Below are positions 1 to 64,000 of a DNA stretch of 64,000 nucleotides, piece after piece. This stretch comes from Favolaschia claudopus (taxonomy: Eukaryota > Basidiomycota > Agaricomycetes > Agaricales > Mycenaceae), in the NCBI GenBank assembly GCA_037176885.1, contig JAWWNJ010000160.1:1-64000 (forward strand), in the 5' to 3' direction. The notes beneath the pieces are model-generated. The model worked only from the letters and a program-made list of their open reading frames with translations. It did no database searches and was not told where the DNA came from. The position numbers were made by a program, and so were the translations under genes. Positions within the stretch are counted from its first letter, which is position 1, and every line of letters begins with the position of its first letter.

Positions 1-3000
1 GATTCCGAGGGCGCAAGGCAGCCCCGTGCGTGGTTTCGCAGGATATAGCGGTGGCGGAACCGAAATCAAGCTGATTTCGCAAATGGAAGACTAAATTCTT
101 AGTAGAGCAGAATAAATTGTGATTTTTTCTGTGACGGCGCTACGCGCCGTAAATGTATCGATTGTGGGTGCTTGCATACACGTAGAGAGGACTTCTACAT
201 AGCAGTATATTTCTAACACTGCCCCGGAATTTCTGGTGTATCATTAGCAATTTGAATCCAGATTGATACGGGCGAGAGCGCACCAAGACCGACGCGATTA
301 CGTGACAAGACGCGACTGTGAGGCTAGCGACCCGAGGAAAGGCGGGGTTGCGGCGGGTCGAGGTGTCAACGTTGCCCGGCATAGCGTGGACTATCGAAAT
401 CGAAGTCTTCTCGTATTGACGTCGGGGGTGAGAGCAGCCGTGAAGGACGGAGTACACTGGTCCGCGGCTGGTTTCAAAGTCTTTGAATCTAATCTACGCA
501 GCATTATCTAAGCATTGACTTAGAAATTCATGGGGTACGGTATGACTGGCGAGTCCCTTGACATTCTGCGTACCCCATAGACGTGTAAATGCTGGTTTCT
601 TGCATGGGGTACACAGGCAAGGCGGTCCGCCGGCCCTACCTCGAGCGAGCCCGTCCGTGGCGGCGGCTTGAGGGAAGCTTGAGGTAAAAGAGTGTCCCTT
701 TGAATCTTGTAGCAAAATCGGAGACCAGAGGACTTGTAGCTTGGAGATTATTGCATATCCAAGAAGTGCAGCCTTGTAGCTTGCTTGCAGTACCAAGATC
801 TCTTCAAAAGATTCAGAAAAACAAGAGATATACGCTGCGCCATGTTGGCGAGAAGATCACTTCATGTCACACGTGTCTGGGGGCTTCGGCCGAAAGAAGT
901 GCGATGACAGCACTCTATTTGTCAATGTACCTCAGGTCTATCTAAGGGTTGCTTTTTTGTCGACTCTAGGCTCAATGAGGACCATGATACTTAATATGGG
1001 CTAAGGCCTGGAGCCGGATTTTCTACTTTCCTCTCAGAGAGCGTCGAACTAACCACCTCGGCCCAAAAAGGTTCGATCACGTGGGGCAACCGTATTTGTA
1101 TGGCCCCTATCTTACAAGCTTACTTACTACGGGGGGTACGCAGCTTGTCGGGCTCCGCCCCAAACCCGCCTGGATTTTTTTTTGCTGGATTCCTTGCCCG
1201 CGGCGCCGCACTGCGGTAATTTATGAATTCGGTCAGAACAGAGTTATGGGGGCGAATTGGAATGTTGAAAATCTTCTCACGTCCCGGCTCAATGGTATTC
1301 TCACCCCTTGAAATGTTGTTTTTTCCCAAGGGGTGGCGAGGACAAGGGTGCACCGGCAGTTAAGAAAAAGATATATGGCCGATTTTTTTGGTTTCTGACC
1401 TCTTGGCTGAACTAACTGACTACGTAATCGCCTTAACAAGTAGCAACTTCCCACGGTTAAGTCACCGGCCGACATTCCCGCCACAAATAAATGTCGTGGA
1501 GGTCGAAAAAATGCCTCTAAGGCTCCAGCTCCAATGTCTTTCGTCCCTTATAAAGCTAGTGAATGGTTATCCGAATGCAAAAGCATCCTGACACCAGTTG
1601 GGTAAACAAAGCCCGCATCAACACTGACTAGCAGTGAATACCCAGGAGAGCCTAATGAGCCACTTTGACTTACATCATGCCACATAGGACAGACTGCCGA
1701 TAGCCCATTCCGACCAGAATTCATAAGGTTCATAATTCTCTTTTCCGGCCTAACGGCCGGACTAACTAACCGGCCCTTAGTCGCCGGTTTAGATGCCGGC
1801 GCACCGGGCGAGGAAAGAACTTTCAGACCAAGGGTACATATGCGGTACATACCTGTCAAGACCCGCGGGTCCGCTCACCTACACTGACTCGGAAATATTA
1901 CGGGATCACGCGATTTTGAAACTTTAACCTGTTATTGAGGGCGGAGATCGGAATGAGCTGGCAAAGCAAATAGTCCATCAAATACCTTACCAGTATCCCT
2001 TCCTATCTATTATACAAATCAGAGTATGCCGTAATCGTCTTTGTCTTTTGTCTCAAGACAAACCGGCTTCGGTTAACAGTTATCCCGGCATCCGGTTGTT
2101 CGGTCTTCCATCCTCTTCCGTCCTTCTGTGTGCTTGCTGCTCTGTTTTGCTCCAATTCGGCGTTGTTGCTGCTCAAGCTCAGGTGCTCAAGTCCTGAAGC
2201 TTGAAGCCTTCGCCAGGTAACGGCCAATGCCTGGCATCGATCAGAATTTGGTTCAGCGGTCTATCACTTCGGGCGGGCCTGGCTTGCTCAGCGGAAATTA
2301 GTATCCCCTACGAGCATCAGCCAGAAATGCTCTATTTCGTACCCCAAGAGTGTCATCATGTACGGACTGCTCGCCTTTCTCACCGGTAATACTTACTGAA
2401 TTTTTTTTCAATGGCCTCCAGTTACATTCAAATGAGTTTGGATTTTGATATGGTTGTCCTACTTCTCACTCTCCACAAATCTCAAAACTTACCTACGAGT
2501 ACACTTATTGCTGGCTCTTCTTCTCATGTTTCAAGCCCAGGAGCGAGAAAACTTGAAATTGGCTTATCCTATGGGTGTCATCATGAATGTCCACTGTATG
2601 TCTCTGACCATGCATGTATGGAACCTCTTCTGTTCATTCTCTGAGCTGTACTGTATGTGTGTTGTTCGAAGTTCTCTCTGTGTTCACTTTCAAGTGATCA
2701 AAAATCGAAACTCCCCACAAGTGTCATCCTGCACTTGCTCTTCCTCCTTGGCAATTCCTACGAGAGTCATCTTCTCTTTGCTCGCTGCTCTCACTGATTG
2801 TCCTACTGGACTCATCAGAGGGGATGGGGCTCAAAATAAGGATTGGGACTGAGATCTTGGATACTCGATACAAGGACACGAGGAACCAACCGCAGGTTGG
2901 TGACGAGTGTCCATGGAACCTGGAATGCAAGCTTTTGTTTCAGCCGTGGTAAAAAGCGGCCCTTCATCTACGACTCAGATGAGGCAAGAACACATATGTA

Positions 3001-3655
3001 ATGGATCCTTAATTTGCTTGAGCTCTGAATCTGGGCAATGTGTACTTCAATTATATTTATTCCTTCGTAGCGGAGCACGAGTTCCTGCTAGTGCATGATA
3101 ACTTGAGGTCGCCCTCGGCGGCGTTGAACAAGCCTGTGGTGACCCTTGAAAAAACCCCGCCACATCTCGTTGATCCACTCCCGACCGCCATCCACATGAA
3201 CTCGCTTCACCTTCTTCCCCGTCCAAGAGGTAGCAGATCGGGTGGATCTGGGTTTTCATCTGATTTTAGGAGAAATCAAGCTCAACTTGATACCATCACC
3301 CAACGGCCATTTCGGCACGTCAAAACCTTCTCCGAAAAGTGGTTTTTCAAATCTGGCCCGATACTGATAAAAGTGCTCAAAAAATAAAATAAAATAAAGA
3401 TAATGGATAATAAAATATGCACATATTTGGACACTTTTCGGTTGATTTGGGGAACCATTTCCGTCTCTTCCGAGTTGCTTCTGGGCGATCGATCGTCGCC
3501 AAATGTCAATGATAACGGAGACTGCCGCTAGAACACGTCATCCGTCGATACTGGCTAATCCAGAGCAAAAGCCTGGAATACTAACGGCGGCTCCGAAACC
3601 CGCAAAAAAAAGGCTCTGGAACGAGAAAAGCTAGAAGAAGAGGTCCCGAATAAAA
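1..3655. other. No recognisable gene
   Basis: Only short open frames without recognisable domains occur here. Segments around 1090-1210 and 600-660 are GC-rich and resemble the GC-rich stretch near 29.95-30.1 kb. The region reads as old repeat-derived intergenic DNA. Confidence 0.5.
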
Positions 3656-4297
3656 TTGGGGCTGGCAAGTGTCAGGGGAACCCCTCGCTTCCCCGGCCCG
3701 CTCCGCTATTCCTTGCATCACTCCAGCCTTCTTGGGAACACCACTCCCTCCAGACTTCCCCCTTTGTCACATCTTCCTCCTTCCGACCCCCTGTTCCCTA
3801 TTGCCGTAGAGGCCCATGCCACATGCTGTCCTTACGTACAGTATGCCTCCGTTCCCCCCCTCGACAGACTCCTGTCGACCCTGCGCTCCTACAGCTAGTG
3901 CTCAGCGCAACCCGGTTCCCGACTGGTCTTCCGGTCAGACTTCTAGCCCTCCGAGAGCTCTGGTACCCCGAGCTCCGGCCCTCCGGACTCCGGCTCCAGT
4001 TTCCCACGCTCCCCGGACCACAGGGTATCTCCGGGCCTTCGTCGGTCTACGATCTCTGGACCAGTATTGTGATCCTCCCTCTTCTGGGCATATCCCTGGC
4101 TCCCTGCTACTGTTGGATCATCTGATCATTGATATCACATCATAGATGCTGTGCTACTACATAGTGCCCACACCCCGTGAGAAGTCACGCGTCACGCGCC
4201 CTTTTACTGTGACGCCTGGGCGTGGAGACTCCTTATTCTGTTCTCTAAGGATTCTCCCTCTGCCCAGGTGAGTAGACACTCTTCCTCTTGTTGTAGC
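3656..4297 (+). repeat. Dispersed repeat, LTR-like 3' part
   Basis: This segment recurs in opposite orientation at about 37490-38208. The shared part includes a C-rich, Pro/Ser-coding stretch and then, from 4111, a sequence beginning TGTTGGATCATCTGATC. In the other copy that second part runs to a ...CTTACA end, giving LTR-like TG...CA boundaries. Here it is cut off at about 4297 by another repeat. An LTR identity is inferred from the ends and TGTTGG start only. No retrotransposon coding sequence is attached. Confidence 0.55.
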
Positions 4298-4298
4298 T

Positions 4299-4447
4299 AG
4301 CTTTTCGAAGTTTTGCTCCAGTACGTTTGTAGATTACCTTCTTGCAATGCTATTTACACAATCCCAGGATGTCTCAATGAAAACGACGTGACAGTATCAA
4401 TTACCAAATTGGGACTGCGACTTGTCACGAAGTTCGGTCCGCAACCA
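4299..4447 (+). repeat. Right half of a TA-target MITE (family B)
   Basis: Nearly identical to 16871-17014, the right part of a complete family-B element. It ends GTCCGCAACCA followed by TA. The left half is missing. Confidence 0.7.
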
Positions 4448-4901
4448 TACGACTCAATACCATTGCTGCTGTCTTTACCGCTCCCCGTGCCCTTGCCGGC
4501 CGCTGCTGCGTCCAAGATTTCAAACTCTACCTCCCACTACTTTGTGTCTAAGCCAGTCCGAGACGTCATCGCCCTGCTCAACGTCGCATTTAAATCGTGG
4601 CCGCAACTTTTGTTCACAGCTCATACTTCCCCATTATCTCTCGGATTCTCTCCCCTTGTTCAGCAAAGCAGTGAAGTTCAGTCAAGAATCAAGATTCGAG
4701 ATCCGAGACAAGGTTCTGCGGCCTCAGCAGGCAAGCTCTGGTGTATGGATTGAAGAGAGAGTGTTCATGCGGAATGGGGTGTCCAATTGGGAAGGGGATG
4801 GAAGGGTTCGTGTACAGGTGCGTTGATTACTGGCCTTCATATTGGCCCATGCTTATAGACCGATTTACGATCTTATGCGCGGGCGAATGATAGTTTGTCT
4901 A

Positions 4902-5336
4902 TGGTGCGGATCACTTAGTCACCACCACATTTGTGCAAGTCCCAAATCCGCCGGAGGCGAAATCTTTTACGAAAATGCACTTTGTTGCCTATTTTTTGCC
5001 TTCAGAACGGTCAAATCTGTGAGCAAATGTCACTCTTTGGTTGTAAGTTTCAATCTAAAGGGCTTACAATATGCTTTCTGAACAGCATATTGAAGGTAAG
5101 AGATCCTCCCAACCCACTTCTACCAGCTTTGTGAGGCATATGTGGTGTGCAGTCCCAATTCAACTCCAGGAAAAATCTGTTACTCAGTCAGATCTGTTCT
5201 CATTTAGAATCCCTCTTGGGAAAGTGTTTCTCTTACTGAAATGAGCATTTGAGCAAGAGGAATAAGAAATCCGGTTTTTTTTTGGGTGAGTAATAGCGGT
5301 TGTCACAAAGTGGTGGTGACTAAGTGATCCGCACAA
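4902..5336. mobile_element. TA-target MITE (family D), 435 bp
   Basis: The two ends are inverted copies of a sequence containing GTGCGGATCACTTAGTCACC, and each end is bordered by TA (4900-4901, 5337-5338). There is no coding capacity. TIRs plus TA duplication indicate a Tc1/mariner-type non-autonomous element. Related left ends occur near 35819 and 47703. Confidence 0.75.
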
Positions 5337-5338
5337 TA

Positions 5339-6802
5339 CGTCCGCCATTTTCTTCCGCCACCATCGCTTTGCCATTCTCTCCGCCAAAACAACTATCTTG
5401 TCGCTACGCTGCCGCAGTACCGAATGCCATTACAGTAACTTAGTAGATGAGTCCATTTAATTCACCTTTCTTTCTCCATCCCACGGGCATTGGTTGTGCG
5501 CAGCGAATATGCGTGTAGAGCTGCACGTTTCGCGGGGGATGTGATTTCACGTCGTCCGCTCCTCGAGCAGCTAACGCGTTGCTCTTCGTCTCCGCATTCT
5601 TTCCTTCCTATCTTTATTGAAAAATATCGGACCTTTGTGAGCTTCCTACATCCCTCTCACCATCACGAACCATCATAGTCAACGTCTTCCATCACTTTCT
5701 TCTATATCAAAGCAAGAAATGTTGTCGCATGCCTTGTTCATTGCTTTGTGGAAGGTTAATCCGTCATTTGGGGGCCTTTGGATCGTACTGCTCGTGAACA
5801 TCCCCCGCCACCTCGAGGATACTCAAGTGGCTTTGGCTCTGAACGTTTGTAATTGGCTCTGAATACGGGCCTACGGCGCTTTTCCTGGCGTAAGCCCTTT
5901 GTTGTGAGCTGAATATATGGACTCTAAGGACGACCAGATAATTGAACCAAGGAGCCTTGTTATATCTGTTTCCCCTCCAGGCGCATGTTCTGTGTTGTAT
6001 CTGCGTCCTATTATTTTTATCTTTATTTTTGCTTGCGACAAACTTCAACGATCCTTTATGCTTACGCTTTTGCGATAGCAGCTGCATAGAACGGGGGAGC
6101 CGGCCCGGGTACCACGTGTTTGCAAACTCCGCTCGGTATCCGTTATCAGTATCGAACACCTATATCAGTATCGAGCCGGTTTTTCAGCCAAAATCGACCA
6201 AATCAAGTGGGATTTTGAGGCCAAAATCGTGTTTTTTTTCGGAGCAGGCTTCGCAGGAGCTTCCCGGGGCCTTAGAATCTGTATTGTAGATACAAAGTGA
6301 AGGACCCTCGGAATGGAGAAGTTCCCGTTTTAGCTACATGGTTGGCTGCCGCGGCCCTCCCTCTTGTAGGAGCACTGCGGGGCTCATAATATAGCCCTCA
6401 TTTCTTCTTTCTTCTCGAAATAGGGGAGGTGCCATTAACTTTGCAAACAGCTGTAAAATAGAGGATTGGGCTGCTATTGAGAGAGCTATGGCCCAAGTCT
6501 CTTGTGACAAGTATGCGCCAAATCCACCCGAAAGGCGGAAAAGGCGGGAATAAATTTGGTCTGAGTCTATATTCTACTGTATAATACCCACCAACATCAT
6601 TCTACATACAACCTCCTGATAGCTCAAACCCTCCAAAGCTTGGAACAAGACCGAGATTGATGGGAATTTTGTTTTAGTAAGGACATTTGATTCTGCCGCA
6701 ACTGTAAGCCGTCGACTGCCGGTTTCTGCCGGTCGTTAAATAGGCTGATAAAAATAGCCATCGTCGATCATTCGATCACACTGCAAGTGTCGGCTCAGAA
6801 GA
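5339..6802. other. No recognisable gene; one MITE end
   Basis: No coding region is recognised. At 6694-6704 there is a solitary right end of the family-C MITE (GCCGCAACTG followed by TA); its left partner was not found. Confidence 0.5.
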
Positions 6803-7057
6803 GGCTTTGCAAAGAGTCATTAAAGCAATTGAATGGCTACCAAGGCGTACCCACCGGCAAAATCCGAGACACCGGCTAGGGGGAGGGGTGTCGGCGACCT
6901 CTTATTTCACTTTTCCGACCAAGGTTCAGAACCTTTCAAAAATGTGTTTGGAAGGGTCAAGAGGAAAAAGACGAAAAAATATTTGTTTATATAATATTCT
7001 CGGGTCTTGCCGATTGGGGGGGGGGATTGTTGGGCAAATGAGTAGACCGGTGACCGA

Positions 7058-7091
7058 GTCTGTCTATGGAGCAAGCTGTCGATAGACAGAC
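7058..7091. repeat. Left terminal hairpin of RecQ/DUF6589 element
   Basis: Arms GTCTGTCTAT (7058-7067) and ATAGACAGAC (7082-7091) are perfect inverted copies with a 14-nt loop, just outside the 73-bp inverted repeat. Confidence 0.75.
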
Positions 7092-7092
7092 C

Positions 7093-7165
7093 GGTCGATC
7101 TGAGTTTGAATTCCCATGACGCGCGAGATACCCCATATGGGATGTTTGTAAGCACTATCAACGGC
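7093..7165 (+). repeat. Left 73-bp inverted repeat
   Basis: Base-for-base reverse complement of 13084-13156. It includes the internal palindrome CCCATATGGG. Confidence 0.95.
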
Positions 7166-8384
7166 CTCGGTAACATATGTAAATAACGCGTCTCTTGTCT
7201 TCTACCGCCGTCTGCGACGCGTCAGCTCACTCTATGCCGCATTTTTCTTGACTATGGACACTCCGGAGGTCCAATTTGACGCTGAGGCCGCTGAACTACT
7301 TCAGGAAATTCGGATATCGCCACTAGAAGAGCTAAAATCACTCGCATCCAGCTTTCTGACTCTCGACGCGCCTCTCGTTGAATACCTGGAATCCCTCGTT
7401 GATAAACACAAAACTATTGCATTAAAATCCTGTTTAATCGTCCAGATAATCTCAAGATACCGAATAATTCCTCGAAAGTTCCAACTCGAAGCCGTTCTCC
7501 GCACTCGACGAAGGCTGCGATGTAATCCTAGAGTCTGGCACTGGCTCCGGCAAAACTCTCTGTCTCATCATCCCGAATCTTCTCTACCCCGACACAACGT
7601 CTATTACGATTTCTCCCCTTAAAAGACTACAAATTCTCCAGGTATGAACTTGTCTCGCTCTGGTCAACCTTCTCGGCAGCCTCTTCTCTCCTGGCAGGCA
7701 TCAGAGCTAGAAGGGTGGGGAATACGAACGGTGTGCATTAACGAGGATACTCCCAGCGATAAAGCTCTATGGACGGTGCGTCCTTCATATCTTTCTCTGA
7801 CAATCTCGCTAACAGGGAACAGAAAATAACTAGCGGCTACTTTCAACATATCATCACCCAACCTGAGCAGCTTCGAATTCACAATGGACATCTTCCTCGC
7901 TTGGCGAAGCTTCTTAACGATCGTCATTTTGTTTGCACTGTGTCTCGCGTCAACGTTGATGAAGCTCATTTCATTTACACCGCCGGGCTCCCACTTTACG
8001 GCGTTCCTGCATTCCGACCTTCCTGGGGAGCTCTCAATCTACTCCGGCTACGTCTTGGCAAGGGAACACCATTACTGGCCATGTCAGCTACTTTGCCGCC
8101 GCATATCAAATGTGCTGTCGTTCGCAATCTCAACTTTGATCCCTCCACCATGTTATCGCTCGAGCTCCCAACCAGCCGTCCAAATATAATCTATTCCACG
8201 CACCGCATCGTTGGCTCGCTTTCCGAATACCGCAATCTCGACTTTCTTGTCTCCGAAACGCCTCGCAAAACACTTGTTTTCCACGATAATACTCAACAAT
8301 GCTCGGATTCTCGCGCTCATCAGAACAAGCTGCTGTCAACTGATATACAGAAGAATGGATTGATACGACACTATCATGCAGGGA

Positions 8385-8976
8385 TGTCACAATCAAGCCT
8401 CGCGCCCCAGGTCTAAGACAAGGGGTTGGGTGGTGCGGTATTAGCTCGAGAAAATAACTGAATAAAAGGACTAGGGGTACAAGAGCGAATAAACTACTCT
8501 ACTTATACTGTCTACTGAACCGTGTGAACTATTAACTACATGCGTACTCTAAGTGTCAAGCGTGTGGGAAACATGTGTTCTGTGGAACGTTCTTCAACCT
8601 GTCGTCATCCATGAGGCTTCCCTCCCTTTATGGCATGGCAAACATGTGGCTCCCATGTTGTTGCAAAAGGACTGTGGTGAACGATGGGAAGGGTGCATTG
8701 TCCTCATGGTTCATACCTGTGACGCAGCAGTGAATGATACAGTGGCGGCGCAATCTGATGCCACCCCCAAAAAAATGATGTGGCCCCAATCAACTCCACT
8801 TGCATCAAAAGTTCCAGAAATGGGCTGTTCTATTTTTAGGGGTGGCATCAGATGGCGCCGCCACTGTAGATAGCGCGTGTGATCATGTGTGTGGACGACG
8901 GTCATGAAAAAGAAGGGCGAGGGCGGTGGATAAGATTAAGGCGTTGTCGCGATAAGATTGTCATTCAATCGTGACA
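8385..8976 (-). mobile_element. Solo LTR inside the helicase gene
   Basis: The sequence starts TGTCACAATCAAG, ends CAATCGTGACA and is bordered by the 5-bp duplication AGGGA (8380-8384, 8977-8981). The helicase frame resumes directly after the second AGGGA. Orientation is given as minus because the end resembles the gypsy LTR start remnant at 51075-51111 (minus strand TGTCACAATTGAATAGC). It has no internal coding region. Confidence 0.85.
8740..8866. mobile_element. TA-target MITE (family F) inside the solo LTR
   Basis: 127 bp with inverted ends CAGTGGCGGCGC, extending about 30 bp with few mismatches, bordered by TA (8738-8739, 8867-8868). Non-coding. This is the innermost level of the nest. 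Confidence 0.8.
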
Positions 8977-10024
8977 AGGGATGTCCAAGGCGTATCTGAA
9001 GCAGGTGTTCGACGATTTTGCGAAGGAAGATGGGGCGTGCAAAATTCTTCACACAACCGAAGGCCTATCAACTGTGAGTGGTCTCGAATTTCAACTTTAT
9101 AAACAATGTAACGTCGTCTAGGGTTTGCATGTGGCGGATGTCGATGTCGTCGTGGATTATGGAGCGCCACGAGCCATGCCAACTGTGATTCAAAGAGGCG
9201 GACGGGCCGGGCGACGCGGTCAACTTTCAGTATACCTTTTGATGGCAGAACCTTGGGTTTATACAGCTTCTCTCGATGCAGTGGACTCCTCCAGCGATGA
9301 CCCGGACAGGCCAATCTCGGGCAGACTCATCAAAAACTCGATGGCTGTCCCCTTCCGCAACCAGTGCTGACAATTCACGGTTTTAGCGCTGAAAATCACA
9401 ACGGATTGGTGCTGCGACCAACCTCACGACACCGAAATCCAATTCGATAAACGAACCTTCTTTCCTGGCCGGTTTATCTACGAAGAGAAGGACGGTAAAA
9501 TATATGCAGGCGACGTCGATGAGCCGGATCGAATTCATCTCAACCCACCAAAAGCGAAGAAGCCGAAGGGCAAAGGTAAAAAGAATAGAAAGGTCGCTGA
9601 TCGCGTCCCTTTACAGGATCAACTGAACGATTGGCTTTCCTCTGCGCATACCACTGATCCCTTACGCGCAGTCCGGCCCCCAACTTTCATCCTTGACGCT
9701 AAATCAATCAAGTCGCTTTCCACTGTCCATCCCGATCGTATGCGCTCGTCAGACGACGTAACTTCCACCCTTGATGAGACACCAGAATGGGCGGAGGAAT
9801 GGGCGTCCAGAGTCTTTTATGCTATCTCCAAATACGACGATGAACTCGTGCAGCGAAGAGCGACCATGCCTCAACGGAAAGTAGGGGGTAAGAAGAAGCC
9901 GCGGAAGGCCACAGAGTTGGAGGCAGATGTGGAATGGGAGCCGCCGGCGAAACGGCAGAGGAAGGGTGCACCACTGGTGGAAGTGTCAACGAATGTACGA
10001 CGCAGTTCACGACTCAACAAATGA

Positions 10025-10619
10025 TTACAATCGTACAACAATTAATATTCAACTGTATTCTTCTGGAAGATCGCCTCGTAATGCCATCGCAGGACATTCA
10101 TCCTCATCTTCTTCAAAACTCAATCCAGCAACCAGCGCCGCCGTCTTCTTGTTGAACGTTGCAAGTGTTGAAGACTTCAATTTTGCCTCCCCAGTACTGA
10201 GATATCAACGGCGGGCTTCTTTTGTGCATTACGAGCTCTTCCGGCTTCAAAAACCTGCAGCTTTTCCTCAGCAATCTTGGCTTGAACTCGCCACACAAGA
10301 TGGGAAGTGTTTGGTGTCGTATGACCGGTGCTTTGGTATGTACGGGCTTCCGAGAACGGTTGTTACTTTCTTTTTGACGGCTTGAATGTGACCGATGGCT
10401 GCAGAAGTATTTCCAAGGCGATCCCATGTTGAATCTAAGCCCTCCACGCGCAATAAATTCTGCGATAGGATCAGTACTCAGTCCAGCAATGAAAGGAAGT
10501 TCAGACCTTCAAATAGCCGATCAAATGTTCGATATTTAAATCAATAGCCATGCAATGTCCAGGGCCTCTTCCATTCAGGCAGATGATCATATTGTCGCGC
10601 ATTATATCTCTGTTTGACC
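10025..10619. other. Region between the convergent genes
   Basis: No recognised coding content between the helicase stop and the DUF6589 stop. An AATAAA near 10453 could serve either strand's 3' end processing but cannot be assigned. Confidence 0.4.
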
Positions 10620-13015
10620 TCAGCAGAAATAGTTTTCATTGATGAAACTGACGCACGCAAACTCTGGCGTCCATACATACTTGAGATTTTGAAGGAAATG
10701 CAGAAGTTCGGTGCAATATTTATTGCACCCAGCGCCGCGATACATCATCGCAAGGTGAGGAAGTAATACCTCGACTCGACCAAAGTCGCCGTCGGAAATT
10801 GCCCGTACCAAAATTGCCACCATGAGTAGGTCTCGAGTGAGTAATTGGAGATTGTGATGTGCGATATCGTCTTTAGGATTCAATGTGGGGCGAGATTGTG
10901 TAGCTGCAGGTGTTGGTTCGGAATCAGAGCCAGAGTCGGAGGATTCGTCGCTGTCTCCAGGTATGTCGACGTCATTAGAGGTTGTGGAAGCCGCATATTT
11001 GTTGATTATTCGATGCGCGATTCGGCGTAAGGTTTCCGGGGTTGGAATGGAAGCAGCGAACGATTTCAGAGTCACGAACCCACACTCTCGCAGCCAAGTG
11101 TTGAGAATGATCCCATCCAGAACCTGCATCAACGCAGCGAGGAGAGTATGATAGTCCGGCTGGTCGTTCCCGAGCCGTGTCTTTTCCATGAGGGCGAAGA
11201 AATATGCCAGGCTTCCAGCATCATTCACGCTGCCACGATGAGTGTGGAGGATGGCCCACATCAGATTCAAACACGCATGAAACAGACCAAACCCGAGCTG
11301 GAATACTTCGCGTCGCTCCACGGATTTATGTCTTGGCTCTCATGGACTGCGCGGACCGAATTCGAGCGTTTGTAAGTTGGTCGTTGTAACTCGGGATTGC
11401 ATATTTACTGAGGGACTCGGGGTCTTGTTTGAGCAGGTGAATATAAATCTCGTCGTGATATTGCAAGTTTCCGAGCACTGTGGCTTCCTCGATAGTTGAT
11501 GCGCGCAGAGGATAGTATTTGGTTTTATAACCAACGGGAATCGGACGACGGGGGATGTGCTGCAAGTCAGGGTGCTTGGAGATCCATTCAAACTCTTCCT
11601 CGTAGGCGGCAAGACGAGAGATCACGAGGATTGTGACCTGATCTAGATATGAGGCGAGATGGTCGAGAGAAGGACGAATGTCGCGGTTATACTGCAGTCC
11701 GGCGAGGGCTCGGAACCGCTTCATCATCGGAGCAAGGAGCATATGCTCGCGTTTCGCGTTCCGAGACAGAAGAGTCCGAATGTACCCGAGGTGACCTTCC
11801 CAACACCACGCTCGCCGACCTGCTCGTAGAAAATGGAACGGCTGACATTGAGATTGTCATATTCGAAGCTATGTGGTTCCTGTACAATGTTGGCAGCGGC
11901 GTCCATACAGAAATCGGCGGAGGCTTCAATATGGCTTTGAACGGAGTAGTAGCCGACCGACAGCGCGCATCGAAAGAGGGCGTCGATTGTTTGCCGCGCA
12001 CAGCCAGTCGACCAGAGGAAGAGGCCGAATGCAGTTTGAAATGCCAAGCAGCGATTTGAATATTGGTAGAGAAGTTGCCGAGTTATCACCTGGCATAACT
12101 GGAATCATTGTCAGAGGTCAAGCGCCCACATAGTTACACAGAACATACCTTGGTAGGATTCTTTTTCTTGTTCTGAATTTTAGCGCGATCTGTTTGGGAT
12201 GCTGCCTCAAGAATTGACGAAAGGAAAGGGATCTGGTCTTCTTCTTCGTCAAGACTCAAGTTCTCCATGAAAGTCGGTGTCACGACTGCAACCCCTTGTA
12301 GAAATGAATTCTTTCGCCCTGGTCTCCATCTCCTGCGCCACTATATCACAGGCAAACTCTTCGAGATGGGGTCTCATGCACTCAAGCAGCTTTGCTTACC
12401 CTTATCATCTGCCATGATATTCTCGATGAGATTCGAGAGTTTATCGCTGTCTTCTCGATACAGGCCGATGCGATAGCGGTCGTATGAGGCGTCCATGGGA
12501 TTAAGAACTTGGTTTAGAATGTCGATCGGGGAAATTCGGTCGTCTCTTAGTGAGGGAAGTAGGTTATCAATTTTAGAGTAATCATCGACTGTACGTCTTC
12601 GACGTGAGGGATTGGGAGTGAAAGTTGGAGTCGAATCGAGAGTGGGATCATCGTATAGGGTGAGAGAATCGACACTGGGCATCTGAGCGCCGTCATGCTC
12701 ATGGTGCGAGTCAGAATTGACTGAAGTAGCAGACCAGGAATGGTCTGGATGTCGTTGTGTTTGGGGACGTGATAACGAAGCAGGGGTGATGGGAGGTCGA
12801 AATGTGAACTCTGACACAACGACTGGAGTTTCAGGGCTTGCAAGAGGCACCTGCGATTCACGAGAAGTCGACGGAAGAGGCAGAGGGTGGTGGTCCTGTG
12901 CAGAGAAAGTAACGGTGCCAGGAATTGGTTTCCGTGGCCTTATTAGAGAGCTTGAGCTGTGGGGATTACTCCCAGCTTGTTCACGAAGGCGTCTGAGTTG
13001 CTCCGAAAGGTCCAT
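10620..13015 (-). pseudogene. DUF6589-domain protein, frameshifted
   Basis: Start ATG at 13015. Exon 1 is 13015-12400 (Ser/Pro-rich, low complexity), exon 2 is 12285-12149, and exon 3 begins at 12098 with GT-AG introns that keep frame. Exon 3 has segments I associate with mushroom DUF6589 proteins: FGLFLWSTGC, SFEYDNLNVS, PMMKRF, RPIPVGYKTKYYPLRAST and NDQLTNARIR. These are followed by FGLFHACLNLMWAILHTH and a C-terminal GAGCNKYCTELLHFL. Single-base shifts near 11760 and two near 11325-11345 break the frame. DUF6589 has no established function. A transposase or RNase-H-like role is my inference from its place in a TIR element and its conserved YDN, His and Glu residues. Domain identity rests on motif memory. 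Confidence 0.75.
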
Positions 13016-13083
13016 GCGCGATGATAGGGCAGAACGAAGTGGATTGAGTCAAAAGTACGTGTTGTTTACATGTATTACCGAGT

Positions 13084-13156
13084 GCCGTTGATAGTGCTTA
13101 CAAACATCCCATATGGGGTATCTCGCGCGTCATGGGAATTCAAACTCAGATCGACC
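13084..13156 (-). repeat. Right 73-bp inverted repeat
   Basis: Exact inverted copy of 7093-7165. It lies 68 bp upstream of the DUF6589 start and may hold its promoter, as the left copy may for the helicase (inference). Confidence 0.95.
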
Positions 13157-13207
13157 AGCCTGTCTATCGACACAAACTCCCCAATGTAAATCTTCGATAG
13201 ACAGGCT
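13157..13207. repeat. Right terminal hairpin
   Basis: Perfect 14-bp stem, AGCCTGTCTATCGA (13157-13170) with TCGATAGACAGGCT (13194-13207), 23-nt loop. The stem core TGTCTAT is shared with the left hairpin. Confidence 0.85.
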
Positions 13208-13878
13208 GGAATCGAGCCTAGCAAATGAGCTGAAACGGTCGGAATTGTGATACCAATGCGTTTGGTCCTGAGCTGATTTTTGACGAAAGCCTGACAATTT
13301 TTGATGGAAATTACCAGATTAGGCGCTTACATAACCCTTACGTAGGGGAGATGGGGGTCAAGAGAGCCTTAATTCACTTTTCCGACCTTGTGTCCGAAAT
13401 TTTAAGAATGGGTACCCCTTGATGGCTACCGGGTTCCGCGAAACTTTGATGGTTCAAAATGTGATGTAAAAATCAAGAGGACCTGCCTGAAATGAAATTT
13501 AGATGCTTCGACTGGGAGCAGCTTTTGTCCGTATCCCTAAGTTTGGACCCTTGTGTAGCCATTAGCCATCCAATGGCTGCATCGCAAACAGGCTAACGAG
13601 GTTCATATAGCTGACCAAAAACGCTGCAACCTGAGCTCACTGAGCACATAACGCGCACCACAGAAATGTGTCGTGTCGGTTGTTGTATATACTGTGACAC
13701 AGCTGCGCTGTTTACATTACAGCAGTTTGCACATGTAATGACACCTCCTGAGTTTTATATGAAGAAAAACACGGTACGTTCTTGACCCTGAATCTCGGTC
13801 ATTTCTGGTCCAATCGGTTTGGTTATGGTATCATTCGAAAGCCCTTAAGCAGGGCTTTTATAACCCGACAGTGATTCT

Positions 13879-14145
13879 TGTTGGAATATGAAGCCGAAGA
13901 GGTCTCGGGCATTGTTACTCAGCCCGAGTACCTGAACTTTCTAGACATTTCCTTCACTTTCTATTTTACTCAGCGACCCGTAGTATTACTAATATTCCTA
14001 GAAGGTATAAATACTGAGTAGCTACGACTCTGTACTTTACTGGTTTGCAAGGGAATAAATCACCTACTTCTATTCCAAGCTCAAACCACCCGCTTTTTCT
14101 ACAATTCTGTTCACCATTCTCCAGTGATAAGCCCGATCACCAACA
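13879..14145 (+). repeat. Possible solo LTR, 267 bp
   Basis: Begins TGTTGGAATATG and ends CGATCACCAACA, so the ends are inverted TGTTGG/CCAACA. It contains a TATAAATA box (about 14006) and an AATAAA (about 14054), as an LTR would. No target duplication is visible, so the call is tentative. Confidence 0.45.
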
Positions 14146-14183
14146 TTAGAACGGGCAGAACTCAATCAGATCTGATCACAAGG

Positions 14184-15345
14184 TTTACGGTTGGCGGGAA
14201 GGCCGCGGTTGGTTTCGACTTCTGATTTCTGTCATCGGCCATTTCGGGAAGTTGTCCGAGCACATCCTTGCATACAAAACCAAGCACCACTTTGCCATAG
14301 GGCTAGTGGGGGTCGATCTGAATACATCAATGTGACACTAAGATACTCAGAAAATGGAATTTATCATGTTAATAGAGCTCGGAACGCTTGGAGGATGGTT
14401 TCTTCCTCAATAAGGCAATGCCGGTTATAGCGGAGACCCGGCCACGCGATCATATGACCCATTATGATTTTCTTTTGCGCCGCGTTATGCGTGAGGGAAG
14501 CCAGTCTGACTTCAGATTGCAGCAGTTAACAGACTGGGGTAGATATAGGCGCTTTGTGCCGCATTTTCAGCGAAAAACAGCGAGGTTCTGCTTGGTAATT
14601 TAAGTATGGACAGAGATAATGCTATATAGCCCATCCAGACAATGCTTCAATTGTCGGAGAGCCCAAATGGATATAAACTTCGAATGCAATGTTGTAGGAT
14701 GATCCGTACGCTCCCGCTTCGTTCCGCTCTCTTCCTTCCTATTTCATATTTCCTTTGCTTCAGTACTGTTGCATCACCATCACCACCACCTTACCGACCA
14801 TATATACTTCTCCTTACCTTCGTTGCCCGCTAGTCGTTTGTTCCCCACCTCGACTAGCATGCGTATACTATTCCATTACTTTTCCTACCTATACTTACCT
14901 TCTCGTAGTCACTAATATACTCTAGGTACCTAGTCGTTTGTTCCCCACCTCGACTAGCTCACTAATATACTCTAGTTGGTATTGATCTCCATGTAGTTGC
15001 CCACAGAAAAAATCAGACTGCCTTTGGTGTCGTCAAACACAAAGAGAAAACAAGTCAAAGAAGTCATGTGATTGCGTTGCTCTGCTGATTTCCCATCAAA
15101 GCCCATTATTTCAAGTCCCTCTGTGATCTAACGGCTTTTGAGGTGGAAGATATTATTTATTAATACAATACATATGTACCTACACCACAAACCTCGGCCA
15201 AATGATGACCATGGCAAATGGCACTTGGTTTTGTGTACGAGGTGAGCTAGTACAGCCACTCGGCCGAGTACCCGAAGGTCCGATGACAGAAATCGAAAAT
15301 CAAAATCAACCGCGGCCTTCCCGCCAACCGTATACAAGGTTAGGC
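14184..15345. repeat. Inverted repeat pair, possible degenerate TIR element
   Basis: About 14184-14310 and 15205-15345 are diverged inverted copies sharing GGTTGGCGGGAAGGCCGCGG and TTTCTGTCATCGG. The interior is non-coding. No target duplication was identified. Confidence 0.5.
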
Positions 15346-16465
15346 GGGATATGGAACGCATTTTCTCAGATTTACAGCACTCGTTGTCGAGTTTACTTTC
15401 CGCAATTGATTGGCGGACGCTGTGCGCAGCACCCTTTTCTCCCATTCGGAAGGGGCCTAGTCCGGGAAGCGCCAGTCATCCATTCGGGGCCGGGGCTGCC
15501 GAGGTGGGCAAACCTTACTGATGACGGGCATGCCCCTTGCCGAAAACGGCAGCTTTATTCGTGTTTGGTTGGCTGAGCACCTTGGTTCCAACTTCGCAAA
15601 GGCTTCAACCTCTTCAAACGACATCCAATCTCTTAGGTCACTGGGAGAATATTGTAGGAAACAAGCATTGAAACAAAAGTACCATGCCGGTTTTTGAATT
15701 TTATGTGATTTGGTCTAATAATTGCCTTGTTATTGGAAAACCCGACCATCACACAATATATGAGGGAAAATCAAAAAGATCCGGCATAGTACCTTTGTTT
15801 AGTTGGGGGCGTTGTCCGTGGTAGTCAAAGGATTCGGAGAGATTTGAAGGAGGAGATACATTTCTATGGTGATCACTCGGAACCGCCCACGGGAGAATTC
15901 AGATACAGCTGGTATGCTCTATCAAGTCTTCAGAAAACTTCGGAAACTCAGTAGCAACATGTCTTGAGGGTTTGAGGAGGATAAATGGACCAGCAACAAT
16001 CATAAGGAGGTGATCAATGCAATTATCAAAGTAAAATGCTGATAACTTTTTCATTTCACAAGGGATTCACTAAGACCAAAGTAGGACTATCTATCAATTC
16101 ATTGCCTTTGTAGAAGTACTGTCCCAGATTTTTTATTTTCGAGCTTCAGGGCTCACAGGACGTTGATTTCACGGAAATTCAGCGAAAATTCATGTTTTCT
16201 GCCATGAAAACAAAGATCCCTGTAAACATGATGATATATCGACATACGCTAAACACATTTCACACGGAGGTTGAAATATTTTGGGCCGCCGTTCGGCCTG
16301 GGGAGCGAGTGATATGCGCCGTTGTTGACTGTCGTGATGGCTGTGACATGAGTCACAAGCGAGCGAGATCCACGTATTTCTGGTTCAATTTCGAGTCTGG
16401 AGCAAAGTCAAAGGATGTAAAGTGTAGATGTTGAGTTATCGAAGGGTTTGGAGGTGTTTTATATA

Positions 16466-17383
16466 AGGTATGGTTGCGGCCAAAACTTCATGACCAGTCC
16501 CAATTTTGCTCAAAATCCTTCGGGATTCGAGATTTAGCAGGAACTAGGGTATGGTTATAGGTGAAATTTTTATTTCAGAGGAATCGGAGGTACTCCTAAC
16601 TTAGGGTTACAAAACGCGAAATTTGAACAGCGAAAACCAAAATTGTGTGTACTAAACTCGCGAGTTTGAGGCAGGTAATCAAGTCTTTCTCTGCCATTCT
16701 GCCTCTGCAACCCCGGACTCCTTCTTCCGGACCCCACAGTGAAAGTGAAATATCCTAACCAAGAAATCGGCAATGGCCAGGCGACATTGATGCTGCTGCA
16801 CAGCCACCGGTCCGAGTGATCCGCAATCAAAAGCGCGAAATTGCCGTGCAAAACACGGAAAACCGATTTTTCGAAGTTTTGCTCCAGTACGTTTGTAGAT
16901 TACCTTCTTGCAATGCTATTTACACAATGCCAGGATGTCTCAATGAAAACTGACGTGACAGTATCAATTACCAAATTGGGACTGCGACTTGTCACGAAGT
17001 TCGGTCCGCAACCATACTCCCCATCCACCTTCGACAAACATCACGTGGCCAAGTGTGACAACTTCCTTTTTCGGACTGACCCGATACAAAAATCTGTAGA
17101 ATTATGCTCTGGCCATATTAGCTCAAATCCTTCGACCAAAACCTTTAAAATTAGTCTATCTACTGTCGTAAATTCTGGTAGAATCAAATCCTTCGAATTG
17201 GTCCAGGAATTATCAAATCTCCGTCAAAAACAGCACTTTCTCCGCCAACGCGTTGTCAAATCTGCCTATGGGAACCTACTCAAGGCGCCGCAAGACCCTG
17301 GCAATGAACCTGCTTCAAAACATGAGCAATGGCACCAAGCGGGTGTGGGAGGAGCTCAGTTCCTGGAGGTCTGTTAGCGATAT
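16466..17383 (+). mobile_element. 5' fragment of a mariner-like element (family A), split by a MITE
   Basis: Ignoring the MITE at 16471-17014, the left end reads AAGGTACTCCCCATCCACC, matching the family-A TIR (AGGTASACCCCATCCACC). Inward sequence 17034-17200 matches the right side of the transposase-bearing element at 32700-32832. Near 17300-17360 a frame reads NLLQNMSNGTKRVWEEL, like NLLRNISNGTKRVWEEV at the N-terminus of the transposase at 32.6 kb. The copy stops at about 17383. Confidence 0.75.
16471..17014. mobile_element. TA-target MITE (family B), 544 bp
   Basis: Ends are inverted (TGGTTGCGG..; ..CCGCAACCA), about 40 bp imperfect, bordered by TA (16469-16470, 17015-17016). Removing it rebuilds the family-A terminal repeat around it, confirming the boundaries. 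Confidence 0.85.
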
Positions 17384-20300
17384 TCGGCTATACGGAACGC
17401 GCATGATGCGCGGGTGTTGCGATAACGGCGGAACGGTCCGGATAGGGCAGTGCTGGTAGCAACGTATTATATAGTCTGTATGGGCGTGAAGTGCCCTTCA
17501 CCCGTTGTAACCCTCGTCCTCTTTGTACCTTGAATAGGAGCGGCTTTGCTTCCTGGACTTCTGGTCGTGACTATTGAGGCGGCTGATTTCTGACAAGGTC
17601 AAATCCTCACCTATAATATTCCACGCGGTTCTCAATTGGCTCATATCACTCAGAAGGTGGAGAATTTCTCACATACTATTGGAGGGCCATGTTATAGAAC
17701 ATTATTTGAAACTTTCCTACCCTCAGAATTAAGCGTCAACATGGTTGTGGAGGGCAGAAACCGACGGAACATGCAGAGAAGGAGTTTGATTGGGGACAAA
17801 CACGAACAAAGCTGGCGCTTTCGGCAAGGGCATGCCCGTCATCAAAAATTCTAGCGGTCCCTGTACACCTGGACTGAGTAGCTGAATTATTTTACTTGTA
17901 AGCTCCAGACTGGCCCTTCTGAACACGGAGCAGAGAAAGAATTTCAAAGCCTTCATTGACCCCTAGCTTTTTGAATGTTGTCGTTAGCGTGATGGGTACG
18001 TTGTTGTCAGATGGGATATGTCGTGATAGCTAAGCAAAGAGCTACTCCCTGTCTCCCTGGCGTCACCGTCGCCTTCACCAGAGAACAAGGGAGAGTTCAA
18101 CCAACGCAAAGGTGGCTCAGTGCACAAACTCGGATCGCTGTTGTAGGTGACCGGAGTGGGCTATTTTGGGCTGTACTTAAAACAGAGCGCGAAGAGCTGT
18201 CCGGGAATTGAGTCTCGGGTCAAATCGGAACAAGGCAACTGGCTGCGAGCGTGGGCGGGAACGTGCACGCCCGGTGGTTAAAATCAAGGGCGGCAGTTTG
18301 CAGCCCAATGGTGCTTCCACCCATAAGCTTCATTGTAACGTAGGTTTTGTATGCCGGTGTCCCGGCCTACAGGTGGGGGAGCTTGTGCGAATCTGAATAT
18401 TCAACGAGATGAGGCAGTGGGGTAGATTTAAAAAGTACATACACAGTTATCTGGTTCTTGTATGCTTCCGTACATACAGAGTCTCAATAAAAATATTGTT
18501 CATTCAGTTCAATGTCCTCATTACTCAAAGTAAAGCTAGTTGAGCACTTCTCGCATGCCTCGCGATATCAGTCTCGAGATCATGTTTTCATTTTGGTCTA
18601 GGGCCCTTATAGCGAGTTGTCCAGACCTAAGCTGGAAGTCGGTTCAAAGTCGGTTGTGTGTATCTTTTTTGAGAACTTGTACTGTTGAACCTCATCGCAA
18701 CTTGCTCGCAAGACAGTGCGAGGGGAATTCAATTCCCAAGCCTTGTTGACGCCTTCACTTCCACCTAATTTTGCAGAGAAGGAAGAACCTACGTTCAGCA
18801 ACACCGTTAGCGGCCCGCGAAGACGCGTTCACAGCTGTCAAAATCCGAGCTACATCACCGGAATCAGTCCCGCATCACGCTGGATCACGCTGGCGTATGC
18901 TGGATCACGCCACATCACTGATATTGCTCTCGGAACGTGTTTTATCACGGCGGTTTCTGATTTACGTCACCCATCATACGCTCCAGCACAGCCCCATCAC
19001 CATTTGGTGTCCGCTCTGATAAAAGGGGGAGAATAATGATTGGGCGAATCTAATCAGATTTTCTTTATTCTATCGCCGTGCGGTGAATGACAAGTGCTCC
19101 TTTGCTTTCCATCTAAGTTTTCGTCGTCCTTGATCCCTCGCTGACGCAATCTCATCCTTCCAGTTCTCCCGGGGGTTGCGCACGAATGCCGGGAGGAATT
19201 GGACCAAGTCGTGCCTCCAGTCTCGCAATGTGTAGTTCCTTTTATTTCTTGCTTCTAGATGAGAAGCTGAAGCAAAGCTGAAGATCATTTCACAGTGGTT
19301 TGCGAGTGAAGAGGAGCTCTGAGGAGGCGCTCAAGTAGTTAGTTGCCTTAGAAGTGCTGGGAGAGGCGAGACGGCGCATCAAACAGCATCAACGCGTCAA
19401 GACATATGTGTATCATGTAGGTGGGAGGGGGTCAGTGGGAGCATCGACAAGCGCCTGATGAGCGCCTCCGGAAGCCGCCCGTTTGCACTGCCCGAGGTTA
19501 CGTGACTTCCATTCGGGCAATCTAATTAGACCAATCGAACAGTTCCTCTCAAGATTGCTATGCTCCGAGTGATACGGTGGCTTTCCGAGTGATCCAGAAA
19601 ACGCCCCGTTGATCCCAACTGATGGCAGCAGTGCACATTTGCAGGGCCGTCTCCATCAAGGCAGTTGAACGGTTTGGGTGCACCTTGTTTTACGCACGTG
19701 GGAATGCATGACATTTCACGAAGCAATATTTGATAGCGGTAACAAATCGGAAGAGAAGAAACACTTGAGGCAGGCACTGAAACTCGGGCGATGTAAGCGG
19801 ATGTACTAGTAAGGCACTCAAACTTAAAAATGGGTGACCTTGGTGCTTCCAGGCTTTTGTGATGTTTAAAAATATTTCATGGTTTATCTACCTTTCTTGT
19901 TGACTAACCTTAAAAATGTGCGTATTGCGCAAGCTGTAGGCCCAATGTAAGCCGAATCTTCGGCAAACAAATCATATTTTTATCAGGAACAGAACCAGCC
20001 CAATTAACGAGGTCGATCGCGCTATGTTTCGTAATTTTTCCACCAAATTTTGGGGCCTGATCGGGCCCGTCGGTAACGGCACGGTAACGTGAACGCCTGG
20101 GGCTTCAAGTATCCTCCATGGTACCTCTGTGACTATACCTCAATGTAGTGAGGTTAGGTTACCAGTTTCCCGCTTTATTTGGTGCGGTTTTGGCCAGTTC
20201 TTGCAAAACCGATGGTTGGCGTGGAAACCTTGTGTGTGCTTCCTGGGGGTTTGGGAGCCTAGCGCTTCGAGGTCATCCAGGGGGATGAAAAATGCCGAAG

Positions 20301-20877
20301 AAAATGAATTTCAAGTTGTTCTTCCAGCCACCGAATGAGCCACCATAGCGCGTAGCCGCTCCACAGCGCATGCCGTGATGGAGGAGATGTGTCTCATAGG
20401 TCGGTGATGTTCGTCATTTTGCTGGCCCGACGGACTGGTATGTACTCGCCGGACAACTTGGGCTAAATCAGGAAATAAGGGGCTCTGCAAGGTATACTAA
20501 GAACACTATGGGCTATCAGAGTTAGATTTGATATATACTTAAACTCTGTTCAATCTTTGACGCCGCTACATTTACTGTATATTGCATGTCGGACCTTACT
20601 ACTACTAGTATATTACCTCAAGGTATTCATAGCATTGTAGTCTCGGGGGGCTGTTAAATGAATGAATTCAGAGTATGCAGACTCATTCTATAGATACATA
20701 AGAAGCAATTGGCTTCCTATGATTGTGTGGCATTAAGCCCCAGCTACAGTAAAATCGAGACATACGTCGCTTTGGCCGCTTCGGCGTTCCCCGGAACTGT
20801 CCTGACAGCGGAGATCCCGGGCTGATGGCGTTACGGCATGCGCTCCAGTGTTGGGAGAATAGTGTTTAGTGCAATAG
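17384..20877. other. No recognisable gene
   Basis: Only short, low-scoring frames. Around 18840-18915 a short GGATCACGC/CATCAC motif is repeated irregularly. A polyadenylation-like AATAAA lies near 18487. Nothing else was supported. Confidence 0.5.
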
Positions 20878-21093
20878 AGGGTTTGCGAAGAGCCATTGGA
20901 GCCATTGAATGGCTACCGATTTCCGTATTAGGAAAGTTTGATGGACTGAACTTTTATGTCGAAGTCAAGAAGAGCTATTTGGGAATGAAATTCGGATGCT
21001 CAGACCGGGGGTAGCCTAAGCCTTCGTCAATACGCCGGAATTCGGACGCTTGCGTAGCCATTAGCCATTCAATGGCTGCATCGCAAACAGGCT
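20878..21093. mobile_element. MITE, intact relative of the nest's outer element
   Basis: About 216 bp. The left end GTTTGCGAAGAGCCATTGGA and right end ATGGCTGCATCGCAAAC form imperfect TIRs of about 35 bp. The interior is colinear with 13430-13600. Non-coding; no clear target duplication. Confidence 0.65.
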
Positions 21094-21695
21094 AATTAAA
21101 CAGCCGTTTCAGATGGCTTTTTCCGGCTTCTTGGTGGTTTTACCGTTCGGCTGCTCCTCCTGACCTCGCGTGAGACTCGTCAAGTACAGAGATATAACCT
21201 ACTAAATTGACAATATGCATGACAACTTCCTTCTTACGACGAGTACTTGAAGTTTGATCAGGTCCCTGAACGCATCCTTGACATCTTGTTCCGAAGAAAG
21301 TCGTCTGTGGTAAGGGTCTCCACGACGTTCCTGCCTGCCTTCCTTCCAGCCCAGCATTGCCGTCTCTGGTCAACGACCGGTCAACATTCATCTGAGCATG
21401 CATACGCGAGAGAAAGTCGGCAGGCGGAAGGTCGGCAGCACGATGATGCGCAGCTTGATGTTGAGGAGTTGGGTGAGGAATAGGGCCCGTGCCAAGTAAA
21501 TAGGCGGTTTGAGCACCGTATGGGTAGCCTTGGTGTGCCATGGTGCGCAAGAGTGGGTGAATTTTCTATGTCGCTAGAGGGAAGGTTTTGAAATTCATGA
21601 TGTTGTTCAGGACCTTGTGTCAGGTATTTCGTCGTCATTTGTGTTGAATTTCATGGGATTTCATGACGAAACGTTACGATCCGGGGTCCTCGACT

Positions 21696-23727
21696 TAGGG
21701 TTCGCCACCGTACCCGTAAAATACGGCGTCCGACCCCGTACAGTACGGCACCCGTAGCCGTCCCGTACAGCACGTTGGGTGTTGCCTTTACGGTACGGTT
21801 AGTAGCCGTCTCGTCTGCCGTATGAGGCCGTATGGATACGGCCGTATACGGCGCTGTACGGGACCGTAAATACATCAAAATGGTCTGATTTTCTCCCTTC
21901 GGCCGATGGCATTCGCGCAAGCCGGTCATTGCCATGATTTTACCGGCCATCCACGCCGTTTCCACGTGTAGTGATCTTGTTGTCAACGCAGCCAACGCCT
22001 CCATCTCCTCCTTCGACGCTCTGTAGCTGCTTGGCATCCCGAATTCGTGCCCGCTTGATGTCCGCACAACGCGCTGGTCACGTCGATCCCACACGCCTGA
22101 ACCAACTTGGCAGCACCAAAGTCGCCGAAAATATCCGATTTCACCATGCATAAAAGAGACGGCTGGTCTGAGGGCTTGAAACTTCGAGTCTCCTGTGAAG
22201 GATGACGACTTCAGATACGCTACCATCCAGCTTGCTTGCTCGCAGCCACATTAAGAAAGGTGCTTTTCACTGCGAGTCGCGCTACATTCTGATTCATATC
22301 ATCGCGAACAGCTCATAATGGTCGTGAGACGCGCGGGGTCTACAAGAAGACATCAGTCAAAGCAGTCGGCTTCTCCTGGAGATCGATCCTCGGGTTCTTC
22401 TTTGGCTCTCTCTTACTGTTTTTGGTCCCCTTGCTCGCGAGTTTTCCGTTTCTGTCTGGGAAATCTACCGCCGTCGACTCGCTTCCTATTTTCAGTCTTG
22501 CTTGCTCCGCTTATGTTTGCTGGATCCCGACATGCTCTTTAATCTGTGAGTGTTTATCAGCAAAAACTCTGACTTGCACTCGGCAGAACTTACAGTGCAG
22601 GACTGGACCGCGATTGAAACAGTCGCAGATTGGCTGCAGACTTTCCGCGCAGCTACCACCGAAATGTCTCGCACTTCACGTCCCATGCTATCGTCGACTC
22701 ATTCCACATTCCGCGGGCTCCAGAAGATACTGAAAGACAAGATCGGCGCCCTGCCGCCCAATGCATCGCCCGAGCTTCGTGAAGGGCTCGCTCGCGCACA
22801 CCTCAAGTTGAGTGATTATTATTATAAATTCGACCAGTCTCCATTCTACATCTGGGCTGCGCGTGAGTTCGAGGTCTGCTTTTATTTGATCATTTTGTAC
22901 TGACCTTGCACATTTCAAGTCCTCGACCCTCGATTTAACCTCAAAAAATTGCAGAAGGATTACGCGAGTGACCCCGACCTTAAATCATATCTTGAGGTGC
23001 AGACGGACGCTTTACGTCGATATTTTGACGACCGTTATCCCGCATTGACACCGACTACCTCCGCCGCCGCTGCTTCTCGCAGTAACTCGGTTCCGTCCCG
23101 CAGCGAGTCCAGTTTTGCTGCGCTGGATCAGGGGAGCGATGACGAGGAGGAGGCTGACGAACTCCAGCGCTATTTCGAAGCTCCCCGTCCAGCATCGAGC
23201 ATTGACCCGGTTGAATGGTGGTATGCGAGAAAGCGCGAGTTTCCTCGCCTCTATCGTCTCGCCCGGGACATCATGTCTATTCCAGGTAGGTATGTTCTGT
23301 GGATCAAGGAGAGGAGTGCTGATTTTCTTGTGCAGGCTCCGCTGTCGCAGTCGAGCGGGTATTCTCTGGCGGGCGGGATGCTATTTCCCTTCGTCGAGCT
23401 CGATTGCAGCCTGAAACGATCCGAACACTGATGTTGGTCAAGCATCATTTACGCCTGAAGCGCACAAAATTGCAGGAGCAGCTGAACAAGGTAGATTCAT
23501 AATGTATAATATCTTCGCTACTTCATTTTTACACCGTCGTAATTGCTATATAAAATTTTAAAAAATGTACGGCCGTACGACCCCGTAAACGGCCCGTAAG
23601 ACACCCCCTACCGTCCCGTATGGGCCTCTTTGTTAGCCTATACGGTTGAGGTTACGTGCGGCGGGACCGCCGTAAACTACCGTAAGTTGTACGGGCCGTA
23701 CCGTATACGGTACGGTGGCGAACCCTA
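21696..23727 (+). mobile_element. hAT transposon, internally reduced, 2032 bp
   Basis: TIRs begin TAGGGTTCGCCACCGTAC on both sides. The element is bordered by the 8-bp duplication CCTCGACT (21688-21695, 23728-23735), the hAT hallmark. Both subterminal zones (about 21710-21870 and 23570-23715) are packed with CCGTAC/GTACGG motifs in both orientations, the usual form of hAT transposase binding clusters. The transposase gene inside lacks its N-terminal half. Confidence 0.92.
22550..23502 (+). pseudogene. hAT transposase, C-terminal half
   Basis: Three exons keep one frame: from about 22550 to 22862, 22920-23285 and 23336-23502, with GT-AG introns of 57 and 50 nt. Exon 1 has TVQDWTAIETVADWL, typical of the hAT region before the dimerisation domain. 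Exon 2 starts at LLDPRFNLKKL and has WWYARKREFPRLYRLARDIM. Exon 3 has SAVAVERVFSGGRD and ends at TAA 23500-23502, the classic C-terminal hAT dimerisation module (Dimer_Tnp_hAT). The BED zinc finger and the first catalytic region are not found between the left TIR and exon 1, so this is not a complete enzyme. It would have cut and joined at the TIRs in the nucleus. Confidence 0.88.
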
Positions 23728-23735
23728 CCTCGACT

Positions 23736-24796
23736 GTGGGCCCGTTCCTAACGTTTTTCATGACATTTTGTCATGATCTTCACAATGATTTGTCCGGAAG
23801 TACCACCAAGCTATGTAGCCAGCTATCCCGACGCCTTCAGCTATCCCGACGCCTTACCCCTTAGGAAAGAAACTCCATGGAAGAGGTATAAAACAGGATA
23901 TATCTCAAGTACCGGACAATACAGTTGCAGTACTACTACATAGTATAATAATATTCAACAGCTTGCGTGGCTCGGAAGCACACTACGGAGAATGAAAAAG
24001 GGGTAGAAAAGGGAAGCAACTCACCGGGTTAGACTGAATGCTCTGTCGTCATCAAAGAGCTAAATTACCACGTCAGGGAAAGAGCACATTAATGAGCTGC
24101 AATGCACTCCCGCAGTATCACTCACAATGATACCCTGCCCAATCACTTCATCGAGAGTCTTGCGCACTACAGAGAGATCTAGCTCGATATGGCGGTGTGG
24201 ATTGATCCTAGAGGGCGGTGACGTAGGGAAGGAGGCGTGGTGGTTGTGAGAGTCCGTTACAGCAGAGTGTTGGCGAGAGTGAGCGGCCGCAGTATATGGT
24301 GTGCTGCGGATGTGGAGCAATGCTGTAAGTGACGTCATTCACTCGGCAGCTCGGCCGCAGGACTTCGGGTTTTTCGAGGCCGAAATTCGTGATGTTTTGT
24401 CGTGAATGCAGGTTCAAGATCTTATGTCACTTCTTGAAACAGAATTATATGCATTATCCTGTAATGTGGTCCCACAGTTGAATATGAGTGCGGTATGATG
24501 TATCACACCTTGTAACTTTTAGAAGTTTTGATCATGAAACCAGTCTTGAAATTCATGACTTGTATTCTAACGAAACGTCAGGAATCCTGAATTTCAAGAC
24601 GAGGAATGCTGCGAGCTCGTGCTAAGGGAGGGAGGAAAAAGGATGGTATATTTATGATTGCGGTGAGGGTGATGTGACCTCGCAGCGAGCGCTCTCGGGC
24701 CGGAACCCAGGAAGATAAGGCAGGCCGAGGGAGGAGGGGTTGCCGGGACAGCGAGGAGGGTGAGCTGAGGCCAAGAGAGCAAGAAAAGGGGTGCGG
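23736..24796. other. No recognisable gene
   Basis: Contains an 18-bp direct duplication, AGCTATCCCGACGCCTT, near 23822-23858 and a TATAAAA box at 23886. A TGTCCGGAAGTACC...TACCGGACA pair (about 23800-23930) may be a small LTR-like or foldback remnant. No coding region is recognised. Confidence 0.45.
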
Positions 24797-25022
24797 CTAG
24801 AGGGCATCGTCGCCGCGCCAAACCAATCCCGGGGCGACAACCATGGAGGTTGGTTGAATAAGTGGGGGGTCGGAGAGAAGGCGTTTACTCAATGCCACGA
24901 TGACATCAGGTGGTGTGTCAATATATAGTTTGAAGCAGTCGGACGTCCAACGGCCCAGGCGCTGAATGTCAAGGTCGGAGAGACCAATGAGTCGAGCCCA
25001 AGTGGCAGCGCCACGACGAAAG
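24797..25022 (-). pseudogene. Tyrosine recombinase, C-terminal fragment
   Basis: On the minus strand the frame from 25022 down to the TAG at 24797 reads FRRGAATWARLIGLSD, then LGRWTSDCFKLYID and VALSKRL. This is the C-terminal half of a tyrosine recombinase/integrase domain of the mushroom type: the RRG segment normally preceded by the HxxR His, the LGRW turn and a nucleophile-position Tyr in KLYI. Such enzymes cut DNA through a covalent phosphotyrosine link and occur in Crypton- and DIRS-like elements. The N-terminal part is missing: upstream sequence in the same frame is non-LTR endonuclease ORF, with one stop codon at the junction. Confidence 0.75.
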
Positions 25023-26644
25023 TATCACCATGCGCTCGTTTCCAAAGTCCTGACCTCTTTGATATGCTCGTTCAAGAAACGGGAGCAATGCTTGCCAAAA
25101 TCAGTTATATCCGTTTTATATTTGAACCATAGGGTCTGTTCGTTGAAATCGGGTTGTCGTTCAGCGTCGTTCAGGCTATCGATGTCTTCGCCAAGTTTAG
25201 TGTTCAGCTCGTGGACTCGTTTCATAAATTTGGGTGTTTTCAGAAGATAGAGTGGCATACTCCACCTTCCGGGTCCCGGTTTCTGATCCCAGCGCGAGAC
25301 AATGTCGACAGAGACCAATCGATGATCGGACCTAACAACGCAGTGATTAATGGACCAGTTACGGTACTCGTTGAAATGAGTACTTGGAATATATATCCTG
25401 TCGAGTCTAGCATGAGAAATATGAAGCTCACCGCTGGAGCTATCGGTACGAATTTGCCTGCAAGTATAGTCTCTCGTGTCTGAGAATGTTAGACGCCAAC
25501 CATCTTGGAATTAAAAGAGCGACATCAGGCGAATAAAACTCGATGGTACAGGGTCTGCGACTCCTGAAGAACGATCAAGCACATTTTCAACGAAGTTCCA
25601 ATCTCCCGCACCTTCGGTAGGCAGCGGTAAGTGGCAGTCAGTCTGCCATAAATTCCACAAATAGTCCCATAGTTTACAACGTTCGTCTGATGAATTCGGA
25701 GCATATATATTGAGGATATTTCGGGTGGTCCCGCCGTGACCTGGGACGACGATCATAAATGCACGACCAAAGACCAATACATACTCACGTATATTTTCTG
25801 TGTCGATAAACTTCTTGTTCAAAATGAATGATACACCCGCCGTAGAGGTAGGTTTCGTGGGATGAGAAGAATTGAACAATTTGAACCAGCGTTGGAAGAT
25901 ATTGTTGAATTGGGTAACTCCGATATCGTCGAGATGGGTTTCTTGGGGCGCAAGAACTCCGATACCCTCGTCATCAATCATGCGCTTTACATAGTTGAAT
26001 TTGTGATCGGTATGATGAATGGATTTATTTTGCTCGCGTCCGTTCATATTGAGAGTGGAGACTTTTAAACTCGCCCTCGTTGATTTGTTGGAACACGGTG
26101 GGCGTGGTGGCTTGTTAGCTCTACGAATGTTTCGATTGATTTCTTCCCAAGAGTCAGCATCATCTGCCAGTGTGTGTGTGCGTCGAGATAAGACAGTTGC
26201 ATTTGAATCTGTAGTCGGTAGTTCCGGATCAGTAGTTATCAGCAAGTTGTTATTGGTAGCGCGGGAGCTTGTAAGTCCCTCTTCATTTACCCGCAAAACA
26301 TTCGAAACATTGTTGGACTGGAATTTCGAGCTTTGATTCGCCGCAGTTTCCAAAGGCAACCACGGAGACTCATTGTCTAAAATCACGGTCGCAACTGAAG
26401 AGAGACGGGGGCTCTGCTCTTCGCCTGTCGCCGTAACAGCCAGAGCAGACGAACTGCTACAGAAGGGGCCGCGTGAAGGATAGTCGGGGCTAGGCCCCAA
26501 ATCACCTCGACTCCTGCTGATCTCGTTCTCTGAACTCGTAGCCGGCAGGCACTGACGAGAGGGCTGTACCACGTCCCCAAAACCCTCCCGTGATCCAGGA
26601 GGGCCCTCGGTACTCAATAGTGTTTCAATTTTTGTATGGTTCAT
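25023..26644 (-). pseudogene. Non-LTR retrotransposon ORF2: endonuclease part only
   Basis: ATG at 26644. A Ser/Thr-rich leader (about 190 aa) precedes an APE-type endonuclease/exonuclease/phosphatase domain: KVSTLNMNG, APQETHL, NIYAPNS, GDWNFVENVLDR and, beyond an in-frame TAA at about 25512, RLDRIYIP and VRSDHRLVSVDI. These are the usual catalytic Asn, Glu, Asp and His positions of LINE endonucleases. The frame continues to about 25023 and runs into tyrosine-recombinase sequence. No reverse transcriptase follows, so ORF2 is truncated. It lies downstream of the gag-like ORF1 on the same strand. Confidence 0.85.
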
Positions 26645-27194
26645 GTTGAGGTACGATTAAGAACCGCCGTCCAAAGGTAGGGATCGAGAGAAGATTTCAG
26701 AGGAGAACGGAAGAAAACGCGGTGTATTCCTTGGCTGTCGACGGCTGGGTAGGTCGACGGAATTATTGGATAGATTCACCCTCCGCGAGCTATCAGGGAG
26801 GTCGGAGTCGAAGTTGCTGGGTGGCCGAGCCGTGTCAAGTAGTCCACTGTCGTCGGAATAGATTCAAGAGAACGATGGGCGAAGCTAATCTTCATGTGAG
26901 TTGGCTGGTCGATGATTTGCCCCATTCCGTACTTAAAGAGTGTGACGGACAGCGGAGGTATTGGTAAGTCGGAGAAGGACGAGTTGCTTGTGTGAATCCG
27001 GCATACGGCGTGTAGCGTATAATAAAAACGAGCAGATATTTCAAGTAATTTCAAGGTTACCTAAGTCAGTTGTAGTATTACATTCGCGTACGGTACACTT
27101 CGTGCGGAAACTTCTTCTCCCCTCGTAGTCATACAGGTGTACTATTCATTTGGGCTTGTGTAGATAGAGAAGCAAGTCCAGCGACAAACCAAAT
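26645..27194. other. Spacer between non-LTR ORF1 and ORF2
   Basis: A weak minus-strand frame (26776-27054) has no recognisable domain. Probably the inter-ORF spacer of the non-LTR element. Confidence 0.4.
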
Positions 27195-28571
27195 TTAGTA
27201 TCCACGGTGTCCATCAAACCCGCGATAACCTCCGCGACCACCTCCGAAGAAACCGCGACCTCCTGCATTGTAACCGCGCCCCGAATAACCGCCACGCTGA
27301 GATCCAGCATAAGTATTGGAAGGCGAGGGAGCGGGAGCCTCCATCGACGAAAAGGTAGTCCCCATCGCAATAGTTGGCTGGTTGGACTGCTCGTCCGCAA
27401 CGGGGTGGACTCGACGGTGCCCTTCGCAGTTGATCAAGAGGCAGTCGCGTTTGAAATGGTCGAGGCCGGAGCACTCATAGCACTCCATCGGCTTCTCAAA
27501 GCGCCCTTTGCGAACGAAGAAGGGAGAGGCGACCCCCTGGTGGCCGACGTCGAAAGAGAAGTTGGGCGACATGAGTCGGTCTTTGAACCTGGCGATAGCG
27601 ACGTCGTTAATCGAAGGTGCCGGCATGTAGAGGCGAAACGCAATGCGCTCGGTGGGAGAGCCCGGCGCATGCACCGGGTATGTGTCGACTTTGGCGAAAT
27701 GAAGGAGGATCGTGACGATGAGGTCCATGTCGAAATGGTCGAGCAGCACCCGAGTATGGTCAGCGCGAACCATATCAACGATGATCGGGTCAGCGACGAG
27801 TTTAGTCTTAAGTGCGGCAAGGAACTCGGCGGGTGTCGTAGTTTTCCTGATATTGATGTAAGTGCCAGTGTACCAGCCCTGTTCAGCGGACGGGTCGATG
27901 AAGTAGATCGAGAATCCGCGATCAGAACCGTCCGGCAGGTAGTGGAGTTTCCCCGCGGTCACTAGTCGTCGTTTCAAGTCGACTGAGCAGTCGGTGATAA
28001 TGTTGGCGATGGGGTGGATGTCGTCGTTGGGGTTGCCGACGTCAGGGATGGGTGGGATGATATGGAACTCATCTTCTTTTGCGAAGCCGTCATGGACGAT
28101 GGCAGCAGCAATGATGTCCGCCCCTCCTGCACGGTCGGTGGGGCGATCGGATTGGCCGAAAACAGCCGCAAGAGTCGATGCTTGATATATATATAAATAG
28201 AGATTGAGAACGGGAATATTGATATGCTTTACCTGGCTTAGTTTCAAGCGCGTCCCTCGCCACTTGACGTTGGTTGTGTTTCACCCGGGCCATCGTCCAA
28301 CCATGGACCACTGGTGCGTCTGCGTGAGCGCCAAAGAGCCAAGCGTAGGCGGGGAGTCCCATGATGGTGTCCTCGGCGGGTCCCGCAGGAGTGTCGCGTT
28401 GACCGGGTTCGACAGAGGGTGAAGTACCGTTGCCGGAGTCAGAAGCAGGGATGTTGTTAGCATTGGCTATGATGGCGTTGGCTACGGAATTTTGCGCCAT
28501 GGTCACCGTCTGTAATGTTGAGTCAATGGTAGATTTAAAAGATATGGCATCACCGGTGGATCGACTTCCAT
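27195..28571 (-). CDS. Non-LTR retrotransposon ORF1 (gag-like, zinc knuckle, RGG tail)
   Basis: A long minus-strand coding region with a clean gene model: exons 28571-28554, 28509-28233 and 28180-27195, GT-AG introns keeping frame (an alternative start is ATG 28500). The protein has an acidic/Pro N-terminus (MEVDPP), a central region without named domains, a CCHC zinc knuckle CYECSGLDHFKRDC (about 27475-27434) and a Gly/Arg-rich C-terminus (GGGRGGYRG). Zinc knuckle plus RGG indicates nucleic-acid binding, as in gag-like ORF1 proteins that coat the element RNA. ORF2 with an endonuclease lies 550 bp downstream on the same strand. Predicted introns are unusual for a retrotransposon and could instead mean a domesticated gag-like gene. 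Confidence 0.7.
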
Positions 28572-30104
28572 GGTTTCGCCGCCTCGCGTAATTTTTGCAG
28601 GGCGCGGGGAGGGGGGGTCGGACGTGTGGCCGCGCTTGTTGGATGCTGACGAGTTCTCCAGGGCTAAGCTCGAAAAATTACGCAGCAGAGTAGCAAGGGG
28701 AGAAAGCGCGGATTGTTGGGAAGCCAGTTTGAATGATGTAAGATGGAGGAGACGGCTTGTATAGTACCGCCCACCTGGCAACAGTGAGTAGTTCGAGTGA
28801 GTGGGCGCCAGGGTGACCTGAACGCGATTTCGGTGAATAAAATGCATTTATAAGGTGGATCTCACTCAGCGAGGAGCAGTGCACGTCATGTTTTTCAAAT
28901 TTTCAAAGGAATTTGAAAGTGAAAGGCGGGCTGCCGTCGGACATGTATGCGCCAGATATCTATGAATCTACAGACTGTATTAGCATCTAAAGGAGTTCTT
29001 CAACAAATTTGAACTCGGTTCACCTTGACGAGAGGAAGTACTCAACACAAACTAAGTGGATTCGTTTGTTGGCCTCTGTAAGAGCCGGTGAACGATAGTG
29101 AACGATTCGGGTCAAGAGCAGGTGATATGAATTGAATAATGAGAATTTCGTCATACCCTTCCAACAATCCGAGACGCACAATCCGAGAACTAGCAGAAGG
29201 GTTGCGTTGTTGTAGACGGCCCGAATGCAGTAATGTAAATTGAATCATCTACCGTTTAACCGAGCCGTTTAACCGTGGAAGAGCAGGAAGGGAAATACGA
29301 CATAGCAATGCGCAGTCGCCAGTCCCGAGTTTAGCCAAGTCAATGGTCATGAGGTACTTACAGCGGTGGCGGAACACCGAACCAGCAGTAGAGCGTAGGC
29401 AGCGGAGACAATGAAGGTAGACAAAGGGTGCATTCAATTCACAGTATAGCCTAGGTCGTGTAGTAGTTGTTGTATGCTTTTTGTTCTTTGAAAGTTCGGC
29501 GGATGTGCTGGCGTCAGGAAGCGACTGCCGTTAAGGTCACGTGATCATGCCACTGAGTCATTCGGACGTCGGCCCCGAAAGAGGATGATACCAGAGACGG
29601 GGGAGGGGAGCGAAGGGGTAGAAGGAGGATTGAGAATACAGACCTTGAGAACACAGTCCCTTACTATTGAGCTGGGGTATTGACAGATACTTGAAGAAGC
29701 GGGTGGGACTAATACTCGAATGCCTCGACATGAGCGCAAGACAGTGGTGCTCGAAGGCACATTCCGCATGTCAGCGGTGTCGCACGAAGGCAACGCGGGT
29801 GCGGGGGCCACCCTTGGGCGCAAGCCCTGGCATACCGCCCACCTTTTACCACTCCAAGGCCTCTCGGTGTCCCCCAGCGTCGTTTCCGGCGTGGGAAAAG
29901 GTGAGATGGTGATGGTAGCGGATCAAGATGCCCCCTTCGTGACAAACTTTTATGACTTGCCTACACAAGCTTTAGCTCCCTGCCTCCGGCACGGCCGACT
30001 CGCTGCGCTCGCCGGCCTCCCTCCGTTCGGTCGCACAGCTTGTTGGGGCTGGCCGCCCCAAACCCCGCTACGCTCGCTCCGCTCGCGACGTCTCGTGTGG
30101 TCCC
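28572..30104. other. No recognisable gene
   Basis: 28572-28850 can be read as an upstream extension of ORF1 on the minus strand (Ser/Arg-rich). The rest has only short frames. A GC-rich stretch (29960-30100) resembles the one near 1.1 kb. Confidence 0.45.
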
Positions 30105-30255
30105 GTGGTTGAAAAATCGGTCATTTCGAGGGCTTTATTTCGCCGGAAATAGCCTCAGATTGCCGAGGGTTTTACTCGCCGAGGGCATCGGCTTTAATCG
30201 GTCTGGCGACCGATTTGCCATCACCCTTGGAATGGCGGGGTTGCCCTTGGTCGAA
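30105..30255 (-). repeat. Dispersed repeat next to family-A TIR
   Basis: Inverted copy of 61547-61690 (GGCAACCCCGCCATTCCAAGG ... ATGACCGATTTTTCAA). A shorter diverged piece is at about 34796-34850. Both full copies sit directly beside a family-A mariner-like terminal repeat. Confidence 0.75.
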
Positions 30256-30261
30256 ATACTA

Positions 30262-32834
30262 AGGTAGACCCCATGACATCCACCCTCGACGAACATCACC
30301 TGACGTGACAGTCACATTTCCATATTCGGCGGAGGAAGACAAATCGATTAGTATTGAAACGACTATCTACTATTAGGCGAATCCCCTCGACCAAATCCAA
30401 GATATACATGTATAAAGACTGTACCGAAAAAATTAGAGCCCTAGCGCATCTCTGTATAAAGTAGTTCCGAAATCTTTGCCGAAACTTGCTGTTTTCGGTA
30501 ATTAGTGAATGCCCGCTTCATCGAGCTCTTGTAAAATAGTTGCTGGGTAAGTCCTATGGCCAGGGTACCTCTTTGCGGCCCATGCAGCCTGGCTCCCGGT
30601 GAGCCGATGGTTGAGATATCCATCTCCGAAGCGATGACAACGGTTAACGAAGCTAGGAATGCATTGAGAATACATTTGGATTGAGGAAAGAGCCGTACCG
30701 TCTCATGCACAACAGAGGAACTTCTGCTTCCAAAGAGTCCATTGTGTTCTTCTCCAGCTGGTCTTCGCGCGACGACTCCGGTTTTAGGCGATAAACCCGT
30801 TTGGCGTAGCCCCAGACCATCTCAATCGGGTTCAGCTCACAATGAAATTTGGGGAGGAATAAAATCTCCACTCCATCCTTTGCACACTCCTCCTCAAGCA
30901 GTGATTTCGCACCCGCAAAGTCTGGGAGATTATACACCACGCGACGGCAGCAACATTTTGAGGTATCACTTTGATCCCCGCATTTGAAACCCGTGCATTC
31001 TGTCTTCAAGTCTGCGTAAGCATGCATCCCGCGTTCCTCTAGGATCTGTTTCATCCCCTTGAATTTTCCGGGATGAAGGGGGTGGTTGTCTGGGAAGTAT
31101 AAGTCCTGTTCCTTGCCGTCGAAGTGCGCTCCTGTCATTTTAATCTTCTCTTTGACGAGTTTACCCTTCGGATTATACACAAGTTTCCCCTCGGCATCCC
31201 GCTTGTTGACCTCGACAAGAAAATTTGCAGATTCCTGGCCCCTTCGTGTGCCAGAGGGCGCTTTTGGCATTCCACGAGCTGAGAGAGAGCCTTCAGCCCG
31301 TTTCTTGTGGGTAGTAGCGTTGTCGTAAATGAATACATGGTCAAACTCGGGCCAGAGCTCTTTGACAAGAGCGCGAGCTGCCGTGGCCTGCTCAAGGACC
31401 TCATCGGAGGTAAAATATCCGTCGCGTCCTTTCCCAGGACGCATACAACGGCGGGCATTCCGTTTCGGATTATCTGGGTCACTGAGCCAGCCGAAGTCTG
31501 AGAAAAAATAGTCGGCAACCATGAGCGAATAACCTTCCCCCTTGCGGTACGGTTTAGCCGGTGAATCCTTGTGATACCAAGTTTCCCGGCGCCTGTCATG
31601 CGCATAAAAAATACTCTCGTCGTGATACCACAGCACCACACGACGCCCGAGCAGGGTGTAATCATTCGGGAGGGGGTTACCGTCATTATCATAGATAACT
31701 GTTCTGTTTTGAAGCTCAACAAGGCGGGGAAGGTAAATATTGTCGCGATAATAGACGACATCTGACCGCTCGTGTCCATCAACGTACTGCCCTTTCTTGG
31801 CAGCTCTGAACCTGATGGGGGATGAATTGAATATGCATTGTGTACGCAGTCTGGCAGAACCCTTACCTGTATCCCAGTTCATCGAGGTATCGGCGTGCGG
31901 TGGTCAAAGAAACAGGTTTGTCAATGCTATGTTCTTCTTTGACGGTGGGACTATTCAAATAGCCTAGCTTCTTCATGTATGTGATTCAAGAAAGTCCGGG
32001 GGGCACAAGGATGCGGATAATCGTCGTCGAAACCCGAAGACGATGCCAAGAGCTCGTCCTCATCCTCGGGCAGATCAAGAAAGTCAAGGGGATCATCTGC
32101 AGAGGTAGCCGGGGATGGTCGGCATTCCGGAGGAGGAGGAAATGTATTGGTAGAAAGGTGATCATCGTCTTCATCATCAACTTCCTCTACAGTCACTTTG
32201 GGCAGTTTCCATACAAATGCACGCGCTGCCGGTGCACCCGATGTAAATCCTTCACAGCCTGGGACGGGAAATGAATTCATTGATCGCAGAAAGGGATCGG
32301 ACGCGTCCGACGCGAGAAATGGATCACTTGACGCGTCAGACGCGTCAGTTGCACTAATTGACGCGTTTTCGAGCTCTACTTGCGCGTTGTTTACTACCTG
32401 GAGACAGGTATAATACACAGAAATGAGATTGGAAGGGTTTCCGAACTCACCTTCACATCCGGGTTCTCTTTCTGTCTTTTCTTCGGTGAGAGCCATTTTG
32501 TCAGCTTCTTTGGGCTGACTTCTTCCCATACGCGCTTGGTACCATTGCTTATGTTTCGAAGTAGATTTGTAACCCGCGCCTTCTGGAGCTTCGACGGTGG
32601 CGGCATGGCCGATTTTGACGACGAAACAGGCCAGAATGTGTGCCTCGGAGCACTAAATTGATAACTAGTCAATCAAAACCGTATATTTTATTGATGTTTC
32701 GCCATCCAATACTTAATACACTTATTCTACATGTTTTGGTCGGAGGGTTTGAGCTAATATGACTTAGATATTATTTTACAGATTTTTCTTTACGGACGTT
32801 CCGAAAAAGGCAGTTGTCACACCGAGCCACGTGA
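30262..32834 (-). mobile_element. Mariner/IS630-like transposon (family A) with transposase gene
   Basis: The low-coordinate end starts AGGTAGACCCCATGACATCC after TA (30260-30261) and continues with segments (TCCCCTCGACCA, AATTTTAGAGC-like, AGTTCCCGAAAC-like) that recur in the MITEs at 59073-59514 and 61103-61546. The high-coordinate side (32700-32832) matches the 17034-17200 copy down to CATCACGTGG. There the outer 25-30 bp of the TIR is replaced by a GGCCGG-rich repeat. The element is therefore complete at one end and clipped at the other. Confidence 0.75.
30653..32606 (-). pseudogene. DDE transposase, mariner/IS630-like, near-complete
   Basis: Exons 32606-32451, 32397-31867 and 31805-30653. 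The 3' exon holds the catalytic domain: YVDGHERSDVV, then LWYHDES (first Asp), HVFIYDNATTH (second Asp) and FHCELNPIEMVWGYAKR (final Glu), plus a Cys cluster KCCCRR. This is the DDE_3/IS630-Tc1-mariner layout with long insertions, common in mushroom genomes. The N-terminus NLLRNISNGTKRVWEEV recurs at 17.3 kb. The middle exon changes frame near 31945, and the usual long DNA-binding region seems mostly lost and replaced by Ser/Asp repeats (ATDASDASS). The catalytic core looks intact; the whole protein probably is not. Confidence 0.85.
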
Positions 32835-33366
32835 TGGCCGGCTTTGGCCGCCGGCCAACGTATGAAACTGGAACTCACCCATTTCGACAGCTCTCGACTC
32901 ACGTCAAGTTATCAAAATGCTCCATTGGTGAGTCTGACAAGGATGGTGTCCGGAAGACGTGCAAAGACGTAGTCTAGAAGTTCCCGCGGGGCCGGTCCTG
33001 GAGGGTCGAGTTATTATATAATCACTCAGTTTGGCAGGTTGTTCCCACGGCACGTTCTCGCCTATTCCACTGTAGCTCCCCACCCTTCCGTACAGATTCG
33101 AGGTCCAGAAGCACCCTAAGGTATGTCTGAATAGTCGCCGGGTGTTTTGTAATCTTACCTGCTACAACGTAGTTAGATTTGAGAAAAGTTTCAAATTGGC
33201 CGGCCGTGGCCGGCGGCCAACGCAGTGCAGTTTATCTCTGCGTATTCTGAAGCTCTCGCCGCAGTTCCAGCGGGAAATGTTATCTTCTTAGGCCCTTATT
33301 GATGTTGTATATCAAAACTGCCGAAGAGCGCGTTGCAAACTGCATAACAGAATGCGAGAAATTTCA
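32835..33366. other. Non-coding, GGCCGG-rich repeats
   Basis: GGCCGGCTTTGGCCGCCGGCCAACG (from 32833) and a similar stretch at about 33200-33226 are direct copies about 370 bp apart, possibly the ends of another small repeat. No gene is visible. Confidence 0.45.
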
Positions 33367-33653
33367 GATTACATAATAAGGGGACCCTCCCGTCAACGCA
33401 CCGTGGGAAGCGACAGACTAATATATAACAACCGCAGGCACGAGGACCTTTTGTTTATATTGTCTGTTTATAAGAGACTAGCAAAGACGCGTCAAAAATG
33501 GTTCAAGTGAACCCGAGAATTTTGAGATTACATAATAAGAGGACCCTGCCGTCAACGCAGCGTGGGAAGGGACAGACTAATACATATACAACAACCGCAG
33601 GCACGAGGAAAAATTTGTTTATATTGTCTGTTTATAAGAGACTAGCGAAGACG
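33367..33653 (+). repeat. Tandem duplication, two units of about 125 bp
   Basis: 33367-33489 and 33526-33653 are near-identical direct copies (GATTACATAATAAG ... TTATAAGAGACTAGC.AAGACG), offset by 159 bp. Confidence 0.9.
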
Positions 33654-33721
33654 TGGCATGTCAAAACGAGAGAGTGCGTCAGCAAGGTAGTTCTGTTCAG
33701 AGGAAACCCACACGCAGGAGA

Positions 33722-34237
33722 CACTGCATTCCGAGGCTTGATAGGCGAACGTGGTTTACATCAGCCTATCATCGCCTATCTCGGCCGATCCCAGGAGGCG
33801 AAGTTGGCCGACGCCACGTCGACTAAATTTAGCCCACCGCTGCCTACGCTTCGCCTACTCAGGGCTCCAATTATGGCTTTCAGGTACACACACAGCTTCA
33901 CTACTCACATTATCATCCATATAGCCTTAGAATATCCGGTACCAATCCCAGTACGCCCTTCCCAAAGGAATTTGAACGAAATCATGAACGCGATCCGAGC
34001 TGATCCGAGGTGTTGAAGAACTTGACGTGAATCGGCCAAATCGGACCTGTCATCCGGAAATTACCGCCTCCAACTTCACAACGATAACTTGGGGGGTCGA
34101 CTGCAACAAATTAAGGTCAAAGCAGCACATAAACAGCACCAGGGGGGGGTAAGAATTGGTGTTTTGACTCAAATTTTGCCTACCTTTGCCTATCCGAGTA
34201 GGCAAACCCTTCGCCTACGACCCCTCGGAATGCAGTG
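33722..34237. mobile_element. CACTA-like MITE, 516 bp
   Basis: Inverted ends CACTGCATTCCGAGG, followed on both sides by TAGGCGAA-type motifs, bordered by a 3-bp duplication AGA (33719-33721, 34238-34240). CACT-starting ends with a 3-bp duplication suggest the CACTA (CMC/EnSpm) type. Short GCCTA/TAGGC motifs recur inside both ends. Non-coding. Confidence 0.6.
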
Positions 34238-34240
34238 AGA

Positions 34241-36459
34241 TGTAAAGCCGAAAGATAGCGCAAGAAGGAAGATCTCCCTCAAGAGCGCCTGTGCAGGCAC
34301 CTCCCGAATAGAACCTCCATTCAAACCAGCCACGCCGCCGGTGTTGTCAACCCGAAGTAAGACCCGGGACCCGGCGCTGAGTTGCCGCTCTCATTGAACC
34401 ACGAGAAAATTCCGGTAACCTTAGACATCTCATCTATAAACCTTTAGGATGCTAAAGACTTTTTTCAATTACTCACTGACCTGAAATTCTGGTATCTGTG
34501 CTCCAGAATGGCCAAATATTGCCAAATTGGTACAATTTGGAAGATTAATCTATTGACTCAAAACCAAATATCATATGCCATCCCCATAGTATGAAAGTTG
34601 TAGAAAACATGATATAGAGGAAGCCTGTGTTTCTCAAAGCTGTCTGACTACCAGAAACCCACTCTAAAAAGCCAAATTCAGGGCACGAAGGAGTTGCAAG
34701 CCGTCTGGTTGACGCCACGGGTGGAGGCAGCGAGACCGTGCCAGAGGAAGTAGGCGACGAGCGGTGGTTGATCGACCCGTTCAGGCCATCCGGCGGGAGG
34801 TGGGCAACCCCAGGGTGATGGCAAATCGGTCGCCAGACTGATTTAACAGTTTAACAGTGTGATATTCGTCAACGTGATTAAACACTTAGGTACATGTACC
34901 TCGACGAACCCAATCAAAAGCGGTATTTAGAGAAAAAGAATGCCTATTCCAATCCGTTCAACTCGTCAGCTGAGACGAAGTTAGGCAAGGCGCATAATTG
35001 GACAGATAAACCGTCCGGGATTGTTGCGGCGATTTCAAGTTGTGTGGGGCGTGGTGATATCCGGGTGATCCGCGAAGCCGATCATTATGTAATCCCAAGC
35101 TGTGCAGGGGCACCCTGGCGCAGGACGGAGGATAAGAGTGTGTACGGGTGCGAGATACTGGCGAGATACGGGATATTGATGGGCACTGATTTCCTTATTG
35201 AGTAGGTACGGGCGACTGTGACTTTTGTGACGAGCTATGCGCTGATCCAACGTGCGAATAAATTCAATCGTTGTCGACGTCTCTTCCTCGCCGTCTGCGA
35301 CCGCGATGACCTACCGGCAACTTGCCTCTTCGTTTCAAATTGAGCGAGTTTTTGGCAGGCACCTGTATTGTAACCCTAAGAATAATGCTGTGAATTTTAT
35401 AGGTCGTTGCTAAGGAGGTATGCGGAGGCGGGAACAAGGCGGGATGCGAGGAGTGGGGCGGGAAACAATGCCAAAGGGTCGGGATTCGGCGGGAACTCCG
35501 GAGTGACAGGTGGGATCCGAGTCACGGTCTCTACTCAATAAGGAAATCAGTGATTCTCAGGTCCTGACATAGCTTTCTTTTTTCCATTGGACTGATGCAC
35601 AGTTTTGGTTTTTTTTTGTCGTACTTCTGTGTATAGTCTGGACGGAATTAACGCAAGCTCCCCCTCATCTGGAAGCCGGGCACCGGCATTACAAGACATA
35701 GTTTTATCTCCGAGCTCGGTCTCGCTCGGACGCCGGAGTAAACGGTATGAAAAGAAGCCCCAGAAATTTATGATTATGTAATAAAGCGAGCGACCGATCG
35801 GCCGACTCACGTCCTATGGTGCGCGTCACTTAGTCACCGCTTCTCTTGCGCTACTGCCAAATCGGCCGGAGGCCGAAATTTTTTCAAATACCCTATCTGA
35901 GCGTGGATTTCGACGCAATTTGGGTGCTTTTCAAGTGGACTTTTGACATACCTAGAGCCTAATCTCGGGTGTATGGAACACTGCCATAAATACTGGGCTT
36001 ATGACCACACAATATTGAACTTCCTCGCCGGAATTGGCCTGTACTGCCAAATTGGGTGGGGTGAAAAGTTCCATCAAACAATGACAGAGTTCTACTTTTG
36101 GGTACACAAGATCCCAGTCCAACTACGTCATCAAGGTGGGACTTAGCATGTGCCGGTTGACCCGGCCTTGTGGGAATTAGTTAGTATATGTTTGCCACAC
36201 CTAGCGTGGGAATCCTTAGGCTTTCTTCTCTTTGGATTCTCCCTCGTTAGGTGCGCTGTAATGTATTCCTAGTAGCGTCTTTAATTGACTTTGGATTCTC
36301 CCTCGCTAGACCCTCGAGACATCTCGGGTGCTAAAGGTTGCCCTTACAATCGGTTATGAAAGCTTCGACTGTATGTAGTCCTTTTATTCAGTTCATTTCT
36401 CGAAGCTAATAATGCACCACTCAACCCCTTATCTTTTGATCTGGGGTGGTTGTGACATA
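34241..36459. other. No recognisable gene; MITE end
   Basis: A diverged left end of the family-D MITE lies at about 35819-35900 (GTGCGCGTCACTTAGTCACCGC). A piece of the 30105-30255 repeat is at about 34796-34850. Around 36185-36320 the motif TTTGGATTCTCCCTCG repeats. Nothing coding is supported. Confidence 0.5.
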
Positions 36460-37100
36460 CTCGGTGTTACAAAAAGTAACCGATAATTTGGTCACTCCTT
36501 CACGGCCACGTGATATTTTTTCGAAGTGTGGCGCTTCAAATATACCCCTGACAATTCTCGACAGCATACATGAAAAGATCCCTGACATTCTTTATCTGGT
36601 GACGTCACTTTTGATCTTGCCGCAACTGTATGTCGCTGAATAGCTCTTGGTTACTTGATTGACAAAGAGAGCAAGAGAGCTGCTGGAATTTTCACATTAG
36701 TTCCATCTTTTTGTAGCAAAACGAGCTGATACCCAGCTTGAAACTGAATCAAATCTGAGTGGTGGAATTCAGACGCTCAAAAAAGCCCCAATGACATGGT
36801 TCAGACAGACCAAATTTGGTCAGACAATAGAATTGTGTATAAAATACAACATAGAATACTTGAAACTGTGTTTCCTGTGCTAACAAAGCGAGAGCCAACT
36901 GGTTTCTTCTAAATAAGGCAAAATGTTAGCTGTCAGATTGAACCGACTGGTGCGAGAGATTCGCGGTGTCATTTCTCACAAACTGCCATGCAAATGGGTA
37001 CAGAACATCCCAATGAACATTCCTATGTGCTTGAACCAACAAAATACTACACGATTCGGCCTAAAATGGCACATTGTCGGTCACTTTTTGTAACACCGAG
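36460..37100. mobile_element. TA-target MITE (family E), 641 bp
   Basis: Ends are inverted copies of CTCGGTGTTACAAAAAGT, extending with mismatches to about 35 bp, bordered by TA (36458-36459, 37101-37102). Inside, a solitary family-C right end occurs at about 36618-36628. Non-coding. Confidence 0.8.
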
Positions 37101-37418
37101 TAATAAATGGACTGCTCTCTTACCTTCGTACCGCCCCACCCCGCCCTGTTGTGTACTCCTTACACCTGGGCTTCGACCTCCTTTCCCTTCTTCCCCTCCT
37201 CTATCGACCAATGGAGGCTCCGGCAAAAATAAGCATCAGCAATCAATCAGCAATTGTCGTCAACAGTTGGTAAGTACCTTGTCGTGTACCCTGGCCTAAC
37301 AATCCACTTTGGGTGTCCGGCATACTCTTTCCCCTCCGTTTCGGTCCCCTCGTCGTTCTGCCAGTGTAGGCCCTCGCGTGTTGCCTCAGACCTCGTTAGG
37401 AGCTTCGTTTGAGCCCAC

Positions 37419-38208
37419 TGTAAGGGCAACAGCTGCCAGCTGAGGCCCGAGGTACACAAGAGTCCAACAAGCGCTGGGCAGAGGAAGAATCCTTAGAAGG
37501 CTAGCTACAACAAGAGGAAGAGTGTCTACTCACCTGGGCAGAGGGAGAATCTTTGGAGAACAGAGTAAGGAGTCTCCATGCCCAGGCGTCACAGTAAATG
37601 GGCGCGTGACGCGTGACTTCTCACGGGTCGTGGGAACTATACAGTAGCACAGCATCTATGATGTAATATCAATGATCAAATGATCCAACAGTAGCAGGGA
37701 GCCAGGGATATGCCCAGGAGGGGAGGATCACAATACTGGTCCAGAGATCGTAGACCAACGGAGGCGCTGGATACCCTGTGGTCCGGGGGCATGAGAAACC
37801 GGAGCCGGAGTCCGGAGGGCCGGGTCTCGGAACCCGAACGGCGCTAGAGCTAGGATGAGACAGCGGAGCGTCGGGGCTTGGGCGATAGAACCGCTGGGGC
37901 TTGGCCCAGGTCCGGGGGAGCGTGGAAAGCCGGGCCGGAGACCAGAGAACCAGAGCTCCGGGTACCAGAGCTCTCGGAGGGCTAAAAGTCTGACAGGGAG
38001 ACCAGTAGGGAACCGGGTTGCGCTGAGCACTAGCTGTAGGAGCGCAGGATCGACGGGAGTCCGTCGAGGAGGGGAACGGGGAGTCGGAAGGAGGAAGATG
38101 TGACAGAGGGGGAAGTCTGGAAGGAGTAGCGTTCCCAAGAAGGCTGAGTGATGCAAGGAATAGCGGAGCGGGTCGGGGAAGCGGGGGGTTCCCCTGACAT
38201 CAGCCCCA
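37419..38208 (-). repeat. Dispersed repeat with LTR-like 3' part
   Basis: Inverted copy of 3656-4297. The LTR-like portion is complete here: on the minus strand it starts TGTTGGATCATTTG at 37690 and ends CTTACA at 37419 (272 bp). The C-rich part upstream (37691-38208) is shared with the other copy, so it belonged to the same repeat rather than being flank. Confidence 0.6.
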
Positions 38209-39579
38209 CTTCTGAATGTGGCGACTCGACACATCCAAAGCAGAGAGCGCAGAGTGCACCTGAAGGGAAACAAGACACAGCCCCGCTTCACGTTTTACGA
38301 CGACCCGGCGTAAAGTTACACAACACAAAAGGGAGGGCGGATGGGGAAAAAAGGTCATGCCTCCCTTGCCCACGGATCTCCGTCATGCACTCTTCGACCG
38401 TTGAGCTACGGTCGACGCTTTGCTTTGTACACTGCTTCCCAGATGCCCAAGTCTTCAGCATGACCCTCAAGGAGTAGGCAGACATATCCTGTCCTGCCAC
38501 TCCTTGAGATTGTACTGGTCAGTGCCTGGGCTTGTACATCCTCTCAGCTGTCCAATCCTGCAGCAGTCCACTGACCCGCAGAGTGTGGCCAGTAGTCGCT
38601 ACGCTCCTACTGTACTCTCTGTGCAAAGGGGGGAGAGTAACAGGTATGGAGCTCCAAATGTCGCTCCTGTAGGAGAAAGCTACCTCTTGTCTCTTCCTCA
38701 GCTCTACCCCTTCCAGCCCACCTTCACAGTGTGGCGCCTCGACACACACATCCGGTGGAGCCTATGGCCACAGCGGGAAAAAAAATTGGATGGTGGTCAC
38801 AGGGTGCACTGGGAGGTTGTACGAGGGCTGGAGGTATCCACCATGCCGTTTAGAATGTCGGGGCATACTGCACCACACGTAGCAGACAGCAGCACCTAGT
38901 GGTGCAACGACACGGGGATAGAACCAAACCAACCGCCTTCCTGGTGCTAGCCAAGGTGTTACAAGCCGATCAACGGTATCGGCCATCACATGGTCAACTC
39001 AAGGCCCCAGTTCCCACCGGGGCTCGTAGAGAACGTAGCCGGACGGATATAGGCCCATGGAAACACAACGTAGGGAGTGGCAGCAGGATGGCAAGGAAGG
39101 GTTGGTGGTTCAAGAAGAGCGCAAGGGATTGACACCGTGCCCGATGCCTAATAGGGCGAAAGAGACGCTCCTAATGTTGCGGCATCGTGCACAAGGCTAC
39201 CTTGATACACATGGCTGCGCTGGGTATTCCAAGATGCCGCAGGTCGAGGACACAAAAGCTAGCTCGACCATCACGCACGTACCTTGACTAGGGGTGTGCG
39301 GAGACGTAACGTAGGAAAGTGGCGTGAGTGGCAGGCCGAGTCAACGGAAGGAGGGGGGAGGACAAATGTGGTGGACGTAAGAGACCCATTAATAACCCAA
39401 TGCAGAGCGTGGTGGGAGAAGGACTAGGAGCGGTTGGTGAAGGGGGGGAGGAACGAGCCCCCCTTCACCAGGCAGAGTCTACCTCGAGTGCAGCGGCGCG
39501 CATGAGCAAGGAGCCCCACAGCAAGCATCACAGAGGAGAGGTCAGAATCAACATTCCTGCTACATGCGCGTGGCCCTCG
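38209..39579. other. No recognisable gene
   Basis: Short frames only. On the minus strand a tRNA-like A-box segment (GTAGCTCAACGG, about 38410) runs to a TTTTTT at about 38350. No B box is visible, so no tRNA is called. Confidence 0.4.
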
Positions 39580-42500
39580 CACCTAAGGCACCTACGTTTG
39601 GCTTATGTAATGGTCCTCGGAGGTCGGTTTTTCCGGACACCAGAACCCCCCTCTGAGGTCAGGCCTCCGGCGAAGGCGCTTACCTAAATCATGATCTGAT
39701 CGGCATCTTCCCAAACGGGAAAACACCTCATGTCTCGCGCAGCCTCCGCCGCCTCCGTCCCGGCCTTCGTCAACCCTCGTGGATGTCCCCCCGTCTCCCA
39801 AAATGCCGAGCAACATTGCTTCTCACCACAACGGCCGTCCTCTGCTTAAAGCTGCACCCTCTTGCAGTTTTCGACGCCTTTTTCAACAGTTCTACCTGCA
39901 CCACAGTACTTCAATCACTACCAAAATGAATGTTCGTAGCCTGAGAATGCTCCATATACCCAGGATACGTGTTGGGATCTCTCTGTGTGACACGAGTGCA
40001 TCATCTTTCTGCGGTGGTGCACTATTCCTCCCTGAATTGACTCAATCTATGTGCGAGCAAAATCGATGTAGGCTCCGTGATGACCTCTGGGACCTGTTTC
40101 CCCCCTCCCCCACGCATCTTGCTGCTCTATTGACTCCCCTTATGCTATGAGGACACAATCTATGCAGATTGATTCAATTTTCCGTGAAATGGGTGTGATT
40201 TTCAGATTCGGCGGAGGCTCCGCAATGACCCTCCGCAACCTCTTCCCCGCGCCTCTGGGTGCTAGATTGGCTTTCCTGATGATAATAATTGCTATGAATA
40301 CTCACTCTGTTCTGACTGAGGTAACGGTGGGTGAAATGGGTGTGATTTTCGGAATCGACAGAGGCTCCGTGATGGCCTCTGTGGCCTTCTTCACCTCGCA
40401 AAACCTCCAATAAATCTGTTTTCCTACTCACACTATATATTAATACGAGGTTGTATGGGCACTGGATGAAAGTATTAATATTAATACACAATACAGGTCT
40501 TTCACAAAGAAATACTCGATTAGCCGCACCTTTGTGACTTTCGCAGGTATTGACCCGCTGCCTTTGTCCCTGGCAGGGGAATCACCCAAATGAAATTAAT
40601 GTAAAGAATCATCCATGTACTTTGCTGCACATCCAGCTTGCCTCTGCTTGCGAACAGAGACTGAGGTCTGATCGGGCAAAGGATTGCGGAGGCCGGAACG
40701 AAGGCCTTGTGGAGCCTTCGTTGATTGCAAAAGCTCATCACACATTACTGCCCCCCGTAGTTCTGAATCCTGATTAATGAAATGGATTCCCCTTGCCCAT
40801 GATCAATTGAAGATCGGACAAAATTGTTGAGATGGATGGCAAAGGTCAAGACGGAGGCTAAACGGAGGCCAACTTCGGCAATGGCAAGGTGGTCGTAAAG
40901 TTGAAGAAGCGCATCAAAAGCACATCAGACAGTTTCGACTCCGGATCAACTGAATTCAACCGTGTGAGCCTCCAGGGCAACTTCCGAAGGCCTTCTTCCC
41001 CTCGGATTACCTCACTGATTTAGCCATCAGAGGCATTATATCGGTCAGCCCCTCGAAACAATTTTCTCCGGCAGCATATCTTCCTCAGATGGTCTCATTT
41101 TTACCGGAAACAACTCTGGTATGCTGCCCCATGAGCTGTGATTTTAATGCGGATTTTTAGACGGCTATAAAACTCCGATGCAGCAACTGACCCAAAAGCC
41201 AGGTAAGTTCGTATTAGCTTTCTCACCTACACAATGGGGTTGGATTTGTATTTTCTGCCAAATCCTGTCTCTTGAGTTGAACAACTTTTCTTTGCTCAAG
41301 TACTCCACCCTCAACAACATCCTGGCCCACATCCAACCATTTGAAGTCTCCTTGTGAGATAATAACCTCTACAATTCACAGTGTTCAAACTATGAATTTA
41401 TCTTTCCGCAATTTTCAGCTCAGAAGGAGGAACATCAGCACCTTTCTGAGGGTAAATATAACCCTCCTGATTATTACTGGTAAGAAACGACAATCAAATA
41501 TGCACAGGGAAAAATGATGGAACCAAGATGAATGCATTGGCGAGTTTACACAAAAAAAAATGCCGGGTTTAAAGCTCAAAGTCCTATACATACATTGGAA
41601 AACCAGCACATATCATCAAATCATTTGCGAGCAACTGTAAATGTTGAGATTCACGAGTACAATGGCGAAGAAGATGCCGTGCCTAGAGTGCTCAACTCAA
41701 TCACATTCATACAGTGGGTTGAATATCAACTCTATGCTTCATGAAATAGCAGAGATAGCATCATACTTCCGTAGAATAGTTCTGTGAAACAAAGGAAGTT
41801 GCAGAAAGAGGTTCAAATGAATTTCCGGAGGCTTCAACGGAGGCCACGGAGGCTCTGACGGAGGCTACGTTGATCATCACGGAGGCTTCGGCGAATGCAG
41901 TGTTATGCTCAAAATATTTCCTGGCATTGTGCTCGTACACAGTCCAATATTCATTGAACGTCTGCTGACTTGTACTTGGAGTTGGGGACTGAGAAACCTT
42001 GGTAACTGGATAAAAGAAGTCTTTAAACTGGTAGCAGGTGAACGCCTTGATTTTACTGGTCAATGTAACAAAGTAATACACCTATGACTGTATCAAATTG
42101 TCCATTCAGAATAATCAGACAGCTCACAAAGGTTGAAACAATGTAAGGATCAAAGATAGCCACACTGGACACGAGAAAAGGCGCGGGATGACGGCCCACA
42201 TGAGACAGCTGTTTGCAAGATTTGCTTCAGAAAAATAGTACTGACATTGAAAGACAATTGCCTAGAAATTTGAAGGTTTTAAGAGGCGAAGAAAGTCACG
42301 GAGGCAACCACGGAGCCTCCGTCGATTCCGAAAATCACACCAATTTCGCCCGCAATTACGTCTGTCAGCACAGAGTGGTGTATCCATAGAACTGGGAGAG
42401 CCAATAAAGCATCCAGAGGCGCAGGGAAGACGGAAAGAAGTCGCGAAGGTCATCGTGAAGCCTCCGTTTGATTTGCTTGCGCTTGAAATTGTGTGAATTG

Positions 42501-43363
42501 CATGGAGTAATAGTGCTCCACCTTAGATTTATGGTGTACCCAAGTCACCCAGACAGCTAACAGCACACATTCCGGGCGTATTGAGCACTACAAACATATA
42601 GAATGGTAAATTGGTAATGATTGGTGTAAAATCCGCCAGATCTGTTGAGGGAGGGTGTCAAAACTGCAAGAGGGGGGAGCTTTGCGCAGATAGAGGCTGT
42701 TGGGGTAGAGAGCAGTACCATTAGGCATGCTTGGGAGACGGGGAGCAGTGCGCGACGGTTGACGAAGGCCGGGACGGAGGCGGCGGAGGCTGCGCGAGAC
42801 ATGAGGTGTTTTTCCCGTTTGGGAAGATGCCGATCAAATTATGATTTAGGTAAGCGCCTTCGCCGGAGGCCTGACCTCAGAGGGGGGGTTTTGTAGCGCT
42901 GTGTTGGAATCAAAATCTGGGCTGTGAGAAATGTGAGATTCAAACCACCCCCCTGGTTATTCAACATGGGTATGTTAATAACAGGGTTTACAACATAATG
43001 TAAGCCCACCCAAAAAAAAAATTCCCCCTGATTTTCAGCTGATTTTCTTGAAATTTGCCTCAGATTCGCCTTCGACGCCTTCCGGGCAGAGGAGAGTGAT
43101 TTTTGACTCAATTCTTAGCATCGCAAGGGCGAAATTAAGCTGCAAAAGTGGTGTTCAAGGCACCGCAGGGGCCCCTTCCGAACACATAAATAACAGGTGT
43201 TTCTGGACCTCAATTGTGAGAAATGTAATTTACATGTTAATAACAGTGTTATAAAGTACCTGTTATATAACACGTTGATTCCTACACAGCGCTAGGGTTT
43301 TTGGTGTCCGAAAAACCGACCTCCGAGGACCATTACATAAGCCAAACGTAGGTGCCTTAGGTG
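39580..43363. mobile_element. Long foldback hAT-like element, 3784 bp
   Basis: Ends are CACCTAAGGCACC...GGTGCCTTAGGTG, bordered by the 8-bp duplication GGCCCTCG (39572-39579, 43364-43371). The outer parts are strongly similar inverted copies (39580-39780 against 42750-42893 plus 43295-43363). Weaker inverted similarity continues inward: 40320-40415 with 42265-42385, sharing TGTGATTTTCGGAATCGAC. The arms thus approach 1 kb or more. GGAGGC/GCCTCC motifs are frequent throughout. No transposase was recognised. TIR length and the 8-bp duplication suggest a foldback-type non-autonomous hAT relative. Confidence 0.8.
42894..43294. mobile_element. hAT-like MITE inside the foldback element, 401 bp
   Basis: Ends TAGCGCTGTGTWGGAATCAA inverted on both sides, bordered by GGGTTTTG (42886-42893) and GGGTTTTT (43295-43302), an 8-bp duplication with one mismatch. 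The surrounding foldback arm resumes immediately outside it. Confidence 0.85.
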
Positions 43364-43371
43364 GGCCCTCG

Positions 43372-44371
43372 ACTCTGACGGTACATACGAGCGTTATCCC
43401 GCGCTTCGATGATAAGACATGGATTCGTCCATGCTTGAAATAAATCGATTTTACAACCGTTCAGTTGCATAAACTGATTACACCAGTTAATAAGGAATGG
43501 AAATAGGATACTAGTCTACTCCCAGGACTGAGTATCAGGCTGCTTGAGCCGTTGAATACCGCAATTCAACCAATCATTCACCTACCACCCGGTTATATTG
43601 TTATTCCTCTCAAGTTGTACATTTGTGCAAGTGCTGGATGTGTGTAATTGATCAATCGATCAATGGTCATTTTCCCAACACATCAATTGCATCAGAAAAT
43701 GTTGATGATATCAATAAAAACACAATTTTTGCGAACAACCCCATATATGGGACAACAACTTAATGGGATATTTTTGCAACAAACCAAACCGCACTCAAAT
43801 GGAGGCCCAATGATACCAAGGTGATGCCCAACTCAGTTTGAATAGAAAGCTATACTCGTTCAGGTGCTAGAGCGCCCCGAAGTTGGCCAAAATCTGCCAA
43901 AAATGGCTCAAAATGGCCAAAATCGGCAGATTGTAACCGTTTTTTGCGGGACAAACGGATACAGGTATTGACCCAAAACAACTTGGTGACACTTTTGGAA
44001 GATATTGAACTATAATTTGGTGTATCTGCTGCGCAGTTGAAAAATCCGGTACAATTCGTATGGTCACTTGTCACAGACCCCCAAATCCTACGAAATTTTT
44101 CGTGAGTCACGGCGAAAATGGGCGATTTTGGGCGAAAAAAACACCGTTTTCGCGCTAGCCGAGGCATGCCGGCGGATCAAATTGCCTTTTGGGGCTCGGT
44201 TACGAAAGGTTCAGTTCGCATGAGTTGTCACACAACTTTTGGCCTTACGAATTGAACATAATACTACAGTATCATCTACTCTGGTTTTCCCATTTGATCC
44301 AGATTTCCGGCTCCATAAGCACTTGAACACGCAAATTGATCAGAACACGTGACCGCGTCGCTACACTAATA
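43372..44371. other. No recognisable gene
   Basis: AT-rich, with GGCCAAAAT-type motifs at 43880-43930. Nothing coding is recognised. Confidence 0.45.
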
Positions 44372-44565
44372 CAGTTGCGGCGAAATTAGATGCATTACCA
44401 TATAAGGAAATTTCAAAGAAATCGACCTTGGGAGGGCTAGCCATGGATGTTTCGGGTAGATTGGCTACGCCTGGGGCTCTTGCTTTCGCGTCTTGGAAGC
44501 GACACCCCGCCCAAGACTGAGCGAGATTTCCATATATGGTAATGCATTTAATTTCGCCGCAACTG
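44372..44565. mobile_element. TA-target MITE (family C), 194 bp
   Basis: Ends CAGTTGCGGCGAAATTAGAT.. and its inverted copy, over 45 bp with few mismatches, bordered by TA (44370-44371, 44566-44567). Non-coding. Confidence 0.85.
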
Positions 44566-44567
44566 TA

Positions 44568-46685
44568 TCACACGCGTATATTTGCTTGAAGGATATTTTG
44601 GTTATGGTGTTGTGGATTTATCTTTACTCTATTTTCTTCATTTCATACACGAACTTACATTCTCAATATCTTCCTTAGTTATTTTTCTCATACCTACAGG
44701 CTACAACTCAAAGGTAAGTACAACTTCGCTTCCCAAGTTCAAGATTGACTCGGAGCCAGCTGGGGATCGAGCGTCCGTGGTCTGGGCACCCACCAACACG
44801 CGTCTGACGGCGGCAGCGCGTTCTCACCTATCAGTCTTTGCTGGTTTCCCGGTCAGTCGAAGAACGAAGGAGCGAACGAGTTCCAACTTCCAGTGAGTAT
44901 TTTATTTTTAGCGGACTCTCTACCTACATACTATATGTTTCGGATGTATATATTTTTGGCGTCATGTAGGGGCTCTAGCGACGCAAGAGTACGCGTTGTG
45001 GCTATCCCCATCACCGGATATTTATACGTTTGTGAATCGATCACAGGGGATTATGCCTCCTTGTCTTTTCCTCCAATCTCTTCTCCCTTTTATTATCAGT
45101 TTGCGAAGCTCTCAGAGCGATCCTTCGCCACTCATTCTGCCCGAAGCGCGCAGTATATATCGAGTATTTCATTCCATTTAGCTGAGTATTCTATTCATTT
45201 GTCTCCCTATTCTATTTCATCACTCCTTAAAATATTTCTCTTCATCTCGGGGCATCCTACGGCACACCTGCTTCCATCTCCCAGCACGACCAGCACGACC
45301 TCTGGTTCACCGAGGAACCGACCTATACTTCGACAACGGTACAGGGGTGGAAGGGTGTTGAGAGTGGGCGGAAGCGAAAGCTGATATTTGGAACGTTCAC
45401 AAGGATTTGTATGTCCCCTACCTTATCTTCTGGATGCACCCAATATTGGCTGGATATTTGTCTACCCTTTTGTGGCAAGGACTTGCACTCAACTTGGACT
45501 TGTAAAAATTTGCGAAGATGTTTGGCCATGTTTTCGCCTCCCTTGATCTTCACCATCATGCCGCCATTATCGCGGCACATCCGCTGGCTCGTTCCTTGTG
45601 AAATTTGGCTAGCATATCGCTTCGCATAGACTAGTATGATTCAAACCTAACGCTTGAAGTTGACAGTTCGCGAGGACTATCTTACTTAATTTGTGCATGG
45701 AAATTTTGGCCGGCCAGTAGATTGTGTTGAACAATTTTACGCGTTTAGATCAACTGACCACACTGGCCGTCTGGCACTTCTTGTTTACTATGTTCACCTG
45801 TCTCATCGTAATGAAGAAAGCTAGTATCATGGTACACTGCACTGTGGGCCGTGGTGCCTACTAGTATTTGCGGAACTCCTTCCTAAAGGTGCTTCGAACC
45901 GCGCGCGGCCGTTGACATCATACGTATACTACAGTAATTGGTCCAAGGAAAGGTTAGTCTCTTCATAACAGACGCTATAAACACATAAGTTCTCATACCC
46001 TGCGGTGTGTTGTAAGGAAAGGTACCGGTGAGAGGAAGCTGGTTTCCCGTAGCAGTCACTAAACACTGCGGTTCAATCTTCAGCTCGAAGAACTTCATAC
46101 TTCTGGTCAGCTATAGCATGTCCGCGTCACAGAATACAAACTCATTTGTGCTGGAACAAGTGGTCGGCAAGTAAGCATGTATGTTCTCCTCCCTCCCATT
46201 TCTTTTATTGATTCGAAATTTGGCTCAGTTCAAACAACACAGCAGAGTCGGGCTCGAGAATTGATCCGAACTGAAAACTCGGGGACTTGCTAAATTCTGA
46301 TATGCTGAGCGCAATATTCCAGGACCCAGGTTCAGGTAGATCTCTAAACAAACAAAATTCCGGTATACCTCGCTTGAAGTTCGACAATTTCTTGTCTAGG
46401 CTTGAGCTTGTGTAGACGTTTTCGTTCCATCGTCAACAGGTCATATCCCTCCCCAATCTCTCCCTGCCTCGTTATCTCAATGCAAAAATCTATGTTCTAC
46501 GACTCTTCAGTCCTTATAGCTAGCAACGATCTTTCATTGCTTCATGACTACCTGGTACCAAGGCTGACCCTGCTTTTATTATTATTATTGAACTTGAAAC
46601 GACTCGGAGGATTCAAACCTGTTAATGTTTCGAGCTTTAAGTCCACCAATCAAACTAGCTGTTGTAGGATGGATATGTTGAGCAT
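44568..46685. other. No recognised gene
   Basis: Frames at 44893-45384 (+) and 45323-45580 (-) are open for 85-163 codons but carry no recognisable motif. One may be a remnant coding exon. A (CCAGCACGA)2-like duplication occurs near 45280. Confidence 0.4.
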
Positions 46686-46910
46686 TAGGGGGAGTCAGAG
46701 TGACCGATTCTGCATTGATTCTGAATTCAATTCTCTTTCGATTCTGAGTTCGATTCCGAGGCAGTTCCTCCTCCCGAGGAGGAACAGCGATTCTCGGTCG
46801 ATTCTCGAAAAAACCGATTCTGGAGCGATTCTCCGCTGAGAATCGAATCAGAATCGATCCTAGAATCGAAGTCAGAATCGACGTAGAATCATCAACTCTG
46901 ATTCCCCCTA
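46686..46910. repeat. GATTC-rich inverted-end repeat, 225 bp
   Basis: Ends TAGGGGGAGTCAGAG and CTCTGATTCCCCCTA are inverted copies. The interior is almost entirely GATTCT/AGAATC-type motifs in both orientations. A target duplication is not clear, so the class is open. Confidence 0.6.
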
Positions 46911-48198
46911 TTGGTTTGCTCACTGACTTATTAGATTGATCTACGAGTCACGATCGGTCTTGTCATCCTTCGAGTCGCTGCTAGATTGAACTCGATTGCT
47001 GTAGCATTTATTGTGAATAAGGTTTGTGTGAGCTCCTTGACTGGAATTCGCCTGTGTGGTGAGTCAGTCGGCTTGTATTGGTATCTGTAATGAGTTTTTA
47101 AGCAGGGGAAAATTACATCCAATTTATGAATCGAGACAGTGATTGCTATCTGAAACTCTTGTAGTCGCATAGCCAGACACATTGCATTCACGTCTTGAGT
47201 GGTAGCCAGCGGCTGCCAAATCTCAGCCTACATATGCTAAAATATAAGGCCTGAGCTGCACTGAGGTGGCCTTCACAGTATACATAGCATATCGTTCAAG
47301 CTACTGCTTGCTCTACTCTAGGTTTGCAGGAATGGACCAATGTCTGGAAGAAATCGTAAATCAAGGAAGTTGAACCGTGGGCAAATTCGGTTCAGCCCGA
47401 AGATGGCATCAATTGTGTGCGATCTTCAATTCTTCATTCCTTTCATGACAAAAGGCTCCCGATATGCCCATGCACATGTATAGAGGGCTTTTTGTAATGT
47501 TTTCACAACATGCCCTGCATACTGATTATCCCCAGCATGCTATGTACAAGTAACCCGAATCCGATATCTGATGAGCCCTCAGTGATGGGAGGCCCAGGGG
47601 TCTTGTACCTCCGGCAGAGATGGCCATCATACATCAATCACGGATTTTCTGATCTGAGGCCTGGCCAGGTTTTGTTGCCATAAACGAGATCAGCTCCTGG
47701 TATGGTGCGCGTCACTTAGTCACCGCCTCCTTTGCACTACTGCCAAATCGGCCGGAGGCCGAAATTTTTCAAAACACCCCTATTGAAGCCTGGATTTCAA
47801 CCAATTTGGGGACTTTTGAGTGGACTTTTGATTCTTTTAATTTCTTTATGCTAAATTCAATGACCTTGAGCTTCTTGAATGCATCGGAAACAATTTGAGG
47901 TTCCTTTTACCGCCAACCCTGGTAATTATTCTTCGACCAGGAAATATATGTGGCTCTCTGTACAGCCTAACGGGCCTTGAAGACATGTCGGTTAACTTGA
48001 AACTTGGATATTCTACCTCGCTAGTACAGCCTCTCCATCGATGTTCCGCCTTGGCTTGAATTTCCTGGTATAAAAAGGCTCGAGAGACTCGTAAAAATCA
48101 GTTCCCTTCCCTTTCTACTTTCCTCTCTCACACTCTCTCTCTCTCTTGACTTACAGTCGTCCTTCACTCTTTGAATCTCTCTTTCTCTTGCAGGCACC
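46911..48198. other. No recognisable gene; MITE end
   Basis: A family-D MITE left end lies at about 47703-47835 and closely matches the one at 35819. CT-rich sequence (48120-48195) just upstream of the next open frame could be a promoter/5' UTR. Confidence 0.45.
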
Positions 48199-48663
48199 AT
48201 GGCAGAACCTGGTGATCTCAATATCCCTCGCCCAGAGACTCGGTTTTCTCGCTGCACCAAGTGCGGGAGCACATCCTTTTGACCCAATGGCCCGTTTCAG
48301 TGCCAGGGAAAGGGAAGCGACCCGTTCAATTACAAACCTGGTTTGATATCGTATGTATCATGCAATTATTTGCAGAGCCTTCTCAAATCTTCACTTCAGT
48401 GCGAAGACTGCAACAAATGTCTGTGGTACAACCCTCCCACCGCCCTCCATCTCATTCCTGAAGACGTTCAAATTCGCTGCACTATCAAAAAATCAGCGAA
48501 GGAGGATGGTGACGGTGACAATTCCCTCTTCTGTCCAGTTGACGGGTGTAGGACGGCAGCGAGAACGAGCCCCGCAAGGCAAACAAAGGATGTTTGCGGC
48601 CTATCCCGCATTGCTCTGGATGCTGTAAAGCAGCGGGTGGGTGCGGCTCTTTCAGCGTCATGA
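48199..48663 (+). pseudogene. Cys-rich zinc-ribbon-like protein remnant
   Basis: ATG at 48199 follows a pyrimidine-rich leader. The frame reads RCTKCGSTSF, then one in-frame TGA, then continues to 48663 with a CEDCNKC cluster, WYNPPTALHLIPEDV and CPVDGC. Paired cysteines suggest zinc binding. I do not recognise the family with certainty; it resembles Cys-rich N-terminal regions of uncharacterised agaricomycete proteins. Whether it continues into the Ala-rich frame at 49.5-50 kb is unknown. Confidence 0.45.
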
Positions 48664-49033
48664 TGTCCTCCGAGTCGCGGTAATTGGGGCAGTACGAGTC
48701 TTGGCACACTCTGACAGGAGGAAGCAAGTGCGCAAAAGCTGCAGTGATTCATGAGAAAATTATACGACCATTAACGAAGTAGATCTACAGGTTCCGCGAC
48801 ACAGAGCTGCATCATTGTATTTTTTAATTTCCTCTTCGGTTGGTTGCACTTCAGGATGGTTCCAAATTATCTCCTTGAAAGCACCCAGCAAGTTTGAACC
48901 AAGTCAAGATTTTGTTCAGAGACAGTGGCAGCCAGGAGCTCGAGGAGACCACAGTGAAGAAAGTCTGGAGGCCGCCTCCGATCCTCGACTTGGAATTCAA
49001 TGAGCGGTCGCGCCAAGCAAGCCATGCGTAAGA

Positions 49034-50623
49034 ATGTCGTCAAGCTGTGAAACTGATATCCGACAAGCAAGGATACTGGGTTTGCGCAGCGAACAGTTGC
49101 TGGAGGCTCATAGTGAGGGAAAGGTAAGAAGGAGGGGGACGCGTCGCGTCAACGAGCTGGTTCGCACAGACGCGCCGACAGCGTGTGAATTAATTTCCTA
49201 CCCGAGCTCTCCCATCTTTCTCTCAGTTTTCTCTGGTTTTTCTCTCGCATCAATTCTACCCGAGATTCTACCCGAGTTCTCAGAGAGAATTTGTTCCCAA
49301 ACGGGTTCAGTCTTCTCCTTCTATCGGGAGTTATCTGCGCTTGCTGACCTTGTTGACAGCGGTTATGGGAGAAGAGTTGAGTTGCATCGGTTCAGACGGC
49401 CGCCGCCACGAATGTATCAGCGCCCACATCTACTCGATGTTCCCTCGTGATAGCAACAGCATGGGCACGGATGACGATGTGAATACGTCGGGAGGGGAGG
49501 ATGCCGAGGATGACGAGTTTGAGGTAGCTCGTTTACTTTTGGTGCGTGCGAGTCACCGTATTGCTTCCATGTTGCTTGAGCCAACGCCGTTTGCAGCTGT
49601 TTGCAGCCGGTTCCTTCCCCGCACTCTCTAAGTTATCTGCGTCTCGCAGCACCGCCGCACGCAACACTCGGTCAACTGCCCGCGCCGCAGCTATTCCGCA
49701 CAACACTCCACGTGCTGGCCCTTCACCGATTGCCTCAGGCACTCCGCACGCAGCCGCTGCACGCACCACTGCCGATGCCTCCGCCTCTACCCCAGACCTC
49801 TCTCATCGCACGCTCCGCGATGCCACTGCCAGCGCTGCTACTGCACGCGCCCGCCGTGTCCTCCGCGATCTTCAGGTCACCCGAGCTCGCACACGCTCGC
49901 TCTCACCCGAACCCGTCTTCACTTTGCCTAGTACACAGCAAGAAACGAACGTACAACATGATATTCCGATCTGGGTTCAATAGTTGAGTGTAATCGTTCG
50001 ATCTCCCGGCTTCATCGAAAAACCGCATGAAGAGGGTCAATCAGCTCGTCCATGGTAGCACCGCGGATTACCAGACGAGGTACAGAATCGACTCCTCGCA
50101 CTGCCCACATCATGAAGTCGCGCGTGAAATGGTTTGCGCTAAAATCGCCACGAGAGCGAGGGTTGTATGTAGTATTGTCGCTCCAGATGTGTAACGTTTG
50201 TTCTTTCCTAACTCAAAACGCAGGACCACCGACGAGGCGGTAGGGAGCGGGCTGGAGCGCGAGCTTATCCACGCAGCTTTCCAAAGGTACCTTGGGCAGG
50301 AGTCAATCTATTTCAATCGCGGGGAAGGAGATAAACTCACTCTTCGAGTATGTATTGCCCTCCTCCATTCCTGTTTCGGCAACCCAAACCTTTTTATACA
50401 AACGACTCGGCGCTCTTTGCGGGCTTCAGCACATTGTCCCACGACCGACTTTTCACTCATCTCAACCCAACAATCCATGTACGCGGTTTGGACGGAACTC
50501 AAGAGGGCTAAATATCTCTCAATTCAACCGGACTCGGACTCTTCTTACTGCCTCAAAATTGCCCACTCACCGCTATCCTGCAAAACGGTCCACTCAACCT
50601 TCAACTCGTTTGTTCAATCCTAA
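49034..50623 (+). pseudogene. Fragments of an uncharacterised protein
   Basis: Open segments occur in series: a Ser/Pro stretch at 49034-49450, an Ala/Arg/Thr-rich low-complexity segment at 49546-49983 ending IPIWVQ, and at about 50220-50345 a segment EAVGSGLERELIHAAFQRY followed by FNRGEGDKLTLR. The last piece vaguely resembles the start of HECT-like domains in mushroom proteins, but the downstream frame is broken. Splice sites such as CGCAG at about 50222 are plausible. Function unassigned. Confidence 0.3.
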
Positions 50624-51074
50624 CTGCGATTCAATCTCTACGCACTGAAGTGCGGAAGCTGAGCCTGATGTTATGTCCGATATGCTCAAATTTTCAGTTT
50701 GGCGAAAGTGCTCGTCCACTCTTCGACCACTGGAACCTAATTATTCTCTTTCGGCTAGTTCTAGGTAGACTTTTGACTTCCTCTACCTTCATTCTGCTTC
50801 CAAACATCCCCATGCAATACAACATCGCAACTACTCTGCTTGCCAACGAGTTCTTCCTTCAGTCTCTCAGACTTCTATACGACCTCCAAAAGACGTTCAT
50901 CATGTCGGACTCTCACTCCTTTCCCAACGCCGCCGCTGTTCGTCAGAGCATTGCTGTCGGTGGCAGTGTTCACCAGCCTTTTCAATGTATAAGAAGGAAA
51001 CCATATGGAGAATGACTCATCATCACACGAACTGTGATGATTCAATGATAATCAATGCTTGTCGATCATCTACG

Positions 51075-51111
51075 GCGTTGTCACGATAAGATTGCTATTC
51101 AATTGTGACAT
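51075..51111 (-). repeat. Gypsy LTR remnant and polypurine tract
   Basis: On the minus strand, AGAAGGGGGCAA (polypurine tract, 51112-51123) is followed by TGTCACAATTGAATAGC, resembling the corresponding end of the solo LTR at 8385-8976. This is the expected 3' arrangement of a gypsy element. Beyond about 50 bp the LTR similarity is lost. Confidence 0.6.
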
Positions 51112-51123
51112 TGCCCCCTTCTA

Positions 51124-52394
51124 GGATCGGCGTCCTCGCGATCGTCATGAAAAGACCCCGTCTCCGGAATAAATAATTTCCCTGTCAAATATCTCTGAGA
51201 CTCTTCTTTTGCCTTATATCTTTTGACAAGATAATCCCAGGATCCGGCGGGTAAGACTGGTAACCCCCGTATTTGGATGCCGTGCTCCTTCTAGGTAATT
51301 CTCCAGAGTTCGTTTAGCCCCTGGTAAGAGATGGCGTACTGGTTCCCATGTAGTCTGAAATTGTTGGCGGGGGTCGACCCGGACCTCGGTTTTGTCACAG
51401 TTGTAACATCATGTGCATTTCCCCACGCCCCAATGGGGAACGACACGTATGCGCGTCGGTGCTGTGGTACGCAGCGACCACCACTGTGAAGGCTTCGCAA
51501 GCCTGGGGAAGTATCGGAAGACTGCCAGCCCATAAATACACATAACTCCGTGCTACTTCACGTTTTGGGACCATATTCATCAAGTATTATTACTGTACCA
51601 TTTCATTCAATTCGTATGTCACGCGTCACAGGGCCTATTTTTTACGAATATTTTTCGTACCTGTCACGGGTCACCGAGGCCTCTTATGAATGCCCCAAAC
51701 AAGTCACAAAATCGGTGAAAATTGCCCAATAATCGAATTTTTCGCTCACACAGGCTTTTTCCCCTTCAAATGGCCTCCCGAAGTCCATTTTGATGTTTGA
51801 GTCTTGGATGTGATCTAGGTAGCTCTAGTTCCCCCTGCACTTTGGCTCATTTTCCGTGTATTTTAGCTGTGAACCACCTGAAATCAACGAAAACTCGCTT
51901 GAACCCGATTTTTCTGTGTTTCTTGCCTTCCGCTGGCCTGTAGATTCTCGGGAATGGTGGGTAAGGCAAATACTGTGCTCTGACCCATTTATGAAATTTT
52001 TAAAGGTGTCACGCTCCTTCAGAGGCATTTAAGAAAACCAAAGTTCGACTATTTGGGTCACGCGTCACAGGCGGGGAGAATTGATCGAAATGGTACAGTA
52101 TGTTCATGGAATGAGTATATTATCTTCGGGATTACGGCCCCGTCCAAAAGTCCCAGATGCTTCACAATGGTAAATATAACCCCGGCAAATGTAAATGTGG
52201 GGTTTTAGCCCTCCATACAGCCAACAAGCTCCATATTGGGCTCAAGCCAAGGCTCAAGTTGGACCGCCAAGTTTTCCGAACGACGTGTCATTTCCTTATC
52301 CGACCGTGTGAACTGGCACGTGTGTCACAGAATCCGAGGTCTTGGATGGCAGGCGCCATCAAGTTCAGACTCTATATAATAGATTTATCGACTA
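51124..52394. other. 3' region of the gypsy element, unrecognised
   Basis: No coding region is recognised. GTCACGCGTCACAGG-type motifs near 51618 and 52058 and a CAGACTCTATATA...TAGAGTCTGAC inverted pair (52365-52412) suggest another small insertion of unknown type between the chromodomain stop and the polypurine tract. Confidence 0.4.
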
Positions 52395-52766
52395 TCATAA
52401 ATCTTGTAGAGTCTGACTTGGTGAGACTAGTTCCCATGTGCGTTCTCCCAATGGATAATCCTTCCACTTGATTAAATATTGATATCCGCGTCCCTTTTTC
52501 CGGTGTTTCAATATCTCCTCCACTACGTATCTTTCTTCTCCACTGATGATCACCGGTGCAGGGAGGGCTTCCATTCGATCAGGGGGTGGTTCCACGTAAG
52601 GCGACAAGATGTTCTCGCTGAAGACCGGATGTGACTGATCCGTCTCAGGCAACCTTATCTTGTACGCCTTTTCTCCGACTTTCTCCAACACTTCATACGG
52701 GCCCAGCCGCTTATCATCAAACTTCTTAGACGGCCTGTCCGTCTTATATCCTTTGACTCCACCCAC
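52395..52766 (-). pseudogene. Gypsy integrase C-terminus with chromodomain
   Basis: The frame starts in the integrase C-terminal region (KKFDDKRLGPYEVLEKVG, KIRLPETD, HPVFSENILSPY) and runs into a chromodomain, YVVEEILKHRKKGRGYQYL then KWKDYPLGERTWE. In chromoviruses this module guides integration toward particular chromatin. It is open to its stop but is separated from the rest of the integrase by frame breaks around 52770-52940. Confidence 0.9.
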
Positions 52767-52939
52767 ACCTTATCACCACCTTTGAACACCGGAGCATCCT
52801 GCGCTTGGCATCATAGCATTTCTTCATTTTCTCTTTAGTTTTCTCAAGCGCCGCTGACGCTTCATCTCGGATCTTCCGCATCTTCCCAGCAAATCCTCCG
52901 CTGCCTCGTTCCTGGTCTCCACCGCATTCTCTATCCCCT

Positions 52940-53657
52940 TCAAGGGTGGTACCCGGTATTCAAATAGAATGGCGAAGCCTTAGTCGATGAGTTCGCTTTG
53001 TCATTATAGCAGAACTCGGCTAGCAACAGCCATTCGGCCCAGTCGGACTGCCGGTAATTCACGAAAATCCGGAGGTACTTCTCAATTTCTTGGTTCATGC
53101 GCTCGGTCTGCCCATCGGTGATTGGATGGTGAGCCGTGCTCGGGTTCATCTCAATTCCAGAATTTTGTTGAGTTCCGTAATAAATCCGGATATATACCGT
53201 TGGTCTCTGTCCGATATTATTTTTCTGGTATTCCATGGTACCTGATTACGCGGTCACGTATCAATCGTGCCATCTCCTCAGAAGTCAGGTCCATATTAGT
53301 GGCCTCGATGTGGATCATCTTGTGAAGGTGTCAACCCACACTTGGATCGCGTTGTAGCCGTTGCTGACTGGGAGTGGTCCGATGAGATCCTCTGATATGA
53401 TCTGCCAGGGTCCTTCCTCAATCTTGTGCGGGTGTAACTTGCCCTGCTTGTATCGGTTGACTCGCGACCTGGCGCAAGCTTCGCACTCCTTAATGTATTT
53501 TGCGATCCAATCGCCCGTCCTCGGCCGCCAATAATTTCGTTCAACGATCTCCCTGGTCCGGTTCTCTCCGGGATGTCCGAGCATCGCCGAGTCATGGTGC
53601 AAACCAATAATCTTATTCCCGAGGTCATCATCCGCGGAACATAAATGAGGGCTCATG
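52940..53657 (-). pseudogene. Gypsy integrase, zinc-binding and core domains
   Basis: The upper part (53656-53315) has an HHCC zinc-binding motif (GLHHDSAMLGHPG, KECEACARSR) and the first catalytic segment (ISEDLIGPLPVSNGYNAIQV, with the core Asp). The lower part (53236-52940) has [15 protein letters not shown] with the catalytic Glu region and [11 protein letters not shown]. Frame breaks around 53240-53310 separate them. The full-length family has these in one frame. Confidence 0.88.
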
Positions 53658-55295
53658 TACTATGTCTGTGGACGGGACGGAAAAAATCGCGTTTTTTCAA
53701 AACGAAAGAAGAGAAAAAAAGAGGAAAAGAGAGGGAGATTCAGGTATTTATTATGAGCCTCTCTACCTTGTTTTGTAGCCCTGAACCCGCTACACCATTG
53801 AAAACGATGCATTTTTTGGTTTCATCTGACTATCGAAGCCGTCCGTTCCGTGGAAATCCTCTGATTTCAAACCTATGTCTTTCGGAGAACATGTTGGGTA
53901 TGTGGACAATGGTCCACATAGGAGGGTAAGCTTGCTTCAGTGCGAATGGGAATTCAATATCGTAGTCGAATACGTCCAAGTCATTCATGTACAGTAGCTA
54001 ATCTTGCTAAATTCGGGCAACATCATTGGCTCAAGCAGTGTTTCGCCCGATTTGGGTAACCAACTTATTTCAGTTGACGAACCTCAGAACCGCCTCAGTA
54101 CTCAGTAAACCGCCCTCATATTCACCTTCAAAACCCTTCTACTCCTTATGAATCTGGTTGCACACTCAGTGGCCCTGTTTTTTTGGGTTATCAATTTTGA
54201 CAGCTAAAGCTTATACTCTTGCTTATACTCACTGGTACTGGATAGTGGTAAGTATATTCAAGACACTGGTAGTAGCACAAAGTCTGGTAATTCTCTTGAA
54301 GTTGCTCAAAGCATTCCCCGAGGAGGCTTTTGGGAGGCAGCCGAGGCTTGTAACTTACAATACTTGATGCTTACTGAATTCTTTCTTAAGGAGCAAGCAA
54401 CCATTGAGTATATAGGTGCTGGTAGGGTATATATATTTATTTACAGCACATGAGGTTCAAACAGGCCGATTGAACTTGGGTTGAACCCTCCTGAACCAAA
54501 GTTGAACACTCGGAAAAGCTCGGAAAAGTTCATTCGGCGCACAGTCCGAAAGTCACATGGCAATGACAGTGGCGGCTGTTCCCGAAGTCCGAGGCCACGG
54601 ACTCAGGACTCATGACAGTGCTTACAAAGCATCCGGACGGACATTTGTAAGCATCTGCATTCTGGAGCCTATACCGATGAATGGGGAAGCAAGCTTCCCC
54701 ATAATTGCCCCGAAAGACATAGGACCAGCGAATGGTTTCAAAATCCTTATCCTTTCTCTCACGTCAACGCAGGCAACTCGGCGAAGGCGTTGCAAACTGG
54801 ACCAAATGACGCGACCGCGTCGCGTCGTTCTGCTTCCCTCTCCGCCCCTCTGGTGACTGTGAAGATATTCAATCAACATGTTCTTTTCAGTAGTTGGTGA
54901 CCCTGGATCTGATGCTAATACAGATGCCCTCCTCAATAAATCAAGAACTTTGTAGGAATTTCTCGCTGGCAACACACACCTAAGTTGGAGGTGTCATCGA
55001 GTTTTCTGGCGTCGGTAAGGATTTTGTACGCCGCTTGACTATCACATTGCTATCATAGCGCTTTCTTATAACTTACCTGCAAACTTGGTTCAGTGGGCAA
55101 ACAAGATGTACAAAAAGTGACTGATCTTTCAAGTGCAGTGCTGGCTCCGTCGACTTGAATCTCTCAATTTCACTCAACCAGACATCCCGTGTAAAACTGT
55201 AAGTGATCTCAACCATTCTTTATGCTGTAAATCTTAGTCTAGATGGGCTGCCACACCTCCACTTTGGCTTCAAACCCTTGCTCCAGACTACCTTA

Positions 55296-55743
55296 GAGTC
55301 ACTCCGGCAGCGGATTTGGATTTGGATTGATGGGATTTGGAGCTGATGGGTGACGATCAGTCACCAATCAGTCACCGTTGCCAACTGATGACGGGACTGT
55401 CCCCGCCAAACTGCAGCGCATTGTCTCGTCGGCATTTTCCCGCCATCCGCTCCATTTCCCGCCGTGCCTGCGCTGGCACTTAAGAGGTCTGCTACAGCAA
55501 TAAAATTGGGCAGGCAACATATAGTAATCAAAGCACACCGTTCTCAAAATGTGCGCCGTTCTGGAGGCAAGCAATGGGCTCAATGAAGGAGCTCGTCGTC
55601 GTCGCCGTCGAGCAGGCATGTTGCAAACACAACAACGGCTAACGTCGGACATTCCGCGGACTACGTTACATACAGACATCAGTTCCACCATCAAATCCAA
55701 ATCCCATCAAATCCAGATCCTGCTCCGCTGCCGGAGTAACCCT
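55296..55743. mobile_element. MITE with CTCCGGCAGCGGA ends
   Basis: Inverted ends containing ACTCCGGCAGCGGA, followed by repeated GGATTTG/TGATGGGATTTGG motifs on both sides, and probable TA borders (55294-55295, 55744-55745). Non-coding, about 448 bp. Confidence 0.6.
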
Positions 55744-55864
55744 TATATTCCAAAAATCTCGCGATCTACTTCTCATCCCTCGCACGCCCGACTTCGAGCG
55801 GATAATATGCTGATTTGATCTGTTTTGGCGGCATGATCCCTTTCTAAGTTGTTGGTTGGAGCTA

Positions 55865-56241
55865 CAGTTGCGGCAGATCAATTTTCTTACCTTTTATGGA
55901 AATTCCAATCAAACCCGGCCTTTTCCCCTCAGAAAGATGTTAGATGGGCAATTAAAGTGCACAGAGGCAGGGAAATATCCCAAATTCAACAGAATATGCA
56001 AAAACATTAATCATTTTCCATGCATCTGCCCCACTGTTTGGACCAAGTTGTGATTCAAAAACAGCCTCTTATGGGTTGAAAATTATGCATAACTGCTCAA
56101 TTTTTTCGCATTCAGTATAAATATATACTACTCTGAGCCTATGTGCAGCTTGACACTCACTTTCATCTATTTCCAAGAGGCAAAGGTGCATTTTGATGAG
56201 AATTTCCATAAAAGGTAAGAAAATTGATCTTGCCGCAACTG
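55865..56241. mobile_element. TA-target MITE (family C), 377 bp
   Basis: Ends CAGTTGCGGCAGATCAATTT inverted over about 40 bp (through CTTACCTTTTATGGAAATTC), bordered by TA (55863-55864, 56242-56243). It shares its outer ten bases with 44372-44565. Confidence 0.85.
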
Positions 56242-56639
56242 TATGGCTGAAGGACTCATTGAGTGGGGACCTGGGACACTGTGATTTGGACACCGTCAAT
56301 ATCCGTGCATTCGTAGGCTAGAAAATTGAAATGGCTGCGAGAGGCTGATTTCTGATACCATCAACATACAAGCCAAAGAATATAAAATCAGCTTTTCATA
56401 GCACTGGTTGGCAAAAACTTCAAGATATTTTATTCATATTTCCAGACACTATATCTCAGGTAAGAATCGAGCTTACAAGATAGTGCCGGGAGCGCGATTC
56501 AAATTTCTCAACATTCACTCAACTGTTCGGGTTTGTCGGCCTTAATGGGCGTCGTCTATCCCAGGATCAAACGGAACGGCTGGCCATCTGTCAATCAGCT
56601 CGGGTGCAGTCCTATGTACATAGGCATCCACAGACATGG

Positions 56640-57153
56640 TTAATGCCTTACTTCCTTCATTCGATCAAGGATCTCCTTCTCCACGCCTTCCACCACAATC
56701 TCCTGGACGTGAAAGTACTCGGGTTTGAGAAGTGTGACGTTTTCATTGTCACCCTTCCCTCGGTCATGGTCCGCCCTGCGGGACAAGAGGTCGGCCTGAC
56801 GGTTCAGGGCTCCGGGTCGGTGCCGGAGCGTGAAGTCGTACTCGGATAGCTCCACCAAAGCTCCACTATCCATCGCGCCTGCCGTCTGTTCAGCTTCTGT
56901 GGCTTACGGAAGTTGGAGGTTCTGGTGATCCGTCAGAATCTCAAATGTTTCCCGAGCGCCCATTAAGAGCTGTCGGTACTCTTCCAACGCGAGCATTATT
57001 GCGAGCATCTCATTGTCATAGATCTCGTAATTCCGCTCGGTCTCGTTTAGTCCATGCGACTGAAACGCCACAGGTCTCCACACACCCTCCTGCTCCTGAC
57101 TGAGGACGGCACCCGTCGCTCCGTCTGACGCGTCTGCCTCTAGACGGAATTTC
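56640..57153 (-). pseudogene. Gypsy RNase H region
   Basis: On the minus strand, EADASDGATGAVLSQ (first catalytic Asp) follows directly from 57153, then NYEIYDNEMLAIM (catalytic Glu and Asp), ILTDHQN and, after a frame break near 56900, LRHRPGALNRQADLLSRR. This is the usual gypsy RNase H plus connector. It is separated from the reverse transcriptase by the insertion at 57154-58411. Confidence 0.88.
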
Positions 57154-58411
57154 GGTATGAACGAAAATCGAAAACGAAAACGCGGCTAGCTGATAATGAT
57201 CAGGCGGCCTTCCAGGCCATCAAGTCCATCAATTGCCAGCATTCAGAAACGAAAATGACCGGGCAAAGAAGCCGAAGGATTGGATTGATGTCACAGTCAC
57301 AGTATATCAATGTACGTGGTCTATTGTGTCATCGGCCGCTTGCCGAGCGCGTCCGAGTGGCTGTACCAGGTCACGCACACGGCGTGTCTTACTTAGCACT
57401 TAATTAGATCACTTCACTTCAAAATCATAAAATAGAAATTTTTACGATACCCAAGTATGAGATTCGTAGCAAACATGATACTTATAGACAAACACTAAAG
57501 GTATGTAAATAGGAAACAAGAATGGACTACATAAAGTAAACAAAAATTCTTATTTTATATTTATCTGTTAATTTGTGTTGGCTGCCGGCAGTAGCTAAGT
57601 TGCACGAGCATCTCAATTTGCGGAGGGAAAAAACGGCAATTTCGGTTATTTTTAAGTAGTAGCCGAGCATCGGAACGGGACCAACATGAGCATGTACGTG
57701 ACCGTGACCCTGGCGTCATAGAGCCGACCTTGACTTGTTCCGTGCCGACTGCTTCATTTTCGTTTCTGAACCTGCTGCCGACGGGCACCACCGGCCATCT
57801 ATCGGCTATTCTATATATAGTCGTTTTCGTTTTCGTTTCTAGTATGATAGCGGACCGAACTTCGTGACAAGTCAGATACCTAATTTGGAAATTGTTACTG
57901 TGCACTCAGTTTTCACCCAATGGTATTGAAACTGTGCAGAAATGACCATAAGAAGGAAGGACTAGAGATCCCTCGGGTCAAAAGTCTCAAAATCCACAAA
58001 ATCATTCTTCCTTCCACGGATTTCGCGCTTTCGGTCTGGGCCGAGACATAGCCGGTGGCTGTACGATTCCATCAGCGCATCCGCACCACTGAACCTTGAC
58101 CAAAACTCAACCAAAACCAGGAGATTTCTGCCATGGATGTCTGCCGGGGTCAGAGTTGAGATACTGACTAACTTTAGGCCATGGGTTTGATGCCTTTTTT
58201 ACCCGAAATCGCAAGTTAGGTACACACACTTTTGACATTTTGCGCAAAAATTTCGCGCTTTTCTAACCCTAGACTAGGGTTACTTCGTTTTCTCTAAAAT
58301 GCGAATTTTGCCTATAAACCCACCCCAAGTTTCTGCTAAATCTCAAGTTTCAAAGAATTTTGGGCAAAATTCCGGCTTGATATGAAGTTGTGTCTGCTAT
58401 CATATATACTC
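57154..58411. mobile_element. Inserted repeat with AACGAAAA ends, carrying a MITE
   Basis: Bordered by a direct repeat ACGGAATTTC (57144-57153, 58412-58421); an 8-10 bp duplication fits. Without the MITE at 57845-58402, its ends read GGTATGAACGAAAATCGAAA and the inverted TTTTCGTTTTCGTTTCTAGTATATACTC. About 700 bp of own sequence, non-coding. It separates reverse transcriptase from RNase H in the gypsy element. Confidence 0.7.
57845..58402. mobile_element. TA-target MITE (family B), 558 bp
   Basis: Starts TGATAGCGGACCGAACTTCG and ends with the diverged inverted copy ..CTGCTATCA; TA on both sides (57843-57844, 58403-58404). Near-identical over its whole length to 62943-63506. The centre holds the palindrome AACCCTAGACTAGGGTT. 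Confidence 0.85.
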
Positions 58412-59072
58412 ACGGAATTTCCCATCGTCCGTTGGCAACGCCAACACCACGTCATCCGCAATACGGTCCTTCAGCGCCTGGAAGGCCGCCTTCTGCTCCG
58501 GTCCCCAGGACCATCCTCCCTTTCTGGTTAACTTAGTTAACGGTTTGGCGGCCTCGCTGAAGGCGCGCACAAACCGGCGGTCGAAGTACACAAATCCCAA
58601 GAACGCTTGAACCTGTTTCACGTTCTTTGGTTCCGGCCACTCCATGATCCCATTTTGACTGGATCCATCCGCATGGAATTGTGAGAAATAATCACATTGA
58701 GGTACTCTATCTCTGTTTTTTCAAAATCGCATTTTTCTGGTTTTAAATATAATTTATGTTTTTGGAGAGTTTCCAGTACTCTTTTTGTGATTATGCGGTG
58801 CTCCTCCAGAGTATCGGTGAAAGTTAAAATATCATCGAGGTAGACTACCACATGACCCTCATTGATGAGATCTCTAAGGATGTTGTTCATCATGGTTTGG
58901 AACGTGGCGGGTGAGTTAGTCAGCCCGAAGAACATCACGAGCGGCTCGAATAGCCCTCGGTTGTTGCGGAATGCCGCTTTCCACTCGTCACCCTCTCTGA
59001 TGCGGACATTGTTATATCCCCAGCGTATGTCTAGCTTAGAGAATATCTTTGCCCCTCGGAGCTTATTGACTA
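58412..59072 (-). pseudogene. Gypsy reverse transcriptase, palm to connection
   Basis: Contains KLDIRWGYNNVRIREGDEWK, FGLTNSPATFQTMMN and the YLDD active-site box in VVYLDDIL (about 58845). After a one-base shift near 58640 come QAFLGFVYFDRRFV and WSWGPEQKAAFQALKD. The first half of the palm lies across the MITE at 59073-59514. Confidence 0.9.
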
Positions 59073-59514
59073 AGGTACACCCCATCCACCCTCGACGAAC
59101 ATCACGTGGTCTTTCTATTTGCAGCGAACCCCCTTATATTGCGACAACCAGGAAGAACAGGCTGAATCCCCTCGACCAGATTGTTCTAAATGTATTCAAG
59201 TGTATGTAGACAAAATTTTAGAGCTCTACGTGTTCTGTGTGAAAAGGAGTTCCCGAAACAAGTTTTGTGATGTCCCATCAGCCGTGAGAGCCAAGTTTCA
59301 GACAGCTGGGCTTGAATCGATAACTCTGCCTCAGAAACTCATGGAATCTTTATGCTTCCAGGGAGTCAAATGTTCCTAACATCAAAATGAAGGATCTGGT
59401 CGAGGGGATTTCTTAAATTCGAGCTACAAGGTATGGAACGGATAGGTTTTACTGAAACCCGCCGAAAAAGGAAATATCATGTGATGTTCGTCGAGGGTGG
59501 ATGGGGGTGTACCT
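59073..59514. mobile_element. Mariner-like MITE (family A), 442 bp
   Basis: Ends AGGTACACCCCATCCACC..GACGAACATCAC inverted over about 45 bp, bordered by TA (59071-59072, 59515-59516). With it removed and one TA kept, the reverse transcriptase frame reads through the junction. The TIR and subterminal sequence match the transposase-bearing element at 30262-32834. Confidence 0.9.
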
Positions 59515-59516
59515 TA

Positions 59517-60306
59517 GCTCCGATATCAGTGGGAGAGGATACCGGTTTTTGACGGTCATCTCGTTCAACTTACGGTAGTCCTGTACCGGTCGAAGGGACC
59601 CGTCCTTCTTTTTGACGAAGAAGAACGCCGACGCCATCGGCGATTTCGAGGGTCGGATCCGGCCGCTCTTCCTCCAGAAAATCATTCAACTTCTCCTGCT
59701 CGCTCAGCGACAAAGGATATATTTTGCAATCAACAGCTTTTGCCCCTGCCTTAAGCTCGATTGCGTGGTCACAAGGTCTCCGTTCCGGCAGAGAATTGAA
59801 GGACTCCTTTGCGAACACCTTGACAAACTCCCTCTATTGCTCAGGAATCTTGTCTTCGGTCATCAGCTCCTTATGCGCCAGTGCTTCCTCTGCCATCTGC
59901 TGTGCCGACGTCCCATGTGCGCGCAAATCAATCGCTTCGGCAAAGTCGATCAACAGTATTGACTCGCCCTCTTCCACACCCTCCTCCTTGCCGACTCCGG
60001 TTCGGCTCTCTGTGCCCTTCATATTGCACTCCTCTGGGCATCGACTGAAGGTTATCCGTTGGTCGCGCCAGTTGACCTCAGGGTTGTGTTTAAATAACCA
60101 ATCATACCCGATGAATACGCGGGCCTTGCCGAGTCCCGTTACGAGGAACCTCTGTCGCTCAGCATGGCCGACAGTCATGATCAACTCTACGTAATGAGTG
60201 ATCTTTCCTTTTGCATTCTCGGTCCCGTCCGCGTTGCGTGCAATAATATGAGCATCAAGCTCCTTCATTTCATAGCCCTCAGCTTTTGCATAGTCCCGGT
60301 CTATGC
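59517..60306 (-). pseudogene. Gypsy protease-RT linker and RT start
   Basis: From high to low coordinates: protease C-terminal region (FIGYDWLFKHNPEVNWRDQ), an acidic linker, IELKAGAKAVDCKIYPLS (start of the RT N-terminal region), then [20 protein letters not shown] (RT fingers). A one-base frame change near 59680 separates the linker frame from the fingers frame. Confidence 0.88.
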
Positions 60307-60314
60307 AGGTTGCT

Positions 60315-60728
60315 TAGTGCTGTGTAAAATTGCTCCCCGGCCATGTAATTTACTGTAAGTTCAAAGCGGGCCCAGAGAACATATGTAATTTACATGTAAA
60401 TTACATGTAAAATTCAAAATTCCCATGCTCCCAGGGTCTAAAAAAATCTCGTTTTCGCTTGCCGAAAATTGTGCCGATCGGTGCCGAACGATTGATCTGG
60501 AACAAATGCACTGGAATTGGATTTAAAGTTGCTCTTGAACCTGTTTTTGAAATCCTGAAGGCTGATTCCAGCCGTTTTTGAGCGCTTTTGAGCTCCTGCC
60601 TCATTCAGTATTTTACGCTATTTTACATGGAGGTTGAGACCCTGGATGTAAATTACGTATTTTACAATGTAAATTACATGTAAAAAACCCGTGATGTAAT
60701 TTACATCGGGCAATTTTACCCAGCACTA
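60315..60728. mobile_element. hAT-like MITE, 414 bp, in the gypsy protease
   Basis: Ends TAGTGCTGKGTAAAATTGC inverted on both sides, bordered by the 8-bp duplication AGGTTGCT (60307-60314, 60729-60736). The interior is dominated by ACATGTAAATTACATGTAA-type palindromic motifs. Removing it and one AGGTTGCT restores the protease frame across the junction. Confidence 0.92.
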
Positions 60729-61100
60729 AGGTTGCTGTGCATCCGTTGTCCAGAAGAGCGCGAATTGATCGCCTTTTCCCGGTGTCCAGGGCTTCTAGGC
60801 TGATGGGTACCAGCATCTCATGGTGCACCCGTTGCTTTTGGAACTCCCGCAGTTCCTCCTGCAAACGGCCCTCTGAGATACCCATGGCCTTCCGCGCGCT
60901 CCAGCGTGCCGCCTCCTTCCGCTTGAGGCCGAGTAACACCCTCGTGTGCTGCTCCTTTGGCGCTTCACCCTCCTTTGTTGAGGGTTGAGCCATCGAGTCG
61001 GCTTCGACTCCCTTTTTAGTTTCGTCCGCATTTTTATCCCTGGTTTTGGTTCCAGGGGCCTTTTTGAAAGCGCTCCAGCGCTTGTTCGCTTCATCCATCC
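60729..61100 (-). pseudogene. Gypsy gag-pol junction and protease active site
   Basis: A Lys/Glu-rich leader (KKAPGTKTRDKNADETKKG, ARWSARKAMGIS) leads to the protease active-site strand RALLDNGCTAT (about 60750), DNG in place of the commoner DSG/DTG. Further gag sequence is cut off by the MITE at 61103. Confidence 0.82.
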
Positions 61101-61102
61101 TA

Positions 61103-61546
61103 AGGTAGACCCCATCCACCTTCGACGAACATCACGTGTTATTTCCATCTACGGCGAACCTCCTTATATCGAGACTACGAGGAGGAAAGAGCCAAATTCC
61201 TCCGTCCAGATTGTTTGAATTGTATTCAAGTGTACAGAGATAAAATACTAGAGCTCTATTGTCTCTGTGCAAGAGGGAGTTCCGGAAACAAGTTCTGTGA
61301 TGCCACAACACGCTGAGGCAGTCGTGGGAGCAAGTTTTCAGACAGCCGCCAATGATTCAATAACTCTGCCTCAGAAACCCACAATATCCTCGCAATGTCG
61401 CAGAGCAAAATAGAGCTTAGACCAAAATGAAGGATTTGGTCGAGGGGATTTGCTCAATTCAAACTACAATGTACTTTACAGATGCATTTTGTCGAACTCC
61501 GCTGAAAAAGGAAATAACACGTGATGTTCGTCGAAGGTGGATGGGG
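61103..61546. mobile_element. Mariner-like MITE (family A), right end merged with a repeat
   Basis: Left end AGGTAGACCCCATCCACCTT follows TA (61101-61102). The right end is an inverted copy to ..GGTGGATGGGGT at 61546 but lacks the last few bases and TA. The dispersed repeat 61547-61690 begins there instead. Confidence 0.8.
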
Positions 61547-61690
61547 TCGGCAACCCCGCCATTCCAAGGGTGATGGCAAATCGGTCCCCAGACCGATTAA
61601 AGCCGATGGCCCCGGCCAGTAAAACCCTCGGCAATCTGAGGCTATTTCCGGCGAAATAAAGCCCTCGAAATGACCGATTTTTCAAAAAAA
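61547..61690 (+). repeat. Dispersed repeat next to family-A TIR
   Basis: Inverted copy of 30105-30255, again touching a family-A terminal repeat. Confidence 0.8.
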
Positions 61691-62282
61691 AAATGGGCGC
61701 ACTGAATCTGATGAGCGTGGAGTGCATGACGTGTGACGTGTCTCACTTTGGTAAGGTAGGCGACAGTCACTCTCCACTAGCGGTCACATGACCAAAGCGT
61801 GACAGACGTTAAGCTCTGGCACGAAAACATGGAGGTAAAAACTGGGGCCAGGAAATGATGTATTTGAGTCATTTGAAGAGATCCCTAGTCTCAGAATGCA
61901 AAATATTGCCCTGATGTGGAGCAGTACAACATTCTTTGGACCCATTTTTTTTTTTTTTTGAGTGCAAAAACGAGTTTTTCGACGATTGGAGACATTTTGG
62001 ATTGAAGAAAAGTTTTGCCGCTTATGTAATGCTCCCACGCACCATATACAGTAACTTATGGACATCAAATGCCGGATGTCCATCTGCCGACAGCTATCTT
62101 ACATTGCGAGGCACATTGCCTTCATTCCTTGCGTATTCCAATGACTTTTCAAAAATTCTTGAACGGACTTTGGGCTCCTTTGCGAATTATTCCCGCATCT
62201 CAGGGCTATTAGATTCGGTCGAAGTTGTAGTGGCCTCTACTTCAACTGTAACAGTAGGTTGGTATTCCCCAGCGTTTTGGAC
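61691..62282. other. No recognisable gene
   Basis: A T-homopolymer run at 61945-61960 is the only notable feature. Confidence 0.4.
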
Positions 62283-64000
62283 TCAGCAATGAAGATAGAC
62301 TGTGTGAGGACTGGCAGTTGGATCTGAAACGGAATTCCGTCTCGCAGGAAGGGAGTTCATGCTCTCTTCCTCCGCAAAGATCTTGAAACCTGGGTTAATA
62401 CGGTGTAGAGAGAAATCAGGGTCATAGGTGAATGTAATCTCCTCGGACAATGACTTACTGTTCTCCTGCATTTCCAGTTCGGAGAGTTTGAGCTCGCTAC
62501 AAAAATCAACTGCAGGTAATCGCGGGTCCCACTTTGGATACACGCTGTTTAGTAGAAATTTAGCAGTATCGACCAGGATCAGTGCATCCAAGCTCAATTC
62601 GATCGCGACGACAGGGTGGACATCCACAGTTTTTCCGTCCAAAGCCAGATGGATTAATTTGGTGTGGTTTACGAAGAACAGTCGTACTTCGCTGAGCTAT
62701 TTCCCTCAATTCTTCTAGCGTTTCGATACCGTGATTCGAGCGAAGGCACGTTGCGGCGCGTCGGCGGTTTGCTGACTTGAATAATTCAACATCAACTCCC
62801 GGATGCCTCCATATTGGCAGACGTAGTTGTATATCGGACGAGATAGACAACCCGGTGAATCGTAGGTTATATTTCTGTGCAGCAGTGATCATTCCCTTGA
62901 CCTGATCAGGAAGTTTGGTCTTAGAGGAGATCGGGATGTGTATGGTAGCGGACCGAACTTCGTGACAAGTCAGATACCTAATTTGGAAATTGTTACTGTG
63001 CACTCAGTTTTTACCCAGTGGTATTGAAACTGTGCAGAAATCACTATAAGAAGGAAGACTAGAGATCCCCCGGGTCAAAAGTCTCAAAATCCACAAAATC
63101 ATTTTTTCTTCCATGGATTTCGCGCTTTTGGTCCGGGCCGAGACATAGCCGGTGGCTGGACGATTCCATCAGCGCATCAAATGTCTGCCGCACCATTGAA
63201 CCTTGTCCAAATCTCAACCAAAACCGAGAAATTCTTATTATGAATGTTTGCTAGGGTCGGAGGTGAGCTACTGGGTAACTTTAAGCCATAAAGCGATGCC
63301 CTTTTCCCAGAAATCGGGAGTTAGGTACACACAGTTTTGAAATTTTGCGCAAAAATTTCGCGCTTTTCTAACCCTAGACTAGGGTTAGTCCGTTTTCTCT
63401 GAAATGCGAATTTTGCCTATAACCCACCCCAAGTTCCTGCTAAATCTCAAGTTTCAATGAATTTTGGCCAAAATTCCGGCTTGATATGAAGTTCCGTCTG
63501 CTATCATATATTCTGTAGAAAGATATTTATTACTTGCCCTGTACGGAAATTGAGGTAACTTTTCTCGGCATAATTTCGAATCAAGAAATCTACAAAGTAG
63601 CACCATCGTGCTCGATCTTGCTCAAGGTTGAGGTAGGTCTGGAGATTGAGCACGTCAATAGCATCGTTTCTCGATGGAAGATCGAGAACTTGTTTACCAC
63701 CATCGGAAATGTCCAAAATCATGGTTTCGTGGCCGACTCTCGCACGTTTACCATCCCAAAGGAAATCATTTTCCAGTTTTATTAGCTGCTCTTCAATCGG
63801 TTTTGGCATTCCTTGAACTCTGCTCAAGTATTAAGTCCTGCCACCAATCACCATGTTAATGATATGTCGTTTTCCCTCCAATCCGGGCTTCAACATACTC
63901 CATCGGCGCAGATCACATGTGATCTTATCTATCACTGACGGCCAAGGGGTCAAGCAGGTTGTCTGGTTTCCTATCTATGAACCGAGAATGCGACAAGTTC
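62283..64000 (-). pseudogene. Non-LTR retrotransposon ORF2, C-terminal part
   Basis: Enters from the window edge. The frame shows INMVIGGRT, an in-frame TAA, then YLSRVQGMPK, LENDFLWDGKRARVG and RNDAIDVLNLQTYLNL (reverse transcriptase thumb/C-terminal region of mushroom LINEs). It continues across the MITE into RLPIWRHPGVD and a Cys-rich segment, NCGCPPCRRDR...GC (about 62660), as in C-terminal zinc regions of these ORF2 proteins. Stops and the MITE make it a pseudogene. It may be the same family as the 25-28.6 kb element, whose reverse transcriptase is missing. Confidence 0.8.
62943..63506. mobile_element. TA-target MITE (family B), 564 bp
   Basis: Starts TGGTAGCGGACCGAACTTCG, ends CTGCTATCA, bordered by TA (62941-62942, 63507-63508). 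The LINE frame reads through when the MITE and one TA are removed (..LQN|IHIPIS..). Near-identical to 57845-58402. Confidence 0.9.

What the first reader, a model, noticed from the sequence alone, without database searches (positions are those of the whole stretch)
7043..13220. A DNA transposon pairing a RecQ-like helicase with a DUF6589 protein
Two convergent genes, no others, sit between a perfect 73-bp inverted repeat, terminal hairpins and a 9-bp direct repeat GCAAATGAG. Start codons are about 210 bp from each end, so the inverted repeats likely also serve as promoters. Neither family is an established transposase. RecQ-like and DUF6589 proteins are numerous in mushroom genomes; this locus offers a concrete explanation for both expansions, namely that they travel together. 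The pairing suggests a transposition mechanism using a helicase, as in helicase-assisted or replicative mobilisation. To my knowledge this has not been described, though I cannot search.
Basis: partly seen in the sequence, partly recalled or inferred. Interest (0 to 1): 0.92.

Follow-up and report, generated by a model that had tools for sequence, protein, structure and literature searches.

The report
Helicase-encoding DNA transposon in a mushroom
This is a decayed copy of a jumping gene from a wood-rotting mushroom that carries its own cutting enzyme and a DNA-unwinding enzyme; the element is real and best fits a kind already described, and the new detail is that its "unknown function" protein has the predicted shape of a DNA-cutting transposase.

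Summary
Window 7043-13220 is a 6,178-bp element with TAG...CTA ends, a 73-bp perfect inverted repeat, end hairpins, an exact 9-bp target duplication (GCAAATGAG) and two convergent genes, RecQ-like and DUF6589. One insertion has precise pre-insertion sites. Of 34 DUF6589 loci found, 24 have a RecQ-like hit within 6 kb, against 0.14 expected. In 13 other Agaricomycete species the two proteins share a contig.

The interpretation needs correcting. DUF6589 is predicted to fold as a DDE transposase: Hermes, P element, RAG1 and Tn5 lead the structural list, and conserved D298, D458 and E694 sit where a catalytic triad should. A DDE transposase plus helicase with 9-10 bp duplications is the published description of AcademH, known from animals and fungi. 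So this is most likely AcademH, not a new mechanism. Homology to an Academ transposase could not be tested. Both genes of the window copy are broken.

The parts
7043..13220 (.). whole transposon, 6,178 bp, TAG...CTA ends
   Evidence: ends fixed by the 9-bp duplication and by other copies with the same ends
7034..7042 (.). 9-bp target-site duplication GCAAATGAG, left copy
13221..13229 (.). 9-bp target-site duplication GCAAATGAG, right copy
7077..7165 (+). left inverted-repeat arm (perfect part 7093-7165, 73 bp)
13084..13172 (-). right inverted-repeat arm (perfect part 13084-13156)
7043..7104 (+). left terminal hairpin region
   Evidence: fold of the first 62 nt, -30.2 kcal/mol by RNA parameters, no shuffle control
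13155..13220 (-). right terminal hairpin region, different in sequence from the left one
   Evidence: fold of 66 nt, -30.9 kcal/mol by RNA parameters, no shuffle control
7254..10024 (+). RecQ-like helicase gene, broken in this copy
   Evidence: ORFs; Pfam Helicase_C; RecQ family in the C21 copy
8385..8976 (.). nested insert read as a solo LTR (TGTCAC...GTGACA) interrupting the helicase gene, 5-bp duplication AGGGA
   Evidence: alignment to the C21 copy; termini; 8400-8720 recurs elsewhere, often as pairs about 6.3 kb apart
10049..13015 (-). DUF6589 gene (proposed DDE transposase), frame broken in this copy; annotated as P0017, 842 aa; low end read by eye from the sequence
   Evidence: Pfam PF20231; P0017; model of relative P0003

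Best explanation
It is a decayed copy of a DDE-type cut-and-paste DNA transposon that encodes a DUF6589 transposase and an accessory RecQ-like helicase, most likely a member of the AcademH lineage. SHOWN: element ends, 9-bp duplications, precise empty sites for one insertion, linkage of the two genes within the genome and on shared contigs in other species, and a predicted DDE transposase fold of DUF6589. INFERRED: the DUF6589 protein binds the hairpin-bearing ends, cuts them with a D298/D458/E694 site (P0003 numbering) and joins them to target DNA at 9-bp staggered positions; host gap repair makes the duplication. The RecQ-like helicase probably helps by unwinding the strongly self-pairing ends or by processing the strand-transfer and gap-repair intermediates. 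Short copies of 408-416 bp with the same ends and 9-bp duplications suggest the enzymes also act in trans. The window copy itself can no longer make either protein intact.
Against: No Academ reference transposase was available, so sequence membership of Academ is untested. Foldseek alone gave no match at E <= 0.001 (best 0.073, Hermes), and identities to solved transposases are only 7-11%. The triad is placed by secondary structure and conservation, not by residue alignment to a solved active site; other acidic residues (for example D653, D668) are as conserved. 10 of 34 DUF6589 loci had no helicase hit in reach, and 5 of the 24 pairs are head-to-head, not convergent. One locus, present as two inverted copies on C132, has both ends but no duplication. 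A role for the helicase in transposition is not shown.
Confidence: 0.77

Rival explanations
1. A separate, unnamed superfamily of DDE transposons that merely resembles AcademH in carrying a helicase and making 9-bp duplications; DUF6589 would then define a new transposase superfamily.
For: No held paper holds the term DUF6589; the four listed with PF20231 have titles unrelated to transposons (listing only); no link to Academ was found. The fold is nearest to Hermes and P element. No Academ sequence could be compared.
Against: Helicase content, 9-bp duplication, inverted repeats and a basidiomycete host all coincide with the AcademH description.
Confidence: 0.17
2. KolobokH, a fungal transposon lineage with a RecQ helicase.
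For: KolobokH encodes a RecQ helicase and has been found only in fungi (passage).
Against: [quoted passage not shown] Here the duplications are 9 bp without TTAA, the ends are 5'-TA, and the helicase is a separate convergent gene.
Confidence: 0.02
3. A replicative or rolling-circle (Helitron-like) element whose helicase drives mobilisation.
For: A helicase is encoded and strong hairpins lie at the ends.
Against: Exact target duplications, inverted repeats and precise empty sites and a DDE fold. No Helitron or PIF1 domain among the Pfam hits of the pieces scanned.
Confidence: 0.02
4. Two host gene families that sit together by chance or by tandem duplication, inside an unrelated inverted repeat.
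For: Three of the copies (C160, C151, C79) share the same flanks and so are one insertion, so the 24 pairs are not 24 independent events.
Against: Independent insertions with different duplications carry the same pair (C21, C52, C222, C75, C32); pairing is about 170 times the chance figure.
Confidence: 0.01

Closest known systems
AcademH (Kojima 2020, Mob DNA 11:15; paper not held, known from citing passages and from recall)
   Same: DDD/E transposase plus helicase; 9 or 10 bp target duplications; inverted repeats; reported from Basidiomycota
   Different: No tested difference. Gene arrangement here is convergent (head-to-head in 5 divergent pairs); how AcademH genes are arranged was not seen in any call. 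Sequence relation to Academ transposases untested.
KolobokH (fungal Kolobok lineage with RecQ)
   Same: RecQ helicase in a fungal DNA transposon
hAT (Hermes) and P element transposases
   Same: DDE fold; nearest solved structures
   Different: 8-bp duplications and no helicase gene (both recalled, from no call); 8-10% identity in the structural alignments
Telomere-linked RecQ helicases of fungi
   Same: RecQ-like genes in multiple copies
   Different: Subtelomeric gene family (passage on Mycosphaerella graminicola), not inside a transposon with target duplications

Membership tests
AcademH | encodes a DDD/E transposase | tested here: met
   Predicted fold of DUF6589 relative P0003 matches only DDE recombinases in the first 22 rows; conserved D298, D458, E694. 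Prediction, not assay.
AcademH | encodes a helicase with DEAD and Helicase_C domains | tested here: met
   PF00270 and PF00271 in related copies and relatives; RecQ family TIGR00614 best NCBIfam hit for the C21 pieces
AcademH | 9 or 10 bp target-site duplication | tested here: met
   exact 9 bp at 9 of 10 resolved sites; exception C132
AcademH | terminal inverted repeats | tested here: met
   89-nt arm in the window; 297 and 304 nt arms in C222 and C75
AcademH | transposase sequence falls in the Academ clade | not testable with these tools
   no Academ reference sequence found in the libraries used; the defining paper is not held
AcademH | Cys8 zinc finger of Academ transposases (recalled, from no call) | not tested
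   no dedicated search; no such cluster is evident in the consensus
KolobokH | RecQ helicase | tested here: met
KolobokH | TTAA 4-bp target duplication | tested here: not met
   9-bp duplications without TTAA
KolobokH | 5'-RR...YY-3' ends | tested here: not met
   5'-TAG...CTA-3'
hAT | 8-bp target duplication (recalled) | tested here: not met
   9 bp at 9 of 10 sites
hAT | Hermes-like transposase fold | tested here: inconclusive
Helitron | no target duplication or inverted repeats (recalled) | tested here: not met
   both are present

The most novel reading that the evidence does not exclude
DUF6589 founds its own DDE transposase superfamily in Agaricomycetes that has independently recruited a RecQ-like helicase, and the helicase is required for transposition, for example to open the hairpin ends or to set the 9-bp stagger.
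Probability: 0.15. Interest if true: 0.7.

Novelty: new member of a known kind. Interest (0 to 1): 0.42.

Why it matters
It proposes a function for a large unknown-function family: one search gave 522 relatives (120 listed; those listed with a name are called hypothetical, unnamed or DUF6589 proteins). It also explains why RecQ-like and DUF6589 genes are common in mushroom genomes: at least in part they belong to a transposon, not to host gene expansions. A systematic screen already reports helicase domains as the commonest transposon-derived domains in fungal proteins (passage in PMC10799480), so such genes should be masked before counting host helicases. The system also makes a published idea testable, that the helicase goes with the 9-10 bp rather than 3-4 bp duplications in Academ (passage in PMC10045372).

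Tried and rejected
KolobokH was rejected on duplication length and ends. Helitron-like or rolling-circle transposition was rejected because of exact duplications, precise empty sites and the DDE fold. Chance neighbours were rejected by the pairing count, which assumes uniform placement; the helicase list behind it was capped (150 of 205 candidates scored) and the DUF6589 list came from one 176-aa piece. A genome-wide search with the PF20231 profile was asked six times and never answered.

Contig matching across species used 65 of the 120 rows listed and 46 of the 69 (all the named ones; most unnamed metagenome rows left out), giving 109 distinct species-and-contig pairs, against all 80 rows. 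56 of the 74 named helicase rows are in species with a listed DUF6589; 39 of these 56 did not match. Same contig does not prove the same element. A first merge of loci assumed a wrong strand convention and was redone. No tree was built.

Papers: passages only were seen of PMC10799480, PMC8290104, PMC10045372, PMC9587614, PMC12210899, PMC12730594, PMC4522978 and PMC9674265; PMC10905254 only in a search listing with the start of its abstract. Kojima 2020 (AcademH) and Muszewska 2017 are not held and are known from citations and recall. Searches behind 'not in print': in the held open-licence library only.

Full report
WHAT IS THERE. The element at 7043-13220 is real. Its ends read TAG...CTA and are flanked by GCAAATGAG on both sides. 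A perfect 73-bp inverted run lies inside an 89-nt arm. The outer 34 and 48 bp differ between the two ends, but each end folds into a long hairpin built on CTGTCTAT/ATAGACAG (RNA parameters, no shuffle control). Two convergent genes fill the interior: a RecQ-like helicase from 7254 on the plus strand and a DUF6589 gene from 13015 on the minus strand.

THIS COPY IS DECAYED. Compared with the C21 copy (97-98% identical in the long aligned blocks), the window helicase carries a 592-bp insert at 8385-8976 with a 5-bp duplication AGGGA and TG...CA ends. Its part 8400-8720 recurs elsewhere, often as pairs about 6.3 kb apart, so I read it as a solo LTR. About 111 bp near 9341 that C21 has is missing, and the DUF6589 frame is split where C21 has one 491-aa open frame. 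The C21 copy carries its own nested insert of about 680 bp in the helicase gene. The same window insertion occurs on three contigs (C160, C151, C79), with flanks 100% identical by the tool's rounding over the 743 and 681 bp searched: haplotypes or a duplicated segment.

IT MOVES. The first 101 bases of the element gave 40 matches in its own genome, the cap of scored candidates (40 of 424), so a lower bound. Insertions with both ends resolved have exact 9-bp duplications at 9 of 10 sites: window GCAAATGAG, C21 GCGGACGGC, C52 AGGCATATC, C402 (same flanks as C95) GTATCGCGG, C382 CCCACAGTC, C222 TTCACAACT, C75 GTCTAGGGT, a second C21 site GGTTCGGCG and C32 GATCCCGCA. The exception is one locus present as two inverted copies on C132, without a duplication. 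The C402, C382 and second C21 copies are only 408-416 bp long, too short for either gene. For the C21 insertion, a 112-nt query made of its two flanks with a single duplication copy matched at all 40 places scored (of 112 candidates), 10 of them identical over all 112 bases and 30 at 98-99%. The element thus inserted cleanly into a dispersed repeat and duplicated 9 bp.

THE TWO GENES TRAVEL TOGETHER. Of the 34 DUF6589 loci, 24 have a helicase hit within 6 kb, 2.2-3.1 kb away, against 0.14 expected under uniform placement; 19 pairs are convergent and 5 head-to-head. Alleles and duplicates are included, so 24 is not 24 independent events, and 10 loci had no partner in reach. Across species, 17 of 74 named helicase relatives outside Favolaschia share species and exact contig length with a listed DUF6589 protein, in 13 species of Mycena, Roridomyces, Lactarius, Flammula and Crepidotus; no helicase row matched a DUF6589 contig length in a different species. 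56 of the 74 are in species with a listed DUF6589, so 39 of those 56 did not match; the DUF6589 lists are partial.

WHAT IT IS. A passage in PMC10045372 states that AcademH makes 9 or 10 bp duplications, AcademX 3 or 4, and links the difference to the helicase or nuclease they encode. PMC10799480 cites AcademH as a low-copy element in Basidiomycota, Ascomycota and Mucoromycota and ties DEAD and Helicase_C domains to AcademH, KolobokH or Helitron. The present element meets every AcademH feature that could be tested. KolobokH, the other fungal RecQ-bearing lineage, fails on duplication and ends. I therefore file it as most likely AcademH, with the caveat that the transposase sequence was not compared with an Academ reference.

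HOW IT WORKS. Most likely cut-and-paste: the DUF6589 protein binds the hairpin-bearing ends, cuts, and joins at a 9-bp stagger. The helicase role is inferred: opening self-paired ends or processing strand-transfer and repair intermediates. Neither step is shown, and excision as such was not observed.

NOVELTY. The kind of element is known. What I did not find in the held library is the identity of DUF6589 as its transposase: no paper holds the term DUF6589, the four listed with PF20231 have unrelated titles, and no link to Academ was found. The library lacks the AcademH paper itself, so this may already be in print there or in Repbase.

Noticed in passing
window 8385-8976: Insert in the helicase gene read as a solo LTR (copies elsewhere often paired about 6.3 kb apart), 5-bp duplication AGGGA.
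   Followed up: yes
window 8738-8868: A 131-bp inverted-repeat element (TACAGTGGCGGCGC ends) nested inside that insert.
   Followed up: no
window 14186-15332 and 4900-5338: Further inverted-repeat elements near the finding (TACGGTTGGCGGGAAGG ends, 1,147 bp; TATGGTGCGGATCACTTAGTCA-like ends, 439 bp).
   Followed up: no
G000 C117, C141, C29, C59, C73: Five DUF6589-RecQ pairs in head-to-head orientation, 29-33% identical to the window pieces: a second gene arrangement. Ends not examined.
   Followed up: partly
L005 (C402), L006 (C95), L008 (C382), L007 (C21): Short non-autonomous copies of 408-416 bp with the same ends and exact 9-bp duplications (one end of L007 reads TGG instead of TAG).
   Followed up: yes
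G000 C132:330251-335860 and C132:about 397120-402735: A related element present as an inverted pair on one contig, with no target duplication.
   Followed up: partly
L084 (C222), C75, C32: Divergent relatives (35-38% identical in the DUF6589 piece) with inverted repeats of about 270-300 bp and the same TAG ends and 9-bp duplications.
   Followed up: yes
G000 C160, C151, C79: The window insertion and its flanks occur on three contigs: haplotypes or a duplicated segment.
   Followed up: partly
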